A DNA stretch of 64,000 nt from Microcella sp. (GTDB taxonomy: Bacteria; Actinomycetota; Actinomycetes; Actinomycetales; Microbacteriaceae). The stretch spans positions 1,612,001 to 1,676,000 of the forward strand of contig NZ_JAHHDS010000003.1 of assembly GCF_019739195.1 (NCBI RefSeq). The letters run 5' to 3'. A model generated the notes under the pieces. That model was given only the letters and a program-made list of their open reading frames with translations, made no database searches and had not been told where the DNA came from. The translations under genes were made by a program, and so were the position numbers. Of this stretch, positions 1-64,000 are shown piece after piece. Position 1 is the stretch's first letter. Each line of letters opens with the position of its first letter.

Positions 1-1
1 C

Positions 2-1153
2 ATCGCCGTCGGCGTGGCTCTGTTGCTCATGCTCGTCGTCGAGCTTGTTGTGCGCGTGCTCGCGCGCCGCCGGTCGTGGGCTGCGCCTCTCGCACGAGAA
101 GTGCGCCCCCCGCTGCGCCTGCTGCTGCTCGTCTCGGGTCTGTGGGTGGCGATCGACTTCGCGGCGCCGATCACGCGGCTGTCAGAGATCGCCGAGCGAG
201 TGCTGCTGATCGGCACGATCGGCCTCTTTGCCTGGCTCCTGGTGGAGGCGGTCGACTTCGGCTTCACGTCAGCGCTCTCGCGTTACCCGGCCGATGTCGC
301 GAGCAACCGTGCGGCGCGACGGGCGCGCACGCAACTGGAGTTTCTGCAACGGTTCTCGCTCGTCATCATCATCGTCGTGGCCGTGAGCGCAGCGCTGCTG
401 ACCTTCCCGCAGATGCAGGCGATGGGAGCCAGCTTGCTGGCTTCAGCCGGCCTCGCCGGTATCGTCGCGGGCATCGCCGCCCAGTCGACTCTCGCCAACG
501 TCTTCGCCGGCTTTCAGATCACCTTCAACGATGCGGTGCGCGTCGACGACATTGTGATTGTCGAGGGCGAGTGGGGCCGCATCGAAGAGATCACGCTGAC
601 CTACGTGGTCGTGCGCATCTGGGATGATCGGCGCCTCGTCGTGCCGTCGACCCACTTCACGACCCAGGCGTTTGAGAACTGGACACGCACCGGCAGTGAG
701 CTTCTGGGTTCGGTCGAGTTCGATCTCGACTGGCGCGTCAGCCCCGGGGCCATGCGCGATCATCTCGCCACGCTGCTGGAGAAGACCCCCCTGTGGGACA
801 CGCGCGTGTCGGTGCTGCAGGTCTCTGACGCGCTGGGCGGCATGGTGCGAGTGCGCATTCTCGTGAGCGCTGCCGACGCCGGGGCACTCTTCGATCTGCG
901 CAATTATCTGCGCGAAGAGTTCGTCGAGTGGGTGCAGGTCGAGAGCCCCGCGTCGATGCCCCGCACGCGCGTCGTCATGCCCGACACCGACAGTGCGCCG
1001 ACCATCGACCCTGCCGACGAGTCAGCACGCGAGCAGCTGTTCAGCGGCACCCCCGAGGCTCAGCAGCGAGCGCAGCAAATGATGGCGCCGTCGGCCGACC
1101 CCGATGCCCCGGCCCGTTCGGGCGGAACGTCTCGACCTGAAGCCCCCGCTTAG
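2..1153 (+). CDS. MscS-family mechanosensitive ion channel (5' end outside window)
   Basis: Small-conductance mechanosensitive channel family protein of the inner membrane, expected to open under membrane tension and release solutes on osmotic downshift. The frame is open from the first base of the window, so the true start lies upstream; a GTG at 14 is only an internal candidate. Several N-terminal hydrophobic segments are followed by the pore helix rich in Ala and Gly (ASLLASAGLAGIVAGIAAQS) and the conserved NVFAGFQITF stretch, then the beta domain with VEGEWGRIEEI and FENWTR. The Pro- and Ser-rich C-terminal tail is probably disordered. A close paralogue lies at 6405-7466. The last four bases overlap the convergent wall-protein gene. 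Confidence 0.9.
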   Translation: MAVGVALLLMLVVELVVRVLARRRSWAAPLAREVRPPLRLLLLVSGLWVAIDFAAPITRLSEIAERVLLIGTIGLFAWLLVEAVDFGFTSALSRYPADVASNRAARRARTQLEFLQRFSLVIIIVVAVSAALLTFPQMQAMGASLLASAGLAGIVAGIAAQSTLANVFAGFQITFNDAVRVDDIVIVEGEWGRIEEITLTYVVVRIWDDRRLVVPSTHFTTQAFENWTRTGSELLGSVEFDLDWRVSPGAMRDHLATLLEKTPLWDTRVSVLQVSDALGGMVRVRILVSAADAGALFDLRNYLREEFVEWVQVESPASMPRTRVVMPDTDSAPTIDPADESAREQLFSGTPEAQQRAQQMMAPSADPDAPARSGGTSRPEAPA

Positions 1154-3747
1154 ACCACTGCGCGACGTCGCGCGAGCAGCAGCACTGCTCCGAGCGTCAG
1201 GAGGAGCCCTGCCAGCCCGAGCGGCACAGCGGGGTCTGCGCCGGTAGCAGCGAGATCGCTTGCGGCGATCACGGTGATCTCGACCGTCGTCTCGAATCCG
1301 TCGTAGCTCGCGGTGATGGTGTGCACGCTTGCGGTCGGAAAGCTCACCGTGTTGCCGTCGATGACGTCAGTGGCGACATCGCTCGTCAGCACGACCTCGC
1401 CGGGCACCGGGAAGGGGTTGCCGTAGGGGTCAAGAAGGGCGAAGTCGAACGTGATCGAACCGCCCTCATTGACCGTGGTCGCCGACGGCGTCGCCTCGAG
1501 GCCGTCGGGGTTCGCGGTGTCAGCGAGCACCGTGATCATCGTCGTTCCGGTCTTCGCAGAATCGGAATCGAGCGTCGCGGTGATGAGACGCTCGCCCGCC
1601 AGCGTGAACTCGATGAGCCCGTCTGTCTTCGTCGTGACGATGTCGCTCGCTTCGCCGGTGGTGACTGTTGAGACCGAGGTCACGTCGAGGTCGCCGTCGC
1701 TGCGATCCTGAATGAGAAACTCGATGTCGCCGCCCGCTGTGACCGTATCCGTCGCGGGGATGACCGCGAGGGGGTCAGTGGTCCACTGGGCGTACAGCGT
1801 ACCCCCGGCGGCGATGGTGCTCGTCGGTGTCACGGTCGAGCCGCTTCCGTCGCTGACGGTGTTCCAACTGCTCAAGAAGAAGCCGGGTCGCGTCGGGGTC
1901 GGCAGCTCGCGCTCACCCGACTGGAAGGTCGGAGCAAAGACCTCGACGGCGTCGATGGGGTCGGAGCCCGCGAAGTTGCCGTCGAACTCGAACCGGTAGC
2001 TGTGGTCGAGAACCAGGTTCTGCGGGCCGACCGAGGTGTTCGTGATGATGCCGTTGTTCAGCAGTGTCGCGCCCGACGCGACGCCGACGCTACCGGCTCC
2101 GCGCACGACTCCGGTCTCGGTGACCGTCGCACTCTCGCCGGAGAACACCGTCACGAAGGAGTTCGCGGGCAGAGTGAGTGTTCCGCTCACACTCCACGTC
2201 GAGGGGTCGCCATTGATGCCTCGACCGATGGCCGGGCCGAACAGTCCGCCGTCTGCAGTGACCGATGTGCCTTCGCCGATCGTGATCGCGGACGAGCCGC
2301 CGAGCTCGCCGCCGCCGATTCCCGCCCCGTAGGTGCCGCTGCGGGCGTAGACCGTGGGTGCGGAGACCTCAGAAGTGATGGCGATCGTGCCGCCGCCACC
2401 GCCACTGAAGAAGCCGTCGCCGCCGCCGATGCCCGCGGCCTTCTCTCCTCCGTAGGCGTTGACCGTGCCGCCATTGATCGAGATGTCGCCGCCGTTGCCG
2501 CGGTTGCCTCCGCCGATGCCGGCGGCTTGCTCTCCACCGTAGGCGTTGACGGTGCCGCCGTTGATCTCGACGATCCAGCCGCTCACTCGATCACCGCCGC
2601 CGATGCCCGCGCCACCACCCGAGCCGCGCGCGGTCACGGTGCCGCCGTTGATCGTGATGGTGCCGCCGGCGGCCTCGGTGCCCGTGACGATTCCGCTCTG
2701 GCCTGAATTGTTCAGGCTCGCGTCGCCGCTGCCGATGCCGGCAGAGCCCGTGTAGTTGGTGCCGACGCGCGTGGCATTCGCCGTGATGGTGCCGCCATTG
2801 ATCGTGATGGTGCCGCCCGCACCCCGCTCGCCGCCACCGATGGCAGCACCGGTGTCGTCGGCGACAGCTGTCGTCACCGACACGGTTCCGCCATCGATCG
2901 TGATGTCTCCACCGGCGCCGCTGCGGCCGCCGCCGATGCCCGCGGCATAGCGACCGGTGACCACGGTGACCGTGGTCGTGGCGCCGCTAATGCTGATGGT
3001 GCCGCCGTCTTGCAAAAACCCTCCGCCGATGCCCGCGCCGCTGCCACCGCCGACCGCCGTGACTGATCCCCCCGAGATCGTGGTAACCCCGCCGTCGAGA
3101 GTCGAACCGTTGCTGCCGCCGATGCCTGCGCCCACCGAGCCGCCCGTCGCCGAGACGGTACCTCCGGTGATCGTCACGGTGCCGCCGCCGCCGTCGGCAC
3201 CCCCGCCGATGCCCGCCGCGTATCCGGTGCCGCCGAAGAAGATGCCTGAGTTGCGTGCGGTGACCGCTCCGCCGTTGACGACCAGGGTGCCGCCGCTCGC
3301 GCCGTCGTCTCCACCGATGCCCGCGCCGAGGTTGCCCCCGTCGGCCGTGATCGTGCCGCCATCGATGGTGAGCGTGGCACCGGTGTTCTCGAAGCCCGCG
3401 TCGGCGTCTGCCGTCGCCTCTGCGATCCAGGTGCCACCCGAGCCGCTATCGGTCACCGTGAACGACACGCCCGTGGCAAGCGAGACCGCGTCGGTCGCCA
3501 GGTCGAATCCGGCCAGGTCGAGCGTGGCGTTCTCTGGCACGGCGAGAGTGCTGGCCGGTGACGAAATGTCGGCGGTCAGCTCGACATCGTTGCCGGCAGC
3601 GAGCTGCGACTCGAGGGCCGCGAAGTCAGAGACTCCCACAGCCGAGGCGGGTGAGGCCGGCAGAACCACGAGGCCACCCACCACGAGCGCGAAGGCAGCG
3701 GTCGTTGCTGAAAGCGTGAGCGGGCGGCGGCGTGACGAGCGAGTCAT
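1150..3747 (-). CDS. Secreted glycine-rich repeat protein with LAxTG wall-sorting signal
   Basis: Predicted wall-anchored surface protein of 865 residues. An N-terminal signal peptide begins MTRSSRRRPLTLSATTAAFA and ends near ASPASA. About twelve irregular repeats follow, each built round a GGTITINGGTVTA-like strand and an AGIGGG turn, which suggests a beta-helix or beta-solenoid. A region resembling a Listeria-Bacteroides InlB B-repeat (ending GGTLYAQW) and Ig-like segments come next. The C-terminus has LAATG, a hydrophobic helix and an Arg-rich tail, the order of a sortase substrate; LAxTG is the motif known for class E sortases. The ATG at 3747 was chosen because the longer frame (to 3810) would put 21 non-signal residues ahead of the signal peptide. 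The ligand is unknown. Confidence 0.85.
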   Translation of the reverse strand: MTRSSRRRPLTLSATTAAFALVVGGLVVLPASPASAVGVSDFAALESQLAAGNDVELTADISSPASTLAVPENATLDLAGFDLATDAVSLATGVSFTVTDSGSGGTWIAEATADADAGFENTGATLTIDGGTITADGGNLGAGIGGDDGASGGTLVVNGGAVTARNSGIFFGGTGYAAGIGGGADGGGGTVTITGGTVSATGGSVGAGIGGSNGSTLDGGVTTISGGSVTAVGGGSGAGIGGGFLQDGGTISISGATTTVTVVTGRYAAGIGGGRSGAGGDITIDGGTVSVTTAVADDTGAAIGGGERGAGGTITINGGTITANATRVGTNYTGSAGIGSGDASLNNSGQSGIVTGTEAAGGTITINGGTVTARGSGGGAGIGGGDRVSGWIVEINGGTVNAYGGEQAAGIGGGNRGNGGDISINGGTVNAYGGEKAAGIGGGDGFFSGGGGGTIAITSEVSAPTVYARSGTYGAGIGGGELGGSSAITIGEGTSVTADGGLFGPAIGRGINGDPSTWSVSGTLTLPANSFVTVFSGESATVTETGVVRGAGSVGVASGATLLNNGIITNTSVGPQNLVLDHSYRFEFDGNFAGSDPIDAVEVFAPTFQSGERELPTPTRPGFFLSSWNTVSDGSGSTVTPTSTIAAGGTLYAQWTTDPLAVIPATDTVTAGGDIEFLIQDRSDGDLDVTSVSTVTTGEASDIVTTKTDGLIEFTLAGERLITATLDSDSAKTGTTMITVLADTANPDGLEATPSATTVNEGGSITFDFALLDPYGNPFPVPGEVVLTSDVATDVIDGNTVSFPTASVHTITASYDGFETTVEITVIAASDLAATGADPAVPLGLAGLLLTLGAVLLLARRRAVV

Positions 3748-3827
3748 GAGATTCCGTATGGGTATGCGCAACGACGGCGAAATGAGAAAGGCCAGTTCGA
3801 CACTACCCAAAAAGTGAAACCTGGCGT

Positions 3828-3868
3828 ATCACCCCCGTTCGGGGTGATGACGTCTCGCCCCGTTGGGG
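3828..3868 (-). terminator. Two hairpins downstream of the DUF3817 gene
   Basis: An 8-bp perfect stem (ATCACCCC at 3828-3835 and GGGGTGAT at 3841-3848, loop of 5) and a second short CCCC/GGGG hairpin next to it lie directly after the stop codon of the minus-strand gene at 3871-4374. No T-run follows, which is common for high-GC terminators. Confidence 0.55.
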
Positions 3869-3870
3869 GT

Positions 3871-4374
3871 CTACGACTTCGGAATCGGAGGCCCCAGCGC
3901 CAGCAGCACCGTGAAGAGCACCACGACCGCGAGCAGAATCAGTGCGGCGAGCAGGTACGGGTGGTTGAGCATCCACCGCACCAGCCGGTCGAACCAGCGC
4001 TGATCACGCGGGTCGTCCGTCGCCTCGCGGCGCCAGTCGCCCTCGAGCTTGCCGGTGCGGTGCGCCCAGATGTCGAAGGGGATCGTCGCGTAGGGGATGA
4101 TCGCCGTCACGACCGCGACCAGACCGAGGCCGACGCTCCAGCGCTGGTTGATCGCTGTCAGCACTGCCGTCGCGCCGTAGGCGAGGAACACGAAGCCGTG
4201 GATGCTGCCGCCGATGGTGACCGCAATGTCGAGCCCCGCCGTGGCGCGAAGAATGAGGCCTGTGATGAGCAGGGTCCAGGTGATCGCTTCGGCGATCGCG
4301 ACGATGCGGTAGAGCTTCTTCGGAGTGAGGCCTGCGGCCCTCGAGGGCGGCGCGGTGAGGCGGGGCTCGGTCAT
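3871..4374 (-). CDS. DUF3817 integral membrane protein
   Basis: A 167-residue membrane protein recognised as DUF3817 by its layout: a cytoplasmic start, then helices around ITWTLLITGLIL, GGSIHGFVFLAYGATAVL and VGLGLVAVVTAIIPYATIPFD, an extra hydrophilic stretch with DWRR, and a last helix near the C-terminus. Function is unknown in the family. The Gly-Ser-Ile-His-Gly segment is the conserved core of the family. It is divergent from the nucleotidyltransferase-like gene at 4524, and the 149 bases between them hold no motif I can name. Confidence 0.85.
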   Translation of the reverse strand: MTEPRLTAPPSRAAGLTPKKLYRIVAIAEAITWTLLITGLILRATAGLDIAVTIGGSIHGFVFLAYGATAVLTAINQRWSVGLGLVAVVTAIIPYATIPFDIWAHRTGKLEGDWRREATDDPRDQRWFDRLVRWMLNHPYLLAALILLAVVVLFTVLLALGPPIPKS

Positions 4375-4523
4375 GGGTCTATTTCATCACCTTGCGCGCG
4401 GGCGAACCGTGTGGAAGCATCACCAACCACAACTCAACGGCTCTGTCATGGCTTTCGTGCAACCGCGTCGCAGCGAGCAACTCTTCCGCTGGCGCGTGTG
4501 CGCCCTTCTTTTTGAGGTGACCC

Positions 4524-5324
4524 ATGACTGATTCTGTTTCCCCCTACTCTGCTGACTTCGAGCGCCTGTCTTCAGCGCTGACGGCGGCGGTGCGCGAGCA
4601 TCCGGCCCTTGCTGGCCTCGCCCTGCTCGGCTCCGGCTCGCACGACGCCGCAGCGCGGCGCGACGAGTGGTCTGATCACGACTTCTTCGCTATCGCGGCG
4701 CCCGGCGCTGCTGCCGTTGCCCGCCGCGACCTCGACTGGCTGCCCGATCAGGAACGGCTGGTGCTCACGGCACGAGAAGGCGAGCTCGGCTTCGTTGCGG
4801 TCTACGACGACGGCCATGTCTTCGAGTTTGCCGTCGCCGAACCGGGCGAGCTCGCGGGCGCGCTCGCCGAGGAGGCGACCGTCACCGTCGATGACGCCGA
4901 TGCGACTGTCGCGCGTTTGATCTCTGAGTCGCAGGCTCGGGCCGCCGCCCTTCCCGCTACCGACGCGCTCAACGACACACGCCTCGTGCTCGTCAAGCTG
5001 CTCATCGGCACCGGCCGGCTGCGGCGGGGCGAGACGCTCAACGGCGGCCAGTTCATCCGGCAGTGGGCGGTCAAGCACCTGGTGCTGGCTCTGCGTGCGC
5101 GGGCGCAGCTCATTGACGGCGCCGAGCCTGCGGGCATCGAGCCGACGCGGCGGCTCGAGGAGGCGTTTCCTGAGATCGCCGCCGACATCGAAGCCGCAAT
5201 CGCGCAGCCGGCCGAGCGTGCGGCTCAGAGCCTGTTCGAGCTGACGCGCCGGGTGCTCGAACCGGGGTGGAACGAGTTTCCGTCAGGCGCCGCCGACGCG
5301 ATCGCGCGTCGACTCGGGTGGTGA
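4524..5324 (+). CDS. Nucleotidyltransferase-fold protein
   Basis: Protein of 266 residues with a nucleotidyltransferase signature near the N-terminus: GSGS at 36-39 followed by WSDHDFF with the metal-binding Asp51 and Asp53. This layout matches the aminoglycoside-adenylyltransferase / Pol-beta superfamily. The rest is mostly helical and resembles the C-terminal half of such transferases. A substrate cannot be assigned; small-molecule nucleotidylation is the best guess, and antibiotic resistance is only one possibility. An upstream TGAGGTGA can act as ribosome binding site 5 bases before ATG. It ends 16 bases before the convergent purQ. Confidence 0.7.
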   Translation: MTDSVSPYSADFERLSSALTAAVREHPALAGLALLGSGSHDAAARRDEWSDHDFFAIAAPGAAAVARRDLDWLPDQERLVLTAREGELGFVAVYDDGHVFEFAVAEPGELAGALAEEATVTVDDADATVARLISESQARAAALPATDALNDTRLVLVKLLIGTGRLRRGETLNGGQFIRQWAVKHLVLALRARAQLIDGAEPAGIEPTRRLEEAFPEIAADIEAAIAQPAERAAQSLFELTRRVLEPGWNEFPSGAADAIARRLGW

Positions 5325-5340
5325 CTGTGCGGGCTGGGCC

Positions 5341-6036
5341 CTAACTCATGACCGAGGCGGTGAGCACGCTCGTGAAGAAGGTGAGACCGTCGATGCCCGA
5401 TCGCATCGCGGCGGGCGTGTTCGGGCCGAAGCCCGGTTCGACCGCGTGCTCGGGGTGCGGCATGAGGCCGACGACGTTGCCGCGCTCGTTGCGCAGGCCC
5501 GCGATGTCGCGCAGCGAGCCGTTCGGGTTGACGTCGAGGTAGCGGAAGGCCACGAGGCCCTCGCCCTCGAGCCGATCAAGAGTCAGCTCGTCGGCGATGA
5601 ACCCGCCCTCGCCGTTCTTGAGCGGGATGGTGATCTCTTGGCCCTGGGTGAACCCGTTGGTCCACGAGGAGTCTGTACTCTCGACGCGCAGGCGCTGGTC
5701 GCGGCGGATGAAGTCGCCGTGGTCGTTGCGGATCAGACCACCGGGCAGCAGGTGCGCCTCGACGAGAATCTGGAAGCCGTTGCAGATGCCCAACACCGGC
5801 ATGCCGCTGTTCGCGGCGGCGATGACTTCGGCCATGATCGGCGATCGGGCCGCGATGGCGCCGCAGCGCAAATAGTCGCCGTAGCTGAACCCGCCGGGCA
5901 GCACGATCGCGTCGACGCCCATGAGGTCGTGGGTGCCATGCCACAGCGCGACGGGCTCGGCGCCCGCGAGGCGCACGGCGCGTTGCGCATCTCGATCGTC
6001 GAGCGAGCCGGGAAAGGTGACGACGCCGATGCGCAC
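5341..6036 (-). CDS. purQ: Phosphoribosylformylglycinamidine synthase glutaminase subunit PurQ
   Basis: Glutaminase subunit of the three-part FGAM synthase (PurL-PurQ-PurS), step four of de novo purine synthesis; it releases ammonia from glutamine for PurL in the cytoplasm. The 231-residue length is typical. The class I amidotransferase core shows [13 protein letters not shown] (49-61), the nucleophile Cys85 in [11 protein letters not shown], and MPHPEH carrying the catalytic His and Glu near the end. The GTG start shares one base with the purS stop codon (TAGTG), implying translational coupling. purL is not in this window. Confidence 0.97.
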
Positions 6037-6308
6037 TAGCGGGTTTCTCCGGCCACGCCTGCACCGCTGACGTGCACGCTGATGACGTCTTCGATCACGC
6101 CGTTGCTGAGCATGTCGGCGGCCAGCTGCTCGACCGTCGCCATCAGGTCGGCGTCGACCTCGCCGTCGACGTGCAATTCGAAGCGCTTGCCGATGCGCAC
6201 GTCGGCGATGTGCTCGTGACCGAGGCGGTGCAGAGCCCCCGCGACGGCCTTGCCAGCCGGGTCGAGAAGCTCGGCCTTGGGCATGACCTCGACGACGATG
6301 GTGGGCAC
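6036..6308 (-). CDS. purS: FGAM synthase subunit PurS
   Basis: Small 90-residue structural subunit that bridges PurQ and PurL and helps channel ammonia. The sequence [20 protein letters not shown] is the family N-terminus, and GKRFEL plus the C-terminal [10 protein letters not shown] complete the small beta-alpha fold. The start is a GTG at 6308; the frame remains open far upstream but only this position gives a normal PurS length. It is the first gene of a purS-purQ pair and is divergent from the interrupted mscS-like gene at 6405, with 96 bases between them. Confidence 0.95.
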
Positions 6309-6404
6309 GGCGGCTCCCTGCGCAGTGGGCGAACGATACGAGTTCAGCCTATCCTGGGCGTTTTTCGTCGCGCACCAGAACTCGAACCAGAAGGAGACCC
6401 CCTC

Positions 6405-7466
6405 GTGCTCGAACTGACTGGCTACACCCTGCTCGGCGTCGCAGTGGCGATCGCGCTCGTCGCCGTGATCATCGTCGTCGGCATCATCTCGCTCGCGACT
6501 CGCGTCATCGCGCGTCGATGGCCCGGCGTCTATCGCAGCTTCGGGCCCGCCCGCCGACGTCTGCGCGTGCTGCTCTTCGTCGTTGCGACGTGGATCGCCG
6601 TGTCGCTGACCCTTCCCGAGCCCGCGTGGCGCAGCACGATCAACCAGGTCTTCACGATTCTGGTGATCGGCGCGAGCGCGTGGCTGCTCAGCGCTGTCGT
6701 GCGCCTGCTGTTCGATCGGGTGCAGCGGCGCTACGACATCACCGCCGACGACAACCGCGTGGCGCGACGCATTCAGACCCAGCTCACGATTGTGCGCAGA
6801 CTCGCCACCGTCATCATCGGCGTGCTCGCGCTCGCCGCCATGCTGCTCACCTTCCCGGGCGCGCAGGCCGCCGGTGCGAGCTTGCTCGCCTCGGCTGGCC
6901 TCGTGAGCGTCGTCGCGGGGCTCGCGGCACAATCGTCGCTCGCGAATGTCTTCGCGGGCATGTAACTCGCGTTCTCCGACGCGATTCGCATTGACGATGT
7001 GGTCACTGTTGAGGGAGAGTTCGGCCGCATCGAAGAGATCACCTTGACGTATGTCGTGGTGAGCATCTGGGACGAACGCCGTCTCGTGCTGCCCTCGACC
7101 TACTTCACGACGACGCCCTTCGAGAACTGGACTCGGCAGTCGGCGCAGCTCATGGGCACGGTTGAGCTCGACGTCGATTGGCGCGTCGACCTCGACGAGA
7201 TGCGGCTCGAACTCACGCGCATCGTCGAAGCGAGCGACTGGTGGGACGGCCGCACGGCGAGCGTCGTCGCCACGGATGCGACGGGCGGCATCGTGCGCGT
7301 GCGTCCTCTCGTGAGTGCGCGCAACTCGAGTGACCTGTGGGACCTGCGCTGCCACGTGCGCGAGAAGCTCGTCACCTGGGTGCGACGTTCGCAGCCCGAG
7401 GCACTGCCGATTCAGCGCGTCGAACTGCCCGCACTCGATTCGTTGGCAGAGGTGTCGAGCAGGTAG
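6405..7466 (+). pseudogene. MscS-family channel interrupted by an in-frame TAA
   Basis: A second mechanosensitive channel gene, paralogous to the one at 1-1153. It starts with GTG at 6405 behind AAGGAG. The first 186 codons run to NVFAGM; then TAA at 6963-6965 stands where the paralogue has the glutamine of NVFAGFQ. The same frame continues without shift through LAFSDAIRIDDVV, VEGEFGRIEEI and FENWTR to the stop at 7464-7466. A single C to T change (CAA to TAA) explains it. If real, the product lacks the cytoplasmic beta domain and is probably non-functional. A sequencing error or a very recent mutation is possible because nothing else has decayed. The 3' end overlaps the convergent kinase gene by 55 bases. 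Confidence 0.85.
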
Positions 7467-8095
7467 TCCGCTCGCTCAAGGGTGGCCGCGATCGCGGCCG
7501 CGTTGCGTTCGTCGGGGCCGAGCGCCCAGGCGCGCGCCGCATCCGGGTTCTTGCCGAAGGCGATGTGGCGCGCGATGAGCCGCTCGTGCCGGATGGCGTC
7601 GTCGAGCACGATGCCGACGCTCAGGTCGAGCAGCGGGGCGACGCGGTGCCAGCCGTGCTCGCGCAGCAGCAGGTAGTTGCCCTCGACGATGACGCACCAC
7701 CATTCAGGAGCCAGAGCGATCGCGCCGGGCACAGGCTCTTCGACACGCCGGTCGAAGCCCGGGGCACGCAGCGTTTCTCCTGAGTTGTGGAGATCGCGCA
7801 GCGACTCGAGCAGGGCGACGAAGGCGTCGACGTCGAAGGTGTCGGGGGCTCCCATGCGGTCGCGGCGGCCGAGTCTCACGAGCTCGGCCTGCGGCAGGTG
7901 GAAGCCGTCCATGGGCAGCACGGCCGAGCCGGGCAACCCGGCCGAGAGGGCAGCGGCGACCGTCGACTTACCAGCGCCGGGAGCGCCGGCGAGGCCGACG
8001 ATGAGGGGGCCGGATGCTCGGGGCCGGGCCGCGCGCATCCGCTCGATCGCCGCGGTGAGGTCGTCGAGCGACTCAAGCGATGCCGGGGGCATCAT
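7412..8095 (-). CDS. Nucleoside/nucleotide kinase family protein (uridine-kinase-like P-loop)
   Basis: A 227-residue P-loop kinase. Walker A is GAPGAGKS at residues 37-44, followed by PMDGFHLP, the substrate-side motif of uridine kinase and phosphoribulokinase-like enzymes, and by a lid region with RHIAFGKNPDAAR. The substrate is unknown; related proteins phosphorylate nucleosides, sugars or pantothenate-like molecules. The ATG at 8095 overlaps the stop of the upstream SGNH gene (ATGA), so the two are likely co-translated. The C-terminal 55 bases overlap the interrupted mscS-like gene on the other strand. Confidence 0.85.
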   Translation of the reverse strand: MMPPASLESLDDLTAAIERMRAARPRASGPLIVGLAGAPGAGKSTVAAALSAGLPGSAVLPMDGFHLPQAELVRLGRRDRMGAPDTFDVDAFVALLESLRDLHNSGETLRAPGFDRRVEEPVPGAIALAPEWWCVIVEGNYLLLREHGWHRVAPLLDLSVGIVLDDAIRHERLIARHIAFGKNPDAARAWALGPDERNAAAIAATLERADYLLDTSANESSAGSSTR

Positions 8096-8853
8096 CGCTG
8101 CAGGTCTGCACCGATACCGTGCTGGAACGCGTCGGCAACGATGAACTCGGCCCACTCGCGGTAGCCGCTCGCACTCGGGTGGAAGTCGTCGGTCGCGAAG
8201 TGGTCGTCGGCGTAGGGCGGCAGCGGCGGTGTCATGTGAGCGCGCGGGAACCGTTCGAGGGCGCGGCGCGCGCTCACCTCGAGCGACTGCGAATGCAGGG
8301 CGAGCGTTGTGCGCAGCGGCTCGGGCAGCAGGCCGAAGCGGTGAAAGGCCGGCAGAGCGCTCATGAGCACCACGGCGTCGGGGTGGGCGGCGAAAGTCAC
8401 GCGCAGGATGCGCTTGATGTCGCGCCTGAAGGCGCGGTGCGACCGTACCTGCATCGAGTCGTTGGCGCCGAGACTGATGACGACGAGGTCGGTCGGGGCG
8501 TTGAGGGCTTCGTCGAGGTGGTCGCGGATGACGTCGCGGGCGGTGGCCCCGTTGCGTCCGCGAGACCGCCAGCGCACGGGGCGGCCGGTGAGCTCGGTGA
8601 GCTGGGCGCTCAGATGGCCCGCGAGCGCCACGGCGGCATCGTCGACGCCGACCCCGACGGCCATCGAGTCGCCGAGCACGAGCAGGTGGATCGGGTCGGT
8701 GCCGCCGCCGCCCTCCCACGGCCGAGGCGGCTCGGGCAGCAACGGCACGACTCGGCGCAGCCTCACGGTCTGCGGCAACAGGATGGGGGCAAGCGCCAGC
8801 GCCACGGCCCGACTGAGCCGGCGGCCGCGCAACGGTCGGGGGCTCGAGGTCAT
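8092..8853 (-). CDS. SGNH/GDSL hydrolase, downstream copy
   Basis: A 253-residue esterase or lipase-like hydrolase of the SGNH superfamily. Block I is GDSMAVGVG with nucleophile Ser63, the block III GAND is at 129-132, and the catalytic Asp222-x-x-His225 lies in TDDFHPS. The Arg-rich N-terminus has a hydrophobic patch (VALALAPILLP) but no clear signal peptidase site, so it may be cytoplasmic or membrane-bound. It is a tandem paralogue of the next gene upstream (8914-9705), sharing the whole domain order. Natural substrate unknown. Confidence 0.88.
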   Translation of the reverse strand: MTSSPRPLRGRRLSRAVALALAPILLPQTVRLRRVVPLLPEPPRPWEGGGGTDPIHLLVLGDSMAVGVGVDDAAVALAGHLSAQLTELTGRPVRWRSRGRNGATARDVIRDHLDEALNAPTDLVVISLGANDSMQVRSHRAFRRDIKRILRVTFAAHPDAVVLMSALPAFHRFGLLPEPLRTTLALHSQSLEVSARRALERFPRAHMTPPLPPYADDHFATDDFHPSASGYREWAEFIVADAFQHGIGADLQR

Positions 8854-8860
8854 GGGCGCG

Positions 8861-8866
8861 AGTCTA
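8861..8866 (-). promoter_or_regulatory. Leaderless -10 box of SGNH gene (8853)
   Basis: TAGACT on the minus strand ends 7 bases before the ATG, so transcription is expected to begin at or next to the start codon. No Shine-Dalgarno sequence is present. Confidence 0.6.
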
Positions 8867-8913
8867 GGCCTGCGGTGCGATCGAACGACGTGGCCGTCGG
8901 CTCGCGCCGCACC

Positions 8914-9705
8914 TCAATGGTCGTCGAGCAGGCGGTCGAAGCCGACGCTTACGGCATCCTCGACCGCGAAGTCGGCCCAGTCGCGGTAGCCGATCGCGCT
9001 CGGGTGAAAGTCATCGCTCGCGAAGAAGCCCTCGGTGTAGGGCGGGGGCGGGGGCGACATGTGGGCGCGCGGGTGGGCGGCGATGAGCGCACGAGCCTCG
9101 CGCTCGAGCGCCTGTGAGTGCCGATAGAGGCTGCGCCGCAGCGGGTCGGGAAGCAGCGAGAAACGAAAGAACGCCGGCAGCGACGACATGAGCAGGGCAG
9201 CCTCGGGATGCGCTGCGAAGGTGCGCTGGATGATGCGCCGGATGTCGCGGCGAAACGCGTTCGCCGAACGCAGGGCGAGAGCGTCGTTGGCTCCCACGGT
9301 CAGAAACACGAGGTCGGTGGGCTCGACGAGGGCGGGCGTGAGGTACTGCCGAACGAGGTCGCCCGCGGTCGCCCCATTGCGTCCGGCCGCGCGCCAGTGC
9401 ACCGGCCGCCCGGTGCGGACCGCGAGCGCCTCGGCCAGGCGTCCGCCGAGACCGAGGTCGGCGTGGTCGACCCCCACACCCGCGGCAGTCGAGTCACCGA
9501 TGACGAGCAGATGCAGGGGGCGGGATGCTCGCTCGCCGCCACCCGAGCCGCCCGGGTCGACGCGGCCGTGCCACGGCAGCGGAGCATCCGGAAGCCGCGG
9601 CGTGCTCTTGCGCAGTCGGCGCCCCTGCGTCAGCAGCACGGGCCCTTGCGCCGCCGCGATGGCGCGGCTCAACCGCAGTCGGCGCGGGGGTCGGAACTCG
9701 CTCAC
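8914..9705 (-). CDS. SGNH/GDSL hydrolase, upstream copy
   Basis: A 263-residue SGNH hydrolase with GDSTAAGVG (nucleophile Ser72), the GAND block III inside VGANDALALRS, and a DDFHPS motif near the C-terminus. It shares the Arg-rich start and the PLPDAPLPWHG-like linker with the adjacent gene at 8092-8853, so the pair looks like a tandem duplication that has since diverged. The insert PGGSGGGERAS before block I is specific to this copy. GTG start at 9705. A substrate cannot be inferred. Confidence 0.87.
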   Translation of the reverse strand: MSEFRPPRRLRLSRAIAAAQGPVLLTQGRRLRKSTPRLPDAPLPWHGRVDPGGSGGGERASRPLHLLVIGDSTAAGVGVDHADLGLGGRLAEALAVRTGRPVHWRAAGRNGATAGDLVRQYLTPALVEPTDLVFLTVGANDALALRSANAFRRDIRRIIQRTFAAHPEAALLMSSLPAFFRFSLLPDPLRRSLYRHSQALEREARALIAAHPRAHMSPPPPPYTEGFFASDDFHPSAIGYRDWADFAVEDAVSVGFDRLLDDH

Positions 9706-9712
9706 GCCCGGA

Positions 9713-9718
9713 AGTCTA
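9713..9718 (-). promoter_or_regulatory. Leaderless -10 box of SGNH gene (9705)
   Basis: TAGACT on the minus strand lies 7 bases before the GTG start. It sits between the gene and the repeat element at 9721-9780. Confidence 0.6.
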
Positions 9719-9720
9719 GG

Positions 9721-9780
9721 TGCCAGATCTGGGGCACAAGGGCGCTTCAGTCGCGCGGTTCCGCCCGTTTGGGGTGAATC
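9721..9780 (-). repeat. Intergenic repeat element, copy A
   Basis: Read on the minus strand, these 60 bases align without internal gaps to copy B (10745-10806): both begin GATTC, share GGGCGGAACC in the first half and GAAGCGCCCTT then TGCCCCAGATCTG in the second, and end in GCA after a 2-base difference. By hand I see about 45 matches in 57 columns. It directly abuts the stop codon of the VOC gene. The two copies are in opposite orientation around that gene. Confidence 0.75.
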
Positions 9781-10673
9781 TACGCGCGCTCGAGGGCGGG
9801 GGTGAGGCGCAGCAGAGTGCCCCAGGGGTCGTCGAGCTCGAGGGTGCGCCCGTCGTCGCGCACGGCGACTCCGTGGTGCTGCAGGCGCTCGGCAGTGGCG
9901 CCGACCTCATCGACCGACGGCAGCACGAGGTCTACTTGGCCGAGGCCCAGGGCAGGCATCCGTCGGCCGGCACCGCTGCTGCGCCACACGTTCATCGCCA
10001 TGTGGTGGTGGTAGCCGCCCGCGCTCACGAAGATGGCTTGCCCGCCGAACGAGGTGGTGAGGTCGAAGCCCAGCTGGTCGACATAGAAGTGCTGCGCGGT
10101 CGCGGTGTCGCCAACGCTCAAGTGCACGTGACCGACGACGCTCGGCGCCGAGCCGTGGGCCGCGAGCGCCTCGTCGGTGAGGTGCTCGCGCAGAAAGGCG
10201 TTGGGGTCGAGAAAGAGCGTGCCCATCTCGACCTGGCCGTGCACCCACGACCACTGGGTGCGGTCGCGATCCCAGTAGAGCTCGACGCCGTTGCCCTCGG
10301 GGTCGTCGAAGTAGAAGGCCTGGCTGACGAGGTGGTCGGCTGAGCCGGTGAACCGCTGCGGATGCGCCGTCGCGACCGTGTAGACCGCCGCTGCGAGGGC
10401 GGCCTGCGTCTCGAACAGGATCGCCGTGTGGAAGAGCCCCGCCTCGCGCGGACCGGCATGCTTCAGGGTCGGGCTGTGGCGCAAGACGACGACGACGACG
10501 GATGCTGATGCCACGGTGCCCGCTCGACCGAGCGTCACCACCGACCCTGCGGCGTCGAGCACACTCAAGCCCACCGCGTCGCGGTAGTACGCCGTCATCG
10601 CGTCGAGGTCGGCGACGTCGAGGGTCACCGGTCCCATGGCGGTGTCGGCGGCGAGGCGTGCTGAGTCGGTCAT
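9780..10673 (-). CDS. VOC-superfamily protein (catechol 2,3-dioxygenase-like, two domains)
   Basis: A 297-residue vicinal-oxygen-chelate protein with two glyoxalase-fold modules. The first begins MGPVTLDVADLDAMTAYYRD and includes GLFHTAILF and GNGVELYWD; the second begins VGHVHLSVGDTATAQHFYVD and includes GGYHHHMAMNVW and LELDDPWG. The His of GHVHL and the Glu of GVELY are the kind of residues that bind the metal in these enzymes. The layout resembles CatE-type extradiol dioxygenases, but the real substrate is unknown. It stands alone, flanked by inverted copies of a 60-base repeat, which suggests it could have moved as a unit. Confidence 0.85.
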   Translation of the reverse strand: MTDSARLAADTAMGPVTLDVADLDAMTAYYRDAVGLSVLDAAGSVVTLGRAGTVASASVVVVVLRHSPTLKHAGPREAGLFHTAILFETQAALAAAVYTVATAHPQRFTGSADHLVSQAFYFDDPEGNGVELYWDRDRTQWSWVHGQVEMGTLFLDPNAFLREHLTDEALAAHGSAPSVVGHVHLSVGDTATAQHFYVDQLGFDLTTSFGGQAIFVSAGGYHHHMAMNVWRSSGAGRRMPALGLGQVDLVLPSVDEVGATAERLQHHGVAVRDDGRTLELDDPWGTLLRLTPALERA

Positions 10674-10744
10674 GCGGGTGTCAACGTGGGAGCATCCAGC
10701 GCCATTCCGTCGCGCGCGTGTCTGGGCCGACGTGCTTGGCCCCA

Positions 10745-10806
10745 GATTCGCCTCACATGGGCGGAACCCTGACCTGGAAGCGCCCTTTTGCCCCAGATCT
10801 GTGGCA
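10745..10806 (+). repeat. Intergenic repeat element, copy B
   Basis: Second copy of the element at 9721-9780, in the other orientation. It begins GATTCGCCTC, contains GGGCGGAACC and GAAGCGCCCTTTTGCCCC, and ends AGATCTGTGGCA. It lies 9 bases beyond the purC stop codon. It does not encode a plausible peptide. The pair may be a REP-like family or the ends of a small non-autonomous element. Confidence 0.75.
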
Positions 10807-10814
10807 TGAAGGAG

Positions 10815-11696
10815 CTAGCCGCAGAGGCGGTCGATGAGCTCGCGGTAACGGGCGGCTGTGCGCTCGACGATCTCGGGGGGCAGCGCCGGAGGCTCGCCCG
10901 TGCGATCCCAGTTCGCGGCGAGCCAGTTGCGCACGATCTGCTTGTCGAAGCTGTCGAGGCGCGAGGGGCCGCCAGCCGCGTAGAGCTCGGCGTCCCAGTA
11001 GCGAGAACTGTCCGACGTGAGCACCTCGTCGCCGAGGGTCAGCGCACCCGTGGCCGGGTCGGTGCCGAACTCGAACTTGGTGTCGGCGAGCACGACTCCG
11101 CGCTCGAGCGCGATCTCGCTGGCGGTCGCGAAGATCGCGAGCGACGCATCCCTCAACGCCGTCGCGACCTCGACCCCGACGAGCTCGACCGAGCGCTCGA
11201 AGCTGATGTTCTCGTCGTGCTCGCCCATCGGCGCCTTGAAGGCCGGCGTGTAGAGCGGCTCGGGCAGGCGGTCGCCGTCGCTCAGGCCCTCGGGCAGTGC
11301 GATGCCGCAGACGGTGCCCGACTCGCGGTACTCGGCCCAGCCCGAGCCCGTGAGGTACCCACGCACGACGCACTCGATCGGATGCATGTCGAGGCGCTTC
11401 ACGAGCATGGCGCGGTCGGCGACCTCGACCGGCACCTCGGCCAGTTCAGCTGCGGCGGGCAGGTCGGCGACGGTCGCGAGATGGTTGGGCATGGGCAGTC
11501 GAGCGAACCACCAGCGGGTCAACTGGGTCAGCAGAGCGCCCTTGCCCGGGATGCCCGGCTCAAGCACGTGGTCGAACGCACTGACTCGATCACTCGCGAC
11601 GACGAGCAAGAGCGCAGGATGATCGGCGTGCTCGTAGAGGTCGCGCACCTTGCCCGAGTAGACGTGCTGCCAGCCGAGCTCGGAGAGAGCATCCAT
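10815..11696 (-). CDS. purC: SAICAR synthetase PurC
   Basis: Phosphoribosylaminoimidazole-succinocarboxamide synthase joins aspartate to CAIR using ATP, in purine synthesis. The 293 residues match the usual size. Recognisable parts are YSGKVRDLYEH (ATP-binding start), SDRVSAFDHVL, the ECVVRGYLTGSGWAEY segment, and LADTKFEFG towards the C-terminus. The ATG at 11696 was chosen because MDALSELGW is the family start and because it overlaps the purD stop by one base (TGATG), giving a coupled purD-purC unit. Confidence 0.97.
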   Translation of the reverse strand: MDALSELGWQHVYSGKVRDLYEHADHPALLLVVASDRVSAFDHVLEPGIPGKGALLTQLTRWWFARLPMPNHLATVADLPAAAELAEVPVEVADRAMLVKRLDMHPIECVVRGYLTGSGWAEYRESGTVCGIALPEGLSDGDRLPEPLYTPAFKAPMGEHDENISFERSVELVGVEVATALRDASLAIFATASEIALERGVVLADTKFEFGTDPATGALTLGDEVLTSDSSRYWDAELYAAGGPSRLDSFDKQIVRNWLAANWDRTGEPPALPPEIVERTAARYRELIDRLCG

Positions 11697-12943
11697 CAGA
11701 CGACGCGCGCCGCGATGTCGGTGCGGTATTGGCCGCCCTCGAGGCCGATGCGGCCGATCGCCTCGTAGGCGCGCTCGCGGGCCTGGGCGAAGTCGGTTCC
11801 GGTCGCGACGACGCTCAGCACGCGGCCGCCCGTGGCGACGAAGCCGTCGATCGTGCGGGCGGTAGCGGCGTGCGCGATCGTGACCCCCTCGACCGCGGCC
11901 GCCTCGTTGAGACCGGTGAGTGCGCGGCCCGTGATCGGCAGCTCGGGGTAGCCCTCGCTCGCGAGCACGACCGTGACGGCGACATCTGCCGAGAACGCAG
12001 GGTGCGGGCGCCCGGCGAGCTGGCCAGTACTCGCCGCGAAGAGCAGCTCGCTCAGCGGCGTGACGAGCCGCGGCAGCACGACCTGCGTCTCGGGGTCGCC
12101 GAACCGCGCGTTGAACTCGATGACGCGGATGCCCTTCTCGGTGACGATCAGGCCGCAGTACAGCAACCCGATGAACGGGGTGCCTTCGCGATCGAGCTGC
12201 CGCACCGTCGGCTCGGCGACCGTGCGGATCACCTCGTCGACGAAGCCCTCGGGCGCCCACGGCAGCGGCGAGTAAGCGCCCATGCCGCCCGTGTTGGGGC
12301 CGGTGTCGCCGTCGCCGATGCGCTTGTAATCTTGCGCGGGGCTCAGCGGCAGCACCGTGTGGCCGTCGCTCAGCAGAAAGAGGCTGACCTCTTGGCCGGC
12401 GAGGAACTCTTCGACGAGCACCCCGCCCTGCTGCAGGTAGTGCTCGGCGTGAGCGAGTGCGGCGGCGCGATCGTCGGTGACGATGACGCCCTTGCCGGCC
12501 GCGAGCCCGTCGGCCTTGACGACGTAGGGAGCACCGAGCGCGTCAAGTGCCGACACCACCTCGGCGAGAGTGCCGGCGCGCACCGCTCGACCCGTCGGAA
12601 CCCCGGCGTCGTCCATGACGCGCTTGGCGAAGGTCTTCGAGCCTTCGAGCTGCGCGGCGGCGCCACCCGGGCCGAAGACGGCGATGCCGCGGCGACGAAC
12701 AGCGTCGGCCACGCCCGCCACGAGCGGAGCCTCGGGGCCGATGATCACGAGCTCGATGTCGTTGTCGACCGCGTAGTCGGCGACCACATCGCCACGGGTC
12801 GCGTCGAGCGCCACGGTCTCGACGACCTCGGCGATGCCGGCGTTGCCGGGGGCCGCGGTGATCTCGTGCGGCGCGGCCTCGCTCAGCAGCGCGGTGATGA
12901 TGGCGTGCTCGCGGGCGCCCGAGCCGATGACGAGAATTCTCAC
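11696..12943 (-). CDS. purD: Phosphoribosylamine-glycine ligase PurD
   Basis: GAR synthetase, an ATP-grasp enzyme that joins phosphoribosylamine to glycine. Length 415 residues. The N-domain begins [15 protein letters not shown] with the PGNAG motif; ATP-grasp elements include [15 protein letters not shown], the [12 protein letters not shown] loop and [12 protein letters not shown], which carries metal ligands. GTG start at 12943. It is first in the purD-purC unit and divergent from the sterol-carrier-like gene at 12980. Confidence 0.97.
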
Positions 12944-12949
12944 CCGGTC

Positions 12950-12955
12950 AGCCTA
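12950..12955 (-). promoter_or_regulatory. Leaderless -10 box of purD
   Basis: TAGGCT on the minus strand ends 6 bases before the GTG of purD. Only 36 bases separate this gene from the divergent start at 12980, and both promoters fit in that gap. Confidence 0.55.
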
Positions 12956-12966
12956 GCGAGGGGGAA

Positions 12967-12972
12967 TAGGGT
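12967..12972 (+). promoter_or_regulatory. Leaderless -10 box of the sterol-carrier-like gene
   Basis: TAGGGT ends 7 bases before the ATG at 12980. It lies back to back with the purD promoter. Confidence 0.55.
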
Positions 12973-12979
12973 CGCTGGC

Positions 12980-13336
12980 ATGGGTCGCGCACGCATCGAT
13001 GAGCAGGCGGGGCGGGATGCTGTGCGCGCGGCGCTCGACGGCACAGGCGAGCGTTCCGACACCGCGACGGCCGTGCGCTACCTGCTGCAAGTGCTCGCTG
13101 ACGCGAGCCCCGGCCACACCGTCGAAGTGCGCGTGCCGCCGTTCGGCGCGGGGCAGGCGGTCGAGGGCCCGCGGCACACACGCGGCACGCCGCCGAACGT
13201 GGTCGAGCTCGACGCCGAGACCTTTATCGCGATTGCGACGGGATCACTCGCGTGGGGCGAGGCGGCGTCGGCGGGCCGCGTGCACGCATCCGGTGCCCGC
13301 TCTGATCTGTCGGGGCTGTTTCCCCTCGAGTACTGA
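12980..13336 (+). CDS. Sterol carrier family (SCP2-like) protein
   Basis: A 118-residue soluble protein that matches the small actinobacterial sterol-carrier-like family: an N-terminal helical part (ALDGTGERSDTATAVRYLLQVL), a central strand VEVRVPPFGAGQAVEG, and a C-terminal VVELDAETFIAIATGSLAWGEA typical of the SCP2 fold. In known members the fold binds hydrophobic ligands; here the ligand is unknown and sterols need not be meant. The frame extends far upstream antisense to purD, but ATG at 12980 gives the family length. Confidence 0.8.
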   Translation: MGRARIDEQAGRDAVRAALDGTGERSDTATAVRYLLQVLADASPGHTVEVRVPPFGAGQAVEGPRHTRGTPPNVVELDAETFIAIATGSLAWGEAASAGRVHASGARSDLSGLFPLEY

Positions 13337-13361
13337 ACGCCGACCTCTCAGCGCCGTGCGT

Positions 13362-13367
13362 CAGAAT
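13362..13367 (+). promoter_or_regulatory. Leaderless -10 box of the small membrane gene (13374)
   Basis: CAGAAT ends 6 bases before the GTG start; it is a weaker match than the TANNNT boxes elsewhere. Confidence 0.4.
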
Positions 13368-13373
13368 GGGGGC

Positions 13374-13694
13374 GTGAGCGAGCCGACGAACCCAGCCCCT
13401 GAGCGCGCGACCGTGCAGGTGCGGCGCGCCCCGAAGATTCCCGCCTTCATGGTGGTCGGCGGGCTCATCGGCTTTCTCGTCGTGCTCATCATCACGCCGC
13501 TCTTTCCCGTCGACCCGCTCGTCGGGCTGCCGGCGCTCATCGGCTACTTCTCGCTCTACGGCATCACCATCGGCGTCGTCATCGGCGCGATCGTCGGCAT
13601 CGCGCTCGACCGTCGTTCGCAGAAGCGCGCCCGCACTCTCGACGCCGAGCGCGAGGTCGTCGAGCCGCTGCCCCTCGAGGGCGAGCTCGAGTAG
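13374..13694 (+). CDS. Small two-helix membrane protein
   Basis: A 106-residue protein with a polar N-terminus, two hydrophobic helices (FMVVGGLIGFLVVLIITPLF and IGYFSLYGITIGVVIGAIVG) and a charged C-terminal tail with RRSQKRARTLDAERE that should face the cytoplasm. I do not recognise a named family. Similar small proteins are often found near purine genes in related actinobacteria, as I recall, but no function is known to me. The GTG at 13374 begins VSEPTNPAPERA; an upstream ATG at 13366 leads to a stop after three codons in another frame. Confidence 0.7.
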   Translation: MSEPTNPAPERATVQVRRAPKIPAFMVVGGLIGFLVVLIITPLFPVDPLVGLPALIGYFSLYGITIGVVIGAIVGIALDRRSQKRARTLDAEREVVEPLPLEGELE

Positions 13695-13792
13695 GCCAGA
13701 ATCGCCCCTTTCGTAGCGGCGCGTGCATCGGATTGCCCAACTCAGAACTTTTTCGGCGAATTCGCGTAAGAGACAGATCGTTCTACCGTCTT

Positions 13793-13829
13793 CCCCTGTG
13801 ACGGGGCATTCGTCCCGCCACCTCAGGGG
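13793..13829 (+). promoter_or_regulatory. Hairpin in the leader of the anchored protein gene
   Basis: CCCCTG (13793-13798) can pair with CAGGGG (13824-13829), enclosing a shorter GACGGG/CCCG(C) stem. It lies just before the purine-rich ribosome-binding stretch at 13826-13838 and could influence translation of the gene at 13844. The remaining part of 13695-13792 shows no motif I can name. Confidence 0.35.
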
Positions 13830-13843
13830 AAGGGAACGAGATC

Positions 13844-15814
13844 ATGCGCTCGATTCGTCACGCGACAGCGCCGAGGGGTTCGAGGCCTCGCCGCGCCGGC
13901 GCTCTCGCCATAGCCGGGCTGCTTGCCGCAGCCCCTGCCCTGCTCGGGGCATCAGCCGCTCACGCTGACTCGTCGTCTGGCGACGACCTCGTCGCATACG
14001 CGCGAGCTCAGCTGCTGGGCGGAAGTGTCGTCGGCAGCAACCTGTCGAATCTCGCCGATCTGCGCGCTGCGATTGCGGCCAACGGCGGCAGCGTCGACGA
14101 GGTGGTCGACGCGAACCCGCTCGCCGTTGATGTGTTGCGCTCGATCAGCCTCGAATTGCCCAACGGAGTCGCGCTCGACGTCGGCGAGGGCATCGATGCC
14201 GGCGCCGTTCAGCAGTGGGCCGGCGCGTGGTCAGACAGTTCTGCCGAAGCTCACGTGCTGACTCTCGGCGATGCGGGGGCCGTCGACGTGCGGCCGAGCG
14301 CTGCCGACGCTTCGGGCTCGGTGGTCGTCGACCTCTCGGCTCTGCTCGGCTCACGATTCGCGAACTCGATCACGTCGCTCGATCTGCGTCTGAGCGCGAT
14401 CGGTGCGAGCGCCGAAGGGCATGGCGAGGTCGCGACCGGCGACTACAGCCTCGCCGGCGCACAGTTGCTCGTGCGCACGCCTGCGCTCACCGACCTCTCG
14501 CAACGCGTGTTCGCGGCTCTCGAACCGGCAGAATCGAGGCTGGCGTCACTCGGCGGCAGTTCGGGGCACATCACCCAGGCGGTGCGACACGCTTTGGGCG
14601 GAGTGCTCGGTGGCGACGCGAATCTCGTCGACGTCGATGTCGCGATCGACACCGACCTGCGCTCGGCCGTCGAGCCGCTGCTCACGGCGCGCCTCGATTC
14701 GCCCGGCGCATCCGTCGACCTCGAGCGCGGGGCCATCGTGCTCGATCTCGAGACCATTCTCGGCCGAGACCTCAACTCGCTGCCGCCGGGCACCGAACTG
14801 CTCAGCGAGTCGGTTCTCGTGCCGGTACTCGATTCGATCACGACCCATGTCGCGAACCTCGCCGATGACGTGGTCGACGTCGTGCGCGAAGCGATCAACG
14901 AAGTGCGCGTCGACATTCGCGCGACGCTCTCGCTGTTGACGCCCCAGCAGGGCGACAGCGTCGAGACGTGCGTCGAAGTGCCGATTCTGGGCAACTTGGG
15001 CGGTGGCGATGGAGTGGTCGGTGGGCTGCTCGACGGCTTGACCGGCGGACTCCTCGGCGGAGGCGGCGGGCACGGCGGCACGGGTCACGTGACCGAGCCG
15101 CTCACCGAGCTGGTTTGCACGATCACCGAGAAGGTGCTGCCCGACCTGCGCACCTCACTCGACTTGCGCATCGCCGGTGATCTGAGCGGATTGGGGGATG
15201 CTGATGCCGAGATCGCTCGTGCGACCCTGACGGTGCTCGGCGTGCCCGTGCAGCTCGACCTGTCGGCCGTGCTCGGTGGCATTTCACTGGGCATCGCAGA
15301 CGCACTGGGCAACGAGTCCGATGTGATCGCGGCCGTGCAGAGTGCGCTGCAACAAACGGTCGTCGAGCCGGTCGCGACCGGGCTGCTGGGCGGCGCGAGC
15401 CTCGGCACAGCGCTCGCCGATGTGCTCTCGGTGAAGGTGAACCTGAAGAGCACCGGATCAGATTCTGCTGGCCCCGGCACCTTCTTCACTCAGACCGCCG
15501 TGAGAATTGCCGTACTGCAGGGAGCGCTGGTGTCGATCGATCTGGCCTCGGCGACTGTCGGGCCGGGCGTCACGCCGACCGATGATCCGGAAGACCCCGA
15601 TGGCCCGGGTGGCCCCGGTGACCCGGACTGCACGGGTGACGACTGCGGCCCCGGCGGCCCGATCACCCTCAGCGACGGCGGACCTCTCGCCTACACGGGC
15701 GTCAACATCGGCGGTCTGTTGATGCTCATCGCGGGCCTGCTCGCCGCCGGTCTCGCTCTCATGCGGGCTCGTCACGGCAGCTGGGCGCTGAGTCGTGAGG
15801 TGCTTCTCGGGTAG
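13844..15814 (+). CDS. Choice-of-anchor G family protein with LAxTG sorting signal
   Basis: A 656-residue secreted protein. It has a twin-arginine-free signal peptide (ALAIAGLLAAAPALLGASAAHA), a long body that starts DDLVAYARAQLLGGSVVGSN and matches the choice-of-anchor G family as I know it, Gly-rich loops near residues 388-410, and a Pro/Asp/Gly-rich spacer (TPTDDPEDPDGPGGPGDPD) containing two cysteines. The tail has LAYTG, a hydrophobic helix and positively charged residues, as in class E sortase substrates. It is expected to be linked to the cell wall; its role is unknown. The following gene encodes a membrane-linked sigma factor, which suggests a shared surface-sensing theme. Confidence 0.85.
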   Translation: MRSIRHATAPRGSRPRRAGALAIAGLLAAAPALLGASAAHADSSSGDDLVAYARAQLLGGSVVGSNLSNLADLRAAIAANGGSVDEVVDANPLAVDVLRSISLELPNGVALDVGEGIDAGAVQQWAGAWSDSSAEAHVLTLGDAGAVDVRPSAADASGSVVVDLSALLGSRFANSITSLDLRLSAIGASAEGHGEVATGDYSLAGAQLLVRTPALTDLSQRVFAALEPAESRLASLGGSSGHITQAVRHALGGVLGGDANLVDVDVAIDTDLRSAVEPLLTARLDSPGASVDLERGAIVLDLETILGRDLNSLPPGTELLSESVLVPVLDSITTHVANLADDVVDVVREAINEVRVDIRATLSLLTPQQGDSVETCVEVPILGNLGGGDGVVGGLLDGLTGGLLGGGGGHGGTGHVTEPLTELVCTITEKVLPDLRTSLDLRIAGDLSGLGDADAEIARATLTVLGVPVQLDLSAVLGGISLGIADALGNESDVIAAVQSALQQTVVEPVATGLLGGASLGTALADVLSVKVNLKSTGSDSAGPGTFFTQTAVRIAVLQGALVSIDLASATVGPGVTPTDDPEDPDGPGGPGDPDCTGDDCGPGGPITLSDGGPLAYTGVNIGGLLMLIAGLLAAGLALMRARHGSWALSREVLLG

Positions 15815-15824
15815 CGCCTGCACG

Positions 15825-15858
15825 GGCGGCCAGACCGATCGGGTGCGGTCTGGCCGCC
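15825..15858 (+). terminator. Perfect 13-bp hairpin terminator
   Basis: GGCGGCCAGACCG (15825-15837) pairs perfectly with CGGTCTGGCCGCC (15846-15858), loop of 8. It follows the stop codon of the anchored protein by 11 bases and separates it from the sigma-factor gene. There is no T-run. Confidence 0.75.
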
Positions 15859-15924
15859 GCCCACTCCGCCTACCCCTTGCGGGTGGCCAGAATCCGGAGT
15901 ATCCATGAGAAATGGGGAATTGGG

Positions 15925-17493
15925 ATGGGGATCCTCGATTCGGCTCGCAACGCTGACGGCGTTGCAGACCAGGAATTGCTGCGGCGGTCGCGTCGCGGTG
16001 ATCGTGCCGCGTTCGGTGAGCTGTGGCAGCGGCACTCCGCCGCGGGAGTCTCAGTGGCGCGAGCCATCACGCACCTCGACCCCGACGACATCGTGGCCGA
16101 GGCGTTCGAGCGTATTCTTCGGCTCGTACTCGACGGGCGGGGGCCAACCGGCGCGTTCCGGCCCTATCTGTATTCGACCATTCGCCACGTGGCGGCATCG
16201 CAGGGGCGCGCTCGTCATGAGATCGCTGTCGATGATCTGGATGCTCTCATGCCGCCAGACGTCGAAGACGACGTGGCCGTCATCGCCCTCGACAGGTCGC
16301 TGACCGCGCAAGCTTTCCGCTCACTGCCCGAGCGGTGGCAGACCGTGCTCTGGTACACCGAGGTGGAGGGGCTCGACCCGCACGAGGCGGCTCCCTTGCT
16401 CGGGCTCAATGCCAATGCGACGGCGGCACTGTCGTTTCGTGCGCGTGAGGGGTTGCGCATCGCGTGGCTGCAGGCGCACGTCGAAGACGCGCAAGCCAGC
16501 GGCGAATGCCGATGGGCGATGGAGCGCCTTGGCGAACACGAACGCCACAAGCTGAGTGTGCGCGATACAGATCGGCTTGCCTTTCATCTTGCGAACTGTG
16601 CGCACTGCGCGATCGTCTCTGAAGAGGTGCACGACGTCGGGGTTCGACTGCGCTCTGTGCTTCTGCCGCTCTTCGTCGGTTCGAGCGCGGCGGTCGCGCT
16701 CGAACAGGCCGCCGGCGCTGCGGGCGGAGCAGACCACGCGGCGGGCATGACGGGTGCAGAGCTCGGCGGTGACCCGACAGCGGGAGGTTCAGCCCTGCCC
16801 GAAGGTCTCGCCGCGCTGGTCGGTGCCGCGGGAACGGGGGCCGGGGCCGTCGCGTCGAAGGTGGCCGTGGGTGCAGCCATTGTCGTAGCGGCCGCAGCTG
16901 GGCCTCTCGCGTCGTCGATGACGGAGGCGGAGCCATCGCCTGTATCAGCCGAGATCCAGACGACCCCTGCCGTCGATGACGCGGGCTCAGCAGGTCGAGT
17001 GATCGAGGTCGACCCTCGCGCCCTCGACCGTGACAGCTCCGATGACGTCACTGAGAGCATCCCGTTGCCCACCGAGACCGCTACGGGCGCCAGCGAGGTC
17101 GTCGACGGCATCATCGACACGATCACCGGGGGCGAGCCTCCGGCCGGGCACACCGCGCCGGGCGGCATCGTGGGCGCCGACCTCGACCTGCAGCTGACCG
17201 GCACCGCGACTCCCGGTGCGCACCTCTCGCTGCAGACGGCCGGTCAGGTCTACGCGACGACGACGGTGCGCAGCAATGGCACCTTCACGATTGCTGCGAC
17301 CGCCGTGCCCGGCGGGCTGTCGTCGCTCGAACTCGTGCAGACCATCGACGAGGGCTACCTCGCAGGGCTGCTGCCCGAGGGCGGGCTGCTGGGCGGTCTG
17401 GTCGGCGACCTCGACGCCCTGGTTCAGCAGCTCGTGAAGCCCATCGTGCTCGGCTCGAACGACTCGAGCATCACGATCGTGCTCGTGCAGTAG
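15925..17493 (+). CDS. ECF sigma factor fused to zinc-binding anti-sigma-like motif and membrane/extracellular domain
   Basis: A 522-residue protein. Residues about 14-85 form sigma region 2 (LLRRSRRGDRAAFGELW, DPDDIVAEAFERIL) and about 120-185 form region 4 (FRSLPERWQTVLWYTEVEG, DPHEAAPLLGLN). Next comes HLANCAHC, the His-x3-Cys-x2-Cys motif of zinc anti-sigma domains. A hydrophobic Ala/Gly/Val segment (VASKVAVGAAIVVAAAAGPL) fits a membrane helix, and the C-terminal about 170 residues contain a beta-rich module (GADLDLQLTGTATPGAHLSL). The order predicts a sigma factor tethered to the membrane with an outside sensor. The ATG at 15925 replaces a TTG further upstream. The fusion, rather than separate sigma and anti-sigma genes, is unusual. 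Confidence 0.8.
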   Translation: MGILDSARNADGVADQELLRRSRRGDRAAFGELWQRHSAAGVSVARAITHLDPDDIVAEAFERILRLVLDGRGPTGAFRPYLYSTIRHVAASQGRARHEIAVDDLDALMPPDVEDDVAVIALDRSLTAQAFRSLPERWQTVLWYTEVEGLDPHEAAPLLGLNANATAALSFRAREGLRIAWLQAHVEDAQASGECRWAMERLGEHERHKLSVRDTDRLAFHLANCAHCAIVSEEVHDVGVRLRSVLLPLFVGSSAAVALEQAAGAAGGADHAAGMTGAELGGDPTAGGSALPEGLAALVGAAGTGAGAVASKVAVGAAIVVAAAAGPLASSMTEAEPSPVSAEIQTTPAVDDAGSAGRVIEVDPRALDRDSSDDVTESIPLPTETATGASEVVDGIIDTITGGEPPAGHTAPGGIVGADLDLQLTGTATPGAHLSLQTAGQVYATTTVRSNGTFTIAATAVPGGLSSLELVQTIDEGYLAGLLPEGGLLGGLVGDLDALVQQLVKPIVLGSNDSSITIVLVQ

Positions 17494-17505
17494 CCGGCGT
17501 GAGCG

Positions 17506-18963
17506 TCAGCTCAGCTGGTTGCGTTCGACCCAGCTGAGGTACTCGGGGCTCACTGTGCCCGTGACGTAGTCGCCCGTGAAGCAGCTCATCTCGAGTTCGG
17601 TGATGTCGCTGCCCTCGATGATCGCGGCCTGCATGTCGGCGACCTCTTGATAGATGAGGTAGTCGCTGCCGAGCTCGGTGTTGATCTCGGGAATCTTGCG
17701 GCCGTGCGCGACGAGCTCGGTGCGCGTGGGCATGTTGATGCCGTAGACGTGCGGGTAGCGCACGGGCGGTGCGGCCGACGTGAACGTGACCTTGTTGGCT
17801 CCGGCTGCGCGAGCCATCTCGACGATCTCTTTCGACGTCGTGCCGCGCACGATCGAGTCGTCGACGATGAGGATGTTCTTGCCGGCGAACTCACTCGACA
17901 TGGCATTGAGCTTCTGCTTGACGCTCTTCTTGCGCTCGGCCTGGCCGGGCATGATGAAGGTGCGGCCCACATAGCGGTTCTTGTAGAAGCCTTCGCGGTA
18001 TTCGATGCCGAGCTTCTGGGCGACCTGCATCGCGGCGGGGCGCGACGAGTCGGGAATCGGCATGACCACGTCGATGTCGCCCTTGGGCGTGTACTGCGCG
18101 ATGGTGTCGGCGAGCCGGTCGCCGAGTCGCAGTCGGGCCTCGTAGACCGAGATGCCGTTCATGATCGAGTCGGGCCGCGCGAGGTAGACGTACTCGAACG
18201 AGCAGGGAATCAGACGTGGTTTCGCGGCGCACTGCTGCGAGACCATCTCGCCCGAGCTCGTGATGAACACAGCCTCGCCCGGAGCGAGGTCGCGCACGAT
18301 CTCGTAACCGCCCGCCTCGAGCACGAGCGACTCGCTCGCGACGACCCACTCGTCGCCCGTGAGGCCCGTCGTGCGTCGGCCGAGCACGAGCGGCCGAATG
18401 CCGAACGGGTCGCGGAACGCCAGCAGCCCGTGCCCCGCGATGAGCGCGATCGCCGCGTACGAGCCCTCGACACGCTCGTGCAGGCGCGTGATCGCGGCGA
18501 ACACCTGGTCGGGATCGAGCTCGGCGCCCGAGACCTGAGCCTGCAGCTCGTGCGCGAGCACGTTGACGAGCAGCTCGGTGTCGCTGTTGGTGTTGAGGTG
18601 GCGGCGGTCGACATCGAACAGCTCGCGCGTCAGCTCGCGCGTGTTCGTGAGGTTGCCGTTGTGCACGAGGATGATGCCGTAGGGCGCGTTCACATAGAAC
18701 GGCTGCGCCTCTTCTTCACTGGATGCTGAACCCCGGGTCGCATATCGAACGTGCCCCAGGCCCATGGTGCCCAGCAGGCTGCGCATGTCGCGCGTGCGGT
18801 AGGCCTCGCGCACCTGCCCCTTGGCTTTGGCCATGTGCAGCACGCGGCCTTCAGCGGTCGCGATGCCGGTCGAGTCTTGCCCCCGGTGCTGCAGCAGGGC
18901 CAGCGCGTCGTAGACCTGCTGGTTGACGGGACTCGACGAGACGATGCCGACGATGCCGCACAT
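17506..18963 (-). CDS. purF: Amidophosphoribosyltransferase PurF
   Basis: Catalyses the first committed step of purine synthesis, making phosphoribosylamine from PRPP and glutamine. The protein (485 residues) starts MCGIVGI without a propeptide, so Cys2 becomes the N-terminal nucleophile after Met removal. The glutaminase domain shows HVRYATRG and HNGNLTN; the phosphoribosyltransferase domain has the PRPP loop ILIVDDSIVRGTT. The C-terminus carries Cys residues (EMSCFTGDY) seen in Fe-S or regulatory variants, but I cannot say a cluster is bound. It is divergent from purM across 73 bases. Confidence 0.97.
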   Translation of the reverse strand: MCGIVGIVSSSPVNQQVYDALALLQHRGQDSTGIATAEGRVLHMAKAKGQVREAYRTRDMRSLLGTMGLGHVRYATRGSASSEEEAQPFYVNAPYGIILVHNGNLTNTRELTRELFDVDRRHLNTNSDTELLVNVLAHELQAQVSGAELDPDQVFAAITRLHERVEGSYAAIALIAGHGLLAFRDPFGIRPLVLGRRTTGLTGDEWVVASESLVLEAGGYEIVRDLAPGEAVFITSSGEMVSQQCAAKPRLIPCSFEYVYLARPDSIMNGISVYEARLRLGDRLADTIAQYTPKGDIDVVMPIPDSSRPAAMQVAQKLGIEYREGFYKNRYVGRTFIMPGQAERKKSVKQKLNAMSSEFAGKNILIVDDSIVRGTTSKEIVEMARAAGANKVTFTSAAPPVRYPHVYGINMPTRTELVAHGRKIPEINTELGSDYLIYQEVADMQAAIIEGSDITELEMSCFTGDYVTGTVSPEYLSWVERNQLS

Positions 18964-19036
18964 GCGGGGCGTGCTCCAGACCGTAAGGTTGACGGTGACG
19001 CAGGCCAGTCTGTCAGACCGCGGAACGGATGAACGA

Positions 19037-20131
19037 ATGACGAATTCTTATGCCGCCGCCGGCGTCGACACAGCCGCGGGCGACCGGGCGGTCGAGCTCA
19101 TGAAGGCCTCCGTCGCGGCCACGCACGGGGCCGAGGTTCTCGGCGGTGTCGGCGGCTTCGCCGGGCTTTGGGACGCCAGTGCGCTGCGCGACTACCGCCG
19201 CCCGCTGCTCGCCTCAAGCACCGACGGTGTCGGCACGAAGGTCGCGATCGCGCAGGCCCTCGACATTCACGACACCATCGGCCAAGACCTCGTGGCGATG
19301 GTCGTCGACGACATCGTCGTCGTGGGCGCGAAGCCCCTCTTCATGACCGACTACATCGCGTGCGGCAAGGTGCACCCGCAGCGCATCGCCGACATCGTGC
19401 GGGGCATCGCTGAGGCCTGCGCGGAGACGGGCACGGCTCTGGTCGGGGGCGAGACGGCAGAGCATCCGGGTCTGCTGGGCCCTGACGACTACGACGTGGC
19501 CGGCGCCGCGGTGGGTGTGGTCGAAGCCGATGACCTGCTCGGCCCCGAGCGCGTGCACAACGGCGACGTCGTCATCGCGATGGCGAGTTCGGGCCTGCAC
19601 AGCAACGGCTTCTCGCTCGTGCGGCACATTCTCTCTACGAAGGGCATCGGCTACCACGACGAGCTGCCCGAGTTCGGCGGCGTCGTCGGCCAGACACTGC
19701 TCACTCCGACCGCGCTCTACACCGCGCCGCTGCTCGACGTGCTCGCCGAGCTGCCCGGCGCCGTGCATGCGCTCAGTCACGTGACGGGCGGCGGCATCGC
19801 CGCGAACCTCGCGCGCGTGCTGCCGGTCGGCAGCTGGGTTGAGCTCGACCGCGGCTCGTGGAGCCCACCCACCGTCTTCCGCGTGCTCACCGACCTCGCC
19901 GGCGACTCGCTCGAATCGACGGAAGGTACCTGGAATCTCGGTATCGGGATGCTCGCCGTGGTTGCCCACGACAGCGCGAGTTCGGTCATCCGCTCGCTCG
20001 AGGGTCGGGGCGTGCCCGCGTGGGTCGCCGGCCGCGTCTCGACGACCGCGCACGACCTGGCCGGCTTCGAGCAGGGCGCCAAGGGCGTCAACGGCGGCGC
20101 CGTGAAGCTCGTGGGTTCGTTCGCTAGTTAG
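19037..20131 (+). CDS. purM: Phosphoribosylformylglycinamidine cyclo-ligase PurM
   Basis: AIR synthetase, step five of purine synthesis, using ATP to close the imidazole ring. Length 364 residues. The start MTNSYAAAGVD and the motifs STDGVGTK, MVVDDIVVVGAKPLF and GGETAEHPG are diagnostic, as is GLHSNGFSL. The ATG at 19037 replaces an upstream in-frame start that would add 38 unlikely residues. The purF-purM gap contains GTCTGTCAGAC (19008-19018), an 11-base inverted repeat that might be an operator, though no purine repressor is encoded here. Confidence 0.97.
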   Translation: MTNSYAAAGVDTAAGDRAVELMKASVAATHGAEVLGGVGGFAGLWDASALRDYRRPLLASSTDGVGTKVAIAQALDIHDTIGQDLVAMVVDDIVVVGAKPLFMTDYIACGKVHPQRIADIVRGIAEACAETGTALVGGETAEHPGLLGPDDYDVAGAAVGVVEADDLLGPERVHNGDVVIAMASSGLHSNGFSLVRHILSTKGIGYHDELPEFGGVVGQTLLTPTALYTAPLLDVLAELPGAVHALSHVTGGGIAANLARVLPVGSWVELDRGSWSPPTVFRVLTDLAGDSLESTEGTWNLGIGMLAVVAHDSASSVIRSLEGRGVPAWVAGRVSTTAHDLAGFEQGAKGVNGGAVKLVGSFAS

Positions 20132-20177
20132 TTCGTCGCCGCACGCAGTTCACGACGTCGCACAAGGAGGAGACCAC

Positions 20178-20540
20178 GTGTGGATCAAGCACTCCGGGGT
20201 GATCGGCACTGTGGCACTGCCAACCGAGTCACCGAGCCGGGTTGCTCTTGGTCCCGTCGAGGCCTGGATCAGGTCGCTGCACGATGATGAAGCGCGGGTA
20301 CTCGATGATCAGCTCGAGGCGGCAGTCGAGCGTTTCGCAACCGAATTTGACCAACGAGCACTCGGCTACACCGCCGCAGAAGACGCCTTTGCGGCTGTTC
20401 CGCTGCCCGTATCGGTAGTGCAGTCGATTGACGTCGCTGAGCTCCGTACAGACGGTCTCGCCGCCGAAGTTGAGAAGGTCGACTTTCGTTGGCGACTTGA
20501 CCTCATTGCCGCCCTGCAACAAATGCTCGCAGAGCGATAG
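20178..20540 (+). CDS. Hypothetical protein
   Basis: A 120-residue soluble, acidic protein that I do not recognise. It starts with GTG at 20178 behind a strong AAGGAGGAG (20164-20172). The middle contains two amphipathic helices (ARVLDDQLEAAVERFATEF and LAAEVEKVDFRWRLDLIAA). No Cys, no membrane helix and no catalytic motif are visible. The base composition is lower in GC than in the neighbouring purM. It is convergent with a very short antitoxin-like gene at 20557, so the two may be remnants of one small accessory module. Confidence 0.65.
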   Translation: MWIKHSGVIGTVALPTESPSRVALGPVEAWIRSLHDDEARVLDDQLEAAVERFATEFDQRALGYTAAEDAFAAVPLPVSVVQSIDVAELRTDGLAAEVEKVDFRWRLDLIAALQQMLAER

Positions 20541-20556
20541 TGAGACCTCAGTTGCC

Positions 20557-20727
20557 TCAGCGGAAGTCGGCTTCGCGTTCTTGCTCGAGTGCCGCCGACA
20601 GGCTGGGCCCCTCGGGAGGGAGGGGGAGGCTTTCCATTGAACGCGTCGCGGGCGTAGCAAGACCGTCGGCGATCATTTGCTGGAGCGGCGAAATACCTGC
20701 CGTCTGGCGCGCGTCTTCTCGCGTCAT
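20557..20727 (-). CDS. 56-residue protein like the C-terminal part of a Phd/YefM antitoxin
   Basis: A short gene with a strong ribosome site (GGAGGTGATCC) directly before its ATG at 20727. The product reads MTREDARQTAGISPLQQMIA and continues DGLATPATRS, LPLPPEG, PSLSAALEQERE. The IA-x-G-x-ATPATR and SLSxALxxxRE pattern resembles the toxin-binding tail of type II antitoxins, as I recall them; the usual N-terminal DNA-binding fold is absent. No toxin gene lies next to it. It is 27 bases downstream of the DUF3073 gene on the same strand and may share its transcript. Alternatives are a truncated antitoxin or a free-standing inhibitor peptide. Confidence 0.6.
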   Translation of the reverse strand: MTREDARQTAGISPLQQMIADGLATPATRSMESLPLPPEGPSLSAALEQEREADFR

Positions 20728-20754
20728 CGGATCACCTCCATGCCGCGCAAGGAC

Positions 20755-20964
20755 CTACGCGGTCTGAGCCGCCGGGCTCGCGTCGTCGTCTTCGTCAGCC
20801 TCGTCGTCATCGTCGACGAGGTGCGCCCACTTGTCTTCGTACTCGTTCTCGTGCGCAGCGGCAGCGAGCTCGCGCTCGAGCGCCGTGAGGTTGGTGTCGG
20901 GGGTGTAGTACTTGAGCTCCCGCGCCACCTTGGTGTGCTTTGCCTTCTGTCGGCCGCGCCCCAT
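20755..20964 (-). CDS. DUF3073 protein
   Basis: A 69-residue, highly charged actinobacterial protein with the typical start MGRGRQKAKHTKVARELKYY and the following TPDTNLTALERELA; the second half is very acidic (DDDDEADEDDD). The true start is the ATG at 20964; an ATG 15 bases upstream would add five residues not found in the family. Its role is unknown; the basic front and acidic tail suggest nucleic-acid or ribosome contacts, which is speculation. Confidence 0.9.
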   Translation of the reverse strand: MGRGRQKAKHTKVARELKYYTPDTNLTALERELAAAAHENEYEDKWAHLVDDDDEADEDDDASPAAQTA

Positions 20965-21111
20965 GCGTGACCCCCTCACAGTGTGTAGTCGGGTGAGACC
21001 GGGAGAACCCCAGAATGCCGAGTCAGGACGATAGAAAAACTGTGCGGAAGTTTAGCACGCAGGCCCGGTTCGTCGAGCCTGACCGCCCACGGCGGCGAGC
21101 GTCGCACCCCT

Positions 21112-21117
21112 TAGCAT
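21112..21117 (+). promoter_or_regulatory. Leaderless -10 box of the flavoprotein monooxygenase gene
   Basis: TAGCAT ends 7 bases before the GTG at 21125. Confidence 0.5.
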
Positions 21118-21124
21118 TGACCGG

Positions 21125-22225
21125 GTGACGACCCCCGACCTGACGACCTCGTGTGTGGTCATCGGAGCGGGTCAAGCAGGCCTCTCGGTGGCCTACTACT
21201 TGAAGCGACTCGGCCTCGAAGCCGGCAACGAGTTCGTGCTGCTCGACCGCGGCCCGAGCACGGGCGGCGCCTGGCAGTTCCGGTGGGAGGCCCTGCGACT
21301 CGGCTCGGCACACCGTGTCAACGACCTGCCGGGCATGGACGAGCTGGGGCTGAGTTTCACGACCGCCGATCACCACGCTCCGGCGCGCGAGGTCGTCGGC
21401 GACTACTACCGCCGCTATGAAGAGCACCACGGCCTGCAGGTCGTGCGACCCGCCGCCGTGACGCAGGTCAGCGACCTCGGCCGCGACCTGCTCGTGCGTT
21501 TCACGACCGAGAACGGCGAGCTCGAGCTCGGTGCCTCGACGGTCGTCAACGCCACGGGCACCTGGGGCTCTCCCTTCGTGCCCTGGTACCCCGGACGCGA
21601 CACGTTCGCCGGTCGCCAGGTGCACACGAACGACTACGTTGCGGCCGAAGATTTCGCTGGCCAGAACGTCGTCGTGGTCGGCGCGGGCACGAGCGCCATC
21701 GGCTTCATCCTCGAGCTCGAGCCGCACGCGGCCAGCATCTCGTGGGCGACGCGCCGCCCGCCCGAGTTTCTCGACGAGGTCGAGCTCAACCTCGAGGCGG
21801 CCGAGCAGGCTGTCGCGATGCAAGACAACGCGGCGCGCGCCGGGCGCGCACTGCCGAGCATCGTCTCGGGAACAGGAGTGCCGCGCACCCGCCGTATCCA
21901 GGCCGCTCTCGATCGTGGCGTTCTCGAGTTCAAGCCTATGTTCACGGCGATAGAGCCGGATGCTGTGGTCTGGGCCGACGGAACCCGCGAGCCTGCCGAC
22001 GCCATCATCTGGGCCACGGGCTTCCGACCTGAGCTGCGCCACCTGGCCCCGCTCAAGCTGCGCGAGAAGGAGGGCGGCGTCGCGGTGGCGAGCCACCACT
22101 CCGAGCGCGACCCGCGCATCTTCTTCGCCGGCTATGGCCCCGCGGCATCGACCATCGGCGCCAACCGTGCTGGTCGCAACATCGCCCGGCAGGTCGTCGC
22201 CACGCTCAGCAAGATGGGGCGCTAG
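21125..22225 (+). CDS. Flavin-containing monooxygenase-like NAD(P)/FAD oxidoreductase
   Basis: A 366-residue two-dinucleotide-fold flavoprotein. The FAD site is VIGAGQAGLSVAYYL near residues 13-27, and the NADPH site is VVVVGAGTSAIGF in the middle. INDEED-like linker residues and IIWATGFRP, the conserved ATGxxP stretch before the C-terminal FAD contact, are present. The family includes monooxygenases of the Baeyer-Villiger and N-hydroxylating type as well as putative oxidoreductases linked to metal resistance. The substrate is unknown. It is followed after two bases by a small membrane-protein gene. Confidence 0.85.
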   Translation: MTTPDLTTSCVVIGAGQAGLSVAYYLKRLGLEAGNEFVLLDRGPSTGGAWQFRWEALRLGSAHRVNDLPGMDELGLSFTTADHHAPAREVVGDYYRRYEEHHGLQVVRPAAVTQVSDLGRDLLVRFTTENGELELGASTVVNATGTWGSPFVPWYPGRDTFAGRQVHTNDYVAAEDFAGQNVVVVGAGTSAIGFILELEPHAASISWATRRPPEFLDEVELNLEAAEQAVAMQDNAARAGRALPSIVSGTGVPRTRRIQAALDRGVLEFKPMFTAIEPDAVVWADGTREPADAIIWATGFRPELRHLAPLKLREKEGGVAVASHHSERDPRIFFAGYGPAASTIGANRAGRNIARQVVATLSKMGR

Positions 22226-22227
22226 CC

Positions 22228-22434
22228 GTGGATCTATTCACGATCGTCGTCGTCACGGCCGCCGTGCTGGGCGTGCTGCTGCTCGTGCTCGCGGTCATCG
22301 CGATCGTCGTGCTGCTGCCGCCCGTGCGCCGCGCGATGCGCGAGCGCGCGCAGTCGTCAGAGGCCGACGTCGAGGGTGCTGGCTCCGACCCTGAGACCTC
22401 GAGCAGCGACGGAGCCGAGCCCGAGCAACGGTGA
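22228..22434 (+). CDS. Small single-helix membrane protein
   Basis: A 68-residue protein with one strong hydrophobic helix (FTIVVVTAAVLGVLLLVLAV and on) followed by PPVRRAMRERAQ and an acidic Ser-rich tail. It begins with GTG two bases after the preceding stop, so translation would be coupled. Its 3' end overlaps the convergent debranching-enzyme gene by 78 bases, which weakens the case, but the clean helix and polar tail favour a real gene. Function unknown. Confidence 0.55.
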   Translation: MDLFTIVVVTAAVLGVLLLVLAVIAIVVLLPPVRRAMRERAQSSEADVEGAGSDPETSSSDGAEPEQR

Positions 22435-24360
22435 GCTGGCGAGGGTGCCGGCAGCAGCATCCGGCACCAAGCCCAGCGCGGCGGTGAGCACCGCGACCGA
22501 CGACGCCGCCGACCACGCCTGCGGTCGGCACGCCGCCGGGTAGGGGATGGGGCGCGTGACCACGTCGACCGGGTCACCCGAGTGCAGCTCGGGCATGCGG
22601 TAGTCGAAGCCTTCGGCGGCGCGCAGCAGACCGCGGGCCAATGACGAGGCGACTTCATCGTGACCCTCGCGCGCGAGGCCGAGAACGGCGATCGCGGTGT
22701 CGTGCGTCCAGACCGAGCCGCCGTGGTAGCTCAGCGGCCAGTAGCCGGTCGAGTCGGTCGACATCGTGCGCAGGCCGTAGCCCGAGTCGAGCTCGGGCGA
22801 GCCAAGGCGGGCGGCGACGAGCGCCGACTGCTCGGCATCGAGCAGGCCCGTACCGAGCAAGTGGCCTAGGTTGCTCGTCACCGTGTCAACCGGGCGCTTC
22901 TGCGCGTCGAGCGCGATCGCCGGGTAGGGGCCCAGGGCGCCAGCGAGCGACGCGTCGGTGATCCAGAACTTCGCGTGAAAGGCCTCGCGCAGCCGGGCCG
23001 CCCACGCGCGCCACTCATCGGCACCGGGACGGTCGAAGGCCTCGAGCAGCGCCGCGCCACCCATCGCCGCCTCGTAGGCGTAGGCCTGCACCTCGCACAG
23101 GGCAATCGGCCCTTCGGCGAGTGAGCCGTCGCGCCACTGCACGCTGTCGCCCGAGTCTTTCCACCCCTGGTTCGCGAGCCCGTGTCCGCTGCGGTCGATG
23201 TACTCGAGCAGGCCGTCGCCGTCGGCGTCGCCGTCGTCGCGCATCCAGCCGAGCGCCGCTTCGAGGTGCGGCAGCAGCGCGCGCACCTCGTCGTCGGGCA
23301 GCCCCCACTTCCAGGCGTCGTGCAGCAGGCACACGAAGAGCGGCGTCGCGTCGACGGTGCCGTAGTAGAGGGGAGGCAGCGTGATGTCGTCGTCGATCAC
23401 GAGTGCCTCGCGTCGCAACTCGTGCATGATCTTGCCGGGCTCTTCGGCCGAGGCGGGCTGGTGATGGGTGCCCTGCAGCCCCGCGAGCACGCGCAAAGTG
23501 CTGCCCGCGAGCTCGGTGCCGAGCGGCAGCATCATGCGGGCCGCCCAGATCGAGTCGCGCCCGAAGAGCGTGAAGAACCACGGTGCGCCAGCGGCGAGAA
23601 ACGTTTCTTCAGGATGCTGCGCCGTCGTCATGCGCAGCGCGTCGAGATCGTCGAGCGCTCGGTCGACCCAGCGGCTCAGCCGCTGGTCGCCCGCGAGCAC
23701 CTCGGGCCGGCTCCACGGTACGGGTCGAGAGTCGCCGCGCACGGCGCCGATCGCGTCGTCGGCGTCGAGGCGCCACGACACGGTCGTCGCGCTGGCCGGC
23801 CCGATCGTCAGCTCGGCCGTGAGTCTGATGCCCGTGGCCGTCTGCTCGATGCCGAGATCTGGCGAGCTCACGCTCGCCGTGACGCTCTGGCCGAGCCAGC
23901 GAGCGACACCGCCGTCGACGGTCACGGCCGGGGCATCGCCGGGGCCGTGACCGAGCTTGACCGACTCCATGCTCGTGGCGTCGAGGTCGAGCTCGATCAC
24001 CAGAGGGGCGGTCAGCGAGTATTCGTGCCGGTTGCGCACTGTCAGGGTGTCGACCATGCCGCGGGCGTCGACCGTGCGCTCGAGCGTCAGCCGCACTTCG
24101 GGGTCGGGCGTGCGGTCGTCGAGGTGGCGCAAGAGCGACTCGATGCGCACGGAGTCAGCACCGCGCGTTCCGGTCGACAGGTGTTCAGCATCCCGATCGC
24201 CGATGCGCACACGCAGCCCGCGAATGAGGCGCACGTCGCTCACATAGACGCCATGAATCGCTGCCCCGCCCATCGCGCCCGACGGCGACGACCAGGCTTG
24301 CGTGGGGGCCCGCAACACGACGAGTTCGTCGTTGAGCAGGGGTTGCAGCGATGCGGTCAC
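22357..24360 (-). CDS. Glycogen-debranching-enzyme-like protein (amylo-alpha-1,6-glucosidase type)
   Basis: A 667-residue cytoplasmic protein with an N-terminal beta-rich domain (residues about 10-200) typical of bacterial debranching enzymes, then an alpha/alpha toroid catalytic domain. Useful motifs are WFFTLFGRDSIWAARMMLPL, the GWKDSGDSVQWRDG stretch with acidic residues, ALCEVQAYAYEA, and GGSVWTHDTAIAVLG. It probably acts on alpha-glucosidic links in glycogen- or amylose-like substrates. It is divergent from a LacI-type regulator and a sugar importer, with a shared operator-like palindrome, so it is likely induced by the imported sugar. GTG start. Confidence 0.85.
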   Translation of the reverse strand: MTASLQPLLNDELVVLRAPTQAWSSPSGAMGGAAIHGVYVSDVRLIRGLRVRIGDRDAEHLSTGTRGADSVRIESLLRHLDDRTPDPEVRLTLERTVDARGMVDTLTVRNRHEYSLTAPLVIELDLDATSMESVKLGHGPGDAPAVTVDGGVARWLGQSVTASVSSPDLGIEQTATGIRLTAELTIGPASATTVSWRLDADDAIGAVRGDSRPVPWSRPEVLAGDQRLSRWVDRALDDLDALRMTTAQHPEETFLAAGAPWFFTLFGRDSIWAARMMLPLGTELAGSTLRVLAGLQGTHHQPASAEEPGKIMHELRREALVIDDDITLPPLYYGTVDATPLFVCLLHDAWKWGLPDDEVRALLPHLEAALGWMRDDGDADGDGLLEYIDRSGHGLANQGWKDSGDSVQWRDGSLAEGPIALCEVQAYAYEAAMGGAALLEAFDRPGADEWRAWAARLREAFHAKFWITDASLAGALGPYPAIALDAQKRPVDTVTSNLGHLLGTGLLDAEQSALVAARLGSPELDSGYGLRTMSTDSTGYWPLSYHGGSVWTHDTAIAVLGLAREGHDEVASSLARGLLRAAEGFDYRMPELHSGDPVDVVTRPIPYPAACRPQAWSAASSVAVLTAALGLVPDAAAGTLASSPLLGLGSVAARGLRVGASTLDVGL

Positions 24361-24444
24361 GGGGTGAGCCTCCTGGCCTGGTCGAGGGTGTCGACGCCGG
24401 AGGGGTTGACACCGGTGTCTGACATCGGCAACACTACCGAATAA

Positions 24445-24458
24445 TTTGATCGATCAAA
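24445..24458. promoter_or_regulatory. LacI-type operator between debranching enzyme and regulator
   Basis: TTTGATCGATCAAA is a perfect 14-base palindrome with a central CG, the form of LacI/GalR operators. It is central in the 165-base divergent region and overlaps candidate -35 boxes (TTGATC) for both directions. A related GGATCGTTCGAA lies 3 bases further right. Confidence 0.65.
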
Positions 24459-24525
24459 ATGGATCGTTCGAATTTCTCGCCGATGTAACTCGGCGGGGCG
24501 GGCAGACCACCAAAGGAGGCGGGCG

Positions 24526-25581
24526 ATGGCGAAGATGCCGACCGTCGACGACGTCGCCGAGGCCGCCCAGGTGTCACGCCAGACCGTCTCGAACGTGATC
24601 AATTCGCCCCAGATCGTGCGCGAGAAGACTCGCGAACGGGTGCAAGAGGCCATCGACCGCCTCGGCTATCGGCCGCACGCCTCGGCCCGTCGCCTGCGCA
24701 CTCGCAAGTCGTCCACCATCGGTTTGCGCCTCGACCCGCTGCGCGACGGCATCTCGGGGGCCGTGCTCGACCGCTTCGTGCACAAGCTCGCCGAGCAGGC
24801 CGACGAGCGAGACCTGCGCGTCATGATCTTCACGGCCAACGGCGCCGACGACGAGCTCGCGCACATCCGCCGGCTGCGCGACGGCAGCGACATCGACGCC
24901 TTCATTCTCATCGCGACCTTTCACGGCGACCCGCGCATCGCGTGGCTCATCGAGCACGACGTACCGTTCGTCTCGTTTGGCCGGCCGTGGGGCTCGTCTT
25001 TCGACGACCCGCGGCACCGCTGGGTCGACGTCGATGGTCGCGCGGGCCTGCGCGATGCGACGGCGAAATTGCGAGCATCCGGATGCTCACGCGTCGGCTA
25101 CATCGGCTGGCCGAGCCCCTCGGGCACGGGCGACGAGCGCCGCGCGGGGTGGGAAGAGGCGAGCGGCTTCGACGCCGACGGCCTCACGACCTACCAAGTA
25201 GTGACCGAAGATGGTGTCGACCAGGGCGCGGCTTCGGCGCGCCACCTTCTCTCGCTGCGCGAGCCCTGCGACGCGATCGTGTGCGCGAGCGACTCGCTCG
25301 CCCTCGGCGCATCGATGGCCGCGACTGCCCTCGGGCAGCCCGATCTGCCCGTCGTCGGGTTCGACAACACCCCGGTCGCCTCGGCGATCGGACTGTCGAG
25401 CATCGACCAGCCGCTCGACGAAGTCGTCGCGGCCACCCTGACCCTGCTGTTCGGGCCGGAAGGCGATGTCGTCTTGCCAAATCCAGACAGCAACGAGCAG
25501 CCGACGAATCGGCTGCTCGTGCCTCGACTTGTCGAACGCCGGTCTACCCACCGCGCGTTCGGCGAGACCACCGGCGCCTGA
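24526..25581 (+). CDS. LacI-family transcriptional regulator
   Basis: A 351-residue repressor. The N-terminal helix-turn-helix and hinge helix are clear: TVDDVAEAAQVSRQTVSNVI and RLGYRPHASARRLRTRKS. The ligand domain is of the periplasmic-binding type, with IVCASDSLALGASMAA and VVGFDNTPVAS near the end. It should sense a sugar or a derivative and control the divergent debranching enzyme and the ABC genes downstream. Strong AAAGGAGG precedes the ATG. It is 33 bases from the binding-protein gene, so it may also be part of that operon. Confidence 0.93.
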   Translation: MAKMPTVDDVAEAAQVSRQTVSNVINSPQIVREKTRERVQEAIDRLGYRPHASARRLRTRKSSTIGLRLDPLRDGISGAVLDRFVHKLAEQADERDLRVMIFTANGADDELAHIRRLRDGSDIDAFILIATFHGDPRIAWLIEHDVPFVSFGRPWGSSFDDPRHRWVDVDGRAGLRDATAKLRASGCSRVGYIGWPSPSGTGDERRAGWEEASGFDADGLTTYQVVTEDGVDQGAASARHLLSLREPCDAIVCASDSLALGASMAATALGQPDLPVVGFDNTPVASAIGLSSIDQPLDEVVAATLTLLFGPEGDVVLPNPDSNEQPTNRLLVPRLVERRSTHRAFGETTGA

Positions 25582-25614
25582 GGCTCCGGCAATCACTCAT
25601 CGAAAGGAAACATC

Positions 25615-26847
25615 GTGAGGACATCACAATGGAGCGCCGCTGCTCTCGCAGCAGGGCTCGTCGTCACTCTAGCGGCGTGCTCGTCTGCTGACGAGGGTGG
25701 CGACGGAGACGTTCAGACGGGCCAGGAGCTGACCATGCTCATCGGCTCGAGCGGTGACGCCGAAACGACCGCCGTGCAGGCGGCCGCCGACGCGTGGGCG
25801 GCCGAGACCGGCAACACGGTCGAGGTCATCGCCGCCAACGACCTGGTGCAGCAGCTCGGTCAGGGGTTCTCGGGCAACAACCCGCCCGACATCTTCTACA
25901 TGCCGTGGGACCAGTTCCAGACCTATGCGGCGCAGGGCTTCATCGAGCCCTACGCCGACGAGCTCTCGAACGCGGGCGATTTCTTGCCCGCCTTGGCCGA
26001 GCAGTTTAGCTACGACGGGCAGTTCTACTGCGCGCCGAAAGACTTCTCGACCCTCGGCCTGCAGATCAACCTCGACGCGTGGGAGGCCGCCGGTCTGACC
26101 GACGCCGACATCCCGACCGACTGGGACCAGCTGGCCACTGTCGCGCAGACGCTCACCACGGGCGAGCAGGTCGGACTCTCGATGGGTCGTGAGTACGCGC
26201 GGGTCGGCGTGTTCATGAACCAGGCGGGCGGCTCGCTCGTCGACGGCGACACGATCGCCGCGGACAGCCCTGAGAACGCCGAGGCTCTGGAGTACCTGCA
26301 GGGGCTCATCGCCGACGGCTCGCTCAAGTTCCCGCAAGAACTCGAAGCGGGCTGGGGCGGAGAGGCCTTTGGTCTCGGCAAGGCGGCCATGGTGATCGAA
26401 GGTCCGTGGATCAACGGTGCGATGGCGAACGACTTCCCTGACCGCCGCTTCATCTCGGTCGAGCTGCCAGCCGGCCCTGCTGGCCCGTCGACCTTCGCGT
26501 TCAGCAACTGCTGGGGCATGCCTGTCGGCTCGGAGACGAAGGACGCCACTCTCGACCTCATCGAGTTCTTGACGAGCGATGAGCAGCAGCTCGCGTTCGC
26601 CGAGGCTTTCGGTGTGATCCCGTCGACCGAGTCAGGCTCGGCCGCGTACGCGGAGCAGTTCCCGGACAACGCCGCATTCGTGGCGGGTGTCGCTTCGGCG
26701 ACCAGCCCCGTCGCCTTCCAGGGCGCATCCGCTGCGCTCGCCGACTTCAACGTGCAGCTCGAGCAGATCGGCAGCGCAGACCCGTCGGCCCTGCTCGGCA
26801 CCCTGCAGACCAACCTGCAGGCCGCGTTCGACGAGGCGAACGGATAA
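25615..26847 (+). CDS. Sugar ABC transporter substrate-binding lipoprotein
   Basis: A 410-residue extracytoplasmic solute-binding protein of the MalE/family 1 type. The signal peptide ends in a lipobox (VTLAAC) with Cys22 as the lipidated residue. NPPDIFYMPWDQFQTY, GLSMGREYARVGVFMNQ and KAAMVIEGPWINGAM are typical family segments for sugar binders. GTG start with AAAGGA seven bases ahead. It is followed five bases later by permease genes. The ligand is probably a malto- or other alpha-gluco-oligosaccharide judging by the neighbouring debranching enzyme; this is inference. Confidence 0.92.
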   Translation: MRTSQWSAAALAAGLVVTLAACSSADEGGDGDVQTGQELTMLIGSSGDAETTAVQAAADAWAAETGNTVEVIAANDLVQQLGQGFSGNNPPDIFYMPWDQFQTYAAQGFIEPYADELSNAGDFLPALAEQFSYDGQFYCAPKDFSTLGLQINLDAWEAAGLTDADIPTDWDQLATVAQTLTTGEQVGLSMGREYARVGVFMNQAGGSLVDGDTIAADSPENAEALEYLQGLIADGSLKFPQELEAGWGGEAFGLGKAAMVIEGPWINGAMANDFPDRRFISVELPAGPAGPSTFAFSNCWGMPVGSETKDATLDLIEFLTSDEQQLAFAEAFGVIPSTESGSAAYAEQFPDNAAFVAGVASATSPVAFQGASAALADFNVQLEQIGSADPSALLGTLQTNLQAAFDEANG

Positions 26848-26852
26848 CCACT

Positions 26853-27977
26853 GTGCCCAGCACAGCAGTACGGCCTCGCCGCGGCGGAGGAATCCGCCGC
26901 GGCGAGGCCCGCTCGGGGTGGCTGTTCATCGCCCCGTCCGTGATCATCACCGCCGTCTTTCTCGTGATCCCGATCGCGCTGGCGTTCTGGGTGAGCCTCA
27001 GCGACTGGAACGGATTCCAGTCGCCGCTCAACCCGCGCGTCAACTTCGTCGGGCTCGAGAACTACGCGGCGATCACCGTCGACGAGGGTCTCGATCGGCG
27101 CAACTTCGGCATCTCGGTGCGCAACAACCTCTACTACGTGCTGCTCGTCGTGCCGCTGCAGACGATCATCTCGCTGCTGCTCGCTGTGCAGGTCAATCGC
27201 GCGGCGTTGCGCGGCAAGGGCTTCTTCCGCACGGCGTTCTACTTTCCGTCGGTCACGAGCACCGTCGCGATCGTCATCGTCTTCCAGTTCTTGTTCACCG
27301 CCTCCGGTGCCGTGAACGCCGTGATCGGCGCGTTCGGTATCGATGGGCCCGACTGGTTCAACGACTCGACCGGCCTCGTGCACGGAGCACTCTCGGCCTT
27401 CGGGGTCAGCGGCCCGCCGCCTGCTCTCGCCGAGCCGGGCTTTCTCGGCATCTCTGCGTGGGAGTGGCTCGCCGGACCGTCCGTGGCGATGACCTCGCTC
27501 ATCATGCTCGCCATCTTCACCACGTCGGGCACCTTCATGCTGCTGTTCCTGGCGGCTCTGCAGAGCATCGGCGCCGAGATTGACGAGGCGACGCTCATGG
27601 ACGGCGCCGGCCCGGTGCGCAAGTTCTTCTCGGTCACCGTGCCGATGCTGCGCCCGACCCTCTTCACCGTGCTCACGCTCGGCCTGATCGGTTCGTGGCA
27701 GGTCTTCGACCAGATCTACGTGCTCGGCGGGGCGTCTGCGGGCGGCACGATCTCAACTCCGGCCTTCCTGGCCTACCGCAGCTCGTTCGTTGACCTCGAA
27801 TGGGGTCAGGGCGCGGCGATCGCGTTCATCCTCTTCCTCTTCATCATCGTGCTGACCGTGCTGCAGCGTTGGTTCTTGAAAGAACGCGGCCCGAAGAAGC
27901 GGAAGAGCACGACGTCGAAACCCGCCGAGGAGGCGGCCTCAGCGACGGCCTTCACGGTGGATGGAGGATTGCGATGA
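26853..27977 (+). CDS. Sugar ABC transporter permease, MalF type
   Basis: A 374-residue inner-membrane permease with a first helix at WLFIAPSVIITAVFLVIPIA and the conserved EAA loop EIDEATLMDGAGPVRKFFSV that docks the ATPase. A segment between helices 3 and 4 (residues about 155-205) is longer than in MalF relatives I know and includes GPDWFNDSTGLV. It starts with GTG and overlaps the next permease by ATGA. The Lys-rich tail KKRKSTTSKPAEEA is cytoplasmic. Confidence 0.93.
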   Translation: MPSTAVRPRRGGGIRRGEARSGWLFIAPSVIITAVFLVIPIALAFWVSLSDWNGFQSPLNPRVNFVGLENYAAITVDEGLDRRNFGISVRNNLYYVLLVVPLQTIISLLLAVQVNRAALRGKGFFRTAFYFPSVTSTVAIVIVFQFLFTASGAVNAVIGAFGIDGPDWFNDSTGLVHGALSAFGVSGPPPALAEPGFLGISAWEWLAGPSVAMTSLIMLAIFTTSGTFMLLFLAALQSIGAEIDEATLMDGAGPVRKFFSVTVPMLRPTLFTVLTLGLIGSWQVFDQIYVLGGASAGGTISTPAFLAYRSSFVDLEWGQGAAIAFILFLFIIVLTVLQRWFLKERGPKKRKSTTSKPAEEAASATAFTVDGGLR

Positions 27978-28867
27978 CCGCCACGACTCCGGAGGTGGAC
28001 GCCCCGAAGCGGTCGTTCACGCGCCGCAAGAGAATCGGAACACGGGCGCGCACGAGCATGCTCGTCGGCTACCTGATTCTCATCGGGCTGGCGCTCATCT
28101 ACATCTATCCGTTCATCATCTCGATAGCGGCGTCGTTCAAGACGGATGCTGAGGCGACGCAGAATGCGCTGGGCCTGATTCCCGAGACGGTCACGTTCGC
28201 CGCCTACGAGCGGCTGTTCGGCGACGTGCCGTTTCCGCAGTGGGCCGGCAATACCCTGCTGATCTCGACGATCGTCACGGTGGGCCGTGTCTTCTTCGAC
28301 TCGTTAGCCGGCTACGCGCTCTCGCGCCTGCACTTCCGCGGTCGCACGGTCGTATTCGTCGCCTTCATCGCGATTCTGTCGGTGCCGGGCGTCGTGCTGC
28401 TGATTCCCCGCTTCTTGATCCTGCAGCAGCTGGGGCTCTACGACACCTACGGGGGCATGATCATCCCGCTGTTGTCGACGGCGGCCGGGGTGTTCATCAT
28501 GAAGCAGTTCTTCGACTCGATACCGGTCAGCATCGAAGAGGCGGCGCGCATCGACGGCGCCGGCACGTTCCGGGTCTACTGGACGATCGTGCTTCCCATG
28601 GCGAGGCCCGCGCTCGTGACACTCTTCATCCTCTCGTTCCAGGGTTCGTGGAACGAGCTCGGCCACTTCATCGTGTCGAGGCAGAGCCCCGAGCTGAACA
28701 CGCTCACTACGGGTGTCGCCTCACTCGTCTCGGGCCAGTTGGGCTCAGGCAACCAGTTCCCGCTGCAGCTCGCGGCAGCGGTGCTCATGACCATCCCGGT
28801 CGCGGTGCTCTTCTTCATCTTCCAGAAGCGCATCATGAACACGACCGAGGGTGCGGAAAAGGGGTAG
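27974..28867 (+). CDS. Sugar ABC transporter permease, MalG type
   Basis: A 297-residue permease partner. The EAA loop reads SIEEAARIDGAGTFRVYWTI and the last helix is followed by IFQKRIMNTTEGAEKG. ATG at 27974, preceded by GGAGGA, overlaps the stop of the first permease. No ATPase gene follows; in actinobacteria a shared MsiK-type ATPase encoded elsewhere usually serves such importers, and that is the likely case here. Confidence 0.93.
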   Translation: MTATTPEVDAPKRSFTRRKRIGTRARTSMLVGYLILIGLALIYIYPFIISIAASFKTDAEATQNALGLIPETVTFAAYERLFGDVPFPQWAGNTLLISTIVTVGRVFFDSLAGYALSRLHFRGRTVVFVAFIAILSVPGVVLLIPRFLILQQLGLYDTYGGMIIPLLSTAAGVFIMKQFFDSIPVSIEEAARIDGAGTFRVYWTIVLPMARPALVTLFILSFQGSWNELGHFIVSRQSPELNTLTTGVASLVSGQLGSGNQFPLQLAAAVLMTIPVAVLFFIFQKRIMNTTEGAEKG

Positions 28868-28878
28868 TGGTGGTGGTG

Positions 28879-28918
28879 CTCGCCTGGCCGGCTGCTCATG
28901 GGTAGCCGGTCAGGCGAG
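28879..28918. terminator. Bidirectional 15-bp hairpin terminator
   Basis: CTCGCCTGGCCGGCT (28879-28893) pairs with AGCCGGTCAGGCGAG (28904-28918) with one G-U pair and a loop of 10. It lies between the convergent importer operon and crcB pair; its right arm includes the last codons of the crcB gene ending at 28910. Confidence 0.7.
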
Positions 28919-29284
28919 GGTGGTGGCGACTGCCATGCCCAGGCTGAGGCCGATGACCGCCGCGGCGATACCGAAGACGAGGTTCTGGCCGACGCTGAGC
29001 AGGGCAGCCCGGTGCTTGCCGGCCATCACGAGCTGGATGGTCTCGACGGCGAAGGTGCTGAAGGTCGTGAGGCCTCCGCACAGGCCGCTGACGATGATCA
29101 GCTGCACGGCGGGGTCGAGCGGAGCGCCGAGTGCGACTCCGGCGACGAACGACCCCACGACGTTGACCACGAGCACGCCGAGCGGCACGCGACCGCGGCC
29201 CGCGAGACTCACCGACGTGAGTTGACGCAGCACGGCGCCGAGGGCTCCGCCCACGGCGACGGCGAGCAGCACGAGGGGGGTCAC
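28910..29284 (-). CDS. crcB: Fluoride efflux channel CrcB (second copy)
   Basis: A 124-residue membrane protein of the CrcB/Fluc family, which exports fluoride. Four helices are visible, with GGALGAVLRQL near the N-terminus, the NVVGSFVAGV segment with its channel-lining Asn, and GLCGGLTTFSTFAVE, where the phenylalanines line the fluoride path and a central Na+ site forms. GTG start overlaps the stop of the first copy (GTGA). Paired Fluc genes usually form heterodimers of opposite topology. Confidence 0.93.
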   Translation of the reverse strand: MTPLVLLAVAVGGALGAVLRQLTSVSLAGRGRVPLGVLVVNVVGSFVAGVALGAPLDPAVQLIIVSGLCGGLTTFSTFAVETIQLVMAGKHRAALLSVGQNLVFGIAAAVIGLSLGMAVATTLA

Positions 29285-29721
29285 TCGTCGACTTCCTTGA
29301 ATTCGCGAGTCTGGCGAGGGTTGAGCCGGGCGCCGAGGGCGAGGCCGGCCCAGGCGGAGAGCATCCCGAACCCGATGCTCAGCACGATCGACAACACCGC
29401 GACGATGATCTCGCCCGTGCGCGCGAGGGCGACGACGGAGATCGCGAGGGCCGAGAACGTCGTGAACGAACCGAGGATGCCCGGGCCGAGCCCCACGCGC
29501 ACCCAGCTCGGCACGCGCGGCCAGAGGGCGGCGACGAGCAGGCCGAGCACGAAGGATCCGACGGTGTTGACGAGCAGCGTGCTGACGGCGAACTCGTCGA
29601 GGTCATGCACGATTGCGACGTCGATGAGCACCCGAAGGGTCGTGCCGATGAGGCCGCCGACGAAGACGGCCAGCAGGTCGCGCGGGGTTGCACCGGTGTG
29701 CATGCGGGCCTGAGTCGTCAC
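29281..29721 (-). CDS. crcB: Fluoride efflux channel CrcB (first copy)
   Basis: A 146-residue CrcB/Fluc paralogue. It has GGLIGTTLRVLIDV, NTVGSFVLGLLVA and GILGSFTTFSALAI, the same three conserved segments as the next gene but with a longer N-terminus (MTTQARMHTGATP) and a charged C-terminal tail (RLNPRQTREFKEVDE). Expected to pair with the product of the next gene. I see no fluoride riboswitch in the 39 bases upstream; the pair may be read from the ArsR/AHSA1 promoter. Confidence 0.92.
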   Translation of the reverse strand: MTTQARMHTGATPRDLLAVFVGGLIGTTLRVLIDVAIVHDLDEFAVSTLLVNTVGSFVLGLLVAALWPRVPSWVRVGLGPGILGSFTTFSALAISVVALARTGEIIVAVLSIVLSIGFGMLSAWAGLALGARLNPRQTREFKEVDE

Positions 29722-29760
29722 TCGCGCGAGCCTACTCGCGGGCGCTCGCCGCGGTCGGGC

Positions 29761-30213
29761 TCAGTCGAGCGATTCGCCGGCCAAGAGACGAGCCATGTTT
29801 GTCATCGCTTCATCCCACCCGTCGTAGACGAAACCGTCACCAGGCTTGCCCTCGAAACCACGTAGGTGAAAGACGAGTTCGGTCTGGTCACCCTGCTCGA
29901 TGAACGTGAGGGTGATGCGCGGCGCATCGTCGACCGAGGCCTCGGGCTCGCCCCATGAGAAGACGAGTCGATCGAAAGGCTCGACCTCGACGTATTCGCC
30001 GCCGGTCGGGTAGGTGTCGCCCGTCTCGGTGTTGGTCATCGTGTAGCGGTAGCGGCCGCCGACGCGCACGTCGAACGACACCGAGTCGGTCGTCACTCCG
30101 AACGGATGCAGCCACTGGGCGAGCTCGCCTTCGTCGGTCCATGCGCGCCAGACGAGTTCGCGCGGTGCATCGAAGGTGCGGGTGATCGTGAACTCTTCGG
30201 TCGAGACGGTCAT
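29761..30213 (-). CDS. AHSA1/SRPBCC domain protein
   Basis: A 150-residue protein with the START-like AHSA1 fold: FTITRTFDAPRELVWRAWTD at the start, the RVGGRYRYTMTN core, and a C-terminal YDGWDEAMTNMARLL helix. Such proteins bind hydrophobic small molecules in a cavity; many sit next to an ArsR regulator of the SdpR kind, as here. The ATG overlaps the stop of the regulator gene (ATGA). Ligand unknown. Confidence 0.9.
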   Translation of the reverse strand: MTVSTEEFTITRTFDAPRELVWRAWTDEGELAQWLHPFGVTTDSVSFDVRVGGRYRYTMTNTETGDTYPTGGEYVEVEPFDRLVFSWGEPEASVDDAPRITLTFIEQGDQTELVFHLRGFEGKPGDGFVYDGWDEAMTNMARLLAGESLD

Positions 30214-30575
30214 GGCTGTTCCTTGTCTGTCGTGGTGTCGGCGTTCAGTCGGTTCTTCATGTCGGCGAGGTGCTGCTCAAGAGCGTCGAGGCGCAGGTTC
30301 CACTCACGGCGCTGCTCGTCGACCCACGCCGTCGCGAGGTCGAGCGGCTCGGGCTGCAGAGCGAGGGTTCGCCACTGCGCCTGCGCGGTACGAGTTACGA
30401 GCCCCGCACGCTCGAGCACCTTGATGTGCTGCGAGATCGCCGGGGCACTCACCTCGAAGCGCGATGCCACCTCGCCGACCTTGGCTGGCCCCTGCGAGAG
30501 CTGCGACAGAATACGTCGCCGCGTCGGGTCAGCGAGAGCGGCGAACACGCGATTGAGCTGCAATTCGGTTTCCAC
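30210..30575 (-). CDS. ArsR-family transcriptional regulator
   Basis: A 121-residue winged-helix repressor: RVFAALADPTRRRILSQLSQ, then the recognition region VGEVASRFEVSAPAISQHIKVLERAGLV. No Cys metal sites are visible, so it is not a classical metal sensor and fits the non-metal SdpR-like group that accompanies AHSA1 proteins. The GTG at 30575 has GGAGG 8 bases ahead; a longer frame from ATG further upstream would run through the operator palindrome at 30592 and is rejected. Confidence 0.9.
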   Translation of the reverse strand: METELQLNRVFAALADPTRRRILSQLSQGPAKVGEVASRFEVSAPAISQHIKVLERAGLVTRTAQAQWRTLALQPEPLDLATAWVDEQRREWNLRLDALEQHLADMKNRLNADTTTDKEQP

Positions 30576-30591
30576 TCGACGACCTCCGTAT

Positions 30592-30607
30592 TTAAGCGAT
30601 TGCTTAA
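30592..30607. promoter_or_regulatory. Probable ArsR auto-operator
   Basis: TTAAGCGATTGCTTAA, arms TTAAGC/GCTTAA with a GATT centre, lies just upstream of the ribosome binding site of the arsR gene. Size and position fit autoregulation by an ArsR-type dimer. Confidence 0.65.
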
Positions 30608-30692
30608 CCATAGTCATCGGCGCTGACGTGTCAAGGCCGTAGCCGGAGCTGAGCGGGACGTTCGGCCCGTGCTCGCCCTCAGCCGCGCTCCC

Positions 30693-30698
30693 TAGACT
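30693..30698 (+). promoter_or_regulatory. Leaderless -10 box of gene 30705
   Basis: TAGACT ends 6 bases before the ATG at 30705. Confidence 0.6.
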
Positions 30699-30704
30699 GA
30701 GCGA

Positions 30705-31361
30705 ATGACCGAGACCCCTGCCGTCGCGCCGCGCCGTCGACGCCGGTGGCCGTGGATCGTGGCAGGCGTTGTGGTCGTGCTGCTTGTGCTGATCGCGCTT
30801 GTGGCGGTGCCGATCGTCACGCATCAGCCGCAGGGCAGCTCGGGGCAAGCGCGGGTGGCCGACGGAGAGTTTCCGACCTCCATCACGGCGACGGGCGATG
30901 ACGACCGCACTCGCACGATCTCGGTCGCGACCGAGTCGGGCGCCGAGCCCGACCTCTCGGCCGTCTCAGCGGGAGACCGGCTCGTCGTCAGCGGAGAGGG
31001 CTTCGACCCCGACCAGGGCATCTATGTGGCGGTGTGCAAGGTTCCCGACGAGCTCGACGGCAAGCCCGGGCCCTGCCTCGGCGGTGTCGGCTCACAAGAG
31101 GTCGAAGAGTTCGACGAAGGGGTCGTGCAGTACGCGGCCTCGAACTGGATCAACGGCGCCTTCGCCTGGCGCCTGTTCGGCGCGCGCTCGTTCGACGACC
31201 CCGACGCCGGCACCTTCACCGCCTACATCGAACTGCCGCCCGTCGCCGACGAGAACGTCGACTGCAGCGTCGACCAGTGCGGCCTCTACACGCGCAACGA
31301 CCACACCGCGGTCAGCGACCGCGTGCAAGACCTCTACGTGCCGCTGCGTTGGGCCGACTGA
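30705..31361 (+). CDS. Membrane-anchored extracellular protein, Ig-like
   Basis: A 218-residue protein with an Arg-rich cytoplasmic start, one membrane helix (WPWIVAGVVVVLLVLIALVA) and an extracellular part. The outer domain begins near SAGDRLVVSGEGFDPDQGIY and resembles a beta-sandwich with Cys pairs (VAVCKVPD and PGPCLGG; DCSVDQC), reminiscent of neocarzinostatin-like or heme-surface modules of actinobacteria, which I cannot confirm. It ends with a conserved-looking RVQDLYVPLRWAD. Function unknown. Confidence 0.7.
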   Translation: MTETPAVAPRRRRRWPWIVAGVVVVLLVLIALVAVPIVTHQPQGSSGQARVADGEFPTSITATGDDDRTRTISVATESGAEPDLSAVSAGDRLVVSGEGFDPDQGIYVAVCKVPDELDGKPGPCLGGVGSQEVEEFDEGVVQYAASNWINGAFAWRLFGARSFDDPDAGTFTAYIELPPVADENVDCSVDQCGLYTRNDHTAVSDRVQDLYVPLRWAD

Positions 31362-31364
31362 GAA

Positions 31365-32093
31365 CTAGAGCAACCCGCCGATGTCAGCGCGCAGGCGCGA
31401 CAGGCGTGACTCGAGGTCGTCGATCGTCGACGACGCGAGCGAGCCCCGCGCGACGGCCGAGCGCAAGTCGGTGCGCACGTCTTGGCGGAACTCGGCCAGC
31501 AGCACCTCCGCACGCTGCAGTTGCGCCCGAGCATCAGAGCGCGACTCGGTGGGGCTCGAGTGCATCGAGGCCGCGGCGTCGTGTACAGCATCGCGCACGG
31601 CGTCGGTAGCAGCGGCCCCCGCAGCCGAGGCCGCACTCGTCGCAGTGGCGCCGGCCGTGCGCGCAGCATCCCGAGCCTCGTTGACCACGTGGTTGCGGTC
31701 GTCACGCGACTCGCGCGCGGCAGCCGCCAATTCGGCCCGCAGCGTCGACATCGCATCGCTCACGGATGCCCGCACCTCGTCAGCCAGGCGCCGCACCGAA
31801 TCGCCGATGCCGTTCTCGATGTCGTCGAGCTCGTCGCGCCGGTCGTTCAGCTCGGCCCGGCCGGCGTCGGTGAGGGCGTAGACGGTCTTGCGTCCGTCTG
31901 ACTCTTTCGTCACGAGCCCCTCGGCCTCGAGCTTCGCCAGGCGAGGATAGATGGTGCCCGCCGACGGCACATAGGTGCCGCCAAAGCGGTCTTTCAGCGC
32001 CTGAATGATCTCGTAGCCGTGCATCGGCCGATCGTCGAGCACCGAGAGCAGATAGAGCCGCAGGTGCCCGTGGCCGAAGACCGCGGGGCTCAC
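31365..32093 (-). CDS. PadR-family transcriptional regulator with long Ala-rich C-terminus
   Basis: A 242-residue regulator. Residues about 8-85 form the PadR winged helix (LRLYLLSVLDDRPMHGYEII, GTYVPSAGTIYPRLAKLEAE, KTVYALTDAGRAEL). The rest is a long helical, Ala- and Arg-rich extension (ATATSAASAAGAAATDAVRD) that is much longer than in most PadR proteins and should form a coiled coil. It overlaps the DUF4097 gene by GTGA, and three palindromes upstream of that gene are its likely sites. Confidence 0.9.
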   Translation of the reverse strand: MSPAVFGHGHLRLYLLSVLDDRPMHGYEIIQALKDRFGGTYVPSAGTIYPRLAKLEAEGLVTKESDGRKTVYALTDAGRAELNDRRDELDDIENGIGDSVRRLADEVRASVSDAMSTLRAELAAAARESRDDRNHVVNEARDAARTAGATATSAASAAGAAATDAVRDAVHDAAASMHSSPTESRSDARAQLQRAEVLLAEFRQDVRTDLRSAVARGSLASSTIDDLESRLSRLRADIGGLL

Positions 32094-32929
32094 GCTGACG
32101 CCTCAGCAGTATCGGTGGGCGCGGCGGAACCTGCGCGGTCGGTGTGCACGACAGAGACGTCGCCGCTCACCGAGCTCGCGCGCACTTCGGTGAAGGAGCC
32201 TGCCAGTTGGCCGTAGCGCCCCGTGAAGCGGCCCTTGATGCCCGTGATGCTCGAATCGTCGAGCTGCAGGCGACCCGACAGCGTGTTGATCGAGTACTGC
32301 GCGGGCACGCCAGCGTCGAGCCGCACGGTGAGATCGCCCGAGACCGAGCTGTTGGTGATGCGGTCAGGCATGCCAGAGAGGTCGGCGACGACATCGGCCG
32401 AGACCGAGTCGCACGTGAACCTCGGAATCGTGCCCGAAGCGGTCACGTCTCCGCTGACTGTCTGCACCGTGAGATTGCCCAGGTGCGAGCGCACCGAGAC
32501 CTCGGCGCTCACCGCGTGCAGGTCGACTGCGCCGACAATGCCATCGAGCACGACATCGCCGTTGACCGTGTTGACGCTCACGTCGTGGTGCACGCCGCTG
32601 ATGAGGCCCTCGGCCGAGACGATGCTCACCGACACTGCTGCGTTGCGCGGCACGAGAATGCTCACATCGGCCTTCGCCTTGCCGCTGAAGAGCCGGAAGT
32701 TGTCGAAGAAGGTCTCCCACTTCAGCTGCGGGTGGTCGACGACGAGCGTGTCGCCCTCGAGCGCGACCTTCAAGTCGCGGCCCTCGACCGAGTGCACCTC
32801 GACGCGTGCGCCGGGCTCGTCGTGGGCGACGATGTCGACCTGCCCGCCGATCAGCCCGACCTTGAGCGAGCGCACGAGCTCGAGATCGATGACGGTGGGT
32901 TCGGTGACGATCCAGGTTTCGTGGGCCAT
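32090..32929 (-). CDS. DUF4097 beta-strand-repeat protein
   Basis: A 279-residue protein made of many short strands of the type VNTVNGDVVLDGIVG, VQTVSGDVTASGTIP and NSSVSGDLTVRLD, the DUF4097 / adhesin-like pattern that should fold as a beta-helix. No signal peptide or membrane helix is visible, so it seems cytoplasmic. Such genes often pair with PadR regulators. The ATG at 32929 with AAGGAG was chosen over one 33 bases upstream. It heads the two-gene unit with the PadR gene. Confidence 0.88.
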   Translation of the reverse strand: MAHETWIVTEPTVIDLELVRSLKVGLIGGQVDIVAHDEPGARVEVHSVEGRDLKVALEGDTLVVDHPQLKWETFFDNFRLFSGKAKADVSILVPRNAAVSVSIVSAEGLISGVHHDVSVNTVNGDVVLDGIVGAVDLHAVSAEVSVRSHLGNLTVQTVSGDVTASGTIPRFTCDSVSADVVADLSGMPDRITNSSVSGDLTVRLDAGVPAQYSINTLSGRLQLDDSSITGIKGRFTGRYGQLAGSFTEVRASSVSGDVSVVHTDRAGSAAPTDTAEASA

Positions 32930-32969
32930 GAGGTGCTCCTTGCTCGTGCCCGAGGTGGGCATCCGTAGT

Positions 32970-33030
32970 GCGATCTATCGCGCTGTTCGAATGACGCGAT
33001 ATATCGCGTTCTGAGAGTCACGATATATCG
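32970..33030. promoter_or_regulatory. Three phased palindromes, likely PadR operators
   Basis: Sites are GCGATCTATCGC (32970-32981), ACGCGATATATCGCGT (32994-33009, perfect 16-mer) and CGATATATCG (33021-33030, embedded in CACGATATATCGCGTG). Centres are about 26 and 24 bases apart, close to whole helical turns. They lie between the DUF4097-PadR unit and the divergent TipA-like gene. Confidence 0.75.
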
Positions 33031-33069
33031 CGTGTGCGAATCGCGCAATACGGATGTTCGCACAACGAC

Positions 33070-33100
33070 TTGACCTTGACGCAACGTCAACCTCTACCGT
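33070..33100 (+). promoter_or_regulatory. MerR-type promoter and operator of the TipA-like gene
   Basis: TTGACC (33070-33075) and TACCGT (33095-33100) are 19 bases apart, the long spacer typical of MerR-controlled promoters. The spacer contains the inverted repeat TTGACGCAACGTCAA (33076-33090). The -10 box ends 7 bases before ATG, so the message is probably leaderless. Confidence 0.75.
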
Positions 33101-33107
33101 GAGGGGC

Positions 33108-33854
33108 ATGCAGTGGTCGATTCAAGACATCGCCCGGTTGTCGGGCACCACGAGCCGCACCCTGCGGCACTACGACGACATCGGGCTGCTGCCTCCGAGC
33201 AGCATCGGCAGCAACGGCTACCGGTACTACAACGAGGCGGCGCTCACCCGGTTGCAGCGCATCTTGATGCTGCGCGAGCTGGGTCTCGGGCTGCCAGCGA
33301 TCGCCGAGGTGCTCGCCGGCCAGACCGACGATGCCCGCGCGCTCGTCGCCCACCTGCACTGGCTCGAACAAGAGCGAGAGCGGGTCGAGCGGCAGATCGT
33401 GAGCGTCGCGACCACGATTCGAAAACTAGAAGGAGGTGAACAACTGATGGCAGAAGAAATGCTCGATGGCTTTGACCACACCGTCTACCAAGACGAGGTC
33501 GAACAACGGTGGGGCAAGAATGCCTACGCGAAGAGCGACCGCTGGTGGCGTCAACTCGGCGCTGACGGCCAAGCGGCCTTCCAAGCGGAAGCCGGTGAGA
33601 TCACTCGCGCATTCGCCGCAGCACATGCGGCCGGCACCCCGGTCGACGCCGCCGAGGTGCAGGCGCTCGTCGCCCGGCACTACGCCTGGGTGCGCGCGGG
33701 CTGGGGAGGCACGGCTCCGAGCGCCGAGGCCTTTTTGGGCCTGGGCGACATGTACGTCGCCGACCAGCGCTTCGCGAAGCACTATGGCGGCCCCGGAGGC
33801 GCGCAGTACGTGCGCGACGCGATGGGCGTCTACGCGGCGAGCGAGCTCGCGTAG
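33108..33854 (+). CDS. TipA-like MerR-family regulator with TipAS domain
   Basis: A 248-residue regulator. Residues 1-70 form the MerR DNA-binding part (WSIQDIARLSGTTSRTLRHY, DDIGLLPPSS, GYRYYNEAALTRLQRILMLR), 75-112 the dimer coiled coil (LEQERERVERQIVSVATTIR), and 114-248 a TipAS-type ligand domain (VEQRWGKNAYAKSDRWWRQL). The TipAS part has no cysteine, so it cannot capture thiopeptides covalently as the Streptomyces protein does; another ligand is likely. A second start signal inside the gene (33447) could give the ligand domain alone. The last 25 bases overlap a small gene on the other strand. Confidence 0.88.
   Translation: MQWSIQDIARLSGTTSRTLRHYDDIGLLPPSSIGSNGYRYYNEAALTRLQRILMLRELGLGLPAIAEVLAGQTDDARALVAHLHWLEQERERVERQIVSVATTIRKLEGGEQLMAEEMLDGFDHTVYQDEVEQRWGKNAYAKSDRWWRQLGADGQAAFQAEAGEITRAFAAAHAAGTPVDAAEVQALVARHYAWVRAGWGGTAPSAEAFLGLGDMYVADQRFAKHYGGPGGAQYVRDAMGVYAASELA
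33430..33449 (+). promoter_or_regulatory. Internal Shine-Dalgarno and ATG for a short TipAS-like form
   Basis: AAGGAGGTG (33430-33439 region) is almost fully complementary to the end of 16S rRNA and lies 10 bases before an in-frame ATG at 33447. Translation from here gives a 135-residue protein that is exactly the ligand domain. This is the arrangement known for TipAL and TipAS in Streptomyces. Confidence 0.7.
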
Positions 33855-33970
33855 AACCCGTAGTGCGAGCGGACGGGTATGGGCCCGTACCCGTCCCTCG
33901 CCACCGTCTCGATCGTCGCGATGATCGCCCACAGAACCAGACCGCCGAGCGCGATCGTCACGCCGATCAT
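33830..33970 (-). CDS. Small membrane protein (46 residues)
   Basis: A short gene whose ATG overlaps the stop of the YczE-like gene (ATGA). The product starts MIGVTIALGGLVLWAIIATI, one clear helix, followed by a short polar tail with RDGYGPIPVRSHYGF. The DGYxPIP tail resembles small proteins I have seen in related actinobacteria, function unknown. Its 3' end overlaps the TipA-like gene by 25 bases on the opposite strand. Confidence 0.6.
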   Translation of the reverse strand: MIGVTIALGGLVLWAIIATIETVARDGYGPIPVRSHYGFYASSLAA

Positions 33971-34596
33971 GCGGGCACCGCCGCGGGAGCAGGTTGCGGA
34001 TGCTCTCCGGGAGCTCGCAGCAGCGGCAAGGTCACCCCGACCATCGGGCCGATGAGCAGCGCGAACGCCACGGTGCCGAACCCGACCGTGCCGCCCAGCA
34101 GCCAGCCGATTGCGAGCACGGTCACCTCGACGCCCGTGCGCACCTTCCAGATCTTCCAGCCGAAGCGCGCGTGCGCACCCGTCATGAGTCCGTCGCGCGG
34201 GCCGGGGCCGAAGCGGGCGCCGATGTAGAGGCCTGTGGCGACGGCGAGCAGGGCGAGCCCGCCCGCGAACATCAGCCACTGCGCCCAGAGCTGCTCGGGC
34301 GTCTCGATGACGAGCATCGCGAGGTCGATCACGGGCCCGATGAGCAGCACGTTGAGCACGGTGCCGATGCCGGGCTTCTGGCGAATGGGAATCCAGAGCA
34401 GCAGCACCCCGGCACCGATGAGCACGACGATGAGTCCGATCGACCAGCCGGTCTGCACCTCGAGCCCTTGAGCGAAGACCGTCCAGGGGTCGAGACCCAC
34501 GTTGGCCTGGATGAGCAGGGCGACGGCGACGCCGTAGAAGAAGAGGCCGAGCAGCAACTGGCCCCAGCGGTGGATCATGATGCGCGGTGCAGACAT
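33967..34596 (-). CDS. YczE/YitT-like membrane protein
   Basis: A 209-residue integral membrane protein with about five helices, beginning RWGQLLLGLFFYGVAVALLI and with the family stretch ANVGLDPWTVFAQGL and GARFGPGPRDGLMTG. It matches the YczE family, which in many bacteria is next to and divergent from a MocR-type regulator, as here. Transport or sensing function is unproven; some relatives are linked to vitamin B6 or amino-acid related control by their neighbours. Confidence 0.85.
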   Translation of the reverse strand: MSAPRIMIHRWGQLLLGLFFYGVAVALLIQANVGLDPWTVFAQGLEVQTGWSIGLIVVLIGAGVLLLWIPIRQKPGIGTVLNVLLIGPVIDLAMLVIETPEQLWAQWLMFAGGLALLAVATGLYIGARFGPGPRDGLMTGAHARFGWKIWKVRTGVEVTVLAIGWLLGGTVGFGTVAFALLIGPMVGVTLPLLRAPGEHPQPAPAAVPA

Positions 34597-34615
34597 GGCA
34601 TCATCATCCCGGTCA

Positions 34616-34642
34616 AATTGGCCTTCTCACAAGATGCCAATT
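34616..34642. promoter_or_regulatory. Inverted repeat between yczE-like and mocR genes
   Basis: AATTGGC (34616-34622) and GCCAATT (34636-34642) are perfect inverted arms 13 bases apart in the 62-base divergent gap. Likely the site of the MocR regulator. It stands just before the TACCGT -10 box. Confidence 0.55.
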
Positions 34643-34646
34643 CTGC

Positions 34647-34652
34647 TACCGT
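34647..34652 (+). promoter_or_regulatory. Leaderless -10 box of the MocR gene
   Basis: TACCGT ends 6 bases before the ATG at 34659. Confidence 0.5.
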
Positions 34653-34658
34653 GGCCGC

Positions 34659-36110
34659 ATGGCGACCCTATCGGCCCGCGCATTGGCCTCACAGCTCGGC
34701 GAATGGCGACCGAGCGGCGTGACTCCGCTCTATGAAGCGCTCGCCGATCGCATCCGTTTGCTCATTCTCGACGGGCGCATCGCGCTCGGCACGCGGCTGC
34801 CCGCCGAGCGCCTGCTGGCCGACCACGAAGACCTCAGCCGCACGACGGTCGCAGCCGCCTACGCGCGACTGCGCGACCTCGGCTTCGCGCAGAGCCTGCG
34901 CGGCTCGGGAACCGTCGCGCGACTGCCGCTCGGCGAGTCTGACGGGGTTCCTTGGATTGGCGAGTCTGCGGCCCCCGGCATGCTCGACCTCTCGAAGGCG
35001 ACGCTGCCCGCCATTCCGATCGTCGCTCAGGCCGCACGCGAGGCGGTCGAGCTGCTGCCCGCCCACCTGCACGAGAGCGGCTTTGACCCGCACGGCCTGC
35101 TCGTGCTGCGCCAGGCTCTCGCCGACCGCTACTCAGTGCGCGGGCTGCCGACGAGCGCTGACGAGATCATGGTCACGCTCGGCGCCCAGCACGCGATCGC
35201 CCTCATCGCCCGCACGCTACTGGCCCGCGGCGACCGCGCCCTCGTCGAAGCACCGAGCTACCCGCACGCTGTCGAGGCCTTGCTGGCCGCGGGTGCTCGG
35301 CTCGTGTCGGTACCCGTCACGACCGACAGAGGGTGGGATGACGACGTGCTCGAGCAGGTCATGCCCCGCACGGCGCCCGCCCTCGCCTACCTCATGCCCG
35401 ACTTTCACAACCCGACCGGCCGCACGATGCCCGACGATCAGCGCGATCGCGTGCAGGCGCTCGCCGCGGCGCACGGCACGGTGCTGCTCGTCGACGAGAC
35501 CATGGGCGAACTCGGTTTCGCGCGCGCGACGCAACCCGCACCCTTCGCCATCGGCGCTGAGCGCCACGGCGCGCACGTCGTCACCGTCGGGTCAGTGGGC
35601 AAGAGCATCTGGGGCGGGGTGCGCCTCGGCTGGATTCGCTCTGACCGCGAGACCATCACGCGCCTCTCGCTCGCGCGCCTCGCCGGCGACCTGGGCAACC
35701 CCGTGCTCGAGCAGCTCGTGCTGCTGCGCTTGCTCGACTCGTACGACCGAGTGCTGGATGCCCGCCGCGAGCAACTGCGTACCGGCCACGCCCTCATGGT
35801 CGCCGAGCTCGAGCAGCGCTTTCCGACCTGGTCGGTGCCCCAGGTCGATGGTGGCCTGAGCCTCTGGGTGAACCTCGGCGACCCGGTGAGCTCGCAGCTC
35901 GCGCTCGCGGCGCGGGCCGAGGGACTACTCGTCGGCGCTGGCCCGCGCTTCGGCCTCGACGGCGCTTTCGAGCGCTTCATCCGCCTGCCGTTCTGCCACC
36001 CGGCCGAGATGACGCTCCCGGCTCTCGACCTGCTGCAGCGCGCCTGGGGCCGCGTCGTCGACCGCGAGCCGATGGCACCGTCGCAGGAACTGCTCGCGGC
36101 GGTCGTGTAG
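34659..36110 (+). CDS. MocR-type regulator (GntR domain fused to PLP aminotransferase fold)
   Basis: A 483-residue fusion. Residues about 18-90 form a GntR winged helix (LYEALADRIRLLILDGRIAL, LSRTTVAAAYARLRDLGFA). The rest is a fold-type I aminotransferase module: FHNPTG at 249-254, the DE pair at 279-280 (LLVDETMGE), and the PLP lysine Lys315 in SVGKSIWGG. Such proteins bind pyridoxal phosphate and act as regulators. The probable target is the divergent membrane-protein gene. The ATG at 34659 was preferred to an upstream frame start at 34587. Confidence 0.92.
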   Translation: MATLSARALASQLGEWRPSGVTPLYEALADRIRLLILDGRIALGTRLPAERLLADHEDLSRTTVAAAYARLRDLGFAQSLRGSGTVARLPLGESDGVPWIGESAAPGMLDLSKATLPAIPIVAQAAREAVELLPAHLHESGFDPHGLLVLRQALADRYSVRGLPTSADEIMVTLGAQHAIALIARTLLARGDRALVEAPSYPHAVEALLAAGARLVSVPVTTDRGWDDDVLEQVMPRTAPALAYLMPDFHNPTGRTMPDDQRDRVQALAAAHGTVLLVDETMGELGFARATQPAPFAIGAERHGAHVVTVGSVGKSIWGGVRLGWIRSDRETITRLSLARLAGDLGNPVLEQLVLLRLLDSYDRVLDARREQLRTGHALMVAELEQRFPTWSVPQVDGGLSLWVNLGDPVSSQLALAARAEGLLVGAGPRFGLDGAFERFIRLPFCHPAEMTLPALDLLQRAWGRVVDREPMAPSQELLAAVV

Positions 36111-36127
36111 CGTGGCGCGGGCATCCT

Positions 36128-36139
36128 GACCGATCGGTC
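36128..36139. promoter_or_regulatory. GACCGATCGGTC palindrome upstream of the RND gene
   Basis: A perfect 12-base palindrome of the sort bound by TetR-family proteins, 128 bases before the RND start. No TetR gene is in the window. The remaining part of 36140-36266 shows nothing I can name except GGAG before the start. Confidence 0.4.
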
Positions 36140-36266
36140 GGATTCGAGGTCGGCGCTCACCGCTCGCTGTGTGAATACTCAGCGTGCGCTGGGATGCTGA
36201 CCACCGCACCAGCCTGCCCCACACAGCCACCCGAGCCCCCGCTCGCTCACTTGACCGGAGTTTTTC

Positions 36267-39200
36267 GTGCACCTTCTCTCGGTGTTCAGCCTGCGCAACC
36301 GCGCTCTCATCGCTCTGGTCACCATCGTGGTGGGCCTCTTCGGCGGCATCGCACTGACGACGCTCAAGCAAGAGCTGATTCCGTCGGTGGCCTTCCCGCA
36401 GGTGATCGTCATCACGCAGTACCCCGGTGCGGCCCCCGAGATTGTCGAGCAAGACGTCTCGACGCCGATCGAGACCGCGGTGCAGGGCATCCCCGGCCTC
36501 GACGGATCGAACGCGACATCGAGCACGGGCTTCTCGATCGTCTCGGCGAGCTTCGCTTTTGGCACCGACCTCGTGCGCACCGAGCAGCGCGTGCAGCTCG
36601 CCATCAACCGCCTGAACCTGCCGAACGATGTCGAGCCCCAAGTGCTCACCGGCTCGATCGACGACTTTCCGATTGTGCAGATCGCCGTCACGAGCAACCT
36701 CAGCGCGGGCGAGCTCGAATCGGCGCTCGAGTCGCAGGCCGTCATCGAGCTCAACGATCTCGACGGCGTGCGTGAGGTCTCGATTCAGGGCGCCGTCGGC
36801 GAGCGCGTCACGATCACGCCCGATAAAGACGAACTGTTCGCGCGCGGACTGACGACGGGCGACATCACCGATGCCCTCGATGCCTACGGCGTGCTGCTGC
36901 CTGCCGGTGTCATCACCGAAGACGGCTTCGAGCTGCCCGTCATCTCGGGCGTGCGCATCACCTCGGCCGACGAGCTCGCGGCCCTGCCGCTGCTGAGCGC
37001 CGAGGTCGCCGACACCCGCATCTCTGACGTCGCCACTGTCGAGGTCGAGAACGACCCGGTCAGCGGCTACTCGCGGGTCAACGGCGAACCAGCCCTGACG
37101 CTCGCCGTCACCAAGACTCCCGCCGGCAACACTGTTGAGGTCTCACGCGCCGTGCAGGCCGCCCTGCCCGCGATCGCCGACGCGATCGGCAACGGCACCG
37201 AGTTCACGGTGGTCTTCGACCAGGCGCCGTTCATCGAGAAGTCGATCGAGGCGCTCGCTACCGAGGGTCTGCTCGGCCTCGGCTTCGCCGTCATCGTGAT
37301 TCTCATCTTCCTGCTGTCGGTGCGCGCGACGATCGTCACCGCCATTTCGATTCCGACCTCGGTGTTGCTGACCTTCATCGGCATGCAGGTCTCGGGCTAC
37401 ACCCTCAATATCCTCACCCTCGGCGCCATCACGATCGCGGTCGGCCGCGTCGTCGACGACTCGATCGTCGTCGTCGAGAACATCAAGCGCCACCTCGCGC
37501 TCGGCGAAGAGAAGACGCAAGCGATTCTCGTCGGTGTCAAAGAGGTCGCGGGTGCCATCACCGCCGCCACCGCCACCACGATCGCGGTCTTCCTGCCCAT
37601 CGCCCTCGTCGGCGACATCACCGGCGAGCTGTTCCGGCCCTTCGCGCTGACGACGGCCATCGCCCTCGCCGCCTCGCTCTTCGTCTCGCTCACGATCGTG
37701 CCCGTGCTCTCGTACTGGTTCTTGCGCGCGCCGAAGGCCCGCAAGCACGCAGCCGACGCCGACGTCGTCGCAGCCGACGCTCCGCTCAGCATCGACGAAG
37801 AGTCGGCCCGGCCGACGCTGCTGCAGCGCGGCTACCTGCCCGTGATCCGCTGGACCCTCAAGCGCCCCATCGCCACTCTGCTGCTTGCCGTGCTCGTGCT
37901 CGGCGGCACCGGCTTCTTGGCCACGGGTCTCAAGACGAACTTCATCGGCAACTCGGGCCAGAACACCCTCACGGTCTCGCAGACGCTGCCGAACGGCTCG
38001 AGCCTCGAAGAACTCGATGCCGCGGCCATGCTCGCCGAGCGAGAACTGATCGACGTCGAGGGCGTCGAGACCGTGCAGGCCTCGATCGGCTCGGGTAGCG
38101 GCACTCTTGCGAGCATCTTCGGCGGCGGCGACATCACGTTCTCGCTGACGACCGACGAGTCGCTCGACCAGACGGAGCTTGCGCAGAACGTGCGCGACGC
38201 CCTCGAGGGTCTCGACGACGCCGGCGAGTTCAGCGTGCAGTCGGGCCAGGGCGCGGGCTTCGGCGGCAGCGACATCGAGATCGACATCACCGCGACGAGC
38301 ACCGACGACCTCGAGGCTGCCTCGCAGAGCATTCTCGACGAGGTGCGCGCGCTCGACGCGACGGCCGAGGCGACGAGCAACCTCGCCGACACGCAGCCCT
38401 ACATCGCTATCGAGGTCGACCGCGACCGGGCTGCCGAGCTCGGCCTGAGCGAGATCGCCGTCGGCGGCATTGTCACCGCGGCGATGTTCCCCGCGTCGGT
38501 CGGCAGCGTTGTCTTCGACGACCGCACGCTGTCGATCTTCTTGCGCGATGTGGATGCTCCCACCACGGTCGACGAATTGCGTGACTTCAGCATCCCGACC
38601 GCCATCGGGCCGCAGCCGCTCAGCGAGCTTGCGACGATCGAGCAGGTCGACGGGCCGGCGAGCATCACGACCGTGCGCGGCGTGCGCAGCGCGACCATCA
38701 CGGTCACGCCGGCGATCGCCGACATCGGGTCGGCGTCGACCCAGGTGCAGGAAGCGGTGGACTCTGCCGACCTGCCGACCGGCGTGCAAGCCGAGCTCGG
38801 CGGCGTCACCTCACAGCAGGCCGATGCGTTCAGCCAGCTGGGCCTCGCCCTGCTCGCGGCGATCCTCATCGTCTACGTGATCATGGTCGCGACCTTCAAG
38901 AGCCTGCGCCAGCCGCTGCTGCTGCTCGTGTCGATTCCGTTCGCGGCGACCGGCGCGATCGCGCTGCAGCTCATCGCCGACATTCCGCTCGGCGTGCCGT
39001 CGCTCATCGGCGTGCTCATGCTCATCGGCATCGTCGTGACGAACGCGATCATGCTCATCGACCTCGTCAACCAGTATCGAGAGCGAGGCATGAGCGCCTA
39101 CAAGGCCGTGGTCGAAGGGTCGTCGCGCCGTCTGCGCCCGATTCTCATGACCGCGGCGGCGACGATCTTCGCACTGTTGCCGCTCGGCATCGGCATCACG

Positions 39201-39383
39201 GGCAGCGGCGGGTTCATCTCGCAGCCGCTCGCGATCGTGGTCATCGGCGGCCTCGTGTCGTCGACACTGCTGACGCTCGTCGTGCTGCCGGCGCTGTATT
39301 ACCTGGTCGAGGGCGCCGCTGAGCGTCGCGCGGCCAAGCGCAAGGCGAAGGCCACGACTCTCGAGGGGCAGCCCGCCAGCTAG
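36267..39383 (+). CDS. RND-family efflux permease (HAE type)
   Basis: A 1038-residue proton-driven pump of the AcrB-like superfamily. It begins LRNRALIALVTIVVGLFGGI (helix 1), followed by the first large outer loop (about residues 40-330), helices 2-6 with GRVVDDSIVVVENIKRHLAL holding the proton-relay acidic residues, the second outer loop, and the last helices with LIGIVVTNAIMLIDLVNQYR. In a Gram-positive cell there is no outer membrane, so it must export into the wall or act on the membrane lipid layer. No adaptor gene is next to it. GTG start behind GGAG. Confidence 0.92.
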   Translation: MHLLSVFSLRNRALIALVTIVVGLFGGIALTTLKQELIPSVAFPQVIVITQYPGAAPEIVEQDVSTPIETAVQGIPGLDGSNATSSTGFSIVSASFAFGTDLVRTEQRVQLAINRLNLPNDVEPQVLTGSIDDFPIVQIAVTSNLSAGELESALESQAVIELNDLDGVREVSIQGAVGERVTITPDKDELFARGLTTGDITDALDAYGVLLPAGVITEDGFELPVISGVRITSADELAALPLLSAEVADTRISDVATVEVENDPVSGYSRVNGEPALTLAVTKTPAGNTVEVSRAVQAALPAIADAIGNGTEFTVVFDQAPFIEKSIEALATEGLLGLGFAVIVILIFLLSVRATIVTAISIPTSVLLTFIGMQVSGYTLNILTLGAITIAVGRVVDDSIVVVENIKRHLALGEEKTQAILVGVKEVAGAITAATATTIAVFLPIALVGDITGELFRPFALTTAIALAASLFVSLTIVPVLSYWFLRAPKARKHAADADVVAADAPLSIDEESARPTLLQRGYLPVIRWTLKRPIATLLLAVLVLGGTGFLATGLKTNFIGNSGQNTLTVSQTLPNGSSLEELDAAAMLAERELIDVEGVETVQASIGSGSGTLASIFGGGDITFSLTTDESLDQTELAQNVRDALEGLDDAGEFSVQSGQGAGFGGSDIEIDITATSTDDLEAASQSILDEVRALDATAEATSNLADTQPYIAIEVDRDRAAELGLSEIAVGGIVTAAMFPASVGSVVFDDRTLSIFLRDVDAPTTVDELRDFSIPTAIGPQPLSELATIEQVDGPASITTVRGVRSATITVTPAIADIGSASTQVQEAVDSADLPTGVQAELGGVTSQQADAFSQLGLALLAAILIVYVIMVATFKSLRQPLLLLVSIPFAATGAIALQLIADIPLGVPSLIGVLMLIGIVVTNAIMLIDLVNQYRERGMSAYKAVVEGSSRRLRPILMTAAATIFALLPLGIGITGSGGFISQPLAIVVIGGLVSSTLLTLVVLPALYYLVEGAAERRAAKRKAKATTLEGQPAS

Positions 39384-39445
39384 CCAGTGGTCGCCGTGGT
39401 CAGGTGTTGCTAGCGTGAGCACACCCTGACCGAAAGCGATTCGCC

Positions 39446-40441
39446 ATGACCGCAGCGCCGCCCTCCGACGATTCCGCCACGGTCTCGCCCGGAGTCTTCA
39501 CGAGCACGACCGTGCAGCTCGCGCCCTACCGCATTCAGTGGCTCGCGCGCCTGATGTACGGCAACGCGTTCGAGTTCGTCACAATCGCCGTGATCATTGC
39601 CAATGCGGCGGCGCTGGGGGTGCTCACCTACTCTGACCTGCCGGCCGGAGTCGCAGCCACCGCGATCGCGATCGACCGCTTCGCGATCATCTTCTACACG
39701 ATCGAGCTCGTGCTGCGCATCGTCTCGTACGGCCGCAAGCCGTGGATGTTCTTCCGCAACCCCTGGAACGTTTTCGACTTCATCATCGTCGTCGCCATCC
39801 CGTTCCTCGACGGCGCCACCGTCATCTTCCGACTCGTGCGACTGCTGCGCATTTTGCGCATCTTCCGCTTCTTGCCCGAGGCGCGCATCCTCATGCTCTC
39901 GATGATCAAGTCGGTCGCCCCGCTCGCGAACCTCGCCGTGCTCATCGGCTTCTTGATGTTCATCTACGCCATGGCTGGGGTGTACCTCTTCGGTACGCAG
40001 AACCCCGAGCAGTGGGGCAACATCGGCGCGGCCATGATCACGCTCACGGTCATGCTGACGCTCGAGAACTTTCCTGACTCGTTTCTCGCCGGGCTCGAGA
40101 TCACGCCCCTCGCCCTGCTCTTCTTCCTCTCGTACATGTTCTTCATCGTGTTCACGGTGCTCAACGTGCTCATCGGCATCGTGCTCACCGCCATGGACCA
40201 AGCTCGCGAAGAGGTCACCGCCGACCGGGCGACCGAGAACCTGCCGACGGCGACCGGCACGATCCGGCTGCCGCGCGGCGGGGACGATGCGGCGACGGAT
40301 GCTCGCTCGACGCGCGCCGAGCTCGACTCGCTCGACGCCGAGCTCGACGCCCTCGCGAGCGCGGGGCGGGCATCCCCCGACCACATCCGGCGCATCCGCG
40401 ACGAGATCGACCGTCTCAAGTCGGCGGGCAGCGCGACATGA
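39446..40441 (+). CDS. Voltage-gated ion channel of the bacterial sodium-channel type
   Basis: A 331-residue six-helix channel subunit. S4 carries five arginines at every third position (Arg129, 132, 135, 138, 141) in FRLVRLLRILRIFRFLPEAR. The pore loop is TLENFPD (205-211), which keeps the Glu found in the TLES filter of NaChBac-like sodium channels but changes its flanks. S6 ends VLIGIVLTAMDQARE. A C-terminal helix (residues about 285-325) is a likely tetramer coiled coil. Na+ is the best guess; Ca2+ cannot be excluded. It overlaps the next gene by ATGA. Confidence 0.87.
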   Translation: MTAAPPSDDSATVSPGVFTSTTVQLAPYRIQWLARLMYGNAFEFVTIAVIIANAAALGVLTYSDLPAGVAATAIAIDRFAIIFYTIELVLRIVSYGRKPWMFFRNPWNVFDFIIVVAIPFLDGATVIFRLVRLLRILRIFRFLPEARILMLSMIKSVAPLANLAVLIGFLMFIYAMAGVYLFGTQNPEQWGNIGAAMITLTVMLTLENFPDSFLAGLEITPLALLFFLSYMFFIVFTVLNVLIGIVLTAMDQAREEVTADRATENLPTATGTIRLPRGGDDAATDARSTRAELDSLDAELDALASAGRASPDHIRRIRDEIDRLKSAGSAT

Positions 40442-41637
40442 GAGCCCGCAGTGTCGCGGCCGGGGCTCTGGCCACTGTCGGCCTGCTGCTGGTTCCCGGG
40501 GCGGTCATGGCCCACTGGGCGACCGTGCAGCTCGTCGAGACCGAGCGCTTCGTCGAGGCGCTCGCTCCGCTTGCCGATAACCCCGCGGTGCAAGACCGCA
40601 TCATCGTCGAGGTCACGGCGCTCGTCGACGAGCAGGTCGACATCTCGGGGGTCACGTCTGATCTGCTGAGCGGACTCGGCGAGGCCCTCGAGCTTGGCGA
40701 TCGAGCCCAAGACGCGCTCGAGCTCGTCAGTGAGCCGATCGCCGCCGGCGTGCGCGCGCTCGTCGCCGACGTCGTCGGAGAGGTCGTGCGGTCACCCGCC
40801 TTCAGCTCGGCGTGGGCGTCGTCGGTCGAGCTGCTGCATGCGCAGGGCATCCGACTGCTGTCGGGCTCGCCCGACTCGCTGCTCGAGCTCGATCGCGACG
40901 GCACGCTGCGGCTACCTCTCGGCCCGATCGTCGCCGACGTTCGCGCGGCGCTCGTCGCCCAGGGCGTGCCCTTCGCCGCTGCGATTCCCGACATCGACCG
41001 TTCGATCGTCATCGCCGAGGTGCCGAACCTCGCACTCGCGCGGGTGATCTACCAGGTTGGCATCGCGATCGGAGTCTGGCTGCCCTGGGTCACGGCGGCG
41101 CTCATCGCTGGCGCGATCCTGCTGAGCCCTCGACGCGCGCTCACGCTGCGCACCGTCGGTGTCTTCCTCGCCGTCATCGCCGGGCTGCTCGCGATCGGCT
41201 TCGCCCTTGCCCGTACCGCGCTCACGGCCTATGTCGGGCCAGAGTCGAGCGCCCTCGTCGGCGTGGTCTTCGACGCGGTGCTCGGCTACGCGACGACGAC
41301 GATCCTGGCTCTGCTCACCCTGGGCGTGCTTGTCGGCCTCGTCGGCTGGTGGTTCGGCCCCGGGGCGCGCGTGAGCACGTGGCGCGCGCGAGCCGCCGAG
41401 GGCATGTCGTCGGCTCGAGCGGCACGAGCGCGGTCGGGCTTCGGTCTCGGCCGGTTCGGCGAGTGGATGCTGCGGGAACGCCTCATGGTGCACTCGACGC
41501 TCATCGCGCTCGCGATCGTTCCCGCGCTGCTCACTCCGCCGCTCTCGGTTCTCTCGGTGCTGGCCTCGGCGCTGCTCGCTCTCGGTCTCATCGTGCTCGC
41601 GGAAGTGCTCATGAGCGAGCCGGCTGCTGTCTCTTAG
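40438..41637 (+). CDS. Polytopic membrane protein of unknown function
   Basis: A 399-residue protein with a first helix (AAGALATVGLLLVPGAVMAH), a long extracellular or periplasmic-side part of about 170 residues rich in Val, Asp and Glu (VQLVETERFVEALAPLADNP), then four to five helices and a cytoplasmic Arg-rich loop before the last pair. I recognise the layout as that of uncharacterised actinobacterial membrane proteins. Its start overlaps the ion-channel gene (ATGA), so the two should be made together and may interact. Confidence 0.75.
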   Translation: MRARSVAAGALATVGLLLVPGAVMAHWATVQLVETERFVEALAPLADNPAVQDRIIVEVTALVDEQVDISGVTSDLLSGLGEALELGDRAQDALELVSEPIAAGVRALVADVVGEVVRSPAFSSAWASSVELLHAQGIRLLSGSPDSLLELDRDGTLRLPLGPIVADVRAALVAQGVPFAAAIPDIDRSIVIAEVPNLALARVIYQVGIAIGVWLPWVTAALIAGAILLSPRRALTLRTVGVFLAVIAGLLAIGFALARTALTAYVGPESSALVGVVFDAVLGYATTTILALLTLGVLVGLVGWWFGPGARVSTWRARAAEGMSSARAARARSGFGLGRFGEWMLRERLMVHSTLIALAIVPALLTPPLSVLSVLASALLALGLIVLAEVLMSEPAAVS

Positions 41638-42092
41638 CTCAGGCTCTTCTCCATGCAGACGCTGAACTCGTCGCCGACGTACGGCCCGAAGTTCTCGATG
41701 TGACGATAGCCGCGCGCCTCGTAGAGCGCGATGGCGGCCAGTTGCTTCGGGCCGGTCTCTAACTGCAGGGTGTGGATGCTGCGCTCACGGGCCGCGGATT
41801 CCAGCGCATCCATGACCGCCGTCGCCACGCCGCGCCCGCGACCGGCCTCGCGCACGAACAGTCTCTTCAGCTCGCCTGATCCGTTGCCCCGGTCGACGAG
41901 GGCGGCCATGCCGAGCGCTGTGCCGTCGGGGTTGCGCGCGACGACCACGGTGACCCCGTCGGCGGCCAGTTCGTCGAGGTCGAGCATGTAGCAGCTGTCG
42001 GGCGGATACAGGCTCAGCGCGTAGGCGTCACCCTCGCGCAGCATGGCCTCGATCTCGGGCTGCTGGGGGCTCTCGATGGTGATGGTGGTCAC
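41634..42092 (-). CDS. GNAT-family N-acetyltransferase
   Basis: A 152-residue acetyltransferase. The acetyl-CoA loop is REAGRGRGVATAVMDALE, preceded by the strand ELKRLFV; the C-terminus has AIALYEARGYRHIENFGPY, the usual motif B. The substrate is unknown. GTG start at 42092. The 3' end overlaps the convergent membrane-protein gene by four bases. Confidence 0.9.
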   Translation of the reverse strand: MTTITIESPQQPEIEAMLREGDAYALSLYPPDSCYMLDLDELAADGVTVVVARNPDGTALGMAALVDRGNGSGELKRLFVREAGRGRGVATAVMDALESAARERSIHTLQLETGPKQLAAIALYEARGYRHIENFGPYVGDEFSVCMEKSLS

Positions 42093-42130
42093 GATCGGCC
42101 CAGAATATCGGCTGTCAGCACCGACTCGAG

Positions 42131-42319
42131 TAGTATGGAGGGTCGGCTGAAGACAGCGCGGGCACTCCGCGTGAGCAATTGTGTGTCTTCATGGCCGGTA
42201 CTCTCCGCCGATCGGCGGTCAGAGATCACCTCAAGATGTGACGGCCTCCAGTCGACGACTGCCTGGATTCGCGGCGCGCGTGCGCCGACGACGCTTCTTC
42301 GCACCACGCAGAAAGAACC
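42131..42319 (+). promoter_or_regulatory. Promoter and long leader of the DEAD-box helicase gene
   Basis: TAGTAT at 42131-42136 is a good -10 box, giving a leader of about 180 bases. The leader contains CCGCCGATCGGCGG (42204-42217), a perfect 14-base palindrome that could form a hairpin. Long structured leaders are common for cold-inducible RNA helicases; regulation by temperature is inference. Confidence 0.45.
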
Positions 42320-44278
42320 ATGCCTCAGAACAACAAGGGCGGCGCTTCGCGCAACCCCCAGAACTCCCGTACCTCGACCTCGGGTGGCGGCGCTCGCGCC
42401 AGCGCGCCCGGGTCACGCAGCCCGAAGCACCGCGGCTACCGCCCCGAAGACGCTGACGCGCCCGCCAAGAAGGCTCGCTGGAGCCGTGACGAGCGCGTCG
42501 ACCGCGGTCACGCCCCCGAGCGAGCGCGCCCTGAGTCGGCATCGCGCGACGAGCGCGCGCCGCGGGACGATCGCTATGGTCGACCGCAGCGCGACGACCG
42601 CGCCGGCCGCCCGCAGCGCGACGACCGCGCGCCGCGTGCACAGTACGACCTCTCCGCGCGCCCGCAACGGGATGACCGCTCAGGCCGCCCGCAGCGCGAT
42701 GACCGTTCTGGTGCAGCCCGCACCGGCACCGGCCGTGCGACGCACCGCCCCGACTGGCGCCCGAAGTCTGACACCGCAGGCTCGGCTCGCCCCGCCTACC
42801 GCGGTGGCCGCGACGACCGACCGGCGCGCGACTCTGCACGCGATTCTGCTCGCGACGAGCGTGCCGCCCGCAACGAGCGCTCCGCTCGTTCGTTCGACCG
42901 CGACGCCCGCCCTGCTCGCTCGACGGGTCGCGATGAGAGACCTGCCCGCACCTCTGACCGCGACGACCGGGCACCGCGCTCGTTCGACCGCGAGTCACGC
43001 CCCGAGCGCCGCGAGTCGAGCTTCTACCCGAGCCGCGACGCGAAGGCCGGCAAGGTCGACGACGTCCTGCTCGAACGCCTGACCGCTGACGCGGTCGTGG
43101 CGAAAGACGTCGAGGGCATCACGTTCCGCGACCTGGGCCTCGGCGACAACATCACGCGCACGCTCGAAGACCTTGGCGCGGTGCAGCCGTTCCCGATCCA
43201 GGCGGCGACGATTCCCGACGTGCTCGCCGGTAAAGACGTGCTCGGCCGCGGCCGCACGGGTTCGGGCAAGACCATCGCTTTCGGAGCCCCGCTCGTCGAG
43301 CGCCTCATGGAGAACGGCGGCGGCAAGAACCGTCAAATGGGCCGCGCCCCGCGCGCGCTCATCCTCGCGCCGACTCGTGAGCTCGCCCTGCAGATCGACG
43401 GCACTGTGCAGCCCATCGCCCGCAGTGTCGGTCTCTTCACGACGCAGATCTACGGCGGCGTGCCCCAGGGTCGCCAAGTCGGTGCCCTGCAGCGTGGTGT
43501 CGACATCATCATCGGCACCCCGGGCCGCATCGAAGACCTCATCGAGCAGGGTCGCCTCAACCTCAGCCAGGTCGAGGTCGTCGTGCTCGACGAGGCCGAC
43601 CACATGTGCGAGCTGGGCTTTCTCGAGCCGGTGCAGCGCATCATCCGCCGCACGAAGCGCGACAGCCAGAAGCTGCTGTTCTCGGCAACGCTCGACTCGG
43701 GTGTCGCCTCGCTGGTCTCGGAGTTCTTGCGCAACCCCTCGGTCTACGAGGTCGCCGGTGAAGACCAGAAGTCGTCGACGATCGAGCACAAGGTGCTGCT
43801 CGTCGAGCAGCGCGACAAGCGCGCGGTGATCGAGCAGCTCGCGGCAGGCTCGGGCAAGACTCTCGTCTTCGCCCGAACCCGAGCGTTCGCTGAAGAGCTC
43901 GCTGACCAGCTCGACGACGCCGGAATTCCGGCGGTCAGCCTGCACGGCGACCTCAACCAGGCACGCCGTTCGCGCAACCTCGAGAAGCTCACCAACGGGC
44001 GCGTGAAGGTTCTTGTGGCGACCGATGTCGCTGCGCGGGGCATCCACGTCGATGACATCTCTCTGGTCGTTCAGGCCGACGCCCCCGACGAGTACAAGAC
44101 CTACCTGCACCGCTCGGGCCGCACGGGTCGCGCGGGCAAGGTCGGCATGGTGGTGACGCTCATCACGAAGCCGCGTGCCCGTCGCTTCGACGAACTGCTG
44201 GGTCGCGCCGAGATCACCGCTGAGACCCACGCAGTGCGCCCCGGCGACCGTCTGCTCGACGAGCTCGCGGCCCTGTAA
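42320..44278 (+). CDS. DEAD-box RNA helicase with disordered Arg/Asp-rich N-terminus
   Basis: A 652-residue ATP-dependent RNA helicase. The catalytic core begins near residue 265 (FRDLGLGDNI) with Walker A GRTGSGKT at 311-318, PTREL at 351, DEAD at 424-427, SAT at 455-457, and HRSGRTGRAGK in the second domain. The first 240 residues are highly charged and repeat GRPQRDDR-like units four times between about 87 and 130, then DERPAR-like units. Such tails bind RNA and promote condensates in other helicases. It may assist ribosome assembly or mRNA decay, especially in the cold. Confidence 0.92.
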   Translation: MPQNNKGGASRNPQNSRTSTSGGGARASAPGSRSPKHRGYRPEDADAPAKKARWSRDERVDRGHAPERARPESASRDERAPRDDRYGRPQRDDRAGRPQRDDRAPRAQYDLSARPQRDDRSGRPQRDDRSGAARTGTGRATHRPDWRPKSDTAGSARPAYRGGRDDRPARDSARDSARDERAARNERSARSFDRDARPARSTGRDERPARTSDRDDRAPRSFDRESRPERRESSFYPSRDAKAGKVDDVLLERLTADAVVAKDVEGITFRDLGLGDNITRTLEDLGAVQPFPIQAATIPDVLAGKDVLGRGRTGSGKTIAFGAPLVERLMENGGGKNRQMGRAPRALILAPTRELALQIDGTVQPIARSVGLFTTQIYGGVPQGRQVGALQRGVDIIIGTPGRIEDLIEQGRLNLSQVEVVVLDEADHMCELGFLEPVQRIIRRTKRDSQKLLFSATLDSGVASLVSEFLRNPSVYEVAGEDQKSSTIEHKVLLVEQRDKRAVIEQLAAGSGKTLVFARTRAFAEELADQLDDAGIPAVSLHGDLNQARRSRNLEKLTNGRVKVLVATDVAARGIHVDDISLVVQADAPDEYKTYLHRSGRTGRAGKVGMVVTLITKPRARRFDELLGRAEITAETHAVRPGDRLLDELAAL

Positions 44279-44330
44279 CCCGAGCGCGGCACCCGCGCCA
44301 GCCCTGCGCGGTCCGCACCCCCGTCGCGCA

Positions 44331-44392
44331 GACTCGTGAAGTCAAGGAAGCACGCGACCGAAGTCGTCCAGACTTCCTTGACTTCACGAGTC
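44331..44392. terminator. 20-bp perfect inverted repeat between convergent genes
   Basis: GACTCGTGAAGTCAAGGAAG (44331-44350) is the exact reverse complement of 44373-44392, with a 22-base loop that can itself fold as CGAC-CGAA-GTCG. It may stop transcription from the helicase and EamA genes in both directions, but the arms are longer and less GC-rich than usual terminators, so it may be a dispersed element instead. Confidence 0.6.
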
Positions 44393-44394
44393 CC

Positions 44395-44509
44395 GCGCAG
44401 GCGGGCGACGGATGCTTGCGCAGGCGGGCGACGGATGCTTGCGCAGGCGGGCGACGGAGGCCCGCTCGGGCGGGCGGCGGATGCTTGCGCAGGCGGGCAG
44501 CGCGCGGGC
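44395..44509. repeat. 23-base tandem repeats
   Basis: Units begin at 44395, 44418, 44441, 44464 and 44487. The first two (GCGCAGGCGGGCGACGGATGCTT minus its last three bases given here as GCGCAGGCGGGCGACGGATG) are identical; the third and fourth differ at a few bases and the fifth decays. The period of 23 is not a multiple of three, so this is not coding. The array starts three bases after the inverted repeat. Confidence 0.8.
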
Positions 44510-44533
44510 GGCTGGAAGGCGTCGGATGCTCGC

Positions 44534-45577
44534 TCAGGCCGCGGCGAGCATCGCGCTCGCGGCCAGGGCGAGCGCGAGTCCGGCCCACTGCAGCGGCGCG
44601 ATGCGCTCACGCAGCACGACCGCCGCGAGCAAGATCGTGCCCGCCGGGTAGAGCGCCGTGAGCACGGAAACGACCGTGAGGTCGCCGAGCCGCAGGCCGA
44701 CGAGCACGATGATGTTGGCGATCGCGTCGAGCACCCCGCACGCGATCGCGAGCGCGAGACCACCGCGCCAGCCGCCGCGCAGCGCCGCGGCTGCCGCGGC
44801 GAGCAGGCTGGGGCGCGCGACACCGGCGGGAGCGCCGACCGCCGCAGGGTCGACCGGTGCGCCGGCAGACGCAGTCTCGTAAGGCGAGGTCGTGGCGCCA
44901 GAACCCTGCGACACGCGCGGGGCACCGTGGGTGCCGTCGAGCACCGCGGCCGGAGCATCCGTCGCCCGCACGTGCCGTCGCCCCGCGACGAAGGCGAGCA
45001 CGACGATGAGCGTCACCATGATGGTCGCGTTGACTGTGCGATTGGCGACGAGCGGAATCAGCCCCGAGTCGTCGGGCGTGAAGTCGATGAGAATGTAGAA
45101 GGCTCCGATGAGCACGCCCGAGGCGGTGGCCATGAGCAGCCCGCGCAGGGTTGGCCGCACCGCGCGCTGGTCGGGCACGAGCCCGACGAGAACCACGGCG
45201 ACGAGGGCCAGCGCGAACGCCGGGTAGGCGATCACGCCGAGCTCAGACCCGGTCGCGAGCCCCCACGTGAGCGGCACGATCGCCGACGTCACGGCCGTCA
45301 AGGGCGACAGGATGCTCATCGGTCCGATCGCGAGGCACGCGTAGAGCAGGGCGATCGCCGCAGCGCCCGTCGCACCCGAGAGCGCGCCCCAGAACAGCGC
45401 CTCGGCCGACCACACGCCCGGCACGATGAGCGCCCCGATGGCGAGCAGCAACACACCCGACAGCGCGCCGATCGCGGTGACGCGCAAGGCGCTGATGCGG
45501 CGAGCGGCGAGGCCGCCCAAGAAGTCGGCCGCGCCGTAGACCAGGGCGCCCGCGAGCCCGAGAACAACCGTGAGCAC
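44534..45577 (-). CDS. EamA/DMT-family transporter
   Basis: A 347-residue membrane protein with about ten helices in two EamA-like halves. It begins VVLGLAGALVYGAADFLGGL and ends with the second EamA signature region LGDLTVVSVLTALYPAGTIL followed by QWAGLALALAASAMLAAA. A polar loop of about 55 residues (HVRATDAPAAVLDGTHGAPR) divides the halves. Likely exports a metabolite, possibly an amino acid; with cysK-cysE next door a thiol compound is conceivable but unproven. GTG start with GGAGG upstream. Confidence 0.88.
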   Translation of the reverse strand: MLTVVLGLAGALVYGAADFLGGLAARRISALRVTAIGALSGVLLLAIGALIVPGVWSAEALFWGALSGATGAAAIALLYACLAIGPMSILSPLTAVTSAIVPLTWGLATGSELGVIAYPAFALALVAVVLVGLVPDQRAVRPTLRGLLMATASGVLIGAFYILIDFTPDDSGLIPLVANRTVNATIMVTLIVVLAFVAGRRHVRATDAPAAVLDGTHGAPRVSQGSGATTSPYETASAGAPVDPAAVGAPAGVARPSLLAAAAAALRGGWRGGLALAIACGVLDAIANIIVLVGLRLGDLTVVSVLTALYPAGTILLAAVVLRERIAPLQWAGLALALAASAMLAAA

Positions 45578-45692
45578 AGTGGCGCACCTCCTCGGGCGAT
45601 TCTGGCAGGAGGGGAATGCTGGAGCGAATCCGAGGGTTGTCGTCGACGGATGCCCGCACCGTCATATTCGCGCGACCGCGGTGTGCCGCCCG

Positions 45693-45698
45693 TACCCT
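45693..45698 (+). promoter_or_regulatory. Candidate -10 box of cysK-cysE
   Basis: TACCCT lies about 60 bases before the cysK start; AAGGAG at 45739 region serves as ribosome site. I see no S-box or T-box leader in 45578-45757. Confidence 0.35.
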
Positions 45699-45757
45699 AG
45701 AACCACAGACCTCCGCCACCACCACGGACCCGACCCTCTTCTCAAGGAGACACCCTC

Positions 45758-46693
45758 ATGGCCCGCATCTACTCCGACATCACGCAGGTGTTCGGCAACA
45801 CCCCGCTGGTGACGCTCAACTCGGTCACCGATGGCGCTGGCGCCACGGTGCTCGCGAAGCTCGAGTTCTACAACCCCTCCGCGAGCGTGAAAGACCGCCT
45901 CGGTTTCGCCATCGTCGAAGCGGCCGAGAAGAGCGGCGAGCTGAAGCCCGGCGGCACGATCGTCGAGGCCACGAGCGGCAACACCGGCATCGCCCTCGCC
46001 ATGATCGGTGCGGCACGCGGCTACAAGACTGTGCTCACGATGCCCGAGACCATGAGCAACGAGCGCAAGATGCTGCTCAAGGCCTACGGGGCCGAGCTCA
46101 TTCTCACGCCCGGCAGTGAGGGCATGAAGGGCGCCGTTGCGGCCGCCGAGAAGATCGTTGCCGAGCGGCCAGGCACGGTGCTCGCCCGCCAGTTCGAGAA
46201 CGAGGCGAACGCTGAGATTCACCGCCGCACGACGGGCCCCGAGGTCTACAACGACACTGACGGCGCCGTCGACATCTTCGTCTCGGGTGTCGGCACCGGC
46301 GGCACGCTGACCGGCACCGGCCAGTACCTCAAGCAGCAGAAGCCCGGCGTGCAGGTCGTCGCGGTCGAGCCGCTCGAGAGCCCTATTCTCAACGGCGGCG
46401 CCCCCGGCCCACACAAGATCGCCGGCATCGGCGCCAACTTCGTGCCCGCCGTGCTCGACCGCGAGGTCTACGACGAGGTCATTGACGTGAACATCGAGCA
46501 GGCGGTCGCCATGGCCCGCCGACTCTCGGCCGAAGAGGGCATCCTCGCCGGCATCTCGTCGGGCGCCACGGTGCACGCCGCTGTCGAGCTCGCGAAGCGC
46601 CCCGAGAACGCGGGCAAGACCATCGTCGTCATCGTGGCCAGCTACGGCGAGCGCTACCTGTCGAGCGTGCTCTACGACGACCTTCGCGCGTAG
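45758..46693 (+). CDS. cysK: Cysteine synthase A
   Basis: O-acetylserine sulfhydrylase, a PLP enzyme that makes cysteine from O-acetylserine and sulfide. The 311-residue length is normal. PLP lysine is Lys45 in [11 protein letters not shown]; the substrate loop is TSGNTGIAL (72-80), and [14 protein letters not shown] binds the phosphate of PLP. The C-terminus has the typical [12 protein letters not shown]. The next gene encodes its partner serine acetyltransferase. Confidence 0.97.
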
Positions 46694-47260
46694 ATGGGCA
46701 TGCGGGAGGACATCCGCACCGCCCGATTGCGCGACCCGGCCGCGCGGTCGGGCCTCGAGGTCTTTCTCACCAGCGTCGGGCTGCACGCCGTGTGGTGGTA
46801 CCGCATCGCGAACCGGCTCTGGCGGTGGCGCCTGCGGCTGCTCGCGCGCATGATCTCGCAGGGCGCGCGCTGGTGGACAGGCATCGAGATTCACCCGGGC
46901 GCGACCATCGGCCGCCGCCTCTTCATCGACCACGGCATGGGCGTCGTCATCGGCGAGACCGCTGAGATCGGCGACGACGTCATGCTGTATCACGGCGTCA
47001 CGCTCGGCGGCCGAACACTCGAGAAGGTCAAGAGGCACCCGACCGTGCACGATGGCGTGCTCATCGGCGCTGGGGCGACGGTGCTCGGCCCCATCACGAT
47101 CGGCGCGCGCTCGCAGATCGGCGCGCTCGCCCTCGTGACGAAGGATGTTCCTGCCGACTCGGTCGCCACCGGAATTCCCGCAACCTCCCGCCCCCTCGAT
47201 CGCGGCGCGGGCACCACGGGCGCCGACGGCTTTCTCATCGACCCGGCCATCCACATCTAG
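46694..47260 (+). CDS. cysE: Serine O-acetyltransferase
   Basis: A 188-residue acetyltransferase of the short EpsC type that makes O-acetylserine. The left-handed beta-helix is visible from [20 protein letters not shown] through [13 protein letters not shown] and LYHGVTLGG to [15 protein letters not shown]. The C-terminal residue is Ile after a short tail (FLIDPAIHI), as required for docking into CysK in the cysteine-synthase complex. The ATG directly follows the cysK stop, giving coupled translation. Confidence 0.95.
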
Positions 47261-47336
47261 GGCGCCGCAGGACCTTCTGCCCTTGCCCGCGGTGCCGGTC
47301 GGGCGCATGCTGAGCAGTCTGAGAGAGTGAGGCTCG

Positions 47337-48971
47337 ATGACGGCTCGGGGCTACGTGCTCGGCCTGCTTCCGCGGCGCGCTGACTACGCGATGGTGCGGC
47401 GCACCTGGAAGGGCGACCTCATCGCGGGCCTGACGGTCGGCATCGTCGCACTGCCGCTCGCGCTGGCGTTCGGCGTGAGCTCGGGCGCGGGTGCCGAGGC
47501 CGGGCTCATCACCGCCATCGTGGCCGGACTCGTCGCTGCCGTGTTCGGCGGCTCGAACATCCAAGTTTCGGGGCCGACCGGTGCGATGGTTGTCGTGCTC
47601 GGGCCCATCGTCGCGGCGCAGGGCGCGGGGGTCGTGGCGCTCGTCACCATCATGGCGGGCATCATGGTGCTCATCGCCGCGGTGCTGCGGCTCGGGCGCG
47701 CGGTCGCGGTGATTCCGTGGCCCGTCATCGAGGGCTTCACGCTCGGCATCGCCGTCATCATCTTCTTACAGCAGGTGCCCGCCGCACTCGGGGCACCGGC
47801 GGGGCCGAGCCCCAACTCGCTCGTCGCCGCTGTGCAGACCGTCGTCGCGACCGACTGGGCCGCGGCACTCGTGCCGCTCGCGATCGTCGCGGTGGTCGCC
47901 GTCATCATGGTCGTCGCACCGCTCGTGCGCCCCTGGGTGCCCGGCTCGATCATTGCGATCATTGTCGTCACGGTGATCACGACCTGGCTGGCGCTGCCGG
48001 TCGACACGATCGGCACTCTTCCTGCCGCGCTGCCCGCGCCCGGACTGCCGAGTCTGTCGGGGGTCGACATCGCGGCACTGCTGATTCCGGCTGCCACGAT
48101 CGCGGCGCTCGCTGCCATCGAGTCTCTGCTCTCCGCGCGCGTGGGTGCCTCGCTCGCCGACACCGGCCGGCTCGACCCCGACCGCGAGCTCGTCGGCCAG
48201 GGTCTCGCCTCGGTGGCTTCGGGACTCTTCGGCGGCATGCCCGCCACGGGAGCCATCGCCCGCACGGCCGTGAACGTGCGGGCCGGCGGGCGGTCGCGGC
48301 TCGCGGCGATCATCCACTCGATCGTGCTCATCGGTGTCGTCTACCTGGCCAGCACGATTGTCGCGACCATTCCGCTCGCCGCGCTCTCGGGCGTGCTCAT
48401 GGTCACGGCGGTGCGCATGGTCTCGGTGTCGACCGTGCGGCGCATCGTCACGGCGACGCGGTCTGACGCGCTCATCTTTGTCGCGACCGCCGCCGTCACG
48501 ATCGCCTTCGACCTCATCATCGCGGTGGGCATCGGCATCCTCGCGGCTGGCATCATCGCGCTGCGCACGCTCGCGGCCTCGAGCGGGGTGCACCGCGAGC
48601 CGCTGCCGGGCGAGCCGCAGCCCGGTGATGAGCGCATCGCGCTCTTCCGCCTCGACGGTGCCCTGTTCTTCGGCGCGGCCGAGCGGCTCACCGACGCCAT
48701 CAGCGAGACGGCGGGGGCGAGCGTCGTCATCGTGCGGCTCTCGCAGATCCGCGACCTCGATGCGACGGGCGCCCGCGTCATCGTCGAGCTCATCGAGGGT
48801 CTTGAGCGACGGGGCATCACCGTCATCATCAAGGGCATTCAAGAGCGGCACCTTCGGCTCGCGACCCGCGTCGGCGTCGTCGGAGCGCTGCGGCACCCGA
48901 ACCACCTCGTCGCCTCCCTCGACGATGCGGTCGAGCACGCGCGTTCGCACATCCTGCGCGAGACGCCCTGA
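47337..48971 (+). CDS. SulP-family anion transporter with STAS domain
   Basis: A 544-residue transporter of the SLC26/SulP family. The membrane part begins near [20 protein letters not shown] with the [17 protein letters not shown] signature, and the STAS domain spans about residues 425-540 ([32 protein letters not shown]). It may import sulfate or bicarbonate. Being downstream of cysK-cysE favours sulfate. It starts 76 bases after cysE, so it may have its own promoter. Confidence 0.92.
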
Positions 48972-48989
48972 GCAGTCAGCGGTGCCGGG

Positions 48990-48995
48990 TAGCCT
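48990..48995 (+). promoter_or_regulatory. Leaderless -10 box of recQ
   Basis: TAGCCT ends 7 bases before the GTG at 49003. Confidence 0.5.
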
Positions 48996-49002
48996 GGGGC
49001 GA

Positions 49003-50949
49003 GTGACCACGACCGCCGCCACTCCCCAGCAGGTGCTCGAGACGGTCTTCGGCTACCCCGCCTTTCGCGGTGAGCAGCAGGCCATCATCGATCACGTCGT
49101 CGGCGGCGGTGATGCCCTCGTGCTCATGCCGACGGGCGGCGGCAAGAGCCTCTGTTACCAGATTCCCGCGCTCGTGCGCGAGGGCGTCGGCGTCGTCATC
49201 TCGCCACTCATCGCGTTGATGAAAGACCAGGTGGATGCTCTCGCGGCGGTCGGCGCCCGCGCGGCCTTTCTCAACTCGACCCAGTCGCCCGATGAGCGCC
49301 GGGCCGTCGAGGCCGCCCTGCTCGCGGGAGAGGTCGATCTGCTCTACATGGCGCCCGAACGCGTCACCGTGCCGAGCACTGCCGAGCTGCTCGACCGCAT
49401 CACGGTCTCACTCTTTGCGATCGACGAGGCGCACTGCGTGTCGCAGTGGGGGCACGACTTCAGGCCTGACTATTTGGCACTGTCACTGCTGCACGAGCGC
49501 TGGCCGAGCATCCCGCGCATCGCCCTCACGGCGACGGCGACCGACGCGACCGCGCGCGAGATCGTCACCCGGCTCGATCTCGGTCGGGCCCGGCAGTTCG
49601 TGGCGAGCTTCGACCGGCCGAACATTCAGTACCGCATCGAGCCGAAGAACCAGCCCGTGCAGCAGTTGCTGCAGCTGATCCGCAGCGAGCACCCCGGCGA
49701 CGCGGGCATCGTCTACTGCTTGTCGCGGGCGAGCGTCGAAAAGACAGCGATCGCGCTTGCCGAGCACGGTATTCCTGCGCTTCCGTATCACGCAGGCCTC
49801 GACGCAGCCACACGTTCGAACCACCAGTCGCGCTTTCTGCGCGAAGAGGGCATCGTCATGGTCGCGACGATCGCGTTCGGCATGGGCATCGACAAGCCCG
49901 ACGTGCGCTTCGTCGCACATCTCGACCTGCCGAAGAGCGTCGAGGGCTACTACCAAGAGACGGGGCGTGCCGGGCGTGACGGGCTGCCTGCGACGGCCTG
50001 GCTCGCCTACGGTCTGCAAGACGTCGTGCAGCAGCGCCAGATGATCGAGCGCAGCGAGGGCAACGCCACCTACAAGCGGCGAATGGGGCAACTGCTCGAC
50101 GCCATGCTCGCGCTGTGCGAGACGGTCGAGTGCCGGCGGGTGCAGCTGCTCGCCTACTTCGGGCAGCAGTCAACCCCGTGCGGCAACTGCGACACCTGCC
50201 TGTCACCGCCCGAAGCATTCGACGGCACCGTGCCGGCGCAGAAGCTGCTCTCGACCGTCGTGCGGCTCGACCGTGAGCGCAACCAGCGCTATGGTGCAGG
50301 GCAGCTCATCGACATCCTGCTGGGCAAGCGCACCCCGCGCGTCGAGCAGCTCGGGCACACCGAACTCAGCACCTTTGGCATCGGCACCGAGCTGGGCGAG
50401 CAAGAGTGGCGCGGCGTCGTGCGGCAGCTGCTCGCCCAAGGCCTGCTCGCGGTGCAGGGCGAGTACGGCACGCTCGGCATCACCGAGAGCAGTGCCGCGG
50501 TGCTCAAGGGCGAGCGCGAGGTGCGGCTGCGCCGTGAAGCCCCTCGCACCAGCCGCGCGTCTCGGGGGTCGAAGCGCTCGGCGCCGAGCGACCTGCCGGC
50601 CGAGGCCGCCGGGTTGTTCGAGCGGCTGCGCGCGTGGCGAGCATCCACCGCGAGGGCTCTCGAGGCACCCGCCTACATCGTCTTCGGCGACGCGACGCTG
50701 CGCGGCATCGCGCTCACCGAGCCGGCGACGCTCGACGAGCTTGGGCAGGTGAGCGGGGTCGGCGCGGCCAAGCTCGAGAAGTTCGGCGCAGCCGTGCTTG
50801 CGATCGTGCGGGGTGACGAACCAGCCGCTGCTGCGTCGCGTGACGAGCCCGCCTTCGCCGACGAGCCGCCCTTCGCCGACGAGCCCCCTTACCCCGACGA
50901 GCCGCCCTACTTGGATGAACCGTTCAACGACATTCCCCCGCCGGAATAG
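49003..50949 (+). CDS. recQ: ATP-dependent DNA helicase RecQ
   Basis: A 648-residue 3'-5' DNA helicase for repair and recombination. Walker A MPTGGGKS is at 42-49 (Lys48) and DEAH at 141-144, followed by [13 protein letters not shown]. The zinc-binding cysteines are in [15 protein letters not shown] and CGNCDTC; a winged-helix region and an HRDC domain (near [19 protein letters not shown]) follow. The last 46 residues repeat DEPP-like acidic units. The true GTG start at 49003 lies inside a longer open frame. It belongs to an independent transcript. Confidence 0.95.
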
Positions 50950-50970
50950 GCCGCGTGCCACGATGAACAC

Positions 50971-51681
50971 ATGCTGACCTTCGTCGCCCGCGCGTTCGTC
51001 GCGCCTCTCGCGAAGGCGATCTGGCGGCCGACGATCATCGGTCGCGACAACGTGCCCGTCGAGGGCGGCGTCGTCGTCGCGAGCAACCACTTGTCGTTCA
51101 TCGACTCAATCATCATCAGCATGCTGGCCAGCCGTCGAGTGAGTTTCTTAGCGAAAGAGGAGTATTTCACCGGCACGGGGCTCAGGGGCGCGATCTCACG
51201 TAGCTTCTTCACGAGCGTCGGCGCGATCCCGGTCAAGCGCGGTGCGGGCCAGGCCGCTCAAGAGGCGCTCGATGCCGGGCTCGCCAAGATCGAGGCCGGC
51301 GAGGCCTTCTCGATCTACCCCGAAGGCACGCGCTCGCGCGATGGGCGGCTCTACCGGGGCAAGACCGGTGTCGCCTGGCTCGCGCTGACAGCCGGCGTGC
51401 CCGTTGTACCCGTGGCGCTCACGGGCACCCAGAACCTGCAGCCGGTCGGCTCGAAGCGCATCCGCCGCGCGAAGATCACGATCGAGTTCGGCGAGCCGAT
51501 GGATCTCTCGTCGTTCGGCGCCGCGAACTCTGGCCGTGCGCGTCGACACGCGACCGATGCACTCATGCTGCGCATCCAGGCGATGAGCGGGCAAGAGTAC
51601 GTCGACCACTACAACGAGCCGCCGCCCGCGAACGTGGGTGAGCGCGTCCGTCGCTTTTTTCGCACCCGGTCTGAGCTTTAG
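50971..51681 (+). CDS. Lysophospholipid acyltransferase (PlsC-like)
   Basis: A 236-residue membrane-associated acyltransferase that adds a fatty acid to a lysophospholipid. The catalytic HX4D is at His40-Asp45 (NHLSFID) and the glycerophosphate motif is YPEGTRSRDG near 118. The family strand VPVVPVALTG follows. CACGAT 6 bases before ATG is a weak leaderless box. Specificity could be 1-acylglycerol-3-phosphate, as in PlsC. Confidence 0.9.
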   Translation: MLTFVARAFVAPLAKAIWRPTIIGRDNVPVEGGVVVASNHLSFIDSIIISMLASRRVSFLAKEEYFTGTGLRGAISRSFFTSVGAIPVKRGAGQAAQEALDAGLAKIEAGEAFSIYPEGTRSRDGRLYRGKTGVAWLALTAGVPVVPVALTGTQNLQPVGSKRIRRAKITIEFGEPMDLSSFGAANSGRARRHATDALMLRIQAMSGQEYVDHYNEPPPANVGERVRRFFRTRSEL

Positions 51682-51733
51682 CGCAGACAGAAAACGCAGC
51701 GAGCTCTAGCCCCTCAGCACCGGCGCACAAGCA

Positions 51734-52114
51734 CTACTGAGCAGCGGGTGCCTCGGCTTGCGCGGCAGCGATCTGCCGGCGCACGTCATCCATATCGAGG
51801 CCCTTCACGGCGGTGATGACCTGCTCGAGGGCGGGTGCCGGCAGGGCTCCGGGCTGCGAGAAAACGAGGATGCCGTCGCGGAAGGCCATGAGCGTTGGAA
51901 TGGAGCGGATGTTCGCGGCGGCGGCAAGCGCCTGCTCGGCCTCGGTGTCGACCTTGCCGAAGGTGACGTCGGCGTGCTGCTCGCTCGCCTTCTCGAAGAT
52001 CGGGGCGAACTGGCGGCACGGGCCACACCATTCGGCCCAGAAGTCGACGAGCGTGATGCCGTCAGACGTGACGGTCTGCTCGAAGTCGGTTGCGGTGAGG
52101 TTCACGGTTGCCAT
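51734..52114 (-). CDS. trxA: Thioredoxin
   Basis: A 126-residue thioredoxin with active site WCGPC (Cys30, Cys33) and the cis-Pro segment SIPTLMAFRDG. It has a tail of about 20 residues beyond the usual end (DVRRQIAAAQAEAPAAQ), longer than E. coli thioredoxin. The ATG at 52114 replaces a start 18 bases upstream. A CsoR-like operator lies 26 bases before the gene, so expression may respond to copper or persulfide stress. Confidence 0.93.
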   Translation of the reverse strand: MATVNLTATDFEQTVTSDGITLVDFWAEWCGPCRQFAPIFEKASEQHADVTFGKVDTEAEQALAAAANIRSIPTLMAFRDGILVFSQPGALPAPALEQVITAVKGLDMDDVRRQIAAAQAEAPAAQ

Positions 52115-52120
52115 GCGATC

Positions 52121-52126
52121 ATTCTG
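52121..52126 (-). promoter_or_regulatory. Leaderless -10 box of trxA
   Basis: CAGAAT on the minus strand ends 6 bases before the ATG; the operator-like palindrome lies 13 bases further upstream. Confidence 0.45.
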
Positions 52127-52139
52127 ACACACACGCTCG

Positions 52140-52155
52140 ATACCCTGGGGGGTAT
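52140..52155. promoter_or_regulatory. CsoR/CstR-like operator upstream of thioredoxin
   Basis: ATACCCTGGGGGGTAT has arms ATACCC/GGGTAT and a four-base centre, the form known for CsoR- and CstR-type repressors. It should cover the -35 zone of trxA. No csoR gene is in the window. Confidence 0.55.
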
Positions 52156-52317
52156 TCTCTCCTGGCGAACGGGGCGGGCGTCAGCGTCCGCCCACTCTGA
52201 GCCTCTCCACTATGCGAACGCCCAGCTTTGTGAGGGTATCGACAAAGCGCGTGCCTACCGTCGTCGCGCCCTTCGTGGAGCGAGCACCACGAAACCCCGC
52301 GACGCTCGCCGCAGTTC

Positions 52318-52323
52318 TAGCGT
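52318..52323 (+). promoter_or_regulatory. Leaderless -10 box of the acyl-CoA oxidase-like gene
   Basis: TAGCGT ends 7 bases before ATG 52331. The rest of 52156-52317 holds one short hairpin (GGCGGGCG/CGTCCGCC) and nothing else I can name. Confidence 0.5.
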
Positions 52324-52330
52324 GGCCCTC

Positions 52331-54454
52331 ATGAGCACCATTGAGTCTTCTGCGCCCACCGAGGCCACCGCACCCCTCGCCCCGTCGACCCCGCCGGAGG
52401 CCGATGACAGCACGATCGCGACGACGGATGCTGGCCCGACGCTCGACGTCGCCGCACTCGGCCAGCAACTGATGGGGCGTTGGGCCGACAGCCGTCGTGC
52501 TTCGCGCGAGCTCATGCGAAAAGAAGCCTTCCACCGCGTTCCGACCCACGGCATGGACGAGCACCGCGAGCGCGTGCTCGGCCAGCTGAAGCTGCTCGTC
52601 GAGCAGGGCACGGTGCACCGCGCGTTCCCCGAAGAGTTTGGCGGCGACGACGACTTCGGCGGCTTCATCGCGAGCTTCGAAGAGCTCGTGATCGGTGACC
52701 CCAGCATGCAGATCAAGTCGGGCGTGCAGTGGGGGCTCTACGCCTCGGCGATTCTGCAGCTCGGCACGGCGCCGCACCACCAGGCGTGGCTGCCCGACGC
52801 GCTGAACCTGACGACCCCCGGCGCCTTCGCCATGACCGAGACCGGTCACGGCAGCGACGTCTCGGCGGTCGGCACGACGGCGACCTATGACTCCGCGACC
52901 GATGAGTGGGTCATCCACACGCCGTTCCGCGCCGCCTGGAAGGACTACCTCGGCAACGCCGCCCTGCACGGCAAGGCCGCGGTCGTGTTCGCCCAGCTCA
53001 TCACGCGCGGGGTGAACCACGGCGTGCACGCTTTCTATGTTCCGCTGCGCGACGAGAAGGGCGCCTTCTTGCCCGGCATCGGCGGAGAAGACGACGGGCT
53101 CAAGGGCGGCCTGAACGGCATCGACAACGGCCGCCTGCATTTCACGAACGTGCGCGTGCCGCGCACCAACCTGCTGAACCGCTACGGCAATGTCGACGAG
53201 AACGGTGTCTACACCTCGCCGATCGAGAGCCCCGGCCGCCGCTTCTTCACGATGCTCGGCACGCTCGTGCAGGGCCGGGTCTCGCTCGACGGCGCTGTCA
53301 CGGTCGCGAGCAAGCTCGCGATGACCATAGCCATTCGCTACGGCACCGAGCGCCGCCAGTTCGACGGGGGCGAGAGAGAAGAGGTAGTTCTGCTCGACTA
53401 CCAGCGCCACCAGCGCCGCCTGCTGCCGCGCCTCGCGCAGACCTACGCCATGTCGTTTGCGCACGAGGTGTTTCTCGAGAAGTTCGATGCGGTGTTCTCG
53501 GGCCGCACCGACACCGATGCCGACCGCGAAGACCTCGAGACCCTCGCCGCGGCGCTCAAGTCGCTCAGCACCTGGAACGCGCTCGACATCATTCAAGAAG
53601 CGCGCGAGGCGTGCGGCGGCCAGGGCTTCCTTGCCGCGAACCGGCTGACGCAGCTGCGCGCTGACCTCGACATCTATGCCACCTTCGAGGGCGACAACAA
53701 CGTGCTGCTGCAGCTCGTGGCCAAGCGTCTGCTCACTGACTACAGCCGCGCCTTCGCGAAGGCCGACGCCGGCGTCATGGCGCACTACGTCGCCGACCAG
53801 GTCAACGAGGCTGTCGTCAACCGTTCGGGCCTGCGCCGCCTGGCGCAGTCGGTCGCCGACTTCGGCTCGACCGCGCGTTCGGTGGGCTACGTGCGCGACA
53901 CGGCATCGCAGCGGCAGCTGCTGACCGACCGAGTCGAGACGATGGTGGCTGAGCTCGCGAGCAAGCTGCGCTCAGCATCCAAGCTGCCGAAGCCGCAGGC
54001 CGCCGCCCTCTTCAACCGCCACCAGAACGCGCTCATCGAGACGGCCAAGGCGCACGGCGAGTTGTTGCAGTGGGAGGCCTTCACCGAGGCCCTCGAGACG
54101 ATCGAGCACGAGGGCAACCGTCAGGTGCTCACCTGGCTGCGCGACCTGTTCGGGCTCGGCCTCATCGAGAAGAACCTCGCCTGGTACGTGATTCACGGCC
54201 GACTGAGCGACCACCGTGCTCAGGCGATCACCGACTACATCGACGACCGGCTGCTGCCGCGCCTGCGCCCGCACGCGCGAGCACTCACCGACGCGTTCGA
54301 ATTCGCTCCCGAGCACATTCGCGCCGACATCGCGACGGGCGAAGAGCAGGCGCGGCAAGACGAGGCACGTGACTACTACGCCGAGCTGCACCGCAGCGGG
54401 CTCGCGCCGATCGATGAAAAAGATCTGCTCGCGGCCAAGAAGGCTCGTCGCTGA
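52331..54454 (+). CDS. Acyl-CoA dehydrogenase / acyl-CoA oxidase-like flavoprotein
   Basis: A 707-residue FAD enzyme of beta-oxidation type, nearer in length to acyl-CoA oxidases (about 650-700) than to dehydrogenases (about 390). FAFAMTE-like PGAFAMTETGHGSDVSAVGT binds flavin, EACGGQGFLAANR is the C-domain signature, and the last 180 residues form an extra helical domain. A disordered Thr/Pro/Ala N-terminus of about 35 residues precedes. It starts fatty acyl-CoA oxidation, donor unknown. No thiolase or hydratase genes are adjacent. Upstream in-frame extension was rejected because it is antisense to thioredoxin. Confidence 0.9.
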   Translation: MSTIESSAPTEATAPLAPSTPPEADDSTIATTDAGPTLDVAALGQQLMGRWADSRRASRELMRKEAFHRVPTHGMDEHRERVLGQLKLLVEQGTVHRAFPEEFGGDDDFGGFIASFEELVIGDPSMQIKSGVQWGLYASAILQLGTAPHHQAWLPDALNLTTPGAFAMTETGHGSDVSAVGTTATYDSATDEWVIHTPFRAAWKDYLGNAALHGKAAVVFAQLITRGVNHGVHAFYVPLRDEKGAFLPGIGGEDDGLKGGLNGIDNGRLHFTNVRVPRTNLLNRYGNVDENGVYTSPIESPGRRFFTMLGTLVQGRVSLDGAVTVASKLAMTIAIRYGTERRQFDGGEREEVVLLDYQRHQRRLLPRLAQTYAMSFAHEVFLEKFDAVFSGRTDTDADREDLETLAAALKSLSTWNALDIIQEAREACGGQGFLAANRLTQLRADLDIYATFEGDNNVLLQLVAKRLLTDYSRAFAKADAGVMAHYVADQVNEAVVNRSGLRRLAQSVADFGSTARSVGYVRDTASQRQLLTDRVETMVAELASKLRSASKLPKPQAAALFNRHQNALIETAKAHGELLQWEAFTEALETIEHEGNRQVLTWLRDLFGLGLIEKNLAWYVIHGRLSDHRAQAITDYIDDRLLPRLRPHARALTDAFEFAPEHIRADIATGEEQARQDEARDYYAELHRSGLAPIDEKDLLAAKKARR

Positions 54455-54483
54455 TCGCTGCTGCGGCAACATTCCGCGCGGCG

Positions 54484-54489
54484 TAGGGT
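54484..54489 (+). promoter_or_regulatory. Leaderless -10 box of the ICMT-like gene
   Basis: TAGGGT ends 6 bases before ATG 54496. Confidence 0.5.
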
Positions 54490-54495
54490 CAGGGC

Positions 54496-55008
54496 ATGAC
54501 GGATGCTGTGCCTGACCCTGCGACGCCCTTTCGACTGCACCCGGCGGCGGCCTGGGCGCTCGTCGGCCTGCAATTCGTCTTCTTGATACTGCTCGGCTTC
54601 CTGCCCTGGGGCGACCTGTGGCTGCGGGAGGTCGGCACGCTCGTGCTGGGCCTCGTGCTGGTGGCGCTCGGCATCGGCATCGCTCTCGCCGCTGGTGCCG
54701 GGCTCGGGCGCACCCTCACCCCGAGCCCGATTCCGAAAGCTGACGGCCAACTCGTCACGACGGGCGTCTACGGTCTCGTGAGGCACCCGATCTATTCGGG
54801 TCTGCTCGTGCTCGGCGTCGGCCTCGTCGTCATCGGCGCCTCGTGGCTGCACCTCATCGCGTGGGTCGCGCTGCTGAGCGTGCTCATGACGAAGTCGCGG
54901 TTCGAAGAACTCATGCTCGCCGACCAGTACTCCGACTACGCGACGTATGCCGCGCGCGTCGGTCGGTTGGTGCCCGGCGTCGGGCGCATCCGCTCGCCTC
55001 GCGCGTAG
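54496..55008 (+). CDS. Isoprenylcysteine carboxyl methyltransferase-like membrane protein
   Basis: A 170-residue membrane protein with four helices and the C-terminal ICMT/PEMT signature: LVTTGVYGLVRHPIYSGLLV followed by a helix and RFEELMLADQYSDYATYAAR. In bacteria members of this group methylate small or lipid substrates with S-adenosylmethionine; the substrate here is unknown. It is nine bases upstream of the dienelactone hydrolase gene, which has its own promoter-like box. Confidence 0.87.
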   Translation: MTDAVPDPATPFRLHPAAAWALVGLQFVFLILLGFLPWGDLWLREVGTLVLGLVLVALGIGIALAAGAGLGRTLTPSPIPKADGQLVTTGVYGLVRHPIYSGLLVLGVGLVVIGASWLHLIAWVALLSVLMTKSRFEELMLADQYSDYATYAARVGRLVPGVGRIRSPRA

Positions 55009-55011
55009 AGT
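55006..55011 (+). promoter_or_regulatory. Leaderless -10 box of the dienelactone hydrolase gene
   Basis: TAGAGT includes the stop codon of the preceding gene and ends 6 bases before ATG 55018. Confidence 0.5.
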
Positions 55012-55017
55012 GCGTGA

Positions 55018-55746
55018 ATGAGCCTCACCGACATCGTCATTCCGCAGCCGGGCGACCTGCGCGGCGGTGAGCTCACCGGTGTGCTCGGGGTGCCCGACGG
55101 CCCGGGCCCGTTCACCCCGCTCGTTGTCGTGCACGAGTTGTTCGGCATCGACGACGCCATGCGTGACCACCTCGAGCGCCTGCGCGGCATGGGCTACCTC
55201 GTGCTCATGCCGAACCTGTTCAGCCGCGGTGGCGCGCGGCGCTGCCTCGTGGCGACGTTCCGCGCGCTGCGCAGCGGCACCGGGGCAGCCTTCGACGACA
55301 TCGAGGCCGCCCGCAGTCTGCTGCTCGAGCGCGACGACACGACCGACCGCGCGGGCGTGATCGGCTTCTGCATGGGCGGCGGGTTCGCGCTGCTGCTGGC
55401 GGGGTCGGGCGGCTATGGCGCAGCATCCGTCAATTACGGGATGCTGCCAGCCGACCTCGACGACGCCCTCGACGGTGCCTGCCCCGTGGTCGGCACGTTC
55501 GGTGCGCGCGACCTCAGCCTGCGGGGCGCGGCCGAGAAGCTCGAGACGGCGCTCGCCGCCCGCGGCATCGAGCACGACGTGGTCGAGTACCCCGAGGCGG
55601 GGCACGCCTTTCTCAATGCGGTGCCCAACGGCACGCGACTCGCGCGCATCGCGATGGGTCCGATGCTGCGGCTCGGCTACCAGCCCGATGAGGCGGCAGA
55701 CGCCTGGCGGCGCATCGACGAGTTCTTCGATCGCACGCTCGCCTGA
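55018..55746 (+). CDS. Dienelactone hydrolase family protein
   Basis: A 242-residue alpha/beta hydrolase. The nucleophile is Cys118 in GFCMGGGFALL, with the acid in FGARDLSLRG and the base in PEAGHAFLN, the Cys-Asp-His triad of dienelactone hydrolases. The front strand VVVHELFGIDDAMRDHLERL is typical. It may act in aromatic degradation or on other lactones/esters; no ring-cleavage operon is adjacent. Confidence 0.92.
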   Translation: MSLTDIVIPQPGDLRGGELTGVLGVPDGPGPFTPLVVVHELFGIDDAMRDHLERLRGMGYLVLMPNLFSRGGARRCLVATFRALRSGTGAAFDDIEAARSLLLERDDTTDRAGVIGFCMGGGFALLLAGSGGYGAASVNYGMLPADLDDALDGACPVVGTFGARDLSLRGAAEKLETALAARGIEHDVVEYPEAGHAFLNAVPNGTRLARIAMGPMLRLGYQPDEAADAWRRIDEFFDRTLA

Positions 55747-55752
55747 GGCGCC

Positions 55753-55899
55753 CTACTTGTTCGTCGCGTTCGTGACCGCGTCAGAGTTCTGCGTGCGCCC
55801 GTTCGACGCCTTCTTGTCGGCCTTGGCGATGCGCTTCTCTTTCAGAGTCTTCGACGCGGCGGTCTTCGGGGTGTTCTTGCGTGCAGACTTCTCGCCCAT
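55753..55899 (-). CDS. Small Lys-rich protein (48 residues)
   Basis: A short basic gene product starting MGEKSARKNTPKTAASKTLK and containing EKRIAKADKKAS; the end is polar (NSDAVTNATNK). It resembles small lysine-rich proteins widespread in actinobacteria, with no known role; nucleic-acid contact is plausible from charge alone. Its ribosome site (AAAGAGAG) lies in one arm of a 7-bp hairpin. It follows the mycoredoxin gene on the same strand by 84 bases and ends 7 bases beyond the convergent hydrolase gene. Confidence 0.7.
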   Translation of the reverse strand: MGEKSARKNTPKTAASKTLKEKRIAKADKKASNGRTQNSDAVTNATNK

Positions 55900-55902
55900 G
55901 AC

Positions 55903-55923
55903 GGCTCTCTTTCGTTGAGAGCC
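55903..55923 (-). promoter_or_regulatory. Hairpin covering the ribosome binding site of the Lys-rich gene
   Basis: GGCTCTC and GAGAGCC are perfect 7-bp arms around TTTCGTT (plus strand view). On the message the arm next to the start codon includes the ribosome binding site, so folding could limit translation. Confidence 0.45.
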
Positions 55924-55983
55924 TGACCGGCTCTGTAGTGCTGAGCGTACGCTGTCGCACCCAGAGCGCGGCGTCGAGGTCGG

Positions 55984-56232
55984 CTAGACGCCCAACTTCT
56001 GGCGCACGGCGTCATCGCTCGGCTCGACGAGGTGCGAGCCGTCGGGGAACACGACCACGGGAATGTTGGTGCGACCGCTGATCGCCTGCGCCTGCGCGGC
56101 GGCCTCGGCTGAGACCTCAACGTCGACCTTGGTCCAGTCGACGCCGAGCTCGTTGAGCAGGGCCTCGGTGCGGCGGCAGTCGCGGCACCAGTCGGCGCCG
56201 TACATGGTGATGGTGCTGGCTGAATCAGTCAT
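55984..56232 (-). CDS. Mycoredoxin / glutaredoxin-like protein
   Basis: An 82-residue thiol oxidoreductase. The active site is Cys16-x2-Cys19 in YGADWCRDCRR, with the conserved NIPVVVFPDGSHLVEP segment holding the cis-proline. Such proteins reduce mycothiol mixed disulfides in actinobacteria. It lies near a rhodanese and a thioredoxin, so the area is rich in thiol chemistry. Confidence 0.92.
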   Translation of the reverse strand: MTDSASTITMYGADWCRDCRRTEALLNELGVDWTKVDVEVSAEAAAQAQAISGRTNIPVVVFPDGSHLVEPSDDAVRQKLGV

Positions 56233-56278
56233 AGAAACTGCAACTCGACCGAGCCCACCATTGTTCCCGCGCCGTCTC

Positions 56279-56284
56279 TAGACT
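56279..56284 (+). promoter_or_regulatory. Leaderless -10 box of the DUF998 gene
   Basis: TAGACT ends 6 bases before ATG 56291. Confidence 0.6.
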
Positions 56285-56290
56285 GACCGC

Positions 56291-57403
56291 ATGAGCGAGA
56301 CCCTGTCATCATCGCGGCCCGGCGGTCGCACCCTGCTCGACGTCGAGAGCGAGGCCTTCGCGGTCGCCATCGCTGTCGGCGTCGTGACCCTCATCGTCGG
56401 CGGCATTCTCTTCGCGGGCAGCAACCCGCCCATCTGGGGTGGACTCTCGCTGGGCCTCGCCACAGCGGGATCGATCCTCATCGCGGGGGTGATCGTCGCC
56501 TACGTCGGATACTGGCGCAGCCGCTCGATCGAAGGGCAGCAGTGGCGCCTCGAGCTCAAGTCGTGGAAGTTCATCGTCGACGCCACATCGGTCGCCCTCG
56601 TGCACTCGGTGCTCGCCGTGCTCGCCTCGATCGCCACGTTCTTGCTTCTGCAGCGCAGCTTTCAGGGCCTCGTGCTCGACGCGCCGTTCACGACCATCGC
56701 GATGGCGGTCGTCACCGCTCTTTGCGCCTACTGGATCTACCTCTCGGTCTCGTCGATCACGACCCCCAAGCTCTCGAGCCTGCTCGTGCTCTTCATGACG
56801 TTCGGCACGCTCACGGCCATGGCCACGGCGAGCGACCCGGCCTGGTGGGAATACCACTTCAGCCAACTCGGCACCTTCGGCGACCGCTCGAGCAGCCTGT
56901 TCAACATCACCCTGATCATTGCGGGCGTGCTCGTGACGACGTTCGCGCTCTACCTGCAGCGCGACCTGCAGGTTCTCGTCGACCGGGGCGTGCTCGTCAA
57001 GCCGACCGCACCCCGCACGGTGTCGATCATCTTCGTCGTCATGGGCGTGATGCTCGCGTGCGTCGGCATCTTTCCGCTGACGGTGAGCATCCTGCTGCAC
57101 AACCTCTCGGCCATGGGCATGGCGGTGGCCTTCCTCGTGATGCTGTTCGCCTCGCCGTGGATCCTCACCGGGCTGCCCCGGCGTTTCTTCGTCGTGTGCG
57201 CCGGCTTCGCCGCGGCCCTTATCGGTGGCGCCCTGCTCTTCGAGCCCGTGCAGTACTACAACCTCACGGCCTTTGAGCTCGTGGCCTTCGCGATCATCTT
57301 CGCCTGGATCGCCATCTTCATCCGCTACATCAACGCGGTCGTCGAGCAGCCTTCTGCTGCGGCGACGGCTGCTGCGCCGAAGCCCGGGACGGTGCCCGCA
57401 TGA
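56291..57403 (+). CDS. DUF998 membrane protein
   Basis: A 370-residue integral membrane protein with about nine helices, beginning AFAVAIAVGVVTLIVGGILF after a polar start. DPAWWEYHFSQLGTFG is the conserved DUF998 segment, which is extracellular. The C-terminus is Ala/Pro-rich. No function is known. The stop overlaps the start of the rhodanese gene by ATGA, so the two are coupled. Confidence 0.85.
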   Translation: MSETLSSSRPGGRTLLDVESEAFAVAIAVGVVTLIVGGILFAGSNPPIWGGLSLGLATAGSILIAGVIVAYVGYWRSRSIEGQQWRLELKSWKFIVDATSVALVHSVLAVLASIATFLLLQRSFQGLVLDAPFTTIAMAVVTALCAYWIYLSVSSITTPKLSSLLVLFMTFGTLTAMATASDPAWWEYHFSQLGTFGDRSSSLFNITLIIAGVLVTTFALYLQRDLQVLVDRGVLVKPTAPRTVSIIFVVMGVMLACVGIFPLTVSILLHNLSAMGMAVAFLVMLFASPWILTGLPRRFFVVCAGFAAALIGGALLFEPVQYYNLTAFELVAFAIIFAWIAIFIRYINAVVEQPSAAATAAAPKPGTVPA

Positions 57404-57831
57404 CCGACTCTCCGCTGGGCAGCTTCGCCGACTCGGGTGCGACCGCCGCGCACTACGCCGCGAAGCTCGCGGTCGAGACCGATGCCTCCGACGTGTGGGC
57501 GGCGCGCCAGGCCGGCGTCGAGTTCCACCTCGTCGACGTGCGCGGGCAGGCTGCCTACGATCAGGGGCATGCGGTCGGGGCGCTGCACATCCCCAGGCAA
57601 GAGCTCGCTGCTCGAGTGGCAGAGCTCGGCGTGGGCATCCCGGTCGTCGTCTACTGCTGGTCGCCCGGCTGCAACGGCGGCGCGAAGGCGGCGCTCGAGC
57701 TCGCGCGCCTCGGCGTGCCCGTGAAAGAGATGCTCGGCGGCTTCGAGTACTGGGCCCGCGAGGGCTACCCGGTCGAAGACGTGAACGGGCCGTTGCACCG
57801 CGAGATCGACCCGCTCACGAACGTCGTCTAG
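57400..57831 (+). CDS. Rhodanese-like sulfurtransferase
   Basis: A 143-residue single-domain rhodanese. The fold starts FHLVDVRGQAAYDQGHAVGA and the active-site loop is Cys86-WSPG-Cys91 followed by NGGAKAALELARLG. A second cysteine near the catalytic one is less usual and may form a persulfide-disulfide switch. Predicted to carry sulfane sulfur. It overlaps the stop of the DUF554 gene on the other strand by four bases. Confidence 0.9.
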   Translation: MTDSPLGSFADSGATAAHYAAKLAVETDASDVWAARQAGVEFHLVDVRGQAAYDQGHAVGALHIPRQELAARVAELGVGIPVVVYCWSPGCNGGAKAALELARLGVPVKEMLGGFEYWAREGYPVEDVNGPLHREIDPLTNVV

Positions 57832-58622
57832 CCGCCCAGCAGGGCCGACACCCCGACCGTCAGCAGCGGCGCCACGATGAGCGCCGGCAGCATGTCGGCG
57901 ACCGACACGGCGCGCAGGTTGAGCAGGCGCAGGCCGACGCCGAGCAGCAGCACCCCGCCCGTTGCGGTGAGTGCCGCGATCGCCGCGCCCGACATGACCG
58001 TGCCGAGGAAGAATGCGAGCACCGTCAGTAGCCCCTGCCAGATGCCGACGGGGATCGCCGAGAAGGCGACGCCCCAGCCGAGCGAGGCGGCGAAGGCAAC
58101 CGCGGCGAAGCCGTCGAGGGTTGACTTGAGGGCGAGCTGCTCGATGCCTTGGCCGGTGCCGTCTTGAAAGGCTCCGAGAATGGCGAGCGGGCCGATCGCG
58201 AAGACCAGTGATGCGTCGACGAAGCCCGTGATGAAACGATCGCGGCCGGTGAGGGCGAGCGGGGCGCCGTCGGGGTGCAGAGTGGGCTCGTCGCTCGCGC
58301 GCGTGGTCGTGAAACGGCGCTGCAGCCAGCCGCCGAACTTCTCGAGCTGTGCTTCGATGCCGGCGAGCGAGCCGACGATGCTGCCGATCAGCAGCGCGCC
58401 GATGACGACCAAGAAGGTGCCGCCTGCGCCGACCGCGCCGACGAAGTCAGGGTCGCTCAGGGCGACGAGGTTGAGGCCGCCGAGCACGATCGTGATGAGG
58501 CCGAGAGCGTCAGTGACGACGCGGCTCGTGCGCTCGGGCAGTCGTCGGCCGATGAGCACACCGATCGTGGCGCCGATGACGATGGTGACGATGTTGAGCA
58601 GGGTGCCGAGGCCGACGATCAC
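57828..58622 (-). CDS. DUF554 membrane protein
   Basis: A 264-residue protein with about seven helices; it begins GLGTLLNIVTIVIGATIGVL and includes the family stretches GRRLPERTSRVVTDALGLIT and FVDASLVFAIGPLAILGAFQ. DUF554 proteins are putative transporters with no proven substrate. GTG start at 58622. Confidence 0.88.
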   Translation of the reverse strand: MIVGLGTLLNIVTIVIGATIGVLIGRRLPERTSRVVTDALGLITIVLGGLNLVALSDPDFVGAVGAGGTFLVVIGALLIGSIVGSLAGIEAQLEKFGGWLQRRFTTTRASDEPTLHPDGAPLALTGRDRFITGFVDASLVFAIGPLAILGAFQDGTGQGIEQLALKSTLDGFAAVAFAASLGWGVAFSAIPVGIWQGLLTVLAFFLGTVMSGAAIAALTATGGVLLLGVGLRLLNLRAVSVADMLPALIVAPLLTVGVSALLGG

Positions 58623-58628
58623 TGCTCT

Positions 58629-58634
58629 AGGTTA
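58629..58634 (-). promoter_or_regulatory. Leaderless -10 box of the DUF554 gene
   Basis: TAACCT on the minus strand ends 6 bases before GTG 58622. Confidence 0.45.
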
Positions 58635-58689
58635 TTCGGCCCCGAACGTGCCCACTGACGCGACCTCATGCTCAGGCGTGCGCGGCGGC

Positions 58690-59016
58690 CTAACGGGCGA
58701 TGCCGAGGAACACCAGTATTCGGCGTTCAAGGTCGGTGAGCTGCTGTGCCGTGACCTCTCCCACACGGGTACCAACGTTCGCGCGCCTGACGGTGGTGAG
58801 CTTGTCCACCATCGCGTAGCTGTCAGCGTCGACACCGGAGTTCTCGGTTGCCGGAATCAGCACGCGCAGAAGTGGTGCATCGACGACGGTGGTCGTCAGA
58901 GGGCACACGGTCACCGAGTCGAGGGCGGCGAAGAGGTCGTCTTGCATGACGACCGCCGGGCGCGGCTTGCTAGCGTAGACCCCTCCGGCGACGAGCCGGA
59001 TCTCGCCGCGTTTCAC
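58690..59016 (-). CDS. MazF/PemK-type toxin (mRNA interferase)
   Basis: A 108-residue protein of the MazF family: KRGEIRLVAGGVYASKPRPA at the start, then VTVCPLTTT and a C-terminal region with LTTVRRANVGTRVGEVTAQQ and LERRILVFLG. Such toxins cut RNA at short sites when free of antitoxin. It overlaps the antitoxin gene by ATGA, the normal order being antitoxin first. Confidence 0.9.
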   Translation of the reverse strand: MKRGEIRLVAGGVYASKPRPAVVMQDDLFAALDSVTVCPLTTTVVDAPLLRVLIPATENSGVDADSYAMVDKLTTVRRANVGTRVGEVTAQQLTDLERRILVFLGIAR

Positions 59017-59216
59017 TCGTCCCAGCTGGTGCTGATGGCCTCGACGAACTGCATGTCGTCACTGTGTACCGACGCGGCGGCGACCGATGCTGCCTGGCGC
59101 TGCGCCTCGACCGCGAACGATGTCGAACGCACATCAGGCACCCACACCTGAACCGGCCGCAGGCCTTCGGCGCGCAGTCGGTCTCGGTACGCAGAGACAC
59201 GGGCTCGAGAAGACAT
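59013..59216 (-). CDS. MazE-like antitoxin (DUF3018 type)
   Basis: A 67-residue protein starting RARVSAYRDRLRAEGLRPVQ and VWVPDVRSTSFAVEAQRQAA, the DUF3018 pattern of antitoxins paired with MazF. The front binds DNA, and the acidic tail (FVEAISTSWDE) should bind the toxin. It lies 45 bases from the divergent gene at 59262. Confidence 0.88.
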   Translation of the reverse strand: MSSRARVSAYRDRLRAEGLRPVQVWVPDVRSTSFAVEAQRQAASVAAASVHSDDMQFVEAISTSWDE

Positions 59217-59249
59217 ACGGCAATGTTACATGTCACGCCCCGTCGCCAG

Positions 59250-59255
59250 TAGGGT
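59250..59255 (+). promoter_or_regulatory. Leaderless -10 box of the tocopherol-cyclase-like gene
   Basis: TAGGGT ends 6 bases before ATG 59262. Confidence 0.5.
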
Positions 59256-59261
59256 GACGCC

Positions 59262-60269
59262 ATGAGAACCCTCGTCGATTACGTGCGCGGCGTGCGGCAC
59301 CCCGAGGCCTTCCACGGGCGCGGAGTGCGCCGCGGCTACTTCGAGGGGTGGTACATCAAGCTCGTGTCGGCCGACCGATCGCAGCGGTGGGCGGTGATCC
59401 CGGGGGTCTTTCGCGGGCTGGCTGACGCGGGTGGGGAACGCGACGAGGCCTTCGTGCAGGTGCTCGACGGCTTGAGCGGCCGCAGCTGGTACCACCGCTT
59501 CGATCCCACCGACTTCGAGGCGGCCAGTGATCGGTTCGACGTGCGCGTCGGCGGCAACACCTTCGGCCCGAGCGGGGTGACGCTCGACCTGCCGCAGCTG
59601 CGGGGGAGCATCCGGTACACGACCGATCTCGACCCCTGGCCGGTGACGCTGCGCGAACCGGGAATCATGGGCTGGTACGGGCTCGTGCCCTTCATGGAGT
59701 GCTTTCACGGCATCGTCTCGTTCGGCCACGGGCTGACCGGCGAGCTGTCGGTCGAGGGCGAGACCCGCAGCTTCGACGGCGGGCGCGGCTACATCGAGAA
59801 AGACTGGGGCAAGGCCTTCCCGGCCGGCTACGTGTGGATGGCGAGCAACCACATCGACGCGCCCGACGGCTCTGACACGGGGGCGTCGCTGATCGGGTCG
59901 GTCGCGATCATCCCGTGGCTGGGCGGGTCTTTCCGCGGCTTCATCGTCGGGCTCAAGCACGGCGGCCGCCTGCATCGCTGGACCACGTACACGCGCGCCC
60001 GCGAGCGCCGCCTCGAGATCGACGACACTCACGTGCGGTGGAGCATCGAGGGCCGCGACGGCCTGCTCGAGCTCGAGGCCGAGCGGGTGCGCGGCGGGCT
60101 GTTGCACGCGCCCTTGCGCACGGCGATGCACCAGCGGGTCGAAGAGACACTGGATGCTCGCATCACGCTGCGCCACCGCGATGCGTCGGGCCGCACCCTG
60201 CTCGAGGGCACCGCGCACGCGGCGGGCCTGGAGGTCTTCGGCGACACCGACCGCCTGCTCGGGCTTTAG
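59262..60269 (+). CDS. Tocopherol-cyclase-like protein
   Basis: A 335-residue protein with the family markers HGRGVRRGYFEGWYIKLVSA at the start and GYIEKDWGKAFPAGYVWMAS in the middle. Plant relatives close the chromanol ring of vitamin E; bacterial members are widespread and uncharacterised, and tocopherol itself is not expected here. It is followed 12 bases later by the convergent DUF1801 gene. Confidence 0.85.
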   Translation: MRTLVDYVRGVRHPEAFHGRGVRRGYFEGWYIKLVSADRSQRWAVIPGVFRGLADAGGERDEAFVQVLDGLSGRSWYHRFDPTDFEAASDRFDVRVGGNTFGPSGVTLDLPQLRGSIRYTTDLDPWPVTLREPGIMGWYGLVPFMECFHGIVSFGHGLTGELSVEGETRSFDGGRGYIEKDWGKAFPAGYVWMASNHIDAPDGSDTGASLIGSVAIIPWLGGSFRGFIVGLKHGGRLHRWTTYTRARERRLEIDDTHVRWSIEGRDGLLELEAERVRGGLLHAPLRTAMHQRVEETLDARITLRHRDASGRTLLEGTAHAAGLEVFGDTDRLLGL

Positions 60270-60281
60270 CCTGCCCCGGCT

Positions 60282-60743
60282 CTAGCCCACCGCGCGCTGC
60301 ACCAGTTCGGTGATGGCTTTCTTCTCGGCTGCGCCGAGCTTCGTCACGGCGAACGACGCCGGCCACATCGCCCCGTCGTCGAGCTGCGCGGTGTCGTTGA
60401 ACCCGAGCGTCGTGTAGCGGGTGTCGAACTTGCTGGCCGGCTGCACGAAGCACAGCACCTTGCCGTCGAGCGCGTAGGCGGGCATGCCGTACCAGGTGCG
60501 CGGAGCCAGCTGCGGAGCCGCCGCCATGATCACCTCGTGCAGCGTCGTGGCGAGCGCGCGGTCGCCCTCGTCAGGAAGCTTCGCGATCGCCTCGAGTAGG
60601 TCGTTGAGCTCGGCCTCGGCTTTGGCGGCGCCCTTGGCCCGCTTCGCCTGTGCGCGCAGCTCGGCCGCCCGCTCCTTCATCGCGGCCCGCTCGTCCGCGG
60701 TGAACCCGTCATTGCCGGTGGATGCTCGGCTCTTGTCGTTCAT
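60282..60743 (-). CDS. DUF1801 protein
   Basis: A 153-residue protein with a charged Ala/Lys/Glu-rich helical first half and a DUF1801 domain in the second (PRTWYGMPAYALDGKVLCFV, DTRYTTLGFNDTAQLDDG). The family includes frataxin-like iron-binding proteins such as YdhG, but no metal site is clear here. It is the last apparent core gene before the accessory island. Confidence 0.85.
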   Translation of the reverse strand: MNDKSRASTGNDGFTADERAAMKERAAELRAQAKRAKGAAKAEAELNDLLEAIAKLPDEGDRALATTLHEVIMAAAPQLAPRTWYGMPAYALDGKVLCFVQPASKFDTRYTTLGFNDTAQLDDGAMWPASFAVTKLGAAEKKAITELVQRAVG

Positions 60744-60750
60744 GGAGGCC

Positions 60751-60756
60751 AGGGTA
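60751..60756 (-). promoter_or_regulatory. Leaderless -10 box of the DUF1801 gene
   Basis: TACCCT on the minus strand ends 7 bases before ATG 60743. The gap to the methyltransferase stop is only 49 bases, so the island boundary falls here. Confidence 0.45.
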
Positions 60757-60792
60757 GACCCGCACTAGGCGCAGACGCTCTAGGTCTCTCGA

Positions 60793-62043
60793 TCAGCTGA
60801 CGCGGTTGCGGTGTTGGGCGATGTATTCGTTCCTGGGGTGTGACGATTCGCCGGTGAATCCCTTGAAGTCCCCGAGCCGATACATCGGGCCGTTCGCGGT
60901 CTGTAATTCGTCAAGTTCGAAGTCACGAGCGAGGACAGCAAGCTGCCGCTGAACCAGCGACTCAGTTCCGACAGTCATGGCCGCGACGAGACGATCGAGC
61001 GACACGAAGTCTGCCGCCCGCGAGAGCTCACGATAGATCGGGTCATGAAGATCGCTGACCAGCTCAGGAACTTCGTGGGGCGTTCCCTCGTGGAGCAGGG
61101 CACTCTTGATCGCGCGTCCGACGGCTTCGGCAACCGGCGGCGGAAAGGCATTGCCAATCTGCCGGTACTGAGAAGTCTTTCGCCCAGTGAAGACCCAACC
61201 TGAGTCCGATCCCCAACCCTGCAGACGAGCCACCATCGGGATCGTCAGGCGCGGAGCGCGGAGAGAAAAGTGCGGCGCGTCGGGCCCGGGAGCTTCCTCG
61301 GCGATTCCCTTCCCATCGACACCGAGCTTCGACCATGCCAGTTTCGCCCTCGTGGGGCCAAGGTCGGCACCCCCGTGCTTCTTGCTTCCGCCGACGAGGG
61401 TGGGCGCGATCCCGTTCGCGAATGAGGCCCACTCGCGAGCGTGAAGCCACCCATTCTCGGCCATGAGGTCGGCGATCGCCTCGCCGACTGTGACTCGGCT
61501 TCCGAACGGCTCGGGCCATCTGAAGTAAGCCGCATCTTCAGGCTTCATCGCGACGAGGACGAATCGTGGCCGAAGCTGTGGAAGACCGAAGTCCGCCGAT
61601 GTGAGTAGGCGCCAGTCCCCGACGTATCCGAACTGTGCGAGCCTGTCGAGAACGTGCTGGCGGTACGCCGCGAACCGCGGGGCAGCTAGGCCACGAACGT
61701 TCTCGAGCATGAGAGCCCGCGGCTTCACGACCCCAACCTGCTCGACTGCCCAGGCAAACAGGTCCCGCTCGTCGGCGGACCCGAGCTGCTTGCCCGCCAT
61801 GGAAAACGGCGGGCAGGGCACACCGCCCGCGAGCAGCGCCACACCTTCATATTCGGATGGATTCCAGACGGCAGGGTCTGCGACATCCCCGACGGCGACA
61901 CGCCATGTCGAGTTCGCCTCCAGTGTCGCCGCCGCTTGAGAGTCGAGCTCCACTGCAAGAGCATGATGGAAACCCGCACGATGGAGACCGTGAGCCTGGC
62001 CGCCGGCACCGGCGCAAATCTCGACGACTTCTAGGTCGCTCAC
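60793..62043 (-). CDS. C5-cytosine DNA methyltransferase
   Basis: A 416-residue enzyme that methylates cytosine in DNA. Motif I is EICAGAGGQAHGLHRAGF, motif IV has Cys77 in GGVPCPPFSMAG, motif VI is LMLENVRGL (Glu114), motif VIII has QLRPRFVLVAM, and motif X is YRQIGNAFPPPVAEAVGRAI. An extension of about 80 residues follows motif X. The GTG at 62043 was chosen over another GTG 15 bases upstream because GGGAG stands at the right distance. It is divergent from an HNH nuclease gene and is likely the protecting enzyme of a restriction system. Target sequence unknown. Confidence 0.93.
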   Translation of the reverse strand: MSDLEVVEICAGAGGQAHGLHRAGFHHALAVELDSQAAATLEANSTWRVAVGDVADPAVWNPSEYEGVALLAGGVPCPPFSMAGKQLGSADERDLFAWAVEQVGVVKPRALMLENVRGLAAPRFAAYRQHVLDRLAQFGYVGDWRLLTSADFGLPQLRPRFVLVAMKPEDAAYFRWPEPFGSRVTVGEAIADLMAENGWLHAREWASFANGIAPTLVGGSKKHGGADLGPTRAKLAWSKLGVDGKGIAEEAPGPDAPHFSLRAPRLTIPMVARLQGWGSDSGWVFTGRKTSQYRQIGNAFPPPVAEAVGRAIKSALLHEGTPHEVPELVSDLHDPIYRELSRAADFVSLDRLVAAMTVGTESLVQRQLAVLARDFELDELQTANGPMYRLGDFKGFTGESSHPRNEYIAQHRNRVS

Positions 62044-62182
62044 AAGTAACGCTCCCACTCCTGAGACAACAAGGTCTCGTAGCTATATTGTGCTGCCATT
62101 CGGACGGGAACCTGACTCCGTCGGCACCCGTGTCCGGCCGAGTTCGCTGGTTTGTGTCCGATCTGTCACGGCGTCGAGGTAG

Positions 62183-62198
62183 TCGAACACATGTTCTA
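62183..62198. promoter_or_regulatory. LexA-like SOS box between methyltransferase and HNH genes
   Basis: TCGAACACATGTTCTA differs at one position from the actinobacterial SOS box pattern TCGAAC-N4-GTTCGA. It is 81 bases upstream of the HNH start and about 140 upstream of the methyltransferase. The remaining part of 62044-62278 shows no further clear motif except AAGGAG before the TTG start. Confidence 0.6.
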
Positions 62199-62278
62199 AG
62201 GTACATCGTTGCCCAGACAATGTGCGTTTGATAGGCCAGAATCCAACTACAACTCATGTTGATCTCAAGGAGTTTCCG

Positions 62279-62983
62279 TTGCCAATAGACCCGATGCGCC
62301 CCAAGTCGTCGAAGGCGAGGGTGGCTGCCTTCGTAGCTCTGGTCGGCGAGGGCAACAAGTTCTCGAAGCTTGAGATGTTCAATGCGGTCCCTGGCGTTTC
62401 GCAGGCTGACCGGCGGATGCGCGATCTCCGTGAGATCGGATGGGTGATCGACAACTACAAGGGGAACCCGACACTCAAGCCCGACGAGTACCTCGTGCGG
62501 AAGATTGGCATTCGCGTCGACCTCGGCGAAAAGCCGCCAGTTTCATCGGGTCGCAAGTCGGTGACTGGAGCTAAGCGCCGTCGCATCTTCGATAGAGATG
62601 GCAATACGTGCCAGGTGTGCTTTATCGCTGGTGGTAGCGAATTCGCAGATGCCCCTGGCCGCCGCGCGACTCTGACGATCGGCCACATCATTCCAGTCGC
62701 GAGGGGCGGATCGGATGACGACGACAACCTGCGTACCGAGTGCCAGCGCTGCAACGACGAGTCTCGCGACGCGACATTGAATCCCCCTGACAAGAATGAA
62801 GTGTTGACTCGAGTTCGGAACGTGGGCGGCCGCGCCGACAAGCTGGAGCTCTTCCAGTGGATGCAACGCGGTAGCCGACCTTTGACGGACAAGGAGCGCA
62901 TATTTACGGACTGGGCTCGCCTTCCGGTTTCTCAGCGCATTGAACTGATGGCCGAACTCTCTCGCGAGGTTCACGGGTCTTGA
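62279..62983 (+). CDS. HNH endonuclease, probable restriction enzyme
   Basis: A 234-residue protein. Residues about 10-60 look like a winged helix (KSSKARVAAFVALVGEGNKF, RRMRDLREIGWVI). The HNH core is at 110-160: Cys111-x2-Cys114, His136 in IGHIIPVARGG, Asn150 and Cys155-x2-Cys158 as zinc and metal ligands. The start is a TTG at 62279, seven bases after AAGGAG; the longer frame from 62222 lacks such a signal. Divergent location next to a methyltransferase suggests it cuts unmodified DNA. An alternative is a modification-dependent nuclease. Confidence 0.87.
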   Translation: MPIDPMRPKSSKARVAAFVALVGEGNKFSKLEMFNAVPGVSQADRRMRDLREIGWVIDNYKGNPTLKPDEYLVRKIGIRVDLGEKPPVSSGRKSVTGAKRRRIFDRDGNTCQVCFIAGGSEFADAPGRRATLTIGHIIPVARGGSDDDDNLRTECQRCNDESRDATLNPPDKNEVLTRVRNVGGRADKLELFQWMQRGSRPLTDKERIFTDWARLPVSQRIELMAELSREVHGS

Positions 62984-63162
62984 ACCGCATCGCTTCGGCC
63001 TGGTCTTGGCGTCTGAAGAGTCCATAGTCAAGACTGAGCCTCCAGCCAGCGCCTTGTTGCTCTCAGATAAGCCGCTTCAACAGCGAGGCGGCGCGAGGCG
63101 ACAGGATTGTCTGCGTTTCAAGATAACCTCACATCAAAATTGTTGCAGGAGGGTCTGGCGCG

Positions 63163-64000
63163 ATGATGGGCGACTACGAGGATTGGCAAAAGGTGCTTTC
63201 CTCCGCCTTCTTGCTTCGACACGATGGCCCAACTGTGCTTTTTCTTGACGAGAGTGAGCTCACTCGGCTCCGACCGGACGCCGAGAATGCATCAGATGAC
63301 CTTGCCCATGCGGTGCGCAGTCGGCTCCGACTCGCGCACGGCCGTTTGATGTTCGAGCCCATCATGGCCTACTACAGGAAGTGGCAGCGGGGCACGCAAC
63401 TTGATGCGCCACCGGTGCTGCCAGTGATAGCCCTGACGGTGCTCGCTGCGACCAGGATGCGATCCGACGCGGAGGCGCGCTCCACCAACTACTACCTTCG
63501 GCTCGCGCAAGCGCTCACCCCAGTTGCCGACCCGGGCACCATCGAGTCTCTGCGTAAAGACCTAAGGGAGGGCGGTGCTTTCCTTGACGCGGTCGAGATG
63601 TGGCGCGGGTTGCACGAGTGGATTGAAAGGCAAGACGGTGCTGTAGGGGCCTCGACGATCCGGGACCACCCGCATCTTCAGCGGATCGGATACCCACTCT
63701 CACAAGCCCTCGTGCGACAGAGCGATCGCATTGCGCTCACCCGCTTCTTCCAGGCACTCGACTTCTCTCCCGGCGAGACACCTGATGCCCTCGTCATCGC
63801 CCGTGCGCTCGACATTTGGACGGCAGCGGCCCAGAACCGGCTGAGTGAGACCTTTATGCGTGCGCTAAGCGACGCGGATCTTCGCCAGCTGCTCGCCGAG
63901 GTTGTCGAAGCCCATGCGCGATCGTGGGACGGCCGGGTGCTGACCAGTGATGGGAAGCAAAGGATCGCAATGCGGCTCAAAATCGATCTTGATGCATGGC
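63163..64000 (+). CDS. Uncharacterised protein, 3' end beyond window
   Basis: An open frame of 279 codons that runs off the right edge. It starts ATG-ATG at 63163 behind GGAGGG. The product starts MMGDYEDWQKVLSSAF, and later shows PPVLPVIALTVLAATRM, NYYLRLAQAL, and IGYPLSQALVRQSDRIALTR-FF. From memory, this order (Trp/Tyr-rich start, AATRM, NYY-RL, then IG-P-SQAL-R--DR) recurs in large uncharacterised proteins of bacterial defence islands, but I cannot name the family. No enzyme motif, signal or membrane helix is visible in the part seen. It lies 179 bases downstream of the HNH gene on the same strand; that gap has no gene. Confidence 0.75.
   Translation, partial: MMGDYEDWQKVLSSAFLLRHDGPTVLFLDESELTRLRPDAENASDDLAHAVRSRLRLAHGRLMFEPIMAYYRKWQRGTQLDAPPVLPVIALTVLAATRMRSDAEARSTNYYLRLAQALTPVADPGTIESLRKDLREGGAFLDAVEMWRGLHEWIERQDGAVGASTIRDHPHLQRIGYPLSQALVRQSDRIALTRFFQALDFSPGETPDALVIARALDIWTAAAQNRLSETFMRALSDADLRQLLAEVVEAHARSWDGRVLTSDGKQRIAMRLKIDLDAW

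Follow-up and report, generated by a model that had tools for sequence, protein, structure and literature searches.

Does the accessory DNA at the right-hand edge of the 64,000-nucleotide window (the whole stretch of Microcella DNA that was analysed) encode a new defence system, as was originally thought possible? That prediction joined a methyltransferase gene, an HNH nuclease gene and a third, same-strand gene for a large unknown protein, and it expected further components past the window edge. The third gene was confirmed as an ORF from 63163, open at that edge, and extension of the contig to the right did reveal further components, namely druL, druE and druK. The claim of novelty has to be given up, as PADLOC profiles identify the full unknown protein as DruF over nearly its whole length, encoded in an operon with its partners DruL, DruE and DruK. 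Going by these matches, the locus consists of a Druantia type IV operon and, beside it, a distinct restriction-modification pair; it is a good new example of known things and not a new system. The explanation that we favour, and consider very probable, is that two known defence modules, a restriction-modification cassette and a Druantia type IV operon, lie side by side in a cargo site between DUF1801 and katG, and are gained and lost separately.

The completed locus consists of a C5 methyltransferase gene, a divergent HNH nuclease gene and four further genes on one strand, and ends before katG (Table 1). In blastn comparisons with six genus relatives, the match of the flanking sequence stops at L002 position 1728 in four and restarts at 13677 in all six; it stops at 1766 in one relative (L120) and extends as far as 3968 in another (G401). 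A change of character relative to the core genes had been described, and is borne out by the base composition: GC3 is 0.67–0.72 in all six genes versus 0.89 in katG and 0.92 in DUF1801, and the GC content of the island is 0.622 versus 0.685 at window positions 1–60700. The interpretation as a variable defence region is upheld. The reported TTG start is not found in these genes, which begin with GTG (methyltransferase), GTG at 62222 (HNH) and ATG at 63163 (druF); a TTG-initiated ORF (63006–63248) sits in a different frame. For the HNH gene, homologues suggest a start at ATG 62294 rather than at the listed GTG.

Table 1. Features of the variable region; positions are those of the window or, where marked L002, of the extended stretch.
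Feature	Position	Strand	Assignment
Variable cargo, in-window part	60727..64000	.	between conserved DUF1801 and katG; whole = L002:1728-13677
DruM-family C5-cytosine DNA methyltransferase, 421 aa, GTG start	60793..62058	-	predicted modification gene of restriction cassette
HNH nuclease, 253 aa from GTG 62222	62222..62983	+	candidate restriction enzyme of cassette
druF, 683 aa in full	63163..64000, cut by window edge; L002:4164-6215	+	PADLOC DruF
druL, 308 aa	L002:6212-7138, beyond window	+	PADLOC DruL4
druE, 1809 aa	L002:7160-12589, beyond window	+	PADLOC DruE4
druK, 324 aa	L002:12586-13560, beyond window	+	PADLOC DruK, Pfam PDDEXK_1

DruE matches the PADLOC model DruE4 with 2553 bits (E = 0, residues 6–1804 of 1809), ahead of DruE2 (2079.5 bits) and DruE1 (633 bits). 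With the motifs GTGSGKT, DELH and QRVGRAGR, its sequence marks it as a YprA/MrfA-like helicase with intact ATPase motifs; no nuclease signature was seen by eye in its C-terminal tail. The druK gene is predicted to encode a Cas4-like (Cas4/AddB-like) putative nuclease, matching PADLOC DruK (8.6e-116) and Pfam PDDEXK_1 (5.5e-13). C22, C228, C231, C237, H48, D135 and D147 are invariant in a nine-row DruK alignment made without L126, L128 and L134, where the protein is broken, cut or weak. Counting against the favoured explanation, 13 of the 16 DruF loci in the class sample lack DruK.

DruL matches DruL4 at 1.7e-123 (residues 1–307 of 308). The best match of DruF is to the DruF2 model (2e-288, residues 2–682), followed over a near full length by DruF4 (3.1e-262), corresponding to 956 bits on the type II model and 870 bits on the best type IV model. 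The IG-P-SQAL pattern that had attracted attention is a real DruF signature, because a 21-row DruF alignment shows no variation at S180, Q181 and D188 and very little at I175, G176 and A182. It is not a repeat, as had been claimed: the full pattern occurs once per protein (IGYPLSQAL, residue 175), while the shorter IG-P occurs three times in DruF (175, 378 and 619, the last two past the window edge). Structural comparison of the predicted models (pLDDT 91.7 for DruL and 83.7 for DruF) gave no convincing match; weak matches suggest that the start of DruL is winged-helix-like and that DruF may combine helices with a beta-sandwich, with no enzyme fold recognised.

Druantia type IV is defined by DruE, DruF and DruL and lacks DruM, according to PMC8565338; the name druK is present in the PADLOC library and absent from the main text of that 2021 paper. 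Our locus agrees with type IV in that DruF, DruL and DruE share an operon on one strand, each with a near full-length model match, but differs in the presence of druK and in the adjoining DruM-model methyltransferase, which is divergent from the operon and separable in a sister genome. The type label is not clean, since DruF scores higher on the type II model and DruM counts as a type II component. Type II itself (DruM, DruF, DruG and DruE together) shares DruE and DruF with our locus and has its DruM counterpart in the adjacent methyltransferase, whereas here DruL is present and DruM belongs to a divergent, separable cassette; it was ruled out, as DruG had no match among those listed for the seven proteins scanned with PADLOC (E <= 1; best 25 families for the methyltransferase and DruE). 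The YprA-like DruE helicase is also the core of type III (DruH-DruE), but our operon has DruF and DruL instead of DruH (PMC13192584 and PMC13316683). DISARM, which has a DrmA helicase with a separate DrmB and a DrmC nuclease, was likewise rejected: there were only weak DrmA matches inside DruE (best 5e-10, 36 bits), and DrmB and DrmC had no match among those listed.

Both genes of the neighbouring pair hold up as originally assigned. The methyltransferase matches Pfam DNA_methylase (2.1e-53) and PADLOC DruM (2.9e-200) and carries PCP, ENV, QxRxR and GNA motifs. The HNH protein, encoded 164 bp away, matches Pfam HNH (3.9e-9) and PADLOC REase_II (1.4e-10) and has an intact motif (GHI, DDNL, CQRCN and both CxxC). 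We interpret the two genes as a putative separable restriction-modification cassette. In G401, a sister genome of the same genus, katG, HNH, DruM and DUF1801 lie in a row at the same site, with 94% (methyltransferase) and 82% (HNH) identity to our proteins and no DruF, DruL, DruE or DruK there, so that the three genes thought to act together are not one unit. In the methyltransferase tree (restricted to matches with E <= 1e-125, 52 of 85; L027, which repeats L200, was removed), our protein groups with that of G401, G340 (Druantia) with G073 (no Druantia), and L133/L125 (Druantia) with G239 (no Druantia), each with support of 100/100; neither G073 nor G239 belongs to the 22 genomes with a DruE4 match.

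All six genes could instead form one system, a hybrid of Druantia types II and IV, with DruM marking the cell's own DNA for DruE and the HNH protein serving as one of the nucleases. DruM is a named component of type II, and DruF homologues do occur near methyltransferase and nuclease genes, so that the condition set for refuting the original prediction does not hold: six of the 11 named relatives have a DruM-clade methyltransferase directly upstream of DruF, a recurrence that rests on relatives found with our own DruE. Among 394 genomes of the class (our own included), HNH and DruE share a genome slightly more often than by chance (4 vs 1.0 expected, p 0.013). On these two observations, a functional link between the modules is possible. 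We nevertheless regard a single system as unlikely. Co-occurrence of DruM and DruE in the class is not above chance (4 vs 2.3 expected, p 0.19). Of 18 genomes with an HNH homologue, 13 have DruM within 10 kb of it and 3 have DruE; ten of the 13 have no DruE4 match at all, and neither has G401. DruF is seen in 16 of the 20 other DruE4 genomes examined as long stretches (out of 21, G099 being left out), and 9 of these 16 loci, like 2 of the 11 named ones, have no DruM profile match in the stretch (in one of the nine, G283, a methyltransferase lies further out). Moreover, the methyltransferase gene is oriented away from the operon and its partner nuclease changes: in the six named relatives it is a NaeI-family enzyme, situated between DruM and DruF instead of HNH, in five, and Vsr in the other. 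A quite improbable variant is that DruM is no Druantia subunit but the methyltransferase of exchangeable NaeI-, HNH- or Vsr-bearing cassettes that recur upstream of druF because both cooperate. If true, restriction cuts in phage DNA would give DruE and DruK ends or single strands, and any nuclease respecting the same methyl mark would do. Its odds are lowered by the class sample, where DruM lies within 10 kb of DruE in 2 of 41 cases and NaeI in none of 25.

NaeI recognises GCCGGC. The NaeI family was confirmed in the four relatives tested (Pfam 5.5e-98 to 9.1e-111), and 17 of the 25 NaeI cases in the class sample have DruM within 3.5 kb. Our cassette resembles NaeI-type cassettes (a C5 methyltransferase with a PF09126 enzyme, often with Vsr) in its methyltransferase clade and conserved segment, but has HNH in the place of NaeI and no Vsr profile match in L002. 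The target of our DruM is probably that of NaeI, since its close relatives whose central, target-recognising region is similar pair with NaeI-family enzymes; the segment, common to all 12 methyltransferases compared, may however characterise the family as a whole and fail to distinguish targets. Around the locus, GCCGGC shows no depletion (116 observed vs 126.1 expected).

The HNH protein as sole restriction enzyme is weakened by the finding of NaeI within 10 kb of HNH in 6 of 18 genomes of the class. Rather than being the cognate restriction enzyme, it could have an accessory or regulatory role in the cassette or act there as a modification-dependent nuclease, which we regard as possible but less likely. 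The catalytic His and Asn are lost in 7 of 15 aligned homologues (out of 26 profile matches) with the remainder of the protein kept, including those of G340 and G283, the two genomes besides our own that have HNH and DruE within 10 kb of each other. In addition, wH-HNH proteins of 224–283 aa, to which ours might belong, include modification-dependent enzymes (PMC11037411). Against this, the seven homologues without the active site all occur in a different setting, beside a separate SNF2-helicase unit, while the proteins of our genome, G401 and G106 have the active site complete, and the stretches examined from these genomes showed no NaeI.

That the locus is a decayed remnant without function is extremely unlikely. 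A DruE4 match occurs in only 1 of 26 genus genomes, our own, and in the named relative L130 a profile scan finds druL and druE each split in two, but here none of the six reading frames is interrupted or shortened, catalytic motifs are intact and gene overlaps are kept. Under the favoured explanation of two separate modules, the first (60793–62983) would be a type II-like cassette, in which host DNA would be methylated at one sequence by the DruM-family enzyme and the HNH enzyme, transcribed divergently, would cut that same sequence where the mark is missing. In the second (63163 onward), the predicted operon druF-druL-druE-druK, DruF and DruL may sense DNA or a protein of the phage and place DruE on phage DNA that is being replicated, much as has been proposed for DruH and DruE in type III, and DruK would make the cuts.

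The firm identification closes the question of a new system, and a clean Druantia type IV locus with its context is useful in itself. Our data also provide natural pairs of closely related methyltransferase cassettes with and without Druantia (our own and G401, G340 and G073, L133/L125 and G239), and the role of DruM in Druantia is therefore directly testable. The new point is modest: DruM-type methyltransferases beside Druantia can, as these comparisons suggest, belong to exchangeable restriction cassettes.

The feature runs from a methyltransferase gene on the minus strand to a plus-strand reading frame that is still open where the window ends; the ORF listing and Pfam bear out the methyltransferase, a C5-cytosine enzyme, and the HNH protein of the original prediction. 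Extension of the contig (L002, where position plus 58999 gives the window position; the window itself is G000:C3:1612001-1676000) revealed that the open frame encodes 683 aa. Downstream of it on that strand come genes of 308, 1809 and 324 aa, which confirms the further genes expected past the edge, and then katG on the opposite strand. The 683/308 and 1809/324 pairs overlap by 4 bases each, with a 21-base gap between the 308-aa and 1809-aa genes. GC3 is 0.67–0.72 across the six locus genes vs 0.89–0.92 in two measured neighbours, and the predicted change of character is therefore real. The ORF listing does not bear out a TTG start, and the supposedly recurring IG-P-SQAL motif occurs in full just once in the 683-aa protein.

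PADLOC profiles identified the 683-aa protein, which the prediction had left nameless, as DruF (2e-288), the 308-aa protein as DruL (1.7e-123), the 1809-aa protein as DruE (E 0; 2553 bits to the DruE4 model), the 324-aa protein as DruK (8.6e-116) and the methyltransferase as DruM (2.9e-200), while the HNH protein gave a weak REase_II match (1.4e-10) and nothing else. DruF and DruL had no Pfam or NCBIfam match above a cut-off. In the 2021 PADLOC description (PMC8565338), Druantia type IV consists of DruE and DruF with DruL, without the type II genes DruM and DruG. Because DruE and DruL matched and no DruG was among the PADLOC matches listed for the locus proteins, the profiles assign the operon to type IV, with an extra druK, although DruM is a neighbour here and DruF scores higher with the type II model (956 bits) than with the type IV model (870 bits). 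The naming of DruF, DruL, DruE and DruK rules out the new defence system that had been thought possible; the locus is of an ordinary kind: Druantia type IV, well preserved, beside a putative restriction cassette within a variable cargo site.

DruE carries Walker A, DELH and QRVGRAGR motifs and an MZB match slightly under the family cut-off. No nuclease signature was seen by eye in its tail (28 rows listed), in agreement with a preprint (PMC12458937) according to which type I and II Druantia homologues carry inactivated Vsr domains. The AlphaFold models of DruL (pLDDT 91.7) and DruF (83.7) gave no reliable structural match; DruL appears to begin with a winged-helix-like part, and the predicted build of DruF is helical plus beta-sandwich. 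In DruK, C22, C228, C231, C237, H48, E120, D135 and D147 are invariant in a nine-row alignment, and K149 is kept in eight of the nine, a pattern which we take to be that of Cas4/AddB iron-sulphur nucleases; DruK is absent at 13 of 16 DruF loci in a sample of 394 genomes of the class. For type III, PMC13192584 and PMC13316683 give DruH a likely role as sensor or partner and describe DruE as a helicase effector acting on phage DNA. By analogy, DruF and DruL would replace DruH as sensor or adaptor, and DruK would act in trans as a nuclease, a whole scheme of action that we infer.

The DUF1801–katG interval is a cargo hotspot of the genus (loci L115–L124). Outside it lie a toxin-antitoxin pair and an ATPase gene of a candidate defence family, the latter with katG on one side and a tRNA cluster (Phe-Asp-Glu) on the other.

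Coordinates and contents of the locus, its cargo site and additional loci
Feature	Position	Strand	Basis or match
Whole feature	60793-64000	minus and plus genes	ORF listing and Pfam
DruM methyltransferase	60793-62058	minus	
HNH gene	62222-62983	plus	
druF	from 63163	plus	
MazE-like antitoxin and PemK/MazF-like toxin	58690-59216	minus	Pfam 2.3e-22 and 3.8e-19
AAA_14/DUF4143 ATPase	L002:15971-17278	minus	PADLOC PDC-S01, 2.8e-144
DUF1801–katG interval	60727 to L002:13677		
Cargo: DruM and HNH	L115		
Cargo: type IV restriction enzyme	L116		
Cargo: HNH_2 gene	L119		
Cargo: TmtA-like and DrmB-like	L120		
Cargo: MzaB/C/E	L122		
Cargo: ZorD-like helicase	L123		
323-aa protein	L125:3011-3982	minus	
Helicase/HNH-family unit	L164:5438-9480		

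DruF, DruL, DruE and DruK were all detected by profiles in 11 of 11 named relatives fetched with our DruE (DruF and DruL weak in L134; DruK split in two in L126 and at a contig end in L128; DruL and DruE each in two pieces in L130). Six of these have a strong DruM-clade methyltransferase a short way upstream of DruF, and in five a NaeI-family enzyme lies in between. Pfam matched the four enzymes submitted to it (5.5e-98 to 9.1e-111), and one matched solved NaeI (PDB 1ev7, 5e-76); the fifth, in L130, was detected by profile alone. The sixth, L132, has Vsr (5.1e-20) on the opposite side of DruM. In the Pseudarthrobacter oxydans locus, a 323-aa protein close downstream of the methyltransferase matched nothing in Pfam or PADLOC at the thresholds applied.

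The stretch PT-VGGSKKHGG-DLGP-RAK is conserved in all 12 methyltransferases compared, NaeI- or HNH-partnered alike, and residues 171-265 of our enzyme, the putative target-recognising middle part with bounds of our choosing, are 55–68% identical to NaeI-partnered and 55–89% to HNH-partnered enzymes. Such conservation across both partner kinds suggests a common target, though the kept segment may be a plain family trait. NaeI recognises GCCGGC; word counts gave no depletion of this site near the locus (ratio 0.92).

Among 15 aligned HNH proteins, judged by eye, six (ours and those of G401, G106, G315, G003 and G223) retain the His, the two Asn and the four Cys, one Asn is missing in two (G010, L126), and His and Asn are gone in seven. 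All seven genomes of the last kind have, near the HNH gene, an unnamed ORF of ~480–590 aa and an SNF2-like helicase ORF, the helicase being a profile identification in just L164 and L185; in the other eight, a helicase-cluster ORF occurs in G010 alone. The other two class-sample HNH genes near DruE (G340, G283) are of the His/Asn-lost kind. Our intact protein is a plausible restriction enzyme. It may alternatively be a helper of the cassette, because NaeI lies within 10 kb in 6 of 18 HNH genomes. The SNF2-like helicase, the 480–590 aa protein and an HNH-family protein minus catalytic His/Asn form a recurring actinobacterial unit (L164, L180, L184, L185, L200, L201, L202 and partly L193), which has a DruM-family methyltransferase nearby and, in many cases, Vsr or NaeI as well; PADLOC matches to the scanned L164 and L185 proteins were weak and scattered, and the unit is a candidate uncharacterised system.

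Three sequence comparisons indicate that DruM and HNH are separable from the Druantia operon. The sister genome G401 has HNH (82%) and DruM (94%) between matching katG and DUF1801 flanks, with no DruF, DruL, DruE or DruK in the 20 kb fetched around them; flank homology resumes at L002 13677, the katG end of our interval, and a genome-wide DruE4 search of G401 gave no match. Our genome is the one match among 26 of the genus, in a search at a looser cut-off where the control Corynebacterium glutamicum also matched. The class sample, our genome included, has DruE4 in 22 genomes (E up to 1e-50), DruM in 41 (E up to 1e-60), HNH in 18 and NaeI in 25. DruM lies within 10 kb of HNH in 13 of 18 and DruE in 3 of 18; 10 of those 13 genomes fall outside the DruE4 set, and two additional HNH genomes (G317, G143) have a DruM profile match in the stretch. 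DruM is within 3.5 kb of NaeI in 17 of 25. In a tree of 52 methyltransferases (good support on 31 of 49 inner branches), ours groups with that of G401, and Druantia-bearing loci pair with Druantia-free ones (G340 with G073; L133/L125 with G239), G073 and G239 not being among the 22 DruE4 genomes.

Co-occurrence could instead point to linkage, as HNH and DruE genomes coincide in 4 cases vs 1.0 by chance (p 0.013, own included). However, the coincidence of DruM and DruE (4 vs 2.3, p 0.19) is not above chance, and a DruE gene stands within 10 kb for 2 of 41 DruM and 0 of 25 NaeI. Because of these last counts, the recurrence of cassettes beside Druantia draws its support from the named relatives, a biased set since they were fetched with our DruE. 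We favour separability, and the new and useful point is that DruM can, on these comparisons, be separated from Druantia.
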